A stretch of 41,737 nt of DNA from an uncultured Granulosicoccaceae bacterium (GTDB taxonomy: Bacteria > Pseudomonadota > Gammaproteobacteria > Granulosicoccales > Granulosicoccaceae), in assembly GCA_937951345.1 (NCBI GenBank), contig CALFCF010000028.1:1-41737 (forward strand). The letters are read 5' to 3'. Position 1 is the stretch's first letter. Every line of letters starts with the position of its first letter. The translations under genes and the position numbers were made by a program. Shown here in pieces: positions 1 through 41,737 of the stretch. The notes beneath the pieces were generated by a model. That model was not told where the DNA came from. It did no database searches and saw only the letters and a list, made by a program, of their open reading frames with translations.

Positions 1-464
1 GTAATAGTGGTTATGGATTTGATGTTTTGATTGGAAGATAAAAAGATAGGTCGACTGCTTCACAAATGAGCCTGAGTTAGCTCTTTTTAGCGCGTAAAGC
101 TTAAGGAACTTCTGATTTATTGCCTGCGTTGCCAGGGCTGCGTTGAAATTCGGCTCAAAATGCTCATGTATTCGCATATACACTGCGCTTTTTCGCCAAA
201 TTTCGCCTTGCCCTGCCTGCCTCGCCTAATAAATCAGAGGTTCCTTAATCATCGATGTATCAGCATTCCTCGTTTTTAACCGAAATTAAATTGAAAAATA
301 CTGAACCGCTGGATGAATTATTTTTCAGAATGCAGGCGAAACTAATGGAACGTCGCTGCTAGCCATTTGGTTGTTTGGCTCTAAATAAAGTCCTATTTCA
401 CCAGGTATCGCAAGTTGCGATGTCTGCTGTATCCTATCTGAATCTTTCCAGCAGGACTCAGACA
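1..464. other. Left-edge non-coding region
   Basis: No convincing gene is seen before the amidohydrolase. The first 41 bases contain one open frame ending in TAA that could be the last dozen codons of a gene lying to the left, but this is too short to judge. Most of the region is taken by the palindromic element at 101-248. The remaining 200 bases ahead of the amidohydrolase are AT-rich and could hold its promoter, but no hexamer pair stands out. Confidence 0.5.
101..248. repeat. Long imperfect palindromic element, about 148 bp
   Basis: The ends are inverted copies: TTAAGGAACTTCTGATTTAT at the left pairs with ATAAATCAGAGGTTCCTTAA at the right with one mismatch. The inner parts also resemble each other in reverse complement, for example the stretch around CAGGGCTGCGTTGAAATT against AATTTCGCCTTGCCCTGC. 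The whole unit could fold into one long hairpin with its tip near 165-182. There is no open reading frame inside. The architecture fits a non-autonomous, REP- or MITE-like intergenic repeat. Whether it is dispersed in the genome cannot be told from this window. Confidence 0.7.
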
Positions 465-1868
465 ATGCTCCATGATTTACGGATTTCAGGTGCACGAGTG
501 GTGACCGCAGATGGCGTGTCTGAAATTGATATCGGGATAAAAGACGGACTGATATCTGAGCTATCCACTGATGTCGGTCAAGCAAAACGGACGCTGGATG
601 CATCGGGGTTGTACGCACTGCCCGGTGGTATTGACAGCCATGTGCATATCTCGCAGCCCTCGGGTCCGGGGGTTGTGATGGCAGATGATTTCAACAGTGC
701 AACCTTATCTGCACTACACGGAGGCAATACCACTGTGTTGCCTTTTTGTCTGTCAGAATCAGGGCAGAATCTGAGAGAGGCAGTGGATGCTTATCATGCA
801 AAGGCTCGTGGTAACTGTCATATCGATGTCAGTTTTCATCTGATCATCAATCAGGTTGATTCCCAAACGCTGGGGCAGCATCTGCCTGCATTGCTCGAAG
901 CCGGTCATACGTCTTTCAAGGTTTTTATGACGTATCCGGAGATGCGCTTAACAGACCGGGAGATACTTGACGTTATGGCGGTCGCCAAACGCCATGGTGC
1001 TATGGTGATGGTGCATGCAGAAAATGAGGATGCGATCGATTTTCTGCGTGATGAGGCCGAACACGAAGGGCGTATCGCGCCTTTGCATCATGCGACTACA
1101 CGTCCCATCCCTGTAGAACGAGAGGCAACTCATCGCGCTATCTCTTTAGCTGAAGTCGCTGGTGTTCCATTGACCATCGTGCATGTGTCGAATGGAGAGT
1201 CGCTCGAGGAAATTCGCCGTGCGCGTAACAGAGGCTCAGTTGTTCATGCCGAGACTTGTCCGCAGTACCTGACTCTGACGGCGCAGGATCTTGATCGTTC
1301 CGGGTTTGAGGGCGCCAAATACGTCTGTTCACCGCCACCAAGAGACTCTCAAAATCAGGATGCCTGCTGGGCAGGGTTGGAGCAGGGTGATTTCGAATTG
1401 TATTCGTCAGACCATTGCCCGTTTGTATACGATAGCAGTGAAGGCAAAAAGGCCGCGGGAGCTGAACGAACCTTCAGGCATATACCCAATGGAATCCCCG
1501 GTGTGGAGACACGCCTACCGATTTTATTCTCTGAAGGCGTTAATAAGGGCCGCATAGATATCGCTCGCTTTGCTGAGTTGACAGCAACTAATCATGCAAA
1601 GCTTTATGGACTGTATCCCCGCAAAGGCGTTATTGCTGTGGGCTCTGATGCTGATATCACACTATGGGATCCTGACAAAGAAACTACAATCAGTCAGTCG
1701 ATGCTGCATCACGGCTCTGACTACACGCCATGGGAAGGTTTTAGCGTTACAGGCTGGCCTGTCACTACATTGTTACGCGGCCGGTTGATGATTGATCAGG
1801 GTGAGTTAGTCGATGAGACCCGACCGGGACAGCATTTAGTCAGAGGTGTACCGGGGAATCCGGTATGA
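465..1868 (+). CDS. Dihydropyrimidinase/hydantoinase-type amidohydrolase
   Basis: This is a cyclic-amidase of the dihydroorotase/dihydropyrimidinase superfamily (467 aa). It is expected to hydrolyse a cyclic imide or amide ring such as a dihydropyrimidine or hydantoin in the cytoplasm, using a binuclear metal centre. The metal ligands are visible: His59-Val-His61 in GGIDSHVHIS, the probable carboxylated Lys152 in TSFKVFM, His184 in VHAENED, His240 in IVHVSN, and the Asp of SSDHCPF near the C-terminus. The length is normal for the family. The reading frame extends upstream to a TTG at 375, but the ATG at 465 is preferred because an AGGA lies 8 bases before it and family homology starts at the following MLHDLRISGA. 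A racemase-superfamily gene follows 27 bp downstream and probably shares the transcript. The exact substrate is not determined. Confidence 0.9.
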   Translation: MLHDLRISGARVVTADGVSEIDIGIKDGLISELSTDVGQAKRTLDASGLYALPGGIDSHVHISQPSGPGVVMADDFNSATLSALHGGNTTVLPFCLSESGQNLREAVDAYHAKARGNCHIDVSFHLIINQVDSQTLGQHLPALLEAGHTSFKVFMTYPEMRLTDREILDVMAVAKRHGAMVMVHAENEDAIDFLRDEAEHEGRIAPLHHATTRPIPVEREATHRAISLAEVAGVPLTIVHVSNGESLEEIRRARNRGSVVHAETCPQYLTLTAQDLDRSGFEGAKYVCSPPPRDSQNQDACWAGLEQGDFELYSSDHCPFVYDSSEGKKAAGAERTFRHIPNGIPGVETRLPILFSEGVNKGRIDIARFAELTATNHAKLYGLYPRKGVIAVGSDADITLWDPDKETTISQSMLHHGSDYTPWEGFSVTGWPVTTLLRGRLMIDQGELVDETRPGQHLVRGVPGNPV

Positions 1869-1895
1869 TTAATTTAAACTTTATCGGGGATATCA

Positions 1896-2627
1896 ATGAC
1901 TGAATCAAAACAACTCGGCATGCTAACGCCTTCGTCTAATACGGTGCTGGAGCCGGCGTTGGCGCTGATGCTGGAAGGCAACCGATCGGTTTCTGTCCAT
2001 TATTCGCGCTTTAGAGTGGTGGCTATAAATCTGGGTGATCAGGCAATGCAGCAGTTTGCCGATGACAACCTGTTGCAAGCCGCGGATTTGCTTGGTGATG
2101 CCAAGCTGGATGTTATTTGCTGGAACGGTACGTCGTCCGGTTGGCTGGGTTTTGATGCAGATGTACGATTGTGCGAATCGATTGAAAGCCGCACAGGAAT
2201 CAAGGCTTGTACGTCAGTGTTGGCCATGAATAGGGCGCTCGAGTTAACCGGCGCCAAGCGTATCGCTTTCGTTACACCCTATCTGGACGAAGTGCAACAA
2301 GCTATTATTCGTAATTATGAGGCCAACGGATATGAGGTCGTTGCTGAACGACACCTCCAGGATCCGGGGAATCATTCGTTTGCCCAATACTCAGAAGCAC
2401 AAATAACCGACTTATGTCGCGAAGTTGCTGAAGCGCAGCCGCAAGCCATTTGTATTTTTTGTACAAACTTTCGTGGTGCTGCTGTTGCACCGGTTATTGA
2501 GAAGGAATTGGGAATACCGGTTTACGATACGGTATCAACGGCGTTGTGGCAGTCATTGGTGGTCGCCGGTGGCGATACCCGATCAATTACAGGCTGGGGT
2601 TCTTTATTTGACCTTAAAGATGCTTAG
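1896..2627 (+). CDS. Asp/Glu racemase-superfamily enzyme, arylmalonate decarboxylase/maleate isomerase-like
   Basis: This 243-aa protein has the pseudo-two-fold fold signature of the Asp/Glu/hydantoin racemase superfamily, closest in style to maleate cis-trans isomerase and arylmalonate decarboxylase (N-terminal TPSSNTVLEP, residues 11-20). These enzymes act on a carboxylate alpha-carbon with one or two cysteines. At the first catalytic position the sequence reads WNGTSSGW, so Gly78 stands where maleate isomerase has cysteine. The second site, IFCTN, keeps Cys189. A single cysteine in the second half is the pattern known from arylmalonate decarboxylase. A GGGGA ribosome-binding site precedes the ATG. 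The gene sits 27 bp after the hydantoinase-like gene and overlaps the end of the convergent next gene by 4 bp. A true hydantoin racemase is less likely because the first cysteine is missing. Confidence 0.8.
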   Translation: MTESKQLGMLTPSSNTVLEPALALMLEGNRSVSVHYSRFRVVAINLGDQAMQQFADDNLLQAADLLGDAKLDVICWNGTSSGWLGFDADVRLCESIESRTGIKACTSVLAMNRALELTGAKRIAFVTPYLDEVQQAIIRNYEANGYEVVAERHLQDPGNHSFAQYSEAQITDLCREVAEAQPQAICIFCTNFRGAAVAPVIEKELGIPVYDTVSTALWQSLVVAGGDTRSITGWGSLFDLKDA

Positions 2628-3808
2628 CACTGATTTAGGGTATCCAATAAACTGTTGATCTCATCTTTTCTGTTGAGGCGGTCTAGCCATTCAACCGGAA
2701 TACCATTAGTGCCACCTATGCCGAAGTGTGCACCGAGAACAGCACCCAGTAAAATACTCCTGCCACAGTTATCACCACCGGCCCGAATATTATCCCGAAT
2801 ACCCTGTTCAAAAGAACGAGTTGTCGAGAGGTTGTACATGATACTCGGCATTGCGTATTCCAGCTGACAGGATAGCCCGTATTGCGCGGTAACTTCTGAT
2901 ACCGACAGCGCACTGTTTTCAAGTGCAGTATCGAGACGGCTCGCTACAGTACTGGAAACACCTTCCCGAAGGCTGACAATCACTGGCAGTGGCTCGCCGT
3001 TAATTGCCGCGACAAGTAAATTTGCGCTCAGTATTCCGTTTTCACAGGCAAAGTCGTTGTTGTTTGTTACCCTGATAGCGGATTCAACCTGTGCCATTAA
3101 TTGCTCAGTTGAAGACTTTTCCGGATCTTGTGTGACAATGACTGGTGGTAATTTAGAAAGCGCCGGAAGTTGGGTGTCGTCGGCGCCCGGGTAAGGCCTT
3201 ATCCGGTCACTTAATTGGTTGGCGATACTAACAGCGTAGTCGACCAGAATTTTCTCGTCGTGCGTTTTGCTTACGGATGCAGCGATTGATTCTTGCAGGT
3301 CATGAAAGGAATTAGTATCAGTAGAGTCTGCTGGTTCAGTCTTAATGCAATCAACGATTTGTTGCACGACCGCACGTTGTGCGGGTGGATCGCCGTTGAA
3401 TTTAACCGTTCGTGCAATCGATTGTATTTCGGCTTCAAGCCACGCGAGATAATTGAGGGTATCGCGTGTCGGGCGATCAATATAACCGGTATATTCCCCG
3501 CCGTAACCAAAATGGTGTTGGAATGCGTCTATATAGCCGGCCTTGCTGTAATGCCCGTTGTTGTCGGCAAGAGAGCGCAGCATGACAAGCATTTGTTCCC
3601 CGTATTGCGATTGATCACCAGCTAATTTGTCGGGATGGGCAAAATAGCCTTTAGTGCCATCAAAATCAGTCTTTGTGGGTTGGCGGAATTCCGGCTTGTC
3701 TGAGGCGATTGAAAGTATGCGCTCCTGATCGTATAGCCAATGCAAACCTAACGTGGCGGCATCCGCTACGAAGGCTCCCAAAATACAATTTCCGGCACGT
3801 TCATTCAT
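2624..3808 (-). CDS. ADP-ribosylglycohydrolase-fold protein with altered metal motif
   Basis: The 394-aa product matches the all-helical ADP-ribosyl-glycohydrolase (DraG/ARH, J1-crystallin) family. The N-terminal segment GAFVADAATLGLHWLYD (residues 11-27) corresponds to the family's first conserved helix, and GGDNCGRS at 344-351 corresponds to the C-terminal metal-binding stretch. In active DraG/ARH enzymes that stretch is GGDTDT. Here the second aspartate is Cys or Gly, so ordinary ADP-ribose hydrolysis is doubtful. The ATG at 3808 is chosen because AGGGA lies 8 bases upstream; a TTG seven codons earlier is in frame but has no such site. The gene converges on the racemase-like gene with a 4-bp overlap. 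Its true substrate is unknown. Confidence 0.8.
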   Translation of the reverse strand: MNERAGNCILGAFVADAATLGLHWLYDQERILSIASDKPEFRQPTKTDFDGTKGYFAHPDKLAGDQSQYGEQMLVMLRSLADNNGHYSKAGYIDAFQHHFGYGGEYTGYIDRPTRDTLNYLAWLEAEIQSIARTVKFNGDPPAQRAVVQQIVDCIKTEPADSTDTNSFHDLQESIAASVSKTHDEKILVDYAVSIANQLSDRIRPYPGADDTQLPALSKLPPVIVTQDPEKSSTEQLMAQVESAIRVTNNNDFACENGILSANLLVAAINGEPLPVIVSLREGVSSTVASRLDTALENSALSVSEVTAQYGLSCQLEYAMPSIMYNLSTTRSFEQGIRDNIRAGGDNCGRSILLGAVLGAHFGIGGTNGIPVEWLDRLNRKDEINSLLDTLNQC

Positions 3809-4437
3809 TGTCTGTATCCCTGTTTCCAAAGTCCTGGTAGTTGGCGCGTCGCTGTTGTCTATCAGAGGTGACAGATTGCGCGAATAAGCGAAGACAAGAA
3901 TAATTCATTCTCGAATAAAATGCCGTTGAGTTTATATGTCAGCCATACTACGGATGATCGGGAGTGGATGGCTGTTGGTGAAATTCAGAATAAACGGAAG
4001 GGTCACACGCAAGTTGCCCGTAGGTATTGGGTACCTGCACTCGTTAGTGCAATATTGTCACAGCGAGCAGTGTATATAGTTTTTACCCACAGCATACGGT
4101 ATACACATATCAGCCACGTTGATGTCAGCGATAGTAACTTGTAGATGAATCGAATTTAATCGGTGCGAATTTTAGCTGTGGAAACCCGATATTTCGCGTT
4201 ATTATGCCGTTAGCAAACCGGAATTTGTACCGCTTTTTGGAGTTTTTGGGGTTAACACGCTGAAAGAAGGTATCACATGCTTTTCAAACATACTGCAAAC
4301 AGGGTACAAATTAACCACTATGAACTGACAATATTCTTACGAGTTTCGATGTAAAAATTGTCGAAGCTATTCAGTCGTGTTTGCAATTTACCCTGACAGG
4401 TAAGACAACTGTTTTATACAAATACTAATTCCAGTCA
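3809..4437. other. Non-coding gap, about 630 bp
   Basis: No supported gene was found. A 74-codon frame at 3920-4144 has no ribosome-binding site and no recognisable domain. One 10-bp inverted pair, AATTTGTACC near 4222 and GGTACAAATT near 4301, is separated by about 70 bases; its meaning is unknown. The region could hold the promoter of the leftward ADP-ribosylglycohydrolase-like gene and that of the small membrane protein to the right. Confidence 0.4.
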
Positions 4438-4746
4438 GTGTTTGATAGTTTTTTAAAGCGTTTCTTTGTGGCGTCTGCGATATGGGTCGTTTTCTGGCCC
4501 CTGTTCTGGTTTATCCGGATTGGCGATATCCTAGGACCTAAAGCGTGGTTTTGGATCGTAGGTGAACTGAGCTACCCGTTCGCCGCCGTCGCTTATTTCG
4601 TCATTGATAGCCTCTGCCAACAATTTAAATTCAAGCCGTGGTTAATCTTTGTCGTCGCAGTCCTGGTTGTCGCTTCGGCTATGCCATGGTTTTATATGAA
4701 ATATGGTTTTGCCTGGGGCGTCACGATAGAAGCAAGGTATTTATAG
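4438..4746 (+). CDS. Small hypothetical membrane protein
   Basis: This 102-aa frame starts with GTG and encodes a strongly hydrophobic protein with about three predicted membrane segments: residues 8-27, rich in Trp and Phe; about 36-58; and about 68-88. The amino-acid composition is typical of an inner-membrane protein rather than of a random frame, which is the main reason to accept it. No domain is recognised and no clear ribosome-binding site precedes the GTG, so the start may be wrong. It stands alone between two long non-coding stretches. Confidence 0.5.
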   Translation: MFDSFLKRFFVASAIWVVFWPLFWFIRIGDILGPKAWFWIVGELSYPFAAVAYFVIDSLCQQFKFKPWLIFVVAVLVVASAMPWFYMKYGFAWGVTIEARYL

Positions 4747-4934
4747 TTTGAAATGGACTCTGGTCGTCACGTATCTACGTTCTGCGGGGCTGGTTTTACC
4801 AAACGCGACTCGTTGTCAACTGAGGCTGTGCCGGACAAAGCGATTTATCGTCAAGTATCAATGCTCCAACGACGTCTTGTTTGTCGCTGGAGCATAGCAG
4901 TAGCCGTCTTTTTTACCCCGGTCGATCGTGCTAA

Positions 4935-5240
4935 CTAAGGCTGCAAAGATGAGAAATACGCTGCCAGATTGTCTATGTCGGTATCACTGAGCCCTTCGGC
5001 CATGCCGTACATTATTACAGCTTGTCCGCCGGTACGCGATTTGTTGCGAAAGTTAATCAACTGACGTTTCAGATATTCCAAATCCTGACCGGCCAGACTG
5101 GGGAATCCCGGGGCGACAGACTTGCCGTTCATTCCATGGCAACCTGCACAAACGGTAGCTCCTGCTTTACCTATATCAATATCGCCTGCTAAAGTCGGGA
5201 GTGATACAAGTAGCGTCAGAGCGATGAATATATATTTCAT
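4935..5240 (-). CDS. Periplasmic c-type cytochrome (class I, c553-like)
   Basis: The product is a small electron carrier of 101 aa. A signal peptide spans roughly residues 1-18 (MKYIFIALTLLVSLPTLA), and a single haem-attachment motif CAGCH follows at residues 31-35. The segment MNGKSVAPGFPSLAGQ is typical of the c553/c4-type small cytochromes, and a Met within the later VIMYGMAEGLS stretch is the likely distal haem ligand. The in-frame extension to 5291 is rejected because it would bury the signal peptide. The protein is monocistronic in this window. Its redox partners cannot be inferred from its neighbours. Confidence 0.88.
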   Translation of the reverse strand: MKYIFIALTLLVSLPTLAGDIDIGKAGATVCAGCHGMNGKSVAPGFPSLAGQDLEYLKRQLINFRNKSRTGGQAVIMYGMAEGLSDTDIDNLAAYFSSLQP

Positions 5241-5359
5241 GTGTTTTCGCCATTTTTGATGATGTGCCAATAGGCAGCAAAAACCGTGCACCTAGCCTGC
5301 TCCGGATGTTGTACATGTCCAGGACATAGCACATAACACGGAAGACAATTAATACATTC

Positions 5360-5388
5360 TTGTGTAAGTATTCTTTTTTGAATAATTC
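5360..5388 (+). promoter_or_regulatory. Possible sigma70 promoter for the GNAT gene
   Basis: TTGTGT at 5360-5365 and TAATTC at 5383-5388 are separated by exactly 17 bases and lie 19 bp ahead of the ATG at 5407. The match to the TTGACA/TATAAT consensus is only partial, so this is a tentative call. Confidence 0.3.
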
Positions 5389-5406
5389 CGTTGGGCATCG
5401 TGTCCT

Positions 5407-5874
5407 ATGTCAAACAGTCCTTTAACGATCAGACCGGCAACAAAAGAAGATGTTGATACTGTCGTCAGACTGATCAATGCGGGCGGACCGGACGGCAGGC
5501 AACGCCGGAATCTACCGGACATATTGCCTGCAGGATTCCACGAGGCGTTTCAAACCATAGATTCAGACGTCAATCAGCATTTGCTGATAGCTGAACTGGA
5601 CGGACAAATTGTAGGCACCTTCCAGATAGCCTATTTGACTTATTTATCTGGCGAAAATCGCCCGGACGCGCAGATCGAGGCGATCCATGTCAAGGCTGAA
5701 TACCGGGGCAAAGGTATCGGTACTGAGATGTTGCGGTGGGTTATCGAAGAATCCAAGAAGCGACATTGTCGTCGCATTCAGCTAACTAGCGACAAGCTAC
5801 GGACAGAAGCTCATGATTTCTACCGACGGATGGGTTTCTGTATCAGTCATGAAGGTATGAAGCTTTATCTGTAG
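5407..5874 (+). CDS. GNAT-family N-acetyltransferase
   Basis: This is a 155-aa single-domain acetyltransferase that would transfer an acetyl group from acetyl-CoA to an unknown amine. The N-terminus LTIRPATKEDVDTVVRLI is the usual first strand and helix. The acetyl-CoA pyrophosphate loop is RGKGIGT at residues 100-106, preceded by the motif A strand IEAIHVK. The ending DFYRRMGFCIS is the characteristic motif B. The length is normal. The gene is isolated, divergent from the cytochrome gene with a 166-bp gap that could hold both promoters. The substrate is not predictable from the sequence. Confidence 0.88.
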   Translation: MSNSPLTIRPATKEDVDTVVRLINAGGPDGRQRRNLPDILPAGFHEAFQTIDSDVNQHLLIAELDGQIVGTFQIAYLTYLSGENRPDAQIEAIHVKAEYRGKGIGTEMLRWVIEESKKRHCRRIQLTSDKLRTEAHDFYRRMGFCISHEGMKLYL

Positions 5875-6482
5875 CCTTGTCCGGCCACTCCTGTCCCATG
5901 CTGACAGACTGACTGTACAGTAAAAATAGTCAGAGAAGGTGCTCGGTAACAGCGTCCGAATTGCATTTGCTGAGCTGATTAGGAGTATCTGGATACGGAG
6001 TTACTGGATACAAAGCGAATGATGTTATTTGTAATGTTGAGATATGCAACTTTCCGCTATGCGCTTTGTCTTAACTCTAATCTGCGCGCATGCGTGTCGA
6101 TGCTGCCTGTTAATGCGTACTAGCTTGCTTATTAGCTACTGTGTTACTGGCTACTGTGTTTTGCCGAATCGGAAAACCCATACCAATCTGTACTGCCTTG
6201 CACTGCGCTACCAGTTACTACGCTAACTGTTCGGGCCGAACATCCAGTACATTACAGTGGGATTGATCTTTTTACGTTTGCTGGTTCTTTGTTGATGACT
6301 CGACTACTGCAGACTATTGCAGTAAGCAACGTTGCAGTGAACATCGTGCGATTGCCGGAGTTAAGCGGGAACTGCATTGTCTGCTGGTTCTTCCGGTATC
6401 GATCTGATCTTGGATAAACTGTTGTACCACCTTCTCAAAAATTTCTACTCAGCTTAAGTTGAATATTAAGGAGTTCTTTAAA
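5875..6482. other. Non-coding gap, about 600 bp, with short repeats
   Basis: A 60-codon frame at 6044-6226 has no ribosome-binding site or domain and is not accepted. The region contains short direct repeats, such as two copies of GCTACTGTGTT near 6136 and 6152, and two of CTGGATAC near 5990-6010, giving it a low-complexity look. The last bases carry the AAGGAG ribosome-binding site of the next gene at 6468-6473. Confidence 0.4.
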
Positions 6483-7445
6483 ATGAATACAACTCGCCGC
6501 CAGTTTCTAGCTTCAAGTGCCGGTGTTGCTGCGCTTGGTCTGACCGGTAATCTAGCGTTTCTACCGTCTGCGCAAGCAGCTGACCTGCGTAAAAAGGGTC
6601 ACTATAGCTACAAGATCGGTGATATAGAAGTAATCTCAATTTACGATGGCGTTTGGCAAAATCCAGGCTTTGGTGCTATTGCTAAAGGCGTTGCTGAAGA
6701 TGACGTCAAAGCCGCGCTTACAAAAGCAGGTCAAACTACCGAGTACATTCCAATAGAGTTTGCTTTCACGGTTATAAAAAGTGCGGGAAAAACTATACTG
6801 CTTGACGGTGGTACCGGCGCTCAGCTGGCGCCAACAGCAGGCCTTGCCGCCAAAGGCGGATTGGCAGCGGCCGGTATTACACCGGATATGGTCGATACCG
6901 TTATCGTGAGTCATATGCATCCGGATCATATTTTCGGTCTGATGGAAAAAGAAACAAACGCGCAGGTCTATCCAAATGCCGAAATTATGGTAAACGAGAC
7001 CGAGTACAACTTCTGGACAGATCCTGCCATTATTCCAAAGCTGCCTGAGCGTCGTCAGGGGCTGGCTAAACGAATTCAGGCAACTTTCCCTAACTGGAAA
7101 AATGTCACGCTGTTTAACGGAGACAAAGAGCTGGTACCCGGCGTTAATTCGGTTGAGAGTTTTGGTCATGCACCCGGGCATACCAGTATCCGTATCAGTT
7201 CAAACGGGGACGATGTAACCTTGATCGGTGACGCTATTATTGTTCCGGCGTTGTTTCTGGCCAACCTTGATTGGCAGCTTGCGTTTGATGCTGATAAGGA
7301 TCAGGCAACGGCAACACGCAAGGCTATCGTCGAACAGGCTATTGCTGACAACATGATGATTGGTGGCTATCACTTTGGTTTTCCGAATGCCGGCAAGATT
7401 GAGAAAGACGGTAACAGTCACGTTTTTGTCCCTGCCGTAGTGTAA
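6483..7445 (+). CDS. Tat-exported metallo-beta-lactamase-fold hydrolase
   Basis: The 320-aa product is a zinc-type hydrolase with the metallo-beta-lactamase fold, probably periplasmic. The N-terminus TTRRQFLASSAGVAALGL is a twin-arginine signal, and cleavage is likely after SAQA near residue 32. The mature part carries the hallmark HMHPDHIFG, giving His144, His146, Asp148 and His149. Further ligands follow in GHAPGHTS and LIGDAII. Overall it resembles the AHL-lactonase-like MBL branch (PF00753), but its substrate is unknown. The ATG at 6483 is chosen over an in-frame TTG at 6459 because AAGGAG lies 9 bases upstream of the ATG and the twin-arginine motif starts there. It is transcribed alone and ends at a strong terminator. 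Confidence 0.9.
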   Translation: MNTTRRQFLASSAGVAALGLTGNLAFLPSAQAADLRKKGHYSYKIGDIEVISIYDGVWQNPGFGAIAKGVAEDDVKAALTKAGQTTEYIPIEFAFTVIKSAGKTILLDGGTGAQLAPTAGLAAKGGLAAAGITPDMVDTVIVSHMHPDHIFGLMEKETNAQVYPNAEIMVNETEYNFWTDPAIIPKLPERRQGLAKRIQATFPNWKNVTLFNGDKELVPGVNSVESFGHAPGHTSIRISSNGDDVTLIGDAIIVPALFLANLDWQLAFDADKDQATATRKAIVEQAIADNMMIGGYHFGFPNAGKIEKDGNSHVFVPAVV

Positions 7446-7525
7446 TAACCCCGGTAATTGCATCGACTCGGATTTAGCAGCACGTGTCGCCAGACAAGTT
7501 GCTATAGCATATTGCTTTGTGAACC

Positions 7526-7557
7526 AAAGGCGCTGAGTGTTATTTCAGCGCCTTTTT
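7526..7557 (+). terminator. Rho-independent terminator of the MBL-fold gene
   Basis: AAAGGCGCTGA pairs with TCAGCGCCTTT across an 8-base loop (GTGTTATT), and the 3' arm runs into a T tract (CCTTTTTC). It lies 80 bp past the MBL-fold stop codon. The A-rich left flank means it could also end transcription from the other strand. Confidence 0.88.
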
Positions 7558-7742
7558 CTATTGCTTTTGTAATCCCTGTTGCAGCTCAATTTATTTGAAG
7601 TCAGGTTAAGCTTCGGCAACTCTCACTCGAGAGATGTATTATTTTGCAAAGCTCCTTGTTCAATATGTCGATCGATAGATTTAATTCATCAGCTTTTCTG
7701 CCGTAAGTTACATAACTAAAGCAGTATTAGTGATGTGTCCAT

Positions 7743-8333
7743 ATGATGTGCCGTTTTTTGTGTATACGTTTTTCTCGCCTTTCTCTTGTATCGATCCTGA
7801 CTGTTTTATTCCTGGCCGCCTGTAGTGAAGCGACGTTGGGCAGTAAGTCATTAACTGAATCATTGCCAGCAACGACTATTGCGGGTGCTCCTGTACCTGT
7901 TCCAATGACAGGGGATATAGAGATACCGTTGAGTTCCGATGCAGATTCAGTGTCAGACGGTACGCAGTTCGTTACGTCTGTAAATCTGCGTAATTTGACG
8001 CTGAATATTCTGGATCAGTCAGAGCAGCAAGCTGATGAAGACGGTGCAATGGATGATTTTGACTTCCTCTCGGGTATGGACGTGTTTATGACTGCGCGTT
8101 TTGGTGGTCAGGACAGGCAGGTTCTGGTGGCGAGTCTACCGGAGGGTGATCCTCAGATCGGTAGCGGCACTCGCTCCTTAGCGCTGACGGTTGAAGACGT
8201 AGACGTGCTGGACTACCTGGAAGCGCCGTCTGGTTTTGGTCTTCGGGTGCGCGGGCAAGGTACAACACCACCGGATAATGTTGTCTTTGGTGGTCAAGCA
8301 AGATTTCGCGTGGGACTTGGTCTGCGTTTTTAA
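7743..8333 (+). CDS. Lipoprotein of an unrecognised family (paralogue A)
   Basis: The 196-aa product has a lipoprotein signal peptide with lipobox LAAC near residues 25-28, so it should be lipid-anchored at the envelope. No known domain is recognised. Its mature part aligns along its whole length with the product of the gene at 14643-15218. Shared blocks are SLPATTIAG/QLPLVTIPG, LRNL.L.ILD, DGA.D.FDFL.G, LP.GDPQ, RSL.LT...DVLD.L, and the C-terminal ARFRVGLG. The C-terminus ends four residues after that block. The DGAMDDFDFLSGMD stretch is acidic and could bind a cation, but that is a guess. Two adjacent ATG codons at 7743 and 7746 can serve as start; there is no clear ribosome-binding site. 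The gene stands alone. Confidence 0.8.
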   Translation: MMCRFLCIRFSRLSLVSILTVLFLAACSEATLGSKSLTESLPATTIAGAPVPVPMTGDIEIPLSSDADSVSDGTQFVTSVNLRNLTLNILDQSEQQADEDGAMDDFDFLSGMDVFMTARFGGQDRQVLVASLPEGDPQIGSGTRSLALTVEDVDVLDYLEAPSGFGLRVRGQGTTPPDNVVFGGQARFRVGLGLRF

Positions 8334-8404
8334 GTCGTTCGTAGGTCGACTTACAGCGTTATTTTTTGTAGCCAAAATTCTGGTCGTTAGACCACCCCAA
8401 GGCG

Positions 8405-8524
8405 GCTAGAAGCCATTTCAAAATCGATCCTGCACGCTGTTCCTGCGTTGTGTGTCGTTCTGCGCTGCTTGAGCGCCACAGCCGTGTCTAAGCGCACAAT
8501 CTCGATTTCGAGATGACTTCTAGC
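8405..8524. repeat. Imperfect palindromic element, about 120 bp
   Basis: The left end GCTAGAAGCCATTTCAAAAT (8405 on) and the right end ATTTCGAGATGACTTCTAGC (to 8524) are inverted copies with three mismatches over 22 bases. The interior has no gene. The element fills the space between the convergent ends of the lipoprotein and fatty acid hydroxylase genes. It stops 3 bp before the latter's stop codon, so it may act as a transcription barrier. Its size and layout resemble the element at 101-248, although the end sequences differ. Confidence 0.65.
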
Positions 8525-8526
8525 TA

Positions 8527-9507
8527 TTACTGTCGTTGAGACAGAGTCTTACGACGACGGTTGATTAGCGTATTACCTTCCTCAGTGCCATCGTGAAAGG
8601 TGCCAAACCATTGGTCCCACGGCGTATCCCATGTTCCGTAGTTGCAATCGAAAAACCGATGATGGAGTTGGTGGAAAAAATCCCCAAGCGGTACTTTTCT
8701 ATCCTTAATTGTCAGATACTCAAATCCGGCATGACTCACGGGTGCCCCAACACCATGATGAAGCAACAAAAATATTGCTAAAACCGGGTGCCCGGGCAGG
8801 ATGAAAAAAATCATCGTGTCAAAGAAAAGAAAAAAACTTTCCACCGGGTGCATCGCCAGCCCTGACCAGGGTCCGGTATTTGTGTTTTTGTGGTGCCATG
8901 AATGTACATGTGTGAATAACGGGCCTACATGTAGCAGTCGGTGGAACCAGTAAAAGTGTACACCTGCCCATATCGGCACCAATACAATCATCAGGAAAAA
9001 CACAACAGGATGAGTTGCAGGTGTGATCATCGGTGCAATGTCTGAGGCGTAAGCCCATAAAATCAAACATTCCCAGAATGACCAGAAGACCCATGCAAAC
9101 AACGACCAGAAAATATTGTCTTTAAGCTGTGAGCTGAAATGAAACAAACTGGCACGCTTGTTCATCGAACGCGTATCGTAGCGTCCATCGTCCTGCTGAC
9201 GCCGCCAGACCAGTAACCATAGATGCAATCCACCGGCAATCGTTAACAGAATAACGAGATTGCGGGCAGCTACGATCAGAATCCAGTTAAAACCACCATT
9301 GGCAATTTCATTCAACGGTGGTGTAGCAAAATGCCATATAGCGATAGCCATCAGAAACATCAGAAATCGCCAACCAACCGGATTCCAGCTCTTGAGTAGA
9401 TAGATCAGGCTTGCAACGGGCTTGGGTGGCCAGTTGTAGTAAGGTGAAAGCTTCACCGGCAGGGGTGGCGTGTAATGCCAAAATGTTTTCCGCGGTGGCG
9501 ATCCCAT
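8527..9507 (-). CDS. Sterol desaturase/fatty acid hydroxylase-family membrane di-iron oxygenase
   Basis: The 326-aa integral membrane protein belongs to the fatty acid hydroxylase superfamily (PF04116), which inserts oxygen into lipid chains or head groups at a histidine-bound di-iron centre. The three histidine clusters are visible in order: HFYWFHRLLH, then HVHSWHHK, and HQLHHRFFDCNYG near the C-terminus. Several hydrophobic helices precede and separate them. The ATG at 9507 directly follows the TGA of plsB, so the two are translationally coupled as the last genes of the leftward operon. The family includes OlsE, which hydroxylates ornithine lipids. With ornithine-related genes upstream that is a tempting but unproven role. 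Confidence 0.85.
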   Translation of the reverse strand: MGSPPRKTFWHYTPPLPVKLSPYYNWPPKPVASLIYLLKSWNPVGWRFLMFLMAIAIWHFATPPLNEIANGGFNWILIVAARNLVILLTIAGGLHLWLLVWRRQQDDGRYDTRSMNKRASLFHFSSQLKDNIFWSLFAWVFWSFWECLILWAYASDIAPMITPATHPVVFFLMIVLVPIWAGVHFYWFHRLLHVGPLFTHVHSWHHKNTNTGPWSGLAMHPVESFFLFFDTMIFFILPGHPVLAIFLLLHHGVGAPVSHAGFEYLTIKDRKVPLGDFFHQLHHRFFDCNYGTWDTPWDQWFGTFHDGTEEGNTLINRRRKTLSQRQ

Positions 9508-12141
9508 TCAGGCGCTATTTGCTTGATTTGTTAAACGGATTACTGTTGGCTTTAAGGCAACCAGAACCGCATGCTGGAGTGCAGCGGGTAGTAGTTTCTG
9601 TAATTCAGTTACTAGATGGTTCAAACCGGGTTCAGGCTCAAGTTTATCGTTGTTAAACGTAATCAGCGAAGCGTTCTCTAAGGATTCAATAAGCATTTCG
9701 AAATAGGACTTACTATAGAGTGTAGCTGGCTCTCTTAATTCAGTCATAGCATATCGCGTTGCGGCTGCTTTGTATTCATTCTGAAAAGTGTCTTTCGAAA
9801 CAGCGCTATCGAGTTGTGTAATGATTGAGGTCGCCAAATAGTAACGCTCAAGTGTCGGGGTTAACAGGCGCGCCAACCGGTCAAAACAAACGGAAGTATG
9901 GCTTCCAGCACTTGTGCGTTGCAGTGAACTATCTTCATTCTTGTATACCAATCCGACTTTAAGCATCGCATCAATGTTGTTGCGCGCTGCATCCAGTTTA
10001 TCTTTTTCATCGAGGAAATACTCCGCACGGAATAATGGCCACATATTGCTGACCAACTGCTCCAGGTCAGTAAATGTTTTTTGGTAATCCTGGCGCAGAG
10101 CACACGCTATTAACGACGACATGCAATACAGGTGAGCAATATTGTTACGAAAGTAGTTCAGAGGCGCCGTCTGGCGTACGGTCGCTTTTAAAAATTCTTC
10201 GCCGTTCTGTGTTTCCTGGGTGATATGTCCGAGTTTTTGTGCCCGATCCATCCACTCAGAAGGCTCAAAAGCAGGCAATTGAACCAGTGTCTCTGCATAT
10301 AATCGTTGTATTAAACGATAATTGATTTCCAGTTGCTGCATGAGGTCATCGCGAGCGAGTGCTTTTCCCGGACTAGACAAGATCACCAAAGCAACCAGTG
10401 AAACGGGAGTGACACTGGTAGCCGAATTAATACCGGCCAGAATCTCATGCCCCAGAGAAGAGACACATTCTCGGTACCTGTCGCTAGAGTACAACTCAGG
10501 CGAAGCAGGTTCATTATGGAGTGCAAAGCGCTGAAGTAACGATTTAAGAGCGATTGGTTGTCCAATATTTACATGTACATTGCCATACGATTCTCTTAAC
10601 ACGCCCAGGGCTTTGATCAAGCCAAAAAGCGATTCACGACGTTTAGATTTTCCTGCAAGCTCATGAGTAAATGCGCGTCCTTCAAGTAATCGTTCATAAC
10701 CAAAGTATACCGGTACGAAGTATACGGGACGTTGCGGATCACTCAAGTATGCTTGTATTGTCATTGAGAGCATGCCTGGTTTGGCTGGTATTAAATATCC
10801 GGTGCGACTTCGTCCGCCTTCTACGAAATATTCGAGTGGATATCCACGCTGCAATAGCTCTTTCAGGTAAGTGTTAAAGACCGCTGAGTAGATTCGATCT
10901 CCGGCAAAAGATCGTCGAATAAAAAACGCACCACCGCGACGAAGTATGCCACCGACGATTGGCAGGTTTAGGTTAATGCCCGCAGCTATATGCGGTAGCG
11001 AATAGCCGTTTACATAAAGAATGTAAGACAATAGCAAATAATCGATGTGGGAACGATGGCAGGGGACATAAACAATCTCTGCATTTTCAACGACGGCATC
11101 CAGACGATTCAAACCGTGTAGCTTTACGCCGTCATACAATGAATTCCATAACTTCTTAAGCACTTTATGCAAAAGACGAACAGTCCTGTAGGACATATCT
11201 GCTGCAATTTCATTCGCCGAATCCGTGGCATTTTCGCTAAGTAAGGCAACACTTTTTCCATTTATACTTGATTCGTTTGTTATCGCTGTTCTGACCGTCG
11301 GGTCGTTGACAACATGCTGTAACAGCATGCGCCGGTGCGACAAGTCAGGTCCAAGTGTCGCTCGTCGTCGCCTTCTGAAGTGTATACGCAAAATACGCAA
11401 CAACTTGCGTTCCAAAACGCTACTCGTTGCCTGTTCATTTATAAATTCTTGGAGTGATATTGGTTCACTGAAACGAAGAAGGGTATTCCTACCGTGAATC
11501 AGGCACATGAAAAACTTTCGTGTATGTCCTGCAAGCTCCCAATATTCTGAGAAATAGATTTTCCAGAAAGAATCCTCTTTGTCAGGCGCTTGTCCCCAGT
11601 AAACCGAAACTGGCACGATTAGGCAGTTTTTTTGTTCATTTGTAGGTGCATCCGATGCATTTGAATGATCAGTGCTAGTTGCTGTGTTTCGTGCGATTTG
11701 GATTATCTTACCGAATGAATTGGTGGGTCTGAACCCTCGTTTTTTAAATAGTCTGCTTTGTTGCTTTTTTAAATAAACCACTGAGGTAGGGAATTGCGTA
11801 TTCCCGAAGGAGAAATGCTTGTCTGGAAGCTGTAGGTTATTATTCTTGCATGCTATATCTAATGCGATACGATCAGTTCTGCTGTGAGTTTCCAGTACAT
11901 AAAGTATATGGGGATTACGGTCAGGGACAGATTTCGTTTGGAATAATGATGACGGATTATCCGGGACAACCGTGGGCTCGATTGTTTTGGATAATAGCTT
12001 GTTTATCAGCGAAGACACCTGCTCAATATCGAATAAAAGATTGTTGCCAATTAATTGTCTTTTTAAGGTATAGATACTGCCGTTAGTAAAATCGTAATTT
12101 CTGTCCGATACCCATTGATTTTGCTTTCTCAAGCATGGCAT
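9508..12141 (-). CDS. plsB: Glycerol-3-phosphate 1-O-acyltransferase
   Basis: PlsB makes lysophosphatidate from glycerol-3-phosphate and acyl-ACP or acyl-CoA at the inner membrane, the first step of phospholipid synthesis. The catalytic HX4D motif is His362-Asp367 in CHRSHIDYLLL. The second block is GGAFFIRRSF (403-412) and the third is FVEGGRSRTG (439-448), all classic for PlsB. At 877 aa it is about 70 residues longer than the E. coli enzyme, mostly at the N-terminus, whose first 70 residues look unconserved. The start is uncertain. The ATG at 12141 lies inside the upstream gene (59-bp overlap) with GGGA almost touching it, and a TTG three codons on is better spaced. The gene is coupled to a cyclodeaminase-family gene upstream and to a hydroxylase gene downstream. 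Confidence 0.93.
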   Translation of the reverse strand: MPCLRKQNQWVSDRNYDFTNGSIYTLKRQLIGNNLLFDIEQVSSLINKLLSKTIEPTVVPDNPSSLFQTKSVPDRNPHILYVLETHSRTDRIALDIACKNNNLQLPDKHFSFGNTQFPTSVVYLKKQQSRLFKKRGFRPTNSFGKIIQIARNTATSTDHSNASDAPTNEQKNCLIVPVSVYWGQAPDKEDSFWKIYFSEYWELAGHTRKFFMCLIHGRNTLLRFSEPISLQEFINEQATSSVLERKLLRILRIHFRRRRRATLGPDLSHRRMLLQHVVNDPTVRTAITNESSINGKSVALLSENATDSANEIAADMSYRTVRLLHKVLKKLWNSLYDGVKLHGLNRLDAVVENAEIVYVPCHRSHIDYLLLSYILYVNGYSLPHIAAGINLNLPIVGGILRRGGAFFIRRSFAGDRIYSAVFNTYLKELLQRGYPLEYFVEGGRSRTGYLIPAKPGMLSMTIQAYLSDPQRPVYFVPVYFGYERLLEGRAFTHELAGKSKRRESLFGLIKALGVLRESYGNVHVNIGQPIALKSLLQRFALHNEPASPELYSSDRYRECVSSLGHEILAGINSATSVTPVSLVALVILSSPGKALARDDLMQQLEINYRLIQRLYAETLVQLPAFEPSEWMDRAQKLGHITQETQNGEEFLKATVRQTAPLNYFRNNIAHLYCMSSLIACALRQDYQKTFTDLEQLVSNMWPLFRAEYFLDEKDKLDAARNNIDAMLKVGLVYKNEDSSLQRTSAGSHTSVCFDRLARLLTPTLERYYLATSIITQLDSAVSKDTFQNEYKAAATRYAMTELREPATLYSKSYFEMLIESLENASLITFNNDKLEPEPGLNHLVTELQKLLPAALQHAVLVALKPTVIRLTNQANSA

Positions 12142-13117
12142 ATCCCAGTGCTATATCAGATAGCGACAATCCCCTATGCCAGAAGAGGATGGTTTCTGTT
12201 TGATTTTCTCTTCCCGGTTTCGTGCCAGCGACTATATCACCCAATTCCGCATGGAGATTATTTTCAGAGAACATACCTGTATCTATGTGATGCCGCAGTG
12301 CGCCAAATTTGCCATGAGCCTGACCCCAGTCGTCCATTACGAATTTATCGACAATGTCAGGTAGATTGTTTTCAAGCGCCGACATTGTTCCGTAGGGAAT
12401 TAGCAGCGCACCAGACTTGATCCATTTGTTCATCAATAACGGCTCCGGTGCTGATAGTCGCGATGCTTCAATCACAATATCCGCATCACGAATACAGCTT
12501 TCCCAGTTATCTGTTACCACTACACGAGGGGGTTGCTTTTCAGCGCCAACATAGCGCGGAAGGTCAAGTTCGAGCCGCTCAGCGAATGTATTGCGACTTT
12601 CGGGCCGTTTCGAATGTACACGAATTTCGTCGAGCTCAAACAATGAGGCTGTTAAGCATACATTCCAATAGGCTGTGCCACGGGCGCCGATATGGGCAAG
12701 CGTTTTCGGTGATTCGGGCGCCAGATATTTGCAGCCAAGTGCAGATATAGCACCGGTACGCATGTCAGTCAGTCCAGCTGCATCGAGAATGGCTTTAGGC
12801 GCGCCATGAGTCGGATCAAACAGTGTCAGCACGCCGTATTCAGACGGACGACCTGTCGTGTAGTTGTTGACAAAATCACCAACTACTTTTGTGCCAGCTG
12901 CGTTGATGTCTCCACCTATCCACCCGCGTAACACGTTGAAATGTCCTTCAACATCGTTTTTCGGTTCGATATGTGTACGTGGCTCGATTGATGTCATTTC
13001 TTTTCCTTGCATCAATAAACCCGCTTCAACAGCATTTAATATATCTTCTGCTGTCAGATTTAGCGATTCAATATCCAGTCGATTCAAAAAGTCGATGTAA
13101 ACAGGTGGTGATTGCAT
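12083..13117 (-). CDS. Ornithine cyclodeaminase/mu-crystallin-family protein
   Basis: The 344-aa product belongs to the NAD(P)-dependent ornithine cyclodeaminase/mu-crystallin family, which includes ornithine cyclodeaminase (ornithine to proline plus ammonia), alanine dehydrogenases and ketimine reductases. N-terminal GKEMTSIEPRTHI and the TKVVGDFVNNYTTGRPSEYG segment form the substrate domain. IGARGTAYWNV is the dinucleotide loop; the usual G-x-G glycine is Arg here, followed by Gly. The ATG at 13117 is the first normal start after the stop of the upstream deacetylase, 62 bases away; the frame's longer form would overlap that gene from a TTG. Its 3' end overlaps plsB by 59 bp. The specific reaction cannot be fixed, but the acetylornithine-deacetylase-like neighbour favours an ornithine-related substrate. 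Confidence 0.82.
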   Translation of the reverse strand: MQSPPVYIDFLNRLDIESLNLTAEDILNAVEAGLLMQGKEMTSIEPRTHIEPKNDVEGHFNVLRGWIGGDINAAGTKVVGDFVNNYTTGRPSEYGVLTLFDPTHGAPKAILDAAGLTDMRTGAISALGCKYLAPESPKTLAHIGARGTAYWNVCLTASLFELDEIRVHSKRPESRNTFAERLELDLPRYVGAEKQPPRVVVTDNWESCIRDADIVIEASRLSAPEPLLMNKWIKSGALLIPYGTMSALENNLPDIVDKFVMDDWGQAHGKFGALRHHIDTGMFSENNLHAELGDIVAGTKPGRENQTETILFWHRGLSLSDIALGYAMLEKAKSMGIGQKLRFY

Positions 13118-13179
13118 TGGAATAGATAGATAGGCTGTCTGATTGATAGCTTCTAGTGAATTTAGTATTTTGCTTGAAG

Positions 13180-14349
13180 TTACTGTGGCAATGATTCCGT
13201 ACCCAAATAATCTACGAGCTTGCCGAGCATAGCTTCGCAAGCATGTAATTGCGATACCGCGATAAACTCGTCCGGCTTATGCCCCTGTTCCATTGATCCG
13301 GGCCCACATACAACTGTGGGTATCCCGCAATTGTTCGAAAACAGACCACCCTCGGTGCCGAATGCCACATAGGATGTAGTGTTTGCCCCGACCAGCGATT
13401 TGACGAAATCAACAACAGGTGTCGTGCCTTCGGTATTCAGTCCGGGGTAAGCATTCCAGACATCGAATTCAATTGCAGCCTCCGGTGCCTGCTGTCGATA
13501 CCTGGCAACGATGGTATCAGCAGTCTGATTTAGTTCATTGAGGATGTCTGTCGGGTTGTCATGTTCAGTGTGACGTATCTCGAAATTAACGGTGCATAAG
13601 TTGGGAACAATATTGAGCGCCTGATCAGTAACGATTCTGCCGACATGTATCGTTGTAAAAGGCACATCCGTCAAAGCTTCATCACCTGAATATTCAGCTA
13701 TGATTTTTTCCTGTTTCGCTTTTATCGCAGTAACAAGTTCGCATGCGATGTGTATGGCGTTCAACGCATTCGGTGCCAATGCGGAATGACCTTCTTTGCC
13801 GATACAGCGGGCAAGGATGGAAGTTTTGCCTTTATGTCTGGTTGCTACCTGCAGACTAGTGGGTTCGCCGACTATGCACATGGCCGGTTTTACGGGTGAA
13901 TTGTTTAATAGTGTCAAGAGAGAGTGTACACCAACGCAGCCAATTTCTTCATCATAGGAAAAAGCCAGATGCAGCGGGGTGTTTAGCTTACATTGACTTG
14001 CGCTAATAGCTGCATTCAGTGCGCAGGCAACGAATCCTTTCATGTCTGCTGTGCCTCGACCGTACAATTTGCCATCGTTTTCAGTCATCGCAAACGGTGG
14101 GTAAGTCCACGCTTGCCCCTCAACGGGTACAACGTCTGTGTGTCCGGACAACATTACACCCGGTTTGTCCTGCGGTCCAACGGTACAGTACAGATTTGCT
14201 TTGCTACCATCGCTATTTGGAATTCTGGTTGAAGTAATGCCATAGCGTGCGAGCAGATCGGTAACGTAATCCATCAGTTCGCTATTGGGATTACGACTGG
14301 TGGTATCAAACGAAATCAGTTTTTCGAGTATCTCTTGAGCGTTGGGCAT
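13180..14349 (-). CDS. argE: M20-family deacetylase, acetylornithine deacetylase-like
   Basis: The 389-aa metallopeptidase-fold enzyme would release ornithine from N-acetylornithine or act on a similar N-acyl amino acid. The zinc-binding blocks are clear: His70-Thr-Asp72 in SGHTDVVPV, Asp102 in GRGTADMKG, and the catalytic Glu134-Glu135 in SYDEEIGC. Length and layout, with a dimerisation domain in the middle around HKGKTSILARCIGKEGHSA, are those of ArgE/DapE. The ATG at 14349 is used; a TTG one codon earlier is ignored. It is the first gene of the leftward operon. The gene symbol is by similarity only, because M20A enzymes with other acyl-amino-acid substrates look alike. Confidence 0.85.
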   Translation of the reverse strand: MPNAQEILEKLISFDTTSRNPNSELMDYVTDLLARYGITSTRIPNSDGSKANLYCTVGPQDKPGVMLSGHTDVVPVEGQAWTYPPFAMTENDGKLYGRGTADMKGFVACALNAAISASQCKLNTPLHLAFSYDEEIGCVGVHSLLTLLNNSPVKPAMCIVGEPTSLQVATRHKGKTSILARCIGKEGHSALAPNALNAIHIACELVTAIKAKQEKIIAEYSGDEALTDVPFTTIHVGRIVTDQALNIVPNLCTVNFEIRHTEHDNPTDILNELNQTADTIVARYRQQAPEAAIEFDVWNAYPGLNTEGTTPVVDFVKSLVGANTTSYVAFGTEGGLFSNNCGIPTVVCGPGSMEQGHKPDEFIAVSQLHACEAMLGKLVDYLGTESLPQ

Positions 14350-14360
14350 CAATCGGACCT

Positions 14361-14366
14361 AGTATA
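14361..14366 (-). promoter_or_regulatory. Possible -10 box of the argE-plsB operon
   Basis: Read on the minus strand the hexamer is TATACT, one mismatch from TATAAT, 11 bases ahead of the argE ATG. No good -35 box lies at 17 bases, so the promoter call is weak and would imply a very short leader. Confidence 0.3.
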
Positions 14367-14642
14367 GGGTAGTGCTACGATACCCACGTAAGTCCCGATG
14401 CGCAATTCAAAATGGTATTCGACAAGTTCTGGCGGCGAACATTACTTTGTGTAGGGCTCTGTTTCGATTGCGAGTTATGATTTCCGTTTGTATACCAGCG
14501 ATGAGCGACTGAAATCTGATGCCTTATCTGAGTGCCATCTGGTTGTCAAACGGCCAGTAGGGTGGGACGTGTTTATCGGGCGAGGTTTGTCAGCGTGTTA
14601 TAAAGAATCTCTTCATGTTGTTAGAAAAACTTGTAAATATCA

Positions 14643-15218
14643 TTAAATTCCCAACCCCACCCTAAAGCGGGCCAGTCCCGAAATAACAATATTATCCGAC
14701 GGTACGGTGCCCTCCAGCTCGAGTATCAATTGGTAACCATTGCGAGCCTGCAAAAAATCCAGTACATCGATACTCAGAACGGTTAAATCAAGCGACCGTG
14801 CCGCAGTAGCAAATTGCGGATCGCCGTCCGGCAATAGTGCAATAACTTGTTCGTTCGTTCTGCCGTTAAAGTCCGCTCTGATACGAATAGTGAGGCCTGT
14901 TAGAAAATCGAACGAATCCAATGCTCCGTCTTCGCGCACATCCCGGTCTGATACATCAAGAATGATCAGCTGCAGATTTCTTAAACTGGCAGATGTCAGA
15001 AAGCCGCGATCGGCATCGATGTTAAAAACCTCACTATCGATTGCAAGGTCTAAAGCGAGATTTAAATCAACGGGCAGGTCAGCGCCCGGTATTGTAACCA
15101 GCGGCAACTGATCAACCAAAGAACGCGTACCTAGCGTAATTCCCTGATTGCATGCAGCGAGGCCCGTCATTAATAACGCTGACAAAGTAGCTAATAATTT
15201 GTTAGGCATTCGCATCAT
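14643..15218 (-). CDS. Lipoprotein of an unrecognised family (paralogue B)
   Basis: The 191-aa product has a lipoprotein signal with lipobox LAAC near residues 20-23, followed by NQGITLGTRSLVDQLPLVTI. It aligns end to end with the lipoprotein encoded at 7743-8333 on the other strand. The best shared blocks are SLRNL.L.ILD, DGALDSFDFLTG, LPDGDPQ, RSLDLT...DVLDFL and the terminal ARFRVGLGI. No known domain is recognised. Two ATG codons in tandem (15218, 15215) can serve as start. Downstream lies a 290-bp gap before the argE operon, and upstream a long AT-rich stretch separates it from the divergent beta-propeller lipoproteins. Confidence 0.8.
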   Translation of the reverse strand: MMRMPNKLLATLSALLMTGLAACNQGITLGTRSLVDQLPLVTIPGADLPVDLNLALDLAIDSEVFNIDADRGFLTSASLRNLQLIILDVSDRDVREDGALDSFDFLTGLTIRIRADFNGRTNEQVIALLPDGDPQFATAARSLDLTVLSIDVLDFLQARNGYQLILELEGTVPSDNIVISGLARFRVGLGI

Positions 15219-15906
15219 ACAAGTTGACCCAATGGCTTCGCGTTTAGTTCCTCAATGCCACTAATTGGTCGCCTCTTGATAGTAGTAATGGTTGTAGTAT
15301 GTGCTCTTACCGCTACTTATCCACAATCCTGCCGCTCGCGTGATACTCACGTACATTGACCTGTTGAAACAAAACGCTGTTTTAGATATGTGCAAGCGTC
15401 ATTGAAGTAGCAGTGTGTTTCTGAGTTTTGTAGACGCAACGTGATTTTGCTTTGTTCTGTTGTTCGGCCAAAGAAAATACATTGCTTTTAACGGAGTCAT
15501 GCGCGCTATCTATGCATACATTGATTTCATACGTGTCTGTAACAACAGTTTTGCGCAAGCAGAAAGTAAATCTGTTAACACAAAATACAAAGTATTTGCA
15601 TTTATAACTCTGTTGTATATCTGACGAAATACGTGAGAACAAACAGATACTATTATTTCAAGTACGAGTATTAAAAAAGAAAAAAGCTAGAACTGTAGCT
15701 ATTGAATATTTGTTTATTCAAAAAACGACTTGTAGCTTATTTGCAATTACAAAATGACAATTACGAACTTGAACTATTAGCTTACGGTTTCATCACATAC
15801 ACCGCAAACGAGTAAATATTATTTTGCAAACAGAGAAATAAATTAATTGATGTTCAAAGTATATTTTATTCAATAAATATCGAACTTGTGCGAGAGGAAC
15901 TAATAC
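15219..15906. other. AT-rich divergent intergenic region, 688 bp
   Basis: No supported gene is present. An 86-codon minus-strand frame at 15382-15642 lacks a ribosome-binding site and domain and is rejected. The right-hand 250 bases are conspicuously AT-rich with many A and T runs, ending in the AGAGGA ribosome-binding site of the first propeller gene. The region must hold the promoters of the lipoprotein (leftward) and the propeller pair (rightward). No hexamer pair with correct spacing was convincing. Its length and composition suggest a multi-input regulatory region or UP-element-like DNA. Confidence 0.45.
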
Positions 15907-17361
15907 ATGAAGCTATTAAGTAAATCCAATGCAAAGCTATTTTCAGTATGTAGTCTACCTATACTATTGGCCGTTGCTGCTTGCGGAGATTCAACCAACC
16001 TTGGTCTTATTGAAGAGAATCTGTCAGCAGGTAACGATGTAGCGATAAATTTATCCACAGATGAAAACGGAAACTTGGTAATTGGCGCCAATGATATTGC
16101 CAGTGATCTTGACGATGCAGACGCTGCAGCCGGCGGTGTATTTGTAATGTCGAATATTCTGGATGAAAACACTATTGTTGCCTACAGTCGCGCGGCCGAT
16201 GGCTCATTGTCGCTTGCTGGTGAGTTTTCAACCGGCGGTCAAGGAGGGGATTTCGACGGTGCTGAAGGGTTAGATCCGCTCATTTCGGCTTATGCAATCA
16301 TCAATACACCAGATAATGAATATCTACTGGCTGTTAATGCTGGCAGCGACACAATATCAGTTATGCAGGTTAATGACGATATGACTCTGGAGCTTGTCGA
16401 TACCGAGAGTTCATTCGGCACCGGGCCCAATAGTCTCGCGTACAACAATGGACTGGTATATGTCACAAATATTGATGCAGATGGAGAGTTTGGAGGCGAG
16501 CCCGATCAGGAAGGTTCGATCTATGGTTACACATTTGCAGATGGGGATTTAACACCTCTCACGGGTTCGCGTCGACAGCTCAATAATCGCCCGGCAGCTG
16601 TTCGGTTTTCACCAGACGGCGGTACGCTTTTAGTTACAAGCATTAATTCAGGTTCAAACCAACTTGCCAGTAATGATCAGGATTCGATAGTTTCTTTCAC
16701 GATAGATGACAACGGATTTCCCTCAGAAAATATTACCGGTGGTGCTACTTCCACTTTGCAAGGTAATGCTGAGAACAGAAATTTACCGTCTGCTATTGGT
16801 TTCGAAGTAACAGAACGATCCAATGGTACGTTCGCTATCGTTACTGAAGCCAGAGAGTTTACTGCTGCGGGTGATCCACCTAATTTTCCCGGCTTGCAGT
16901 CAGGTTCTATCTCGGTGTATCAGGTTAATGATGACGGCTCAATAGCAGGCTCTCAGCTTGATTTGATCGCAGGGCAATCACCTATACGTGGCGAAGGTCA
17001 GATAACAACTTGCTGGATCGTTCTGTCTCCGGATGGCGAATATTTCTTTGTCAGTAATGCTATCGACGCGACTATTTCCTCATTTCGTTTTACAGATGCT
17101 TCCGGCAACGTAGAACTTATTCAGGAAGTTGCAGCTTCAGGAGTTGGTCCCGGCACCATAACAGATCCTGCTATAGGTTTTGGCGCTACTGATGGTTGGA
17201 TCGATCTTGATATGTCGGATGACGGACAGTTTCTTTATCAGTTGTTTGGGTTGTCGGGTGCCGTGGGTGTCTATGCTGTCGACGGCGGCAATTTAACATT
17301 GGTTGAGGTGGTGTCGGGGAATTTACCTGAAGAAAACACTCAAGGCATCGTTTCTTTCTAA
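15907..17361 (+). CDS. Beta-propeller (lactonase-like) lipoprotein 1
   Basis: The 484-aa product carries a lipoprotein signal with LAVAAC, so the mature N-terminus is the Cys of CGDSTNLGL. The rest is built of repeated blades with FSPDGGTLLVTS, LSPDGEYFFVSN, LLAVNAGSDTIS and MSDDGQFLYQ, the pattern of seven-bladed propellers of the 6-phosphogluconolactonase/YncE type (PF10282). The family includes lactonases and surface propellers of unknown role. An envelope-anchored, acidic protein like this is more likely a binding or surface protein than a cytosolic lactonase. AGAGGA precedes the ATG. A paralogue follows 39 bp downstream, and both share a Cys-Trp near two thirds of the chain (TTCWIVLSPDGEYFF here). 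Confidence 0.85.
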   Translation: MKLLSKSNAKLFSVCSLPILLAVAACGDSTNLGLIEENLSAGNDVAINLSTDENGNLVIGANDIASDLDDADAAAGGVFVMSNILDENTIVAYSRAADGSLSLAGEFSTGGQGGDFDGAEGLDPLISAYAIINTPDNEYLLAVNAGSDTISVMQVNDDMTLELVDTESSFGTGPNSLAYNNGLVYVTNIDADGEFGGEPDQEGSIYGYTFADGDLTPLTGSRRQLNNRPAAVRFSPDGGTLLVTSINSGSNQLASNDQDSIVSFTIDDNGFPSENITGGATSTLQGNAENRNLPSAIGFEVTERSNGTFAIVTEAREFTAAGDPPNFPGLQSGSISVYQVNDDGSIAGSQLDLIAGQSPIRGEGQITTCWIVLSPDGEYFFVSNAIDATISSFRFTDASGNVELIQEVAASGVGPGTITDPAIGFGATDGWIDLDMSDDGQFLYQLFGLSGAVGVYAVDGGNLTLVEVVSGNLPEENTQGIVSF

Positions 17362-17400
17362 TCGTTTGTTTCGATTGAATTCAATAAAGAGGATATTGTT

Positions 17401-18891
17401 ATGAGTAAACTAATCGATAAGCGATTGGCTTTGAAATCTCCCGGCCATCTGTTCAAGGGTTTTGCGAGTGCTAGCGTATTGCTAGCAGTTGCAGCCTGCG
17501 GCGATCAAGGAGCATTCACCCTGGAAGGCCTTCAGGCTGATCTGGCTGATGGGGAAGAGGTACAAATAGTGTTATCAACAAACGATGACGGCTCGTTAGT
17601 CGTGAATCTGCCTGATAACGCGTTGAATGGGGGTGATGATGCAGTAGGCGCTATATATGCACTGACCAATCAGCACAACTTGGCTACACAAATATCTGCT
17701 AACGCAGACGCTGCTAATGAACCGGATCGCGTTAATCAGGTGGTTGCGTTTTCAAGAGGGGCCGATGGCGTATTAGAGCAGATAGGCGTGTACGACACTG
17801 GTGGGATCGGTGAAAACATAAGAAACAGTGGAGCGAATCCGCTTGCCTCTCAGGATCCATTGATTGTGTCCAAGGATCAGCGTTTTGTATTCGCGGTTAA
17901 CGCGGGTAGTGAGTCGATATCATCGTTTAGAATCCTGGAAGACTATTCGTTGGAGCCGGCATCACTTGGTGTTTCAACAGTGGGTGCTTCAGGCGCTCAG
18001 AACCCAGTGTCGTTAACTGTGTTTGAGGACATACTGTATGTTGCCAACTCGGGTAACTTCGTCGATGCCAATGGTGATGAGCTGGAAGAATTACCTGCAG
18101 ACAGAAACCGTACTAACGCCGGCATAATAGGTTTCAGAATAGGCGAGGACGGTACACTTAACGAGTTACCGGGATCTGAACTATCCGGTATTGGTGCGAA
18201 TGTCGGGTCTATCGAGTTCGCATCAAACGGTGAATATTTATATATAACAGAACGACGCACCAACAACGTACTGCAAGTCACGTTGACAGATGATTTCATA
18301 CCGCTTGTGTATGATTCAGGCGAAGCTGCCGTAAGTGAAGTGCCGAGTATTACAGCGCAGCCGTTTGGCACTGATCTATACCCAACCGGTGAATTCGATA
18401 TTCTGTTGGTATCTGAAGGTAATAATGGTGCACCTGGATTGAGTGCACTATCCAGTTACCGTATCGAGGATAATGGTGCATTGACGGGTATTTCTGTCAG
18501 TTCTGGTGTCGAAGGTGATCCATTAACTACTGGTTTTACGTTTGGATGCTGGGTTGAGTTTGTTGAAACACCCAACGGGGATTTTGCATATGTCAGCAAC
18601 ACCCCTGATGGCGTTATTACAAGCTATGAAGTAGGTGATGAAGGTGGTCTGACTGTTTTGGAATCATCAGCTGGTGTCACTGGTATTGAAAACGACGACG
18701 CTCAAAACGGTGCCGGTGTACTCGATGCAGAAATTACTTATCCCTATTTGTACCAGGTAGTCAACAATGACGGTCGAATCGCGCAGTTCTTCATTAATGA
18801 AGATGGTTCGCTCACGCGTCAGGAAGAAGTGGAGATTGTTGATACCGATTTGTTCAGAGCACGGATGTTCGTTGGTATTGCCGGGTTCTAA
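17401..18891 (+). CDS. Beta-propeller (lactonase-like) lipoprotein 2
   Basis: The 496-aa product is a tandem paralogue of the preceding gene. The lipobox LAVAAC gives a mature start CGDQGAFTLEGLQADL, and the same blades follow: VSKDQRFVFAVNAGSESISS, FASNGEYLYITERRTNNVLQ and a GCWVEFVETPNGDFAYVSN block that matches the first paralogue's Cys-Trp block. It ends in VGIAGF against GIVSF in the partner. AAAGAGGA lies upstream of the ATG. The 39-bp spacing means the two are probably co-transcribed. Low but clear similarity over the full length points to an old tandem duplication. The ligand is unknown. Confidence 0.85.
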   Translation: MSKLIDKRLALKSPGHLFKGFASASVLLAVAACGDQGAFTLEGLQADLADGEEVQIVLSTNDDGSLVVNLPDNALNGGDDAVGAIYALTNQHNLATQISANADAANEPDRVNQVVAFSRGADGVLEQIGVYDTGGIGENIRNSGANPLASQDPLIVSKDQRFVFAVNAGSESISSFRILEDYSLEPASLGVSTVGASGAQNPVSLTVFEDILYVANSGNFVDANGDELEELPADRNRTNAGIIGFRIGEDGTLNELPGSELSGIGANVGSIEFASNGEYLYITERRTNNVLQVTLTDDFIPLVYDSGEAAVSEVPSITAQPFGTDLYPTGEFDILLVSEGNNGAPGLSALSSYRIEDNGALTGISVSSGVEGDPLTTGFTFGCWVEFVETPNGDFAYVSNTPDGVITSYEVGDEGGLTVLESSAGVTGIENDDAQNGAGVLDAEITYPYLYQVVNNDGRIAQFFINEDGSLTRQEEVEIVDTDLFRARMFVGIAGF

Positions 18892-18955
18892 GCCTGTCCG
18901 CCTGAGGCGACGCTAGGTTAACTTACAGCGTTGTATGCAGGTCAGTTCGATCGAG

Positions 18956-19000
18956 TGTCGTTATAAACGTCAATTTGGTACCACAGATTTTATAGCGACA
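18956..19000. terminator. Inverted repeat between convergent genes, possible bidirectional terminator
   Basis: TGTCGTTATAAA at 18956-18967 pairs with TTTATAGCGACA at 18989-19000 (one G-T wobble) across a 21-base loop. A further inverted pair, CTGTCC at 18894 and GGACAG at 19008, brackets it. It lies between the ends of propeller gene 2 and the leftward LysE-type gene. There is no long T tract, so termination strength is doubtful. Confidence 0.45.
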
Positions 19001-19016
19001 TTCGGTTGGACAGTTA

Positions 19017-19610
19017 CTATTTAAACAACACTAAAAGTACTGACAAAGCTGTTAGACACGCCAACACCCACATCAAATACCGCTCCGCCGGTTTACCTGC
19101 AACTGCACGGGCAATCTGTGCGCCACCTGCTGTCCATATTGGATGAAAAATCATTTGGATAGCCAGGAATGTTAGTGCCATGGTTGCGGTACCTGCCAAC
19201 AGGGGTGTTCCGGGAGGCACAAAATTAGTGAAGCCGGCAGTAATCATTGCCCAGGCTTTCGGATTTAACGGATGGACAATCAATCCGGTTGAGAAGCCTC
19301 GAACGTGGGTTGCGCTTTCAGGTTTTAACTTTAAATGCGCTATTCGCCAGGCAAGCCAAATGATGTAAGCCGCTGATGTGTATTTCAGTAGCGTGAACAG
19401 CAATGGGGTGGTGTTAGCGATTTGCATCAATCCAAAACCAATCGGCCAGATAATGAATTGCTTGCCTATCAGCACACCTGTCATGAACGGCAATGCACGA
19501 CGAAAACCATAGGCAGCACCCGTGGTCAGCAAAGCCATGTTGGCCGGACCGGGGGTGCCGATTTGACTGGCTGCGAACACCATCAGACTACCTAAGGCTA
19601 TGTCACCCAT
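19017..19610 (-). CDS. LysE/RhtB-family amino-acid exporter
   Basis: The 197-aa inner-membrane protein matches the LysE/RhtB translocator family (PF01810), which exports amino acids or similar small metabolites. The family signature is at the N-terminus: QIGTPGPANMALLTTGAAYG, followed by alternating hydrophobic helices and the mid-chain GLIVHPLNPKAWAMI, which corresponds to the usual LNPK motif. Length is typical. The ATG at 19610 diverges from amtB, with 233 bp between them containing the palindromic NtrC-like site, so the exporter may share nitrogen control. The substrate is not predictable. Confidence 0.88.
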   Translation of the reverse strand: MGDIALGSLMVFAASQIGTPGPANMALLTTGAAYGFRRALPFMTGVLIGKQFIIWPIGFGLMQIANTTPLLFTLLKYTSAAYIIWLAWRIAHLKLKPESATHVRGFSTGLIVHPLNPKAWAMITAGFTNFVPPGTPLLAGTATMALTFLAIQMIFHPIWTAGGAQIARAVAGKPAERYLMWVLACLTALSVLLVLFK

Positions 19611-19686
19611 TGTGTATGTGTTCTGTTACGGGTTTTCAGTCATTCAATTAAACATTAACTCTAAAAACAGTTCCGTGCTGAGCGAT

Positions 19687-19703
19687 CGCACCAATATGGT
19701 GCG
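19687..19703. promoter_or_regulatory. Putative NtrC (GlnG) operator
   Basis: CGCACCAATATGGTGCG is a perfect 7-bp inverted repeat about a 3-base centre. It matches the known enterobacterial NtrC site TGCACCA-N3-TGGTGCA at all but the outermost base of each arm. It is placed 141 bp before the amtB ATG and 77 bp before the exporter's ATG, where an enhancer for a sigma54 promoter would lie. A TGGCA half resembling a -24 element occurs at 19740, but no GC is found at the correct -12 spacing, so the core promoter is unresolved. Confidence 0.65.
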
Positions 19704-19843
19704 TTTCTGTCTCCTCTCTCATCTTTAGCTACGTGCTGCTGGCAATATTTGTTATCTTACGTTGCTTAAATATAACGGCAAACTGATATTTTCGGGGCGC
19801 AGCTACTTAAGGGCAGCGCCCTAACAGATGACGAGCAAGAGTT

Positions 19844-21025
19844 ATGGTTGGAGCAGATACAGCGTGGATCATGGTTGCGACAGCGCTGGTTTTATTTATG
19901 ACTTTACCGGGACTTGCCTTGTTTTACGGCGGGTTGGTCAGATCTCGAAATGTTCTCAGTGTGTTGATGCACTGTTTCTCTATCGCCTGTTTAATGAGTA
20001 TTCTCTGGCTCGCGGTTGGTTATTCAATAGCGTTTGGCGATGGTAATGCGTATTGGGGTGGTTTGGGAAAAGCGTTTCTGATCGGCATAGATGCAGATAC
20101 TGTATCCGGAACGATTCCCGAAGTTTTGTTTTTTGCGTTTCAGATGACCTTTGCGATTATTACACCCGCGCTTATTGTCGGTGCTTATGTTGAGCGTATT
20201 GGCTACGGATTTGTGCTGGTGTTTTCCAGTCTCTGGATGTTGCTGTGCTATGCGCCTGTTGCTCATTGGATCTGGGGTGGCGGGTTGCTCGCCGGGGAAG
20301 AATGGTCGCTGTTCGAAAATGGCGTGAATGATTTTGCCGGCGGCATCGTGGTTCATCAGACCGCTGGTTTGGCTGCGCTTGTATTGGCAGCAGTTCTGGG
20401 TAGCCGGCGGGAAAAAGCAGTGCCACCACATAATCCGGGTATGGTGATGATAGGGGCCGCTATGCTTTGGGTAGGTTGGTTCGGGTTCAACGGTGGCTCT
20501 CAGCTCGCTGCCGACGGTGGTGCTGCAATGGCACTAACGGTGACACATATTTCTGCTGCTGCGGCTTCATTGACCTGGGTTATATGGGAGCGCATACGCC
20601 ATGGGAAAGCCAGCCTTGTAGGCATGGTCACAGGCACTATCGCGGGGCTTGCATCGATAACGCCTGCTTCCGGATCGGTTGATCCTGTTGAGGCTCTGAT
20701 CATTGGAGCGATTGCAGGCGTGCTTTGCCAGATTTGTTGTGGTGTTGTTAAAAACCTGATCAAAATTGACGATACGCTGGACGTTTTTGCCGTTCACGGG
20801 GTCGGTGGTATGTTTGGCATCGTTATGCTGGTCGTGTTCGGACATGCTGGTGCCATGGAGCAGTTTGGTGGTCTGGCAGTTGTCGGTGTTTTCACTGTGG
20901 TGATGACCACAATTATCATTGGTATTACAAGCATTATCACACCGCTGCGCGTTGACGAAGAGACAGAGGCAATGGGGCTTGATTTAATCTGTCACGGAGA
21001 ACGTGCATACGATATGAGTTCGTAG
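19844..21025 (+). CDS. amtB: Ammonium transporter (Amt family)
   Basis: The 393-aa inner-membrane channel conducts ammonia/ammonium. It has about eleven predicted helices. The conserved start is DTAWIMVATALVLFMTLPGLALFYGG, with no cleavable signal. Other family motifs are the mid-chain GGIVVHQTAGLAAL, carrying a pore histidine, WVGWFGFNGGSQL, and DDTLDVFAVHGVGGMFG, carrying the second pore histidine. Amt proteins are blocked by the PII protein GlnK, but no glnK gene is adjacent. The upstream NtrC-like palindrome fits nitrogen-limited expression. A 2-oxoglutarate oxygenase gene follows 37 bp downstream and may be co-transcribed. Confidence 0.95.
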   Translation: MVGADTAWIMVATALVLFMTLPGLALFYGGLVRSRNVLSVLMHCFSIACLMSILWLAVGYSIAFGDGNAYWGGLGKAFLIGIDADTVSGTIPEVLFFAFQMTFAIITPALIVGAYVERIGYGFVLVFSSLWMLLCYAPVAHWIWGGGLLAGEEWSLFENGVNDFAGGIVVHQTAGLAALVLAAVLGSRREKAVPPHNPGMVMIGAAMLWVGWFGFNGGSQLAADGGAAMALTVTHISAAAASLTWVIWERIRHGKASLVGMVTGTIAGLASITPASGSVDPVEALIIGAIAGVLCQICCGVVKNLIKIDDTLDVFAVHGVGGMFGIVMLVVFGHAGAMEQFGGLAVVGVFTVVMTTIIIGITSIITPLRVDEETEAMGLDLICHGERAYDMSS

Positions 21026-21062
21026 TTGTAACACTGGACAGAATGTGTTTTAAGTTATCAGT

Positions 21063-22034
21063 ATGTCAAATGTAGAGTCAGTTGATATTGCTGCTCTTTG
21101 GTCAGATAACCGAAAGGAGCGCGAGACTGCTGATCAAGATATATGGCAGGCACTCGCGGCAACAGGCGGTTTGATCATCAGTGGCTATCCGGGCGTTGAG
21201 TTTGTTGATAAATGGGCGCGAATCGGTGTAGCGATTCATGATGCGCCGGAGGCCGTAAAACGTGCACTAACAATCGCGGTGTATCAGCGTGGCAATGATA
21301 ATTACTATCGTGGCTACCACCCGATGCTGCCGGGCAGCACGTTTAAGGTCAGTATCTACGATATTGGCCCGCCAGAACCGGCTAATGGACCGGACCTTCC
21401 GGGCATGGAGTACATGACAGAGCCTACCCCGTGGCCGAAAGAGTCTGCGATGCCCGGTTGGCGTGAAGCAATGTCTGCGTGCTACACCCATATGAATCAG
21501 ATATCACAGCGTGTGATGTTATCCATTGGGCGTTCAGCTGGATTCAGCGAGGATGTGATCATGCAGCGATTTTCAGGTGAGCATTCAACGTTGCGTTTGC
21601 TGGACTATCCGGATATTGACCATAGCGATACACAGGGGATTGCAGCCTATCGTCATGTGGATGCCTCAGCCCTGTCGCTGTTATGGCAACGTGAGCCGGG
21701 CTTGCAGGCTGAAGGTCCTGACGGTGTGTTTTACGATGTACCAATGATACCCAACTGCGTGTCTGTGCATGTCGGCACTGTTATGGAAAAGCTAACAGCA
21801 GGGAAAGTGCGTGCGACACCGCACAGGGTGTTAGGCAGCCCCGGCAACAGGCGCTCAATGGGTTTTTTTCTCGAACCCAAACTTACCGCGCCGCTAACAG
21901 CAGCGAATGAAGCGACCGAAGAGATTACGCCTTTAGTGCAGGACACCTATGCCTGGTTGTTGCTCAAAACACATCATAGTCGCGAGAAGTACGCAGACCT
22001 GATACCGGATCCGGAAACCCCCATAACGACATAA
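21063..22034 (+). CDS. 2-oxoglutarate/Fe(II)-dependent oxygenase, isopenicillin N synthase-like
   Basis: The 323-aa product resembles non-haem iron dioxygenases of the isopenicillin N synthase family (DIOX_N plus 2OG-FeII_Oxy). The N-terminal part contains LAATGGLIISGYPG, the usual DIOX_N beginning. The catalytic core shows the His-x-Asp pair in YRHVDASALSLL, the distal His in TPHRVLGSP, and an Arg in NRRSMGFFLEP that would hold 2-oxoglutarate. The expected reaction is oxidation of a small substrate with succinate release. It sits 37 bp after amtB and ends 47 bp before the convergent amidase, so a role in obtaining nitrogen from an organic compound is possible but unproven. Confidence 0.85.
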   Translation: MSNVESVDIAALWSDNRKERETADQDIWQALAATGGLIISGYPGVEFVDKWARIGVAIHDAPEAVKRALTIAVYQRGNDNYYRGYHPMLPGSTFKVSIYDIGPPEPANGPDLPGMEYMTEPTPWPKESAMPGWREAMSACYTHMNQISQRVMLSIGRSAGFSEDVIMQRFSGEHSTLRLLDYPDIDHSDTQGIAAYRHVDASALSLLWQREPGLQAEGPDGVFYDVPMIPNCVSVHVGTVMEKLTAGKVRATPHRVLGSPGNRRSMGFFLEPKLTAPLTAANEATEEITPLVQDTYAWLLLKTHHSREKYADLIPDPETPITT

Positions 22035-22081
22035 CCCAGTCCCGATAAATCAACAGAATACAGAGCAGTGTATAGCGGAAA

Positions 22082-23476
22082 TTAGCTCTCGCGTGGATCG
22101 ATAGGTAGCTTTGAGTTAACGCCAAGCAGTGTTTCAATCTGTTGCGCCATGGCCAGCAACATGGCTTCTCCGCGCGGCCTGGCCATGATTTGAATACCCA
22201 CGGGTAACCCCGATTTTGTAAAACCGCACGGCAAACTCAAGACAGGACAGCCACAAATACTCAAAGCGAAAGTAATCGCAAACCAGTCTATATAGGAGTC
22301 GAGCTGACGACCGTCGATCTCTGTCACAAATCGCTGATCAACCGGAAAAGGTTCAATCGAGGCGGCGGGGCATATAAGCAGGTCGTGTGAACGGAAAAAA
22401 GTCTGTAGTTGCCTGAATAGTTCAGCACGTGTTTTTTCAGCCGTGAAAAGTTGTTCAGGTGTTACCTTGTAACCGCTTTCAATATTGCCAACAATTTCGT
22501 CAGCAATCTGATTGCGATGATCTTTTAAAAGATCACTCATCATCGTGCCGACCAGTACAGCACGCAAAGTCTTGAATGCGTCTATCGCTCCGCTGAAATC
22601 AGGAATATCATTTGTCACATCGGTACCCAGATCTGTACAACGCAGTGCCGCAAATTCACAAATGCCAGCCACTTCTTTTGACACAGGAACCTGACCAAGG
22701 TTGCTACTGAATGCAATGCGTCGGGGTTTGACAGGTTGCAGGACTGAGCGAGAGAACAAACCTGGCGGTGTGTTAAACGATAGCGGGTCGGCCGGGTTGA
22801 ACTCGCTGCATGCGTCCAGCATTAACGCAACATCGCGGACATTGCGCGCCATCGGGCCTTCCACCCACAATGAATCAAAGGGTTGTAGTCGGGATCCGCG
22901 CGGTACCCGGCCGGGGCTCGGGCGCAAACCAACCACTGAATTGAAGGCTGCCGGTGTTCGCAAGCTGCCACCAAGATCATTACCGGTTGCCAGCCAAACC
23001 TGTCCTGTTGCCAGTGCCGCAGCGGAACCCCCGGATGAACCGCCAGCTGACCTTGTCGTATTCCAGGGGTTGCGCGTGGTTCCGAACACCGGATTGAACG
23101 TATGTCCGCCAGCCCATTCCGGTACATTCGATTTCGCTACCGGTATCGCGCCATTCGCTTCAAGTGTTGCTATGGTTGCGTCGGATGTTTTAGCCACTGA
23201 ATCTGCATATATCGGTGACCCGTAAGTGGTAACAACACCGCCTACATCGTTATAGTCTTTTACGGCTATCGGTAAGCCTGCAAGCTGGGTATCACGGGTT
23301 GCGTGTTTGGCCTGTGCCAGAGCGCGTTCGCTACATCGAACCGGTAGCGCATTCACCTTTTTGTCAACGCTTAGCGAACGGGAAACAGATGCTTCTATCA
23401 ACTCGCCGGAATGAAGCTCACCTTTTTTCAGTAAGCTGACGCATTCAGTTGCTGTTAGATTGATCAATTCATTCAT
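22082..23476 (-). CDS. Amidase (amidase signature family)
   Basis: The 464-aa enzyme belongs to the amidase-signature family (PF01425), which hydrolyses amides to acid and ammonia. The Ser-cisSer-Lys triad is visible: Lys73 in PIAVKDYND, cis-Ser147 in AGGSSGGSAAALATG, and nucleophile Ser171 in NDLGGSLRTPAAF. Length is normal. GatA is unlikely because no gatB or gatC is present. It is divergent from the SPFH gene, and a 16-bp palindrome lies between them. Its neighbourhood of amtB and the oxygenase suggests release of ammonia from an external amide, which is inference. Confidence 0.9.
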   Translation of the reverse strand: MNELINLTATECVSLLKKGELHSGELIEASVSRSLSVDKKVNALPVRCSERALAQAKHATRDTQLAGLPIAVKDYNDVGGVVTTYGSPIYADSVAKTSDATIATLEANGAIPVAKSNVPEWAGGHTFNPVFGTTRNPWNTTRSAGGSSGGSAAALATGQVWLATGNDLGGSLRTPAAFNSVVGLRPSPGRVPRGSRLQPFDSLWVEGPMARNVRDVALMLDACSEFNPADPLSFNTPPGLFSRSVLQPVKPRRIAFSSNLGQVPVSKEVAGICEFAALRCTDLGTDVTNDIPDFSGAIDAFKTLRAVLVGTMMSDLLKDHRNQIADEIVGNIESGYKVTPEQLFTAEKTRAELFRQLQTFFRSHDLLICPAASIEPFPVDQRFVTEIDGRQLDSYIDWFAITFALSICGCPVLSLPCGFTKSGLPVGIQIMARPRGEAMLLAMAQQIETLLGVNSKLPIDPRES

Positions 23477-23518
23477 GATTAAATTCTGACGGAATTGCGG
23501 CCCTTGCTACAGAATGCA

Positions 23519-23534
23519 AGTATAGATGTATACT
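23519..23534. promoter_or_regulatory. 16-bp palindrome, possible operator
   Basis: AGTATAGATGTATACT is a perfect 6-bp inverted repeat around GATG. It lies in the 107-bp divergent gap, 43 bp from the amidase ATG and 50 bp from the SPFH ATG. The GTAT...ATAC core resembles sites of GntR-family repressors, but no regulator gene is adjacent. Confidence 0.4.
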
Positions 23535-23583
23535 ACAGCTTAAATGGCGATAAGATAACCCACGAAACCCAAAGGAGTGTGAA

Positions 23584-24519
23584 ATGTTTGAATCCATGAG
23601 TCTGGCGTTCATCGTTGGCGGCGCCATTCTACTATTTCTTTTTCTTAAATCGTTTATTCGCATCGTGCCGCAGAACGAGGCGTTTGTTGTTGAGCGATTG
23701 GGTAAATATAACCGCACGCTACTAGCCGGACTCCACGTCACGATACCGGTTCTGGAGCGTGTCGGCTATCGGCACTCCCTGAAAGAATATGCAGTTGACG
23801 TTGCCTCTCAACAGGCGATTACCCGCGATAACGTGGCGCTCGGCATTGACGGCGTATTGTATTTGAAAATTATGGATCCTAAAGCAGCTTCCTATGGTGT
23901 AGAAAATCTTCAGTTCGCGATCACTCAACTAGCGCAGACCTCTATGCGTGCCGAAATCGGCAAACTGTCGCTCGATGATACTTTTGAATCCCGTGAGAAT
24001 ATCAATGCACGTGTTACGCAGGCCATCGATGAGGCATCGGGGGTATGGGGTACCAAAGTCTTGCGATATGAAGTCAAAGATATTACACCGCCAGCCACAA
24101 TTCTTGAGGAAATGGAAAAACAAATGAGTGCAGAGCGTGAGAGGCGTGTTGAGGTCTTAACCTCGGAAGGCTATCGTCAATCGCAGATAAATCAGGCTGA
24201 AGGTGACAAGCAAGCCAAAATTTTACGCGCCCAGGGCAGCGCTGAAGCGCTAACCATTGAAGCAGATGCCCGTGCAGAGGCTATCCGTATGATTTCAAGT
24301 GCTATCAACGAGGAAGGTGGAACATCAGCGGTAGCTCAACAGCTGGCAGAACAATATGTAGGCGCGTTCGAGCAACTGGCGCGTCAGGGGACCGTTGCGC
24401 TGCTTCCGGGTGATAGCGCTGACGTTGCCAGCATGGTCGCCAAGGCTTACACCGCTTTTGATTCACTGCGTGGTCAGGTTGATGCTACAAAGGCTGAATC
24501 CGGCAGGACTTCGCCATGA
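23584..24519 (+). CDS. SPFH/stomatin-type membrane protein (QmcA-like)
   Basis: The 311-aa protein has one N-terminal membrane helix (about residues 6-26) followed by a stomatin/prohibitin (PF01145) domain beginning IVPQNEAFVVERLGKYNRTL. The long C-terminal region is rich in Glu, Ala and Gln (EMEKQMSAERERRVEVLTSE) and should form a coiled coil for ring-like assembly. Such proteins build membrane microdomain scaffolds and pair with NfeD. AAGGAG lies just before the ATG. The stop overlaps the next gene's start by 4 bp (ATGA), so the two are translationally coupled. Confidence 0.93.
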   Translation: MFESMSLAFIVGGAILLFLFLKSFIRIVPQNEAFVVERLGKYNRTLLAGLHVTIPVLERVGYRHSLKEYAVDVASQQAITRDNVALGIDGVLYLKIMDPKAASYGVENLQFAITQLAQTSMRAEIGKLSLDDTFESRENINARVTQAIDEASGVWGTKVLRYEVKDITPPATILEEMEKQMSAERERRVEVLTSEGYRQSQINQAEGDKQAKILRAQGSAEALTIEADARAEAIRMISSAINEEGGTSAVAQQLAEQYVGAFEQLARQGTVALLPGDSADVASMVAKAYTAFDSLRGQVDATKAESGRTSP

Positions 24520-24962
24520 ATCCATTCTGGCTATTTTTAGTTGTAGGTGTTGGCTTGCTTGCGACGGAGTTGCTTGTATTCCAGTTTACAACTTTCTGGC
24601 TGTTCTTTATCGGTCTGGGTGCATTGGTTGCTGCTTGCTATGCGTGGCTTTCCGGCGATCCCAGCTACCTGATCAGCACGATAGTCTTTGTGCTCGCCTC
24701 TGCAGTCATCACCGCGTTGCTCTACCGGCCGCTGCGGCGCTGGCAAAACCAACCTTCAGATATGGCAGGCAACAATGCAGTGGGCCAACGCGTGGCTGTT
24801 AAACAAGCCGTGCGACAGGATCAGGCAGGAGTCGTAAACTGGTCGGGTAGTGATTGGGAAGCTGAACTTGCCGGCGGACAGACCGAGGAAATCCCGGTCG
24901 GTGATTTCGCGCGAGTGGTATCGGTTGAAGGTATCAGACTACAGGTGTCAAAAGATACCTGA
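24516..24962 (+). CDS. NfeD-like membrane protein
   Basis: The 148-aa protein is a short NfeD (PF01957): two or three hydrophobic helices (residues 4-25, 28-45, 50-70) then a soluble OB-fold-like domain with GQRVAVKQAVRQDQAGVVNW and WEAELAGGQTEEIPVGDFARVV. NfeD proteins associate with SPFH proteins, and the coupled upstream gene is just such a protein. Its exact biochemical role is unsettled in the field. Confidence 0.9.
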   Translation: MNPFWLFLVVGVGLLATELLVFQFTTFWLFFIGLGALVAACYAWLSGDPSYLISTIVFVLASAVITALLYRPLRRWQNQPSDMAGNNAVGQRVAVKQAVRQDQAGVVNWSGSDWEAELAGGQTEEIPVGDFARVVSVEGIRLQVSKDT

Positions 24963-25104
24963 GCGGTGCTGTCGTGCGGGTGGCATTTGTAAAACGAAAG
25001 GTTCTCGCTGCCTGGTTTGCGTAATGGAATTTCAATTATTGACAGACTTCTATTGACAGGCTTCTGGTGTAATCTTCCTTCTGCTCGTTCCTGAGTTCGC
25101 AAAA

Positions 25105-26862
25105 TTGAAGCGCATACTTCAGATAACAACAGCGGTGCTTGTGGCCGTATTCATTGTCGTTGTAACAACGCTGTTTGAACGTTGGCGTCTCGCGCATGAA
25201 CAGGAAATTCAAGCAGTAACGAAGGCGGCAGATCTTGACCAGCAGCTCCGTCAATTTGCCGTTCTACCCGTTATATTGTCTGAAGATCCGCGACTTCATC
25301 AAGCGCTAACGGAGCCATCCACTGATTCTCATTTGGTTGCCAGTAAGGTTTTGCAACACGTAGCGATTGAAAGTGATGCTGCCTTTGCCTTTCTTATGGA
25401 TGTTAATGGTTTAACGGTGGCGGCTAGTAATTTTGATGATGATGTAAGTTTCGTCGGAAATAACTACGGATTCAGACCTTATTTCAAGCAAGCTATCGTC
25501 GGCGAATCATCTACCTTTTTTGCGGTTGGCGCGACAACTGGAATACCAGGTTACTTTGTGTCAGAACCGATTTTTCATAACGGGAAAGTCATAGGCGTAG
25601 TCGTTATCAAACTCGAGCCAAGTCATTTGCCGGTATCCTGGAATGAAGGTTCAGCAATAGCGTTAGTAACTGATGAGCTGGGAGTGGTGATCTTATCCAG
25701 CCAGCAAAACATCCTCTACAGTGCAACAAAACCACTGCAGAAAAAAGTGCTTTCGATTATTGAAACAGATAGACGCTATCAGGTGGCACAAAAGAGCCGG
25801 TTTGAAAAATCAGAGTCTTCCATGTGGCATTTATCTGTTGGCGACGCTTCGGCACATTATATCGTGGGCAGTAGAAAGCTTGCGGTAGAACCATGGACCC
25901 TTTCAGTACTTACTCCACATTACACATTCATACTCAGAGTTCTTGTTAAGTTAGCGGTACTTGCAGGAATAATTGCAATCGCTGGTTTAATTTGGAAGAT
26001 CTGGTCACAACAGGCGCAGCTATCACGTGAAAGGGGACTTCTTGCAAACCGCTTGGAACATCAGGTCGAGGAGCGAACACGCGAGCTTGAGCAAATGCAA
26101 AATGACATGATTGCGCAATCGAATTTTGCCATGTTGGGCAGAATGTCCGCTGCCATCAATCATGAAGTAAATCAACCGCTGAGTAGTCTGCGCTTTAATT
26201 TAGCGGCTTTACGTCAAATGATCGAAAAAAATGATCCTGTCGAAAAAGACCAGCAGACAAATTTACAAAATCACGATTCTATTGAATCGACCGTTGTCGA
26301 TCTGGACCGGACAGCAAAACGCATTACGCGGGTAATTGAATCATTGAGAGCCTTGCCCAACCGTCAAAACACAGATTTATCTGAGATAGTTGTCACTGAA
26401 TTTCTAAGCGAAACGGTGGAAACCGTGGAACGCGAGCGTCCTTTAATGTCCCGGTATTTGTGCTATCGGGACTTGATGCAAGACAGACAGATTAAGATAA
26501 ACGGGGAACGAATACTGATGCAGCAGGCTATCCTGAATGTTCTGTATAACGCCTTCGATGCAGTAGCCGATTTGGATAACCCTGTCATTCTGCTTGACCT
26601 GTCTGTTTCCGGCGAGACTGTGAATATAATCGTATCTGACAATGGCGCTGGGGTACCGTCACATCTGGTGCCCCGGATGTTTGAGCCGTTTGAATCCAAC
26701 CCGGAAAAAATATCCGGTCTGGGGTTGGGCTTGACTCTGGCCAGACAAATTGTCAACGATCACGGTGGAAAGATAGTGTTTGAACGTAGGGATAAGTCCG
26801 AAGCATTATCGGTTTTTACAATAACTTTGCCGTTATTGCCGCGTGCGGCGCCGACCACGTAA
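25105..26862 (+). CDS. DctB-like membrane sensor histidine kinase
   Basis: The 585-aa sensor has a first membrane helix at residues 6-24, a periplasmic double-Cache/PDC-like sensing region containing NNYGFRPYFKQA and GIPGYFVSEPI, and a second helix around 275-297. A coiled-coil linker (RLEHQVEERTRELEQMQNDM) and a kinase core follow. The H-box is AAINHEVNQPLSSLRFN, the N-box LNVLYNAFDAV, the G1 box SDNGAGVPSH and the G2 box GLGLGLTLARQIV. This order is that of DctB, the C4-dicarboxylate sensor. The start is a TTG, with no ATG or GTG in frame before the preceding stop. A response regulator follows 18 bp downstream, then a TRAP transporter, so it likely senses that transporter's ligand. Confidence 0.9.
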   Translation: MKRILQITTAVLVAVFIVVVTTLFERWRLAHEQEIQAVTKAADLDQQLRQFAVLPVILSEDPRLHQALTEPSTDSHLVASKVLQHVAIESDAAFAFLMDVNGLTVAASNFDDDVSFVGNNYGFRPYFKQAIVGESSTFFAVGATTGIPGYFVSEPIFHNGKVIGVVVIKLEPSHLPVSWNEGSAIALVTDELGVVILSSQQNILYSATKPLQKKVLSIIETDRRYQVAQKSRFEKSESSMWHLSVGDASAHYIVGSRKLAVEPWTLSVLTPHYTFILRVLVKLAVLAGIIAIAGLIWKIWSQQAQLSRERGLLANRLEHQVEERTRELEQMQNDMIAQSNFAMLGRMSAAINHEVNQPLSSLRFNLAALRQMIEKNDPVEKDQQTNLQNHDSIESTVVDLDRTAKRITRVIESLRALPNRQNTDLSEIVVTEFLSETVETVERERPLMSRYLCYRDLMQDRQIKINGERILMQQAILNVLYNAFDAVADLDNPVILLDLSVSGETVNIIVSDNGAGVPSHLVPRMFEPFESNPEKISGLGLGLTLARQIVNDHGGKIVFERRDKSEALSVFTITLPLLPRAAPTT

Positions 26863-26880
26863 ACCTATTCACTGCGTAGT

Positions 26881-27513
26881 GTGACTGTGACCAACGAAAA
26901 ACCGACAAAGACTCAAGCAACATTTAACGACCGTGGTCGTGGACAATTGCTGATCGTTGACGATGACATTGATGTTCTCGCTGCAAATGCCAGATTTTTA
27001 AGGGTCAGTGGATACCAGGTTATTGTTAATAACTTCGCGTCATCTGCTTTAGAGCAAGTCAAGAGTGAAACTATTCAGGCCATAGTTACCGATTTACGCA
27101 TGCCGGAAATGGACGGAATCGAATTTGCTCGAAAGGCACGTGCACTTAAACCTTTGCTACCTATCATATTCTTTTCCGCTTATGGGTCGGTGCCTGACGT
27201 TGTCTCAGCTATGCAACTGGGGGCGATAGATTTTATGGAAAAACCGGTAGACCCTGAAGTTTTGCTGGAGCGTCTTGATGAGATATGTCTGGCGAATGAG
27301 GGTGGTGTGGTTTCGCGTGTTGCTTTCGACGACAGTGCTGCCGAGGCACCGTTTAGGCAAAGAGTGCTGGCTTATGAAAAATACCTGATCGAATCTAGCT
27401 TGCGTAAACATCAGGGCCGGGTCAGTGAGGTGCTTGAAGAGTTAAAAATTAACAGAAGGACCCTTAACGAGAAAATGTCGAGACTTGGCATTAACCGAAG
27501 TGCATTGAAATAA
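26881..27513 (+). CDS. Response regulator, DctD-like but without AAA+ domain
   Basis: The 210-aa regulator has a receiver domain with acidic pocket Asp27-Asp29 (IVDDDID), phosphoacceptor Asp71 in IVTDLRMPEMDG, Ser99 in FFSAYGS and Lys121 in MEKPVDPE. A linker follows, then a Fis-type helix-turn-helix at about 160-210 (EVLEELKINRRTLNEKMSRL). The C-terminal part, from RQRVLAYEKYLIESSL on, looks like the end of DctD, but the central sigma54-activating AAA+ domain of about 230 residues is absent. The receiver-HTH layout equals that of RegA/ActR. It starts with GTG and is probably co-transcribed with the kinase. It likely controls the TRAP operon that follows. Confidence 0.9.
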   Translation: MTVTNEKPTKTQATFNDRGRGQLLIVDDDIDVLAANARFLRVSGYQVIVNNFASSALEQVKSETIQAIVTDLRMPEMDGIEFARKARALKPLLPIIFFSAYGSVPDVVSAMQLGAIDFMEKPVDPEVLLERLDEICLANEGGVVSRVAFDDSAAEAPFRQRVLAYEKYLIESSLRKHQGRVSEVLEELKINRRTLNEKMSRLGINRSALK

Positions 27514-27589
27514 TGCGTAAATATGCACCTGCTCGCACTGTTTATCGATACGTAAACACCCCGGCTATTCTGCGAATCCCGTCATCCGG

Positions 27590-27607
27590 TTGGCAACATT
27601 TTGCCAA
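27590..27607. promoter_or_regulatory. 18-bp palindrome, possible operator upstream of the TRAP genes
   Basis: TTGGCAACATTTTGCCAA contains a perfect 7-bp inverted repeat (TTGGCAA/TTGCCAA) around four bases. It lies in the 252-bp gap between the regulator and the TAXI gene, 159 bp before the latter's start. It has no T tail, so an operator is more likely than a terminator. Confidence 0.4.
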
Positions 27608-27644
27608 TCGAGCGAACATAGCTTTGCGATACTCGTTTCATATT

Positions 27645-27658
27645 TTGAATAAATTCAA
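27645..27658. promoter_or_regulatory. 14-bp palindrome with possible -35 box
   Basis: TTGAATAAATTCAA is a perfect 6-bp inverted repeat around AA. Its first half, TTGAAT, could also be a -35 box, with TAGTTT 17 bases on as a poor -10. It lies 108 bp before the TAXI gene start. Confidence 0.3.
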
Positions 27659-27765
27659 TGAAAACAATAGTTTAAGGTAATCTGGTGAGCTTGCCATTAT
27701 CTCGATAGACTACGCCTAAGGTGTGGACTTTCGCACTGACCCTTACAAAACCAGGAGGATGAACA

Positions 27766-28782
27766 GTGATCAAAAAATCACTTATTTCCCTAAGATCGTT
27801 AGCCGTAACGTCATTACTCGTACTGCCGCTAGCCGGCATCTCAACCGCTACAAATGCACAGGACTATGTGCTTAACACAGCGTCAACCGGTGGTACATAC
27901 CACCCTGTTGGGACTGCTATTGCCACATTAAGTAAAGTCAAACTGTTACCGAAACAGAAGTTCAGCTTAACTGCCGTAAACTCTGCCGGTTCCGGTGCGA
28001 ATGTTCAGGCTATGGCTGCAGACACGGCCCAGTTCGCCATTGTTCAAGGGTTGTTTGGCTCTTATGCAGCGACAGGCACAGGACCGGTAACTGATGTACA
28101 GGAGAACATGCGTTCAATCTCTATGCTTTGGCAGAATGTTGAGCAATTTGTTTTAGCCAAAGATAAGGTCAGCACCGGCACCGTTGCTGATCTGGCTGCC
28201 ATGGCAGGTGCGTCGATGACTATGGGTAAGGAGAACTCCGGTACTCTCGGATCCAACTCAGTTCTTATGGGCAACCTGATGGGTAAAGAACTTAAAGAAT
28301 CCTTTGACCTTGTTTACGCAGGTTACGGTCCATCTGCTGATGCTCTGGCAAATGGTCAGGCAGTTGGTGGTGGGTTTCCTGCCGGGCCGCCGACAGGTGC
28401 ACTGACCAAGCTGTTCGCCAGTAATGGTGACAAGTTCTCTATCCTCAATGTGACTCCCGAGGAAGCACAAAAGATGGACGGTGGTCGTGGCCTATGGGTT
28501 CCGTACACGATCGAAGCCAACACGTATCCTGGTCAGACAGAAGCCGTGCAAACCATTGCGCAGCCTAACTTTCTGGCTGTAAACGCGGCTGTTGACGAGG
28601 AGCACGTCTACCAACTGACAAAAGCAATCTACGAAAATCTGCCATTCCTGCAGGCGATACATCCGGCTACAAATGCGATGGATGTATCTAAAGCATTGGC
28701 TGGTCTGCCTGTACCTCTGCACCCCGGTGCTGCCCGATACTATGAAGAAGCTGGTCTTACCATACCTGATTCTTTGAAGTAG
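27766..28782 (+). CDS. TRAP transporter solute-binding protein, TAXI family
   Basis: The 338-aa periplasmic protein captures the ligand for the TRAP permease downstream. A signal peptide of about 31 residues ends in TNA before QDYVLN. The mature start LNTASTGGTYHPVGTAIA is the TAXI (TRAP-associated extracytoplasmic immunogenic) signature, followed by TAVNSAGSGANVQAMAA. Start is GTG with a perfect AGGAGG 7 bases upstream, predicting strong translation, as usual for a binding protein. The likely ligand is a small carboxylate or amino acid, but TAXI ligands are poorly known. The permease follows after a 148-bp gap with a strong hairpin. Confidence 0.94.
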   Translation: MIKKSLISLRSLAVTSLLVLPLAGISTATNAQDYVLNTASTGGTYHPVGTAIATLSKVKLLPKQKFSLTAVNSAGSGANVQAMAADTAQFAIVQGLFGSYAATGTGPVTDVQENMRSISMLWQNVEQFVLAKDKVSTGTVADLAAMAGASMTMGKENSGTLGSNSVLMGNLMGKELKESFDLVYAGYGPSADALANGQAVGGGFPAGPPTGALTKLFASNGDKFSILNVTPEEAQKMDGGRGLWVPYTIEANTYPGQTEAVQTIAQPNFLAVNAAVDEEHVYQLTKAIYENLPFLQAIHPATNAMDVSKALAGLPVPLHPGAARYYEEAGLTIPDSLK

Positions 28783-28792
28783 CCTTCGTGCG

Positions 28793-28828
28793 CGGCAAAG
28801 GTGTAGCGTCTATGCTGCACCTTTGCCG
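28793..28828 (+). terminator. 15-bp hairpin between binding-protein and permease genes
   Basis: CGGCAAAGGTGTAGC pairs throughout with GCTGCACCTTTGCCG (one G-U) around a six-base loop GTCTAT. It starts 11 bp after the TAXI stop. No T tract follows, only TGTTTACTC. It is therefore more likely a partial terminator or a 3' mRNA stabiliser that sets a higher level of binding protein than of permease. Confidence 0.75.
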
Positions 28829-28930
28829 TGTTTACTCTTAACCTGCAATGTTATGTGCTTGTGCTGTTTTGTTGACGCACAGCCAGAGACACACAGCCAA
28901 TAGCCTTTTTGGCAACGCCAGGTTGCTGTT

Positions 28931-31126
28931 GTGCAAACGTCGTTATATTCTCGTTCCTCACTATTCGCTGAACTCCTCAGCAGACAACAGAAACAATCCT
29001 CCATGAGCGCAAGAGCTGACAGATTCTTTGACGCTGACCGGCAGATGGCTGCCGGGCCTTTCGGCTGGTGCATCATCCTGGTGGTATGTGCTTTTGCCAG
29101 CTGGCATATTGTTACAAACGTCTGGTGGATCGAACCGGGTCGATGGCAGAACTGTATTCACTTTGCCGGTTTCGCTTTTTTAGCGGCGTTTACCACAACG
29201 TCAGTCAAGGGCAATGTCGACGAGTCGAAACTATCCTTACCGCTCTTATTGAACCTGCTCTTCGGTCTGGCACTTTTCGCCAGTTCGTTATGGGTTGCGT
29301 ATGCAGAAAACGGTGTTTATGCAAGAACGCTGGCTAAAACCGGCCAAGCCTGGCAGTTCACCTGGATTGACTGGGCGGCTGCAATTATCGTTATCGTTGG
29401 CGTTATCGAACTAACCCGCCGTTTAACCGGCTGGATCATCCCGATACTCGTTATTCTGAGCCTGTCTTATATCCTGTTTCTCGGATCAATACTGCCCGGG
29501 GCATTCCGTGCAGCGAGTTTGCCTCTGAACGATGTAATCTTCCGTTCGTTGTACAACGATGAAGGTATGTTCGGCATTATCACAACGATATCTTCAGCCA
29601 ACATTACGCTCTTTATGATTTTCGGTGCCTTTCTGGTTGTTTCAGGTGCATCCGACTTTGTAATCGAGCTGTCCAAAATTATCGCTGGACGGTTCCGTGG
29701 TGGTGCCGCTTTAGTTGCTGTGGTCTCTTCAGCTTTAACGGGAACAATTTCAGGCTCAGCTGTTGCAAACACTGCGTCAACCGGTGTGATCACGATACCG
29801 TTGATGAAATCGAATGGATTTCGGCCGCAATTTGCAGCAGGTGTTGAAGCTTCTGCATCAACCGGTGGTCAGTTAATGCCGCCGATCATGGGTGCCGGTG
29901 CATTCGTGATGGCAAGTTATACCAGTATTCCGTACAGCACTATTGTTGTCGTATCGATTCTGCCGGCCATGCTGTACTTTCTGTCTGTTGCCTTCATCGT
30001 TCGAATCGAGGCGATGAAATACAATATTGGCAGCGATGAGGTCGAGAAAGTTGACCGTTCAAAAGTACGTGCAGGCGTGCTGAATTTCGTGCTCCCGCTG
30101 TGCGTAATGACGTACATGTTGATAAGCGGCAAAACGCCAAGCTTTGCGGCTTCCTACGCTATTGGAACATTAATCTTTGTCAGTTTTTTTACCCGCTTCA
30201 AAATGGGGCCGAAAAATATTGCCCGTGCATTAATGCTGGGTATTAAAACCGCGACGATGACCGCGATTCTTTTAGTCGCAGTTGGACTGATCAACAATGC
30301 AGTCACAACCTCTGGCCTTGCCAACACGTTTGCTCTGATGATTGCGCAATGGTCGCAGGGCTCGCTGATCATTGCGCTGACATTGATCGCTATAGCTTCG
30401 CTTGTGCTGGGAATGGGGTTGCCGGTTACTGCGGCCTATATTGTACTGTCGATACTGTCAGCGCCTGCGCTGGCAGGGATGCTTGCTGATGGGCAGATTA
30501 CGCAAATGCTTGTCAACGGTATTACAGATCCGGCTGTAGCTGCTTCGTTTATGTTGGTCGATTCGCCTCATATCCAGCAAATCTCGACGGGTATGTCGAT
30601 TGAAGCCGCCCGTGAACTGATGTCTTCCATCCCTTTCGAGCTAGCAGTGGTGCTTCGGCCTTCGTTAGTTGATCCAACCATCATGACCGGTTATTTGCTG
30701 ACAGCTCATTTGATTGTCTTCTGGCTCAGTCAGGACAGTAATGTGACACCGCCAGTCTGCTTAGCTGCATTTACAGCGGCTGGAATTGCCGGCTCCAAGC
30801 CCATGCGAACAGGCGTTGAAGCGTGGAAGATCGCGAAGGGTTTGTATATCGTGCCCCTGCTGTTCGCATATACACCGTTGGTGACAGGTAGTTGGGTGGA
30901 AAAGCTGACCGTTTCCTTTTTTGCCTTGTTTGGTATTTACGCTTTCAATGTGCTCTTGCAACGCTATGCAGAAGGCCCGATGCCGTGGTGGCGGTTGATT
31001 CTAATGGGTATTGGTGGCGTGATGGCGTTCATACCACTTCACTTGCCCTATAATATTGTTGGCGCTTTGCTGGTCTTCGGGTGCGGTTATCTTTCGTGGC
31101 TTGATACCCGGCGCGCAGCAACTTAA
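28931..31126 (+). CDS. TRAP transporter fused permease (4TM/12TM type)
   Basis: The 731-aa inner-membrane protein fuses the small DctQ-like and large DctM-like subunits. The N-terminal third has about four to five helices and the rest is the DctM module. Conserved features are TGTISGSAVANTASTGVITI, EASASTGGQLMPPIMGAGAF and VLGMGLPVTAAYIVLS, which belong to the 4TM/12TM fused TRAP permeases that go with TAXI binding proteins. Transport is sodium-coupled in the family. The start is uncertain: GTG at 28931 gives the full length and ATG at 29003 removes 24 residues without losing a membrane segment. The preceding TAXI gene is its partner. Confidence 0.92.
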   Translation: MQTSLYSRSSLFAELLSRQQKQSSMSARADRFFDADRQMAAGPFGWCIILVVCAFASWHIVTNVWWIEPGRWQNCIHFAGFAFLAAFTTTSVKGNVDESKLSLPLLLNLLFGLALFASSLWVAYAENGVYARTLAKTGQAWQFTWIDWAAAIIVIVGVIELTRRLTGWIIPILVILSLSYILFLGSILPGAFRAASLPLNDVIFRSLYNDEGMFGIITTISSANITLFMIFGAFLVVSGASDFVIELSKIIAGRFRGGAALVAVVSSALTGTISGSAVANTASTGVITIPLMKSNGFRPQFAAGVEASASTGGQLMPPIMGAGAFVMASYTSIPYSTIVVVSILPAMLYFLSVAFIVRIEAMKYNIGSDEVEKVDRSKVRAGVLNFVLPLCVMTYMLISGKTPSFAASYAIGTLIFVSFFTRFKMGPKNIARALMLGIKTATMTAILLVAVGLINNAVTTSGLANTFALMIAQWSQGSLIIALTLIAIASLVLGMGLPVTAAYIVLSILSAPALAGMLADGQITQMLVNGITDPAVAASFMLVDSPHIQQISTGMSIEAARELMSSIPFELAVVLRPSLVDPTIMTGYLLTAHLIVFWLSQDSNVTPPVCLAAFTAAGIAGSKPMRTGVEAWKIAKGLYIVPLLFAYTPLVTGSWVEKLTVSFFALFGIYAFNVLLQRYAEGPMPWWRLILMGIGGVMAFIPLHLPYNIVGALLVFGCGYLSWLDTRRAAT

Positions 31127-31427
31127 GTTGGCTATCAGCTGATTTCATGCTGATATGCCGTGCAACGGCATATCTCTAGCCTGCACTATTCATGAAGGGT
31201 TCGCCGCCAGAGTCTGGCTACCTAAGCAGGTCGCTCGATTGAGCGAAATTCGTAGAAATCTACGGGTTGAGCTGAATCGAGTGAGCTGCGACGGCAGACG
31301 GGCACTGGGGGTGAATAGAAAACAGTGTGCGAACACCCGCAGCGACGCAAAAATTGCTTTTCTAACGGGAAATGGCTTAGTTATCAGTGTCACTGTTTTC
31401 GCCTTCGTGAATAGAGCAGGCTGGATC
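31127..31427. other. 301-bp gap with two structured segments
   Basis: Just past the permease stop lies a perfect hairpin at 31152-31174 (GATATGCCGT/ACGGCATATC, loop GCA) that may end the TRAP transcript. Further on, CTCGATT at 31234 pairs with AATCGAG at 31275, enclosing CGTAG/CTACG at 31251-31264, so a second folded element is possible. An in-frame ATG at 31155 falls inside the first hairpin, and the codons up to 31427 look like non-coding sequence. Confidence 0.45.
31152..31174 (+). terminator. Hairpin after the TRAP permease gene
   Basis: A 10-bp perfect stem (GATATGCCGT and ACGGCATATC) with a 3-base loop begins 26 bp after the stop codon. Only TCTAGCC follows, so there is no proper T tract. 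It may act with Rho or as an mRNA 3' end. Confidence 0.5.
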
Positions 31428-33653
31428 ATGCAACAACAAATTAATCAGTCGGAAGGTTCTTTTGAACGTACCGATTCAATCACACGCAGGGTGGTAAGCT
31501 GGCTGTGTGTCGCTGTCATCTGTGTCGTTTTTCTTCGTTCACTGCCTTATAAATTTTCCGGCTCAGCTGAGACGCAGCACATTTTCAGCACGATCGGAAA
31601 ATGGCTAGGCGGTTTTCTTGGCAATACGATAGGTGGCGCGTTCACAAATTGGGGTGCGTGGATCATCGGCTCGGCAGAGTTGGTGACATCACTACTGCTA
31701 CTGTTTCCTGTTCTCTATTGGCTTTTCATAAGAAATCCTACGGCATCGAATGCCAGAATTAGGGTTCGCAGACGCCTGCACGCCATTGGTGGGTTGATGG
31801 CCGCAGCATTGATGGGGGGCGCAGTATTCTTTCATCTGGCGTCGCGCCTGGGCATAAACGTCAATAACGACAATGGAGCCCTGTTCTATTCCGCAGTGAT
31901 TGTTTTTCTGTTGGGCATATTGTTGTTTCTACTGAACCGCTCGCGTGAGGGTGATGAGCAATCCACAGCGATCGGGCGAGTCTTAAGATCACTTAAACCA
32001 CGTTCCTGGAAACACTGGTTGTTTTGGGTCGAATGTATACCGCTGTTAGCGCTAGTAGTTATCGGGTTGTTTCTCGGATTCTTTTTTCATCAGGTCAACA
32101 GCGATCGCTACACGAATCTGGATGTTGAAACTGTACCGGTTTTTGAGCGAGTGGTATTGCCGTTTATCCATCAATACACCAAAGAAGAAAGCTTGCCATT
32201 TATTGGGTCTGCGGCGATTGATATCGATAATGATGGAATCGATGAAATTTTCATTGGTGGAGGTCTCGGGCAAAGCGATGTTCTGTACGCTTATCAGAAG
32301 GATGGTTCATTCAAAGACATATCGTCTGAATCCGACATCGGACATCAAAAGCAACCTGAAACATTCGGCGCAGCTGTTCTCGATATCGATGAGAATGGTT
32401 TTAATGACCTTGTGTTGGCGCGTGAAGATGACGTTTATATCGCCTTTAACAACAATGGTCGCTTTGAAGAAACCAAGCTAAACCTGCCATTCAACGAAGT
32501 ATCCGCACCGTTGACAGTCGCACTGGGTGATATCGATAAAGACGGCTATGTCGATATGTATATTGGTGCTTACATCAGAAACGAATTTGTAGCCGGGCAA
32601 ACCGGGTTCAATGATCCGGATTACGGTGCCAGCAGTCTGCTATTTTTGAATAATGGCGATAATACCTTTACGGATATTACCGCTACTGCGGGTATGACTT
32701 ATATTCACAATACCTTTCAAGGAAATTTTATCGATCTGGATCTTGATAACGACGTTGATCTTGTCGTCTCGCATGATACGGGGCAAGTTCGCACCTGGCG
32801 TAACGATACGGTGGTTAGCGCAACTGGCGCGGGGGCAGAATCGATTGTGTTTACAAATATGCCGAATCCCAGCAGTGATGAATACGGTTACCCGATGGGC
32901 AATGCGATAGGCGATTACAACAATGACGGCTATGTGGATCTGGCATTTTCGAATGTCGGAAATCTTGGACCATTGTTTAATCGTGTCGTTCGTGGTGATC
33001 TAAACGGTGATCAGGTTTTTAATGGCGATATTCTTTTGTTCCGTAACGACGGGAACTTTTCGTTTACTGATGCCGCTACTGATGTAAATTTGTCTGATTA
33101 TGAATTTTCATGGGGCATGTTGTTTGAAGACTTGAATGCAGACGGACGTCAGGATCTTGTTATGTCGCAAAATTATGTGCAATTGCCTGTGCATAAATTA
33201 TTCAAGTTACCCGGACGTGTTTTGTTGCAAACCGCTGATGGTAAATTCACAGACAGAGAAAAAGAAAGCAATGCTTTTAACAAGGCATTCGAATTAGCTA
33301 CGATCGCAACAGATTTTAACCGTGACGGTGCGCTTGATATGGTTCGGGTAAATCTGCAAGGACAGTCAATAGCGCTTATCAGTGGTGGTCACGGTAACCG
33401 TTACCTGAGCGTCGCCTTGCCAAATGTAACGAAATCACTCGGTGCTGTGGTGACGGCTCAGTTGCAGTCGGGTGGACAATTGGTAAAACACTTCGTTACT
33501 GGCGAGGGGCTGGGCTCTGACAGCAACCATGAATTGTATTTCGGCTTGGGTAAAGACGATACAGTGACATCACTGGAAGTCGTGTTTCTGGACGGCCAGA
33601 CTGTTCGGATTGATAATCCCGGGTTCAATAAGCGCCTGACCATCGAAAACTAA
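31428..33653 (+). CDS. DoxX-like membrane / FG-GAP propeller / ASPIC-UnbV fusion protein
   Basis: The 741-aa protein has three parts. The N-terminal 200 residues hold about five hydrophobic helices and the phrase LPYKFSGSAETQHIFSTIG, typical of DoxX-like membrane proteins. A large domain with seven Asp-rich calcium-type repeats follows, for example DIDNDGIDEIFIGG, DIDENGFNDLVLA, DIDKDGYVDMYIG, DLDLDNDVDLVVS, DYNNDGYVDLAFS, DLNADGRQDLVMS and DFNRDGALDMVRV, expected to make one seven-bladed FG-GAP/VCBS propeller. The C-terminal 90 residues (LGAVVTAQLQSGGQLVKHFV, then LGKDDTVTSLEVVFLDG) match the ASPIC/UnbV domain. The propeller should face the periplasm. The ATG at 31428 is preferred because the 91 codons before it look non-coding. 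Function is unknown. Confidence 0.82.
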   Translation: MQQQINQSEGSFERTDSITRRVVSWLCVAVICVVFLRSLPYKFSGSAETQHIFSTIGKWLGGFLGNTIGGAFTNWGAWIIGSAELVTSLLLLFPVLYWLFIRNPTASNARIRVRRRLHAIGGLMAAALMGGAVFFHLASRLGINVNNDNGALFYSAVIVFLLGILLFLLNRSREGDEQSTAIGRVLRSLKPRSWKHWLFWVECIPLLALVVIGLFLGFFFHQVNSDRYTNLDVETVPVFERVVLPFIHQYTKEESLPFIGSAAIDIDNDGIDEIFIGGGLGQSDVLYAYQKDGSFKDISSESDIGHQKQPETFGAAVLDIDENGFNDLVLAREDDVYIAFNNNGRFEETKLNLPFNEVSAPLTVALGDIDKDGYVDMYIGAYIRNEFVAGQTGFNDPDYGASSLLFLNNGDNTFTDITATAGMTYIHNTFQGNFIDLDLDNDVDLVVSHDTGQVRTWRNDTVVSATGAGAESIVFTNMPNPSSDEYGYPMGNAIGDYNNDGYVDLAFSNVGNLGPLFNRVVRGDLNGDQVFNGDILLFRNDGNFSFTDAATDVNLSDYEFSWGMLFEDLNADGRQDLVMSQNYVQLPVHKLFKLPGRVLLQTADGKFTDREKESNAFNKAFELATIATDFNRDGALDMVRVNLQGQSIALISGGHGNRYLSVALPNVTKSLGAVVTAQLQSGGQLVKHFVTGEGLGSDSNHELYFGLGKDDTVTSLEVVFLDGQTVRIDNPGFNKRLTIEN

Positions 33654-33720
33654 GAATTAAGCGCTAAGTTCTTATTTAGGCAATCAATAGACACATGATT
33701 TATCAACGCCTAACGTCGAT

Positions 33721-34422
33721 ATGAATTGGCTGACAATAACGGGTGTACTGGGGTTTTTAGCCGCGCTATTGACAGGAGCCGGCGAATTCCTGCTGTTGTA
33801 CTCACCAGAGTTCAACCATGGGCCGGCCAACGATTTTGCCAATTTTCTACAGCCGTCGGCTAATGATTTACACCGGGGATTTTATTTAAGCGCGATCGGC
33901 GCGCCGTTCTATATTGCCGGTTACTGGCATATCGTCGGTATGTTGAAGCTGCAAAGACATTGGCATGGTTGGCTGCTGTTTGCTGTTGCGGTTTTTGGGT
34001 TTATGTGTGGTGTCGTATGGTTGGTATCCAATGCGTATCAGGGCTTATTGGTCCAGACCATAAACGGAATACCAGAGGCAGCAAAATCAATCAGTACGGC
34101 AAAAGGCTCCCTGTTAACTGATCTAAAACAGCTCCAAACGACCTTCTACGATTTAAGTGCTCCACTGTTAACGGTAATCAGGTTTGCCATCATCGCGTCA
34201 TCTGTCATTTTTACGGTGTACGTATTGCGTGGTCGAACACACTATCCCAGGTGGTTTGGACTTTTTCCGCCGTTAGTGTGGATTCTCGCGGTGTTCTCGA
34301 CACTGGTGTTTCTACCACGGCTGGCGGTCGTGATAGTACCGGCAGCGCTGAATGTAGCGCATGCCGGCTTTTTTCTGGTGTCGACACTTTTTGCCTGGCG
34401 TGTATCTGTCGCCAGTCAATAG
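33721..34422 (+). CDS. Multi-pass membrane protein of unknown function
   Basis: The 233-aa product has about six hydrophobic segments, at residues 4-27, 56-76, 80-103, 143-165, 174-196 and 203-226. A conserved-looking feature is DFANFLQPSANDLHRGFYLS between the first two helices, and an aromatic YWHIVGMLKLQRHWHGW. No domain name can be given with confidence. It follows the FG-GAP fusion gene after 67 bp on the same strand, so the two could be one unit. It starts with ATG, without a clear ribosome-binding site. Confidence 0.7.
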   Translation: MNWLTITGVLGFLAALLTGAGEFLLLYSPEFNHGPANDFANFLQPSANDLHRGFYLSAIGAPFYIAGYWHIVGMLKLQRHWHGWLLFAVAVFGFMCGVVWLVSNAYQGLLVQTINGIPEAAKSISTAKGSLLTDLKQLQTTFYDLSAPLLTVIRFAIIASSVIFTVYVLRGRTHYPRWFGLFPPLVWILAVFSTLVFLPRLAVVIVPAALNVAHAGFFLVSTLFAWRVSVASQ

Positions 34423-34610
34423 AAAAACGTTCCTGCGGTATAACAAACGAAAGGGGCCGGGCTGCTAGGCGGGCTGGATAGCTGTTAAACTCAATGGTCT
34501 CAGGAAGTCGCAAAGTCCAAAGTCGCAAAAGATCCGGGGTGATCGAGACTGATTACCGAAACCGCGACTGCTGCGGCCTTCTTTCAAGGTGACAAGGTGA
34601 CGGTTTGAGC

Positions 34611-35315
34611 ATGGCTTCTTCAGAACATATTTCCTACGACAAGAGTCCGACTGTTACATCTGCGGTCAATACCCGGCGCTCGATACGCGCGTTTACCGAT
34701 AGAGCGGTAGATCAGCCAGTGCTCGAGCAAATTTTGCTTACCGCAGGTCGTGCGCCGAGTGGCACCAATATTCAACCGTGGCAGGTATACGTGCTGACTG
34801 GAGAGCGACGGGACAGCTTGTGTAGACAAGTCACACAGGCCTTCGATCAGGATCCATCGGCGCATACGGGCGAGGTCGCGTATTATCCTGAAAAATGGTT
34901 TGAACCGTATATATCGCGACGACGTAAGATCGGCTGGGATCTGTACGCTCTGCTCGATATCAAAAAAGGTGAGCGCGAGAAAACTCACAAACAGCACAGG
35001 CGCAACTTTCTGTTCTTTGATGCGCCGGTAGGGCTGATATTCACGGTGCACCGGGATCTTTCGACCGGCAGTTGGATGGACTATGGCATGTATTTACAAA
35101 ATATCATGCTGCTCGCGCGCGAGGCTGGGTTACATTCTTGTCCACAAGCCGCCTGGTCCGATTTTCATGCAGTGATTCGTCCGGAGCTGGATCTTGATGA
35201 TTCCGAAGTTGTTGTTTGTGGCATGGCCGTCGGTTATGCCGATGAGCAGGCAATTGAGAATACGCTGGTATCAGAACGTGAACCACTTGAAAAATATGTG
35301 CGGTTCTTCGCGTAA
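34611..35315 (+). CDS. Nitroreductase-family FMN enzyme
   Basis: The 234-aa flavoprotein matches the nitroreductase family (PF00881), NAD(P)H-dependent reductases of nitro, quinone or other groups. The N-terminal NTRRSIRAFTDRAVDQPVLE and ILLTAGRAPSGTNIQPWQVY contain the FMN-phosphate-binding Arg and Ser residues. GLHSCPQAAWSDFHAVIRPE and VVCGMAVGYAD are the C-terminal FMN-contact regions. ATG at 34611 is used; a TTG two codons upstream is equally close to the AAGGTGA site. It stands alone between the membrane protein and glyA. The true substrate is unknown. Confidence 0.9.
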   Translation: MASSEHISYDKSPTVTSAVNTRRSIRAFTDRAVDQPVLEQILLTAGRAPSGTNIQPWQVYVLTGERRDSLCRQVTQAFDQDPSAHTGEVAYYPEKWFEPYISRRRKIGWDLYALLDIKKGEREKTHKQHRRNFLFFDAPVGLIFTVHRDLSTGSWMDYGMYLQNIMLLAREAGLHSCPQAAWSDFHAVIRPELDLDDSEVVVCGMAVGYADEQAIENTLVSEREPLEKYVRFFA

Positions 35316-35398
35316 ACTCTGTATCAGGTTTGTTAATGGGTTTGTAGACACCGTATAGCTCGACTGTACAAAATTAAATTTATTTGAAGGTTAAAGGT

Positions 35399-36709
35399 AT
35401 GGCTCAAGTCAAAGATGTATCCACCCCGATGGATACCAGTCAGTTTTTCAACGCATCACTGCGGCAGGTTGATCCTGAATTGCAGGCTGCTGTCGACCAG
35501 GAGTTGGGACGTCAGCAACACGAAATTGAGCTGATAGCATCAGAAAATATCGTCTCCCGCGCAGTACTGGAAGCGCAGGGATCGGTAATGACCAACAAAT
35601 ATGCTGAAGGCTATCCGGCTAAACGGTATTACGGCGGATGCGAGTTTGTCGATAAGGCAGAAGACCTGGCGCGTGATCGGGCGATGCAGTTGTTCGATTG
35701 TTGTTACGCCAATGTACAGCCACATTCTGGGTCACAGGCAAATCAGGCTGTTTTCTTCTCTCTGATGGAGCCGGGCGATACCTTTCTTGGACTGAATCTG
35801 GCGGCAGGTGGGCATTTGACGCATGGCTCGCCGGTAAATCAATCAGGTAAATGGTTCAATGCAGTTTCCTATGGCGTTGATGCCGAAACGCACCTGATAG
35901 ATTTCAACGAAGTGGAATCACTGGCTGTTGAACACAAACCTAAACTGATCATAGCCGGTGGCTCTGCCTATCCGCGTACAATTGATTTTGCCCGCTTTCG
36001 CGAAATTGCTAACAAAATCGGTGCCCGTCTGCTGGTTGACATGGCGCACTTCGCTGGACTTGTGGCAGCTGGTAATCACCCAAATCCGCTGGAATTTGCA
36101 GATGTCGCGACCACTACCACGCACAAAACCTTACGAGGTCCCAGGGGCGGCATGATTCTATCCAACGACCCCGAGCTCGGAAAGAAATTTAACTCGGCTG
36201 TTTTCCCCGGTTTACAGGGCGGACCGCTGATGCACGTCATCGCTGCGAAAGCCGTAGCGTTTGGTGAGGCGCTGCAGCCGGGCTTCAAATCCTACATCAA
36301 CGACGTTGTTCAGAACGCTCGTGTACTGGGTGAAACCATGAACGCCGGCGGTCTGGACTTGATCTCAGGTGGCACCGATACGCATGTTTTGCTGGTAGAT
36401 TTGCGTGGTAAATCACTAACAGGTAAGGCAGCAGAGGCCGCACTTGGTCGCGCTGGTATTACCTGCAATAAAAACGGTATTCCGTTTGATCCTGAGTCAC
36501 CGTTTGTCACCAGTGGTGTTCGTCTGGGGTCGCCGGCGGCTACCACCCGGGGTTTTGGGGTGTCGGAATTCCAAAAGACCGGTGAATTGATTCTTAAGGT
36601 ACTCGACGGTCTGCAAGCTAACGGTGAGTCCGGCAACGGCGCCGTAGAGTCGGATGTACTGGCAGAGGTTAAAGCACTGACAGCGAAGTTTCCTGTGTAC
36701 GCTGACTAA
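35399..36709 (+). CDS. glyA: Serine hydroxymethyltransferase
   Basis: GlyA interconverts serine and glycine with tetrahydrofolate in the cytoplasm, a main source of one-carbon units. It is a PLP enzyme. The PLP lysine is Lys243 in [13 protein letters not shown], and [25 protein letters not shown] and [14 protein letters not shown] are family landmarks. At 436 aa it is slightly longer than the 417-aa E. coli enzyme because of a 15-residue N-terminal addition. The ATG at 35399 is preferred over the TTG at 35384; GAAGG lies 8 bases before the ATG. It is followed by a GC-rich hairpin and then a permease gene on the same strand. Confidence 0.97.
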
Positions 36710-36738
36710 CCTGATCTACCATTAAGGTAACTTCCTCC

Positions 36739-36767
36739 GGTTGGCGGTAATTGAATATCCGCCAACC
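36739..36767 (+). terminator. Possible terminator after glyA
   Basis: GGTTGGCGG (36739-36747) pairs with CCGCCAACC (36759-36767) around an 11-base loop. The stem is GC-rich and perfect, but it is followed by CCTTCAATT rather than a T run. It may attenuate rather than stop read-through into the permease gene 21 bp downstream. Confidence 0.55.
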
Positions 36768-36788
36768 CCTTCAATTGGTTGATCACGA

Positions 36789-38141
36789 TTGACCGTTTCT
36801 GCTGACAAAGTCGACGCGCATTCGCGTAAGGCCACCGACACCCTCGCTGGCTATTTCATACTCGGGATGATTGTATTGACGCTGCTGTCCGATTTGATCG
36901 GGCGGCAAAGTGCAGTCGGTAGTGTGTTGTTTGTGCTCGGTGGTATTTTTGCGTGGATTGCCGGTGCCCGTTTGGTGCCGGTTGTCAGAGTTGCGCAAAA
37001 AATAATGATCGCGCTTCTTCTGTTGTTCGGACTGGTTCTGATCTCTTATAGCTATGTGCAGGGAGGTGCTATTCCCTGGCTGCGCTTGCTTACCATCAAT
37101 ATTGGTCTTCTGACCATGATAACCAGCGTCGGTTTTCTGAAACTGATTGCAGAGCGTGGGTTTACACATGACGGGAAATTACCACAAGGTAAAATTCCCT
37201 TCCGTGATACGATTTTAACGGTCGCGCTTTTCGGCTCGTTTATTAATATTTCTGCGCCGATTCTTGTAGCCGATCGGTTGTCGCAAAACCGCCCGCTGTC
37301 ACTATTCGCAGCCGCCACATTGACCAGAACATTTGCGGGGTGCTCCTGCTGGTCACCTTTCTTTGGCAGCATGGCAGTTATGCTGACCTATATAGAAGGT
37401 ATGCAGTTGCTGCCAGTGATGATTTATGCCTTTCCTTTCGCTGTCATAGGTGCAATTTTTGTCTACTTTTCTGCGGTATTTTTTAGACAATCTGACGTTG
37501 AGGGTTTTCATGGTTATCCGCTAAAACCCGCTAGTTTATGGATACCTGCCGCACTTGCCTGTATTGTTGTCGCATTATTTATGTGGTTGCCGGCGTTGTC
37601 GATACTGACCATCATTGCACTGGGTAGTCTATTTTTAGCGATAAGCACATTGCTGATTCAAGACTCGTTGTCTGAAGGTATCAATCAACTGGGCAGCTAT
37701 GTGAACAACCGGCTCACGGATTCAGCGAATGAGCTGGTGTTATTTCTGGGTGCGGGTGTACTGGCGGTAGGACTGGTAGCTCTGATCGATCTTGGGCACG
37801 TCTCGCTACCTGTCACGTCTTTTGATGCAACGATTGCAGCAGTGCTTCTTGCTGCGATGATTGTGATTTCAATGCTTGGTGTTCATCCAATTGTTCAAGT
37901 TGCCGGATTCACACCGTTGCTTTTAGTTGTTAATCCTGACCCTCAATTACTTGCCTTGACCTTTATGTTTGCCTGGGGGCTAGGCACTTCTGCAAGTCCG
38001 CTCTCTGGTACGCATTTGGTAATGCAGGGCAGATATGGCATACCGAGCTGGAAAGGCGCTATGCATAATCTTCCCTTTGTTGCGGTTATGTATTTCGTTA
38101 GCGTCGGCCTGATCTATCTGATGCAGGCGATACGATTGTGA
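36789..38141 (+). CDS. Permease of an unassigned family (ion-transporter-superfamily-like)
   Basis: The 450-aa protein has about twelve hydrophobic helices. Two halves carry similar loops: NISAPILVADRLS with TFAGCSCWSPFFGS in the first, and GVHPIVQVAGFTPLL with GTSASPLSGTHLVMQGRYGIP in the second. Such paired re-entrant loops are typical of the ion-transporter superfamily, but no exact family is recognised. The start is a TTG with poor ribosome-binding context, so the N-terminus is unsure. The stop overlaps the GTG start of the next gene, dacB-like, by 4 bp, which suggests coupling. No substrate can be inferred. Confidence 0.75.
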   Translation: MTVSADKVDAHSRKATDTLAGYFILGMIVLTLLSDLIGRQSAVGSVLFVLGGIFAWIAGARLVPVVRVAQKIMIALLLLFGLVLISYSYVQGGAIPWLRLLTINIGLLTMITSVGFLKLIAERGFTHDGKLPQGKIPFRDTILTVALFGSFINISAPILVADRLSQNRPLSLFAAATLTRTFAGCSCWSPFFGSMAVMLTYIEGMQLLPVMIYAFPFAVIGAIFVYFSAVFFRQSDVEGFHGYPLKPASLWIPAALACIVVALFMWLPALSILTIIALGSLFLAISTLLIQDSLSEGINQLGSYVNNRLTDSANELVLFLGAGVLAVGLVALIDLGHVSLPVTSFDATIAAVLLAAMIVISMLGVHPIVQVAGFTPLLLVVNPDPQLLALTFMFAWGLGTSASPLSGTHLVMQGRYGIPSWKGAMHNLPFVAVMYFVSVGLIYLMQAIRL

Positions 38142-39631
38142 CATCGCTGCCTCTGAGAATCCTTACTGCACTGCAGCTGACAATGGACACCCCAAGCCGT
38201 TCTACACGAATGGTAGATTGCGCCATTTTATTTGTATATTTGTCCAATAGGGCATCTGCTTACACCTCAAAAATCGTATTCACCTTTCTGCTTTTTTTAC
38301 TCTCTTGTATTTCTAACCAGACCATCGCTAGTACAACCGTTTCGGATAAACTTACTCAGTATCTCGACGGTTTCGAACACGCTGGTGTTTTATTGGTTGA
38401 CCCTACCGGTCGAAAAATGATCTCGATCAATGCCGATCAGGCGATAGTTGCCGCATCGACGGTAAAACTATTAACAGCTTTACTCGCGCTTGAAAACTGG
38501 GGGCCGGACTATCGTTTTGAAACCCGATTTGCAACTAAAACTGATGCCTCTAATGCATCAGGTCACACACTGTTGATTGAAGCCGGTGGCGATCCTTTTC
38601 TGGTTTCGGAGGAAATGAACCGACTGGCGGGAGCGCTTTTTCATCGCCTAATCAAACGTGGTGCATATCCGCTGACATCGATGACTGTTGATGATTCGCT
38701 CTATAGGCGTAATTTGAAGGTACCAGGGCAGAGCGGGTCAACGAATCCGTATGATGCCGTTCCTGCACCCTGGTCAGTTAACTTCAATAGCGTGAATCTT
38801 ACGATCGAAAATGGACAGCTACAATCCGGTGAGGAGCAAACACCGCTTACCCGCCAGGCTATAGTTCGCGCAGTTGAAATAGGGTGGCTGGATTCACAAA
38901 CCAAAAAACCGGTAGCGAGCCAACCCGTCGCAGAACGATTCAGTCTGGGGGGGCATGCGAATGGTAGAGCCGCACGGTATGCAACGGAAATATTGATTAG
39001 CTTACTTCAACAGCATGCTACAACGGGGGTTAAGGTTGTATCGCCTTCGGTTGGATTCAGTGCCGGTTCGGTCCCGGATCTTCCAGCGATCTACGTGCAT
39101 CAGAATCAAACGTCTCTGATTGAATTACTAGCCGGCATGTTGAAATTTTCAACTAATTTTACTGCCAATCAATTGGCGTTGAATCTGTCAGCAGCAAATG
39201 GTCAGACACCGGCTGATTTTGAGGGATTCAGCCGTGCGGCAAAAATGATATTGGCCACCCTTGGGGCAGGTCCGGCAGAGCAGGTGGTTGAAGGTGCCGG
39301 ATTGTCCAGACGTAATCGATTATCTGCCACCACATTGGTTTCGATAATTGATGCGTTGGCAGAATGGCACGATGTTCTGCCGAGCTACACATACACGGAT
39401 TTCCCTGACTCAGACAGATTCGATGTGCGCGCCAAGACAGGCAGTCTGCAGGGAGTCAGCTCACTTGCCGGGACGATAAGCATTGAACCCGAAAATAGCC
39501 AGACCCATGCAACTGATCAAATGGACTTGTGGCGTTTCGCAATACTTCTGAATGATCCGTCGTTGCGACACCGTAAAGAACGAGACGAGGTATTGCGACT
39601 CTTGCTGCATCAAGTGCATCGGGTGCAGTGA
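38138..39631 (+). CDS. dacB: D-alanyl-D-alanine carboxypeptidase/endopeptidase (PBP4, S13)
   Basis: This 497-aa periplasmic penicillin-binding protein trims or cleaves peptidoglycan peptides. The nucleophile motif SxxK is Ser107-Thr-Val-Lys110 in VAASTVKLLTALLALE. The SxN motif is probably STN in KFSTNFTANQL, and the KTG motif lies in VRAKTGSLQGVSSLAGT. A hydrophobic helix at 46-57 before CISNQTIAS should be the signal peptide. The frame starts at GTG 38138, coupled to the permease, which leaves an unusually long 45-residue leader. A TTG near residue 35 (YLSNRASAYTSK) would give a normal signal length and may be the real start. A flavin monooxygenase gene overlaps its stop. Confidence 0.85.
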   Translation: MTSLPLRILTALQLTMDTPSRSTRMVDCAILFVYLSNRASAYTSKIVFTFLLFLLSCISNQTIASTTVSDKLTQYLDGFEHAGVLLVDPTGRKMISINADQAIVAASTVKLLTALLALENWGPDYRFETRFATKTDASNASGHTLLIEAGGDPFLVSEEMNRLAGALFHRLIKRGAYPLTSMTVDDSLYRRNLKVPGQSGSTNPYDAVPAPWSVNFNSVNLTIENGQLQSGEEQTPLTRQAIVRAVEIGWLDSQTKKPVASQPVAERFSLGGHANGRAARYATEILISLLQQHATTGVKVVSPSVGFSAGSVPDLPAIYVHQNQTSLIELLAGMLKFSTNFTANQLALNLSAANGQTPADFEGFSRAAKMILATLGAGPAEQVVEGAGLSRRNRLSATTLVSIIDALAEWHDVLPSYTYTDFPDSDRFDVRAKTGSLQGVSSLAGTISIEPENSQTHATDQMDLWRFAILLNDPSLRHRKERDEVLRLLLHQVHRVQ

Positions 39632-40857
39632 TGTACATAGCAGACAGCTCTGAGGTTAAAGAAACAGCTGAAACAACAAAACGCCATGCGGTTATTGTTG
39701 GTGGAGGTATAGCTGGACTTGCAACTGCTATCTGCCTGTCGCTAAAAAACTGGCGAGTAAGCATTTATGAACAGTCCCCCGCGTTTGAAGAGATCGGTGC
39801 GGGTGTTCAGATCAGTCCTAACGGTAGCCGTATACTTGAACGCATAGGCGTTCTTGAACGTATAGCAGACAGTTGCTTTGAGCCCATCGCGCTGGAAATG
39901 CGTCACGGTCGTTCGAACCGTCGTTTGTTGTATTTGCCGATGGGAGATCAAGCAATCAAGCGTTGGCAGGGACAGTATTTGCAGGTTTATCGACCGGATC
40001 TGATTCGTGCACTGCTGGATGTGTTGGAAAGCACAGAAGATGTGGCGATACACAACGGTGTCCGTGTTTCGCACTACGGTCACGACGCAAGCGGTGCAAC
40101 GGTTATGCTTGATAAGGACGAACAGGTCGATGCAGATTTGCTGGTGGCGGCTGACGGGGTGCATTCAACGATCAGGCAGCAGATGACGGGGGACGACAAA
40201 GCACGGTTTACCGGCAACGTAGCCTGGCGTGCACTGGTTCCGGTTGAGCAATTACGTAACCCGCCACCGCTTTCTGCCTGTGTCTGGACCGGTGAAGGTA
40301 AGCATGCGGTAACGACCCGTGTTCGCGGAGGTGAGTGGGTTAATTTTGTCGGCATCGTTGAGCAGGACGACTGGCACGTCGAAGGTTGGCGTGAAAAGGG
40401 TAGTTCAAGCGAAGCACTTCAGGATTTCGGCAACTGGAACGACAGTATTACCGACATTATTCAAGTATCAGGCGATCTGTATCGCTGGGCATTGCTTGAC
40501 AGGCCACCCTTGCCGAAGTGGTCTGACAAAGCCGCGGTACTGATCGGAGACGCCGCCCATGCCATGCTGCCTTCGATGGCGCAGGGCGCGGTTCAGTGCA
40601 TTGAAGATGCCTGGGTACTGGCTGATTGCCATCAGAGAAACCCGGATGCCATAAGCGCCAATCAGGACTTCTATCGCCAACGTATCGAACGCACCCGGCG
40701 TATACAAAAGCAATCTGCAGACAATTTACGCCTTTTCCATAAACGCGGGTTTCTCAGCCAGGTGGCATGCTATGCACCGATCTGGCTTGCCGGTAAGTTA
40801 CTCCCCGGAGCTGTGTATAGGCGCAACGACTGGGTTTATGGTCAAGGTCCGCTGTAG
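39631..40857 (+). CDS. FAD-dependent monooxygenase (salicylate hydroxylase-like)
   Basis: The 408-aa flavoprotein belongs to the aromatic-ring hydroxylase class (PF01494). The dinucleotide motif is VIVGGGIAGLATAICL near the N-terminus. GAGVQISPNGSRILE follows, then VAADGVHSTIRQQM (the DG motif) and LIGDAAHAMLPSMAQGAVQC (the GD motif). It would hydroxylate an aromatic or cyclic substrate using NAD(P)H and oxygen; the substrate is not known. The ATG at 39631 overlaps the dacB stop by one base (TGATG), so its translation is coupled to dacB despite the unrelated roles. An in-frame GTG one codon earlier is also possible. Confidence 0.9.
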   Translation: MYIADSSEVKETAETTKRHAVIVGGGIAGLATAICLSLKNWRVSIYEQSPAFEEIGAGVQISPNGSRILERIGVLERIADSCFEPIALEMRHGRSNRRLLYLPMGDQAIKRWQGQYLQVYRPDLIRALLDVLESTEDVAIHNGVRVSHYGHDASGATVMLDKDEQVDADLLVAADGVHSTIRQQMTGDDKARFTGNVAWRALVPVEQLRNPPPLSACVWTGEGKHAVTTRVRGGEWVNFVGIVEQDDWHVEGWREKGSSSEALQDFGNWNDSITDIIQVSGDLYRWALLDRPPLPKWSDKAAVLIGDAAHAMLPSMAQGAVQCIEDAWVLADCHQRNPDAISANQDFYRQRIERTRRIQKQSADNLRLFHKRGFLSQVACYAPIWLAGKLLPGAVYRRNDWVYGQGPL

Positions 40858-40992
40858 CCCGTTCTAGCCCGCTGTAGCCAACACGCCATAAACGCTTTAG
40901 GCATATAGCCTGTGGATATATACCGCAAGCTGTCTCGCGGATAATTCAGATGTGGCACCAAAAATACTTTCAATACACGACCCGGTACAGGC

Positions 40993-40998
40993 TATAAT
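40993..40998 (+). promoter_or_regulatory. -10 box of the tRNA-Arg gene
   Basis: A perfect TATAAT lies 8 bases before the mature 5' end of the tRNA. The hexamer 17 bases upstream is poor, but a consensus -10 so close to a tRNA gene is a good sign of its own promoter. Confidence 0.55.
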
Positions 40999-41006
40999 TC
41001 TGATGT

Positions 41007-41083
41007 GCGCCCGTAGCTCAGCTGGATAGAGTACCTGGCTTCGAACCAGGTGGTCGGAGGTTCGAGTCCTTCCGGGCGCGCCA
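41007..41083 (+). tRNA. tRNA-Arg (anticodon UCG)
   Basis: The 77-base gene folds as a full cloverleaf. The acceptor arms GCGCCCG and CGGGCGC pair over seven bases, with discriminator G and an encoded CCA. The D arm is TAGCTCAGCTGGATAGAG. The anticodon arm is CCTGG-CTTCGAA-CCAGG with anticodon TCG, reading CGA as arginine. The T loop is GTTCGAGTC. It is the only RNA gene in the window, and the AT-rich accessory-looking sequence begins right after it, as expected for an integration site. Confidence 0.96.
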
Positions 41084-41111
41084 TTTTTCAAGCACTTGAG
41101 AAATTAGCAAG

Positions 41112-41146
41112 CTGTCCCCTGTCCCCTGTCCCCGGTCCCCGGTCCC
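41112..41146. repeat. Tandem 7-bp repeat, five units
   Basis: Three CTGTCCC units are followed by two CGGTCCC units without interruption, and one more CTGTCCC appears at 41158. It starts 29 bases after the tRNA. Such short C-rich tandems can vary in copy number by slippage. Confidence 0.85.
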
Positions 41147-41220
41147 ATTGGCTCGATCTGTCCCAAAGAGCGCCTTCCGCGGACTACCCGTTTTCTTTTG
41201 TTTTGCGAATACTGAGCAGA

Positions 41221-41737
41221 ATGAAGATAACTATACCCGAACCCATCGATAGATGATTTGCATAAGCGCGAGAATGGCGACACGTTTGGCTATCTATCCC
41301 TGTCGGAATCTCTTACCGATGTAATAACTTCAGTGAATCAACTACCTTGTAGTTGGTTGATCAAACAGGTGGGGTGAAGGTAAAACAACATTTTTAAAAA
41401 TGTGGGAGCATTCGTTATCGACTCAGAATATTCCTTGTATTTATATAGATGCTTTTCAGTTTGAAGTAACTGAAGATCCATTTTTTCCACTTTGTAGTAA
41501 CATCGGCGAACTTATTCCAACAGACAAAAAAGCGAACTATGAGGAGCTAGCTATTGCTTTCGATCTGACTCTCAGGGATCTTCAAATAGGCTTGATAAAT
41601 TTCGCATTCGTTGTTAACACTTACCAAAATGCCCCGCGAGAATTTCTAGAAATTGCGGCAACTATCGCAATTTTCTATGTCTTAGATAAAAACACCAGGG
41701 AAAAATTAGTAGATGCAAATTCATTCCTAGATTATCA
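41221..41737 (+). pseudogene. KAP-family P-loop NTPase, frameshifted and cut by the window end
   Basis: The protein is spread over three reading frames. From ATG 41221 the frame reads MKITIPEPID and soon stops. From 41252, in the next frame, it continues DDLHKRENGDTFGYLSLSES and TDVITSVNQ. From 41367, in the third frame, it reads RWGEGKTTFLKMWEHS, then IPCIYIDAFQFEVTEDPFFP, and stays open to the end of the window. The order MKITxPEP, FGxxL..L, WGEGKTTFLKMW (Walker A) and YIDAF...DPF is that of KAP NTPases, predicted membrane-linked ATPases that include the phage-exclusion protein PifA. At least two net shifts, and probably two single-base deletions around 41345-41366, break the frame. The C-terminal half lies outside the window. 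Confidence 0.75.

Follow-up and report, generated by a model that had tools for sequence, protein, structure and literature searches.

A degenerate KAP-family NTPase gene beside a tRNA-Arg gene in a Granulosicoccaceae genome: probable remnant of an integron cassette

The window analysed here is the whole of contig C28 (41,737 bases) from the draft genome of an uncultured Granulosicoccaceae bacterium (4.49 Mb in 115 contigs, 95.5% complete), and its right-hand end raises a question about origin. An initial annotation had read a broken KAP-family NTPase gene there, shortly after a tRNA-Arg gene, and had taken it for the possible remnant or edge of a defence or mobile island that extends to the right. 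How did this gene come to stand beside the tRNA, and what kind of element, if any, carried it? We examined the gene itself, its continuation beyond the contig, the DNA on either side, and the occurrence of related genes in other genomes.

The N-terminus of a KAP-family P-loop NTPase (PF07693) lies at window positions 41221-41737, spread over three forward frames, and all the pieces that had been said to spell a KAP start are present. Segment 1 (41221-41256, forward strand, frame of 41221) provides a start codon and MKITIPEPIDR before a TGA at 41254-41256; KAP homologues begin comparably with MKI or MKL..P. Segment 2 (41249-41347, forward strand), which reads IDDLHKRENGDTFGYLSLSESLTDVITSVNQLP and aligns with homologues, is shifted by +1 relative to segment 1, in the frame of 41222, which starts at about 41249 and runs to a stop at 41375-41377. 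Segment 3 (41361-41737, forward strand), in the frame of 41223, has a TGA immediately upstream at 41358-41360 and stays open from 41361 to the window end. It reads RWGEGKTTFLKMW...IDAF...EDPF, with RWGEGKTTFLKMWEHSLSTQNIPCIYIDAFQFEVTEDPFFPL as its share of the KAP N-terminus, a Walker A motif (RWGEGKTTF) from 41367 onward, and a C-terminal KAP part that begins at about 41535 (YEELAIAF...).

A search of the joined translation against PF07693, which had been proposed as a check on the annotation, bore out the family assignment. The read-through translation matched at E=5.1e-12 (46.1 bits) and the Walker A frame by itself at E=4.9e-9 (36.3 bits), with a curated cutoff of 20 bits. A profile built from 75 homologues gave 78.7 bits to the N-terminal part of the gene and aligned segment 3 at profile positions 17-103 and then at 306-401, of 447. 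This was the sole KAP gene found in the host genome. Any KAP match was seen in 14 of 48 genomes of the host family and in none of the same-genus genomes searched, while the viral contigs searched contained no relatives and the plasmid search returned only partial matches of less than 60% identity.

The gene does not appear to end with the contig. Window positions 41614-41737 recur as the first 124 bases of contig C2 of the same genome (12,388 bases; locus L007) with one mismatch, which sits near the edge of the overlap; the last 119 bases are exact. The KAP frame stays open across the overlapping bases and closes with a TAG at L007:276-278. From about 41535 onward, the tail that crosses the junction matches the C-terminal region of KAP proteins (residues 301-406 of 438 in the homologue at locus L147, E=9e-7), and its profile score of 15.4 bits compares with a maximum of 14.7 among 2000 shuffles. 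Contigs C108 and C6 likewise overlap by exactly 141 bases at their ends (the left end of C108), so that end overlaps are a property of this assembly. The join between C28 and C2 is thus supported by overlap, frame and homology, rather than by reads. The placement of a KAP gene at the window end was accordingly right for the N-terminus, to which a continuation on C2 and a large internal deletion have to be added.

Two further details of the setting were as annotated. The tRNA-Arg gene (anticodon TCG; 41007-41083, forward strand; called by ARAGORN and matching Rfam RF00005) is intact and ends 138 bases before the KAP start codon at 41221, and the stretch is AT-rich, with a GC content of about 0.39 at 41200-41599, compared with values of 0.43-0.57 over the 5 kb before it. 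Short tandem GTCCCCT/GTCCCCG repeats lie between the tRNA and the KAP start, at 41110-41150. On C2, the KAP gene is followed by a ccdA-like antitoxin ORF (L007:398-700; RHH_1 2.1e-8, CcdA 2.7e-6) and ccdB (L007:712-1026; PF01845, E=7.5e-24), which we assign to a ccdAB toxin-antitoxin pair on the basis of the CcdB profile match and the RHH antitoxin upstream. Catabolic genes begin with an aldehyde dehydrogenase (L007:1346-2878) and continue with a glyoxalase-family dioxygenase, an FAA hydrolase, an ABC transporter and an AMP-binding ligase, and GC content in this region is back to about 0.5. The ORF list of C2 (12.4 kb) contains no integrase, the listed integron-type integrase matches being on other contigs, and a search of C2 for a repeat of the tRNA 3' end gave 0 matches with up to 3 mismatches. 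Given these results, the foreign stretch would be about 1.7 kb long.

These observations bear directly on the suggestion that the locus is what remains of a genomic or defence island targeted to the tRNA, with its integrase and further genes either lost or located further away. The start of an AT-rich KAP gene only 138 bases past an intact tRNA-Arg, with ccdAB adjoining, is in keeping with such an island; however, the 12.4 kb of C2 hold neither an integrase ORF nor a copy of the tRNA 3' end, the AT-rich part gives way after about 1.7 kb to ordinary catabolic genes, and an integron attC site, described below, accounts for mobility without the tRNA. We therefore regard a tRNA-targeting island as improbable. 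The rightward extension recommended earlier showed neither an integrase nor a repeat of the tRNA 3' end on C2, and the KAP gene is followed there by ccdAB and then by catabolic and transporter genes. Because the mobile signature is an attC site, the tRNA is probably just a neighbour of the KAP locus.

Comparison with relatives returned no empty site, as the tRNA stretch matched their DNA only within the tRNA itself. In the same-genus genome G002, the tRNA stands at a contig end beside ABC-transporter genes that are found 8 kb into C2 in the host, and gene order has therefore changed. On contig C46, 33 bases match the tRNA 3' end; we do not take them for an att remnant, since they seem to belong to another tRNA, one interrupted by a group I intron. 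That tRNA (G000:C46 near 10012-10044; L006:1501-1810), of which the 3' half is visible and which ARAGORN did not call, is an observation in its own right; it has an apparent group I intron (RF00028, 76.7 bits) and lies between a HipA-like and an HNH-like gene.

The attC site occupies L007:208-306 (that is, C2:208-306) on the forward strand, the strand of the KAP gene, and the 3' end of the gene runs into it. Bases 222-305 of C2 share 78-87% identity over 84 bases with sites in three genomes of the host family, all of which have a full R''. The aligned sites form a hairpin, bounded by RYYYAAC on one side and GTTRRRY on the other, in which many pairs are compensated. In the C2 site the R' core is perfect (GTTAGGC), while the R'' core has decayed to ATTTATTAG where relatives have ACCTAAC and no longer fits RYYYAAC. 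Because R'' is not intact, we read the site as a decayed attC and the locus as a putative cassette remnant rather than a working cassette. The degenerate R'' also explains why a simple R''/R' finder missed the site, which was detected by covariance models. The first of these (R1), which included sites found via the C2 site and is tuned to the sites of the host family, scored it at 56.6 bits; the second (R2), built only from sites found independently of it, gave 38.8 bits and E=2.7e-6 over the whole genome, the top match in that genome.

Only one clear attC was found at the locus. Upstream of the KAP start (window 40800-41737) there was no significant match, so the 5' cassette junction was not found, and no attC was found after ccdB on C2. 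Remnants of the CALIN type consist of attC sites without an integrase (PMC12444791). The present locus resembles these and chromosomal integron cassettes in that a gene is followed by a same-strand attC ending in GTTAGGC while a broken integrase lies elsewhere in the genome, but a CALIN needs at least two attC sites, and here there is one clear site and no recognisable upstream boundary. A junction between two cassettes would be expected to show a perfect R' core, as this one does, and ccdAB may thus plausibly be a following cassette that has lost its attC; Vibrio chromosomal integrons are known to carry ccd cassettes (PMC8876359). We go no further than this for ccdAB, since no attC follows ccdB and its relatives in G380 and G388 showed no attC match. 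Two further places in the genome hold weak attC candidates, which may be cassette remnants as well: one beside GNAT acetyltransferase genes (G000:C42:12084-12186, L121) and one beside an HNH endonuclease gene (G000:C14:57028-57130, L120).

Integrons are widespread in the host family: 25 of 48 genomes have an integron integrase that passes the TIGR02249 cutoff, and 21 of the 48 have attC matches. The only recognisable integron integrase of the host is itself broken (G000:C108:143-896, locus L105): it falls into two overlapping frames and lacks profile positions 138-212. An integrase on contig C155 of the same-genus genome G002 is likewise split. Further afield, an attC accompanied the KAP gene at 1 of 80 loci fetched from a public genome collection, a count obtained with model R1 and its tuning to the sites of the host family. 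This locus (L147) belongs to a MAG of the methanotrophic symbiont of Bathymodiolus brooksi, and its KAP gene (5001-6317), of the PDC-S20 type, is the best match to the C-terminal part of the window's gene. On its 5' side an attC ends 24 bases before the KAP ATG; on its 3' side a weaker-scoring site starts about 10 bases past the stop and ends in GTTAGGC, within a series of same-strand sites. Flanked by attC on both sides, it has the structure of an intact integron cassette. Within the host family, the genome G401 carries a more distant KAP gene amid an array that counts eight attC sites and a ninth, weak one. That array (G401:C1:6995000-7014999, locus L122) also contains an IS3-like transposase pair and looks like a well-preserved segment of a chromosomal integron. 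On the evidence of these two loci, KAP genes do occur as integron cassettes.

The main features that speak against a cassette at the window's own locus are the single clear attC with its degenerate R'', the lack of sites upstream and after ccdB, and the fact that most close KAP relatives are not known as cassettes (1 of 80 with attC). They would suit a KAP gene that was an ordinary part of the chromosome and decayed where it stood, with a hairpin that resembles attC by coincidence and is a terminator or some other repeat. Against this, the site fits a structure-based model drawn from unrelated cassettes of the host family, it sits at the 3' end of the gene and on the strand that a cassette would require, the C-terminal part finds its best match in a cassette, and KAP genes are few in the host family, with no second copy in the host genome. 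Decay in place of a resident gene is thus an unlikely account, on a par with the island.

Whatever its route, the gene is heavily damaged. Intact homologues are about 450 aa long, of which the window's gene retains positions 1-103 and about 306-425. A central block of roughly 200 residues is missing, and with it the Walker B region, which reads IIDELDRC in homologues, so that profile positions 104-305 are without counterpart, and at least two frame breaks occur near the 5' end, upstream of Walker A. No intact nucleotide-binding domain can be made, and hence no present function is expected; judged by its sequence, the locus is a true pseudogene, related to KAP NTPases by descent and non-functional as an enzyme. 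It is very unlikely that the breaks are assembly or sequencing errors in a gene that is intact in the organism, even in a MAG-like draft of 115 contigs and so close to a contig end, because the loss of about 200 codons is more than an indel error could produce, and elsewhere in the window the long ORFs run without interruption.

We consider it likely, with good confidence, that the locus is a pseudogene of a KAP protein of about 450 aa and of the PDC-S20 type that arrived as an integron cassette and then decayed. The KAP gene and its attC would have reached the chromosome by integron recombination, either as a member of an array that has since disappeared or on its own at a secondary (attG-like) site; according to the passages of PMC12444791 and PMC11023631 that cite Loot et al. 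(2024), integron cassettes do insert at secondary attG-like sites. The cassette would now lie between the tRNA-Arg and the ccdAB pair. A broken host integrase would leave such a cassette stranded, after which the KAP gene may have decayed.

We also compared the gene with known and candidate defence systems. The best defence-library match of the window fragment (PADLOC) was PDC-S20, a single-gene phage-defence candidate with a KAP NTPase, at E=1.5e-17; the match is strong yet partial, with its best stretch at 47-106 of 464. PDC-S20 was also the best match of the intact relatives (E=3e-99 and 5e-102), compared with which the host copy lacks about 200 central residues, Walker B included, and has frame breaks; the defence role of PDC-S20 is itself a candidate annotation, and no paper naming PDC-S20 turned up in the literature searched. 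The phage-exclusion protein PifA and QatA, the KAP ATPase of the Qat system, share the P-loop superfamily with the host KAP, and the intact relatives match them remotely (3e-19 to 8e-23 for PifA; 3e-10 to 1e-14 for QatA). The window fragment, in contrast, had no PifA match in the defence-library search and only a weak match to QatA (0.012), and no Qat partner genes were recognised on C2. The comparison with PifA made in the initial annotation thus stands at the level of the superfamily, through the remote match of intact relatives, and does not extend to the fragment itself. As far as family membership can tell, the intact ancestor was presumably an ATP-dependent NTPase with an antiviral role. 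Of the earlier interpretation as a whole, the decayed KAP gene, the mobile context and the link to a phage-defence candidate remain, while the tRNA-integrated island to the right does not.

Several elements of this picture are already known, namely decaying integrons, cassette-borne defence genes (PMC12409362) and KAP defence candidates. Vibrio chromosomal integrons carry cassette-borne phage-defence genes and have been reviewed as reservoirs of small defence genes (PMC12409362); the present case shares the idea of cassettes as a defence-gene reservoir, but the gene is dead, its defence role is that of a candidate, and the bacterial family is a different one. The link between KAP proteins of the PDC-S20 type and integron cassettes is a modest addition. 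No paper stating it was found in the literature searched, which is no proof that none exists.

A broader reading is more speculative, and we hold it as doubtful: integrons of the host family and of methanotrophic mussel symbionts may spread KAP-type single-gene defence NTPases, and the present locus may be a solitary cassette that came to lie beside a tRNA outside any array, perhaps at an attG-like site, and that was left stranded and destroyed upon integrase loss in the genus. In itself, the window's copy is an ordinary, dead pseudogene, and the intact cassette of the Bathymodiolus symbiont is the copy of interest. Together with its relatives, the locus suggests that KAP-type NTPases, which are poorly understood defence candidates, travel as integron cassettes. 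Such cassettes fit recent descriptions in which integrons act as a reservoir for small defence genes.
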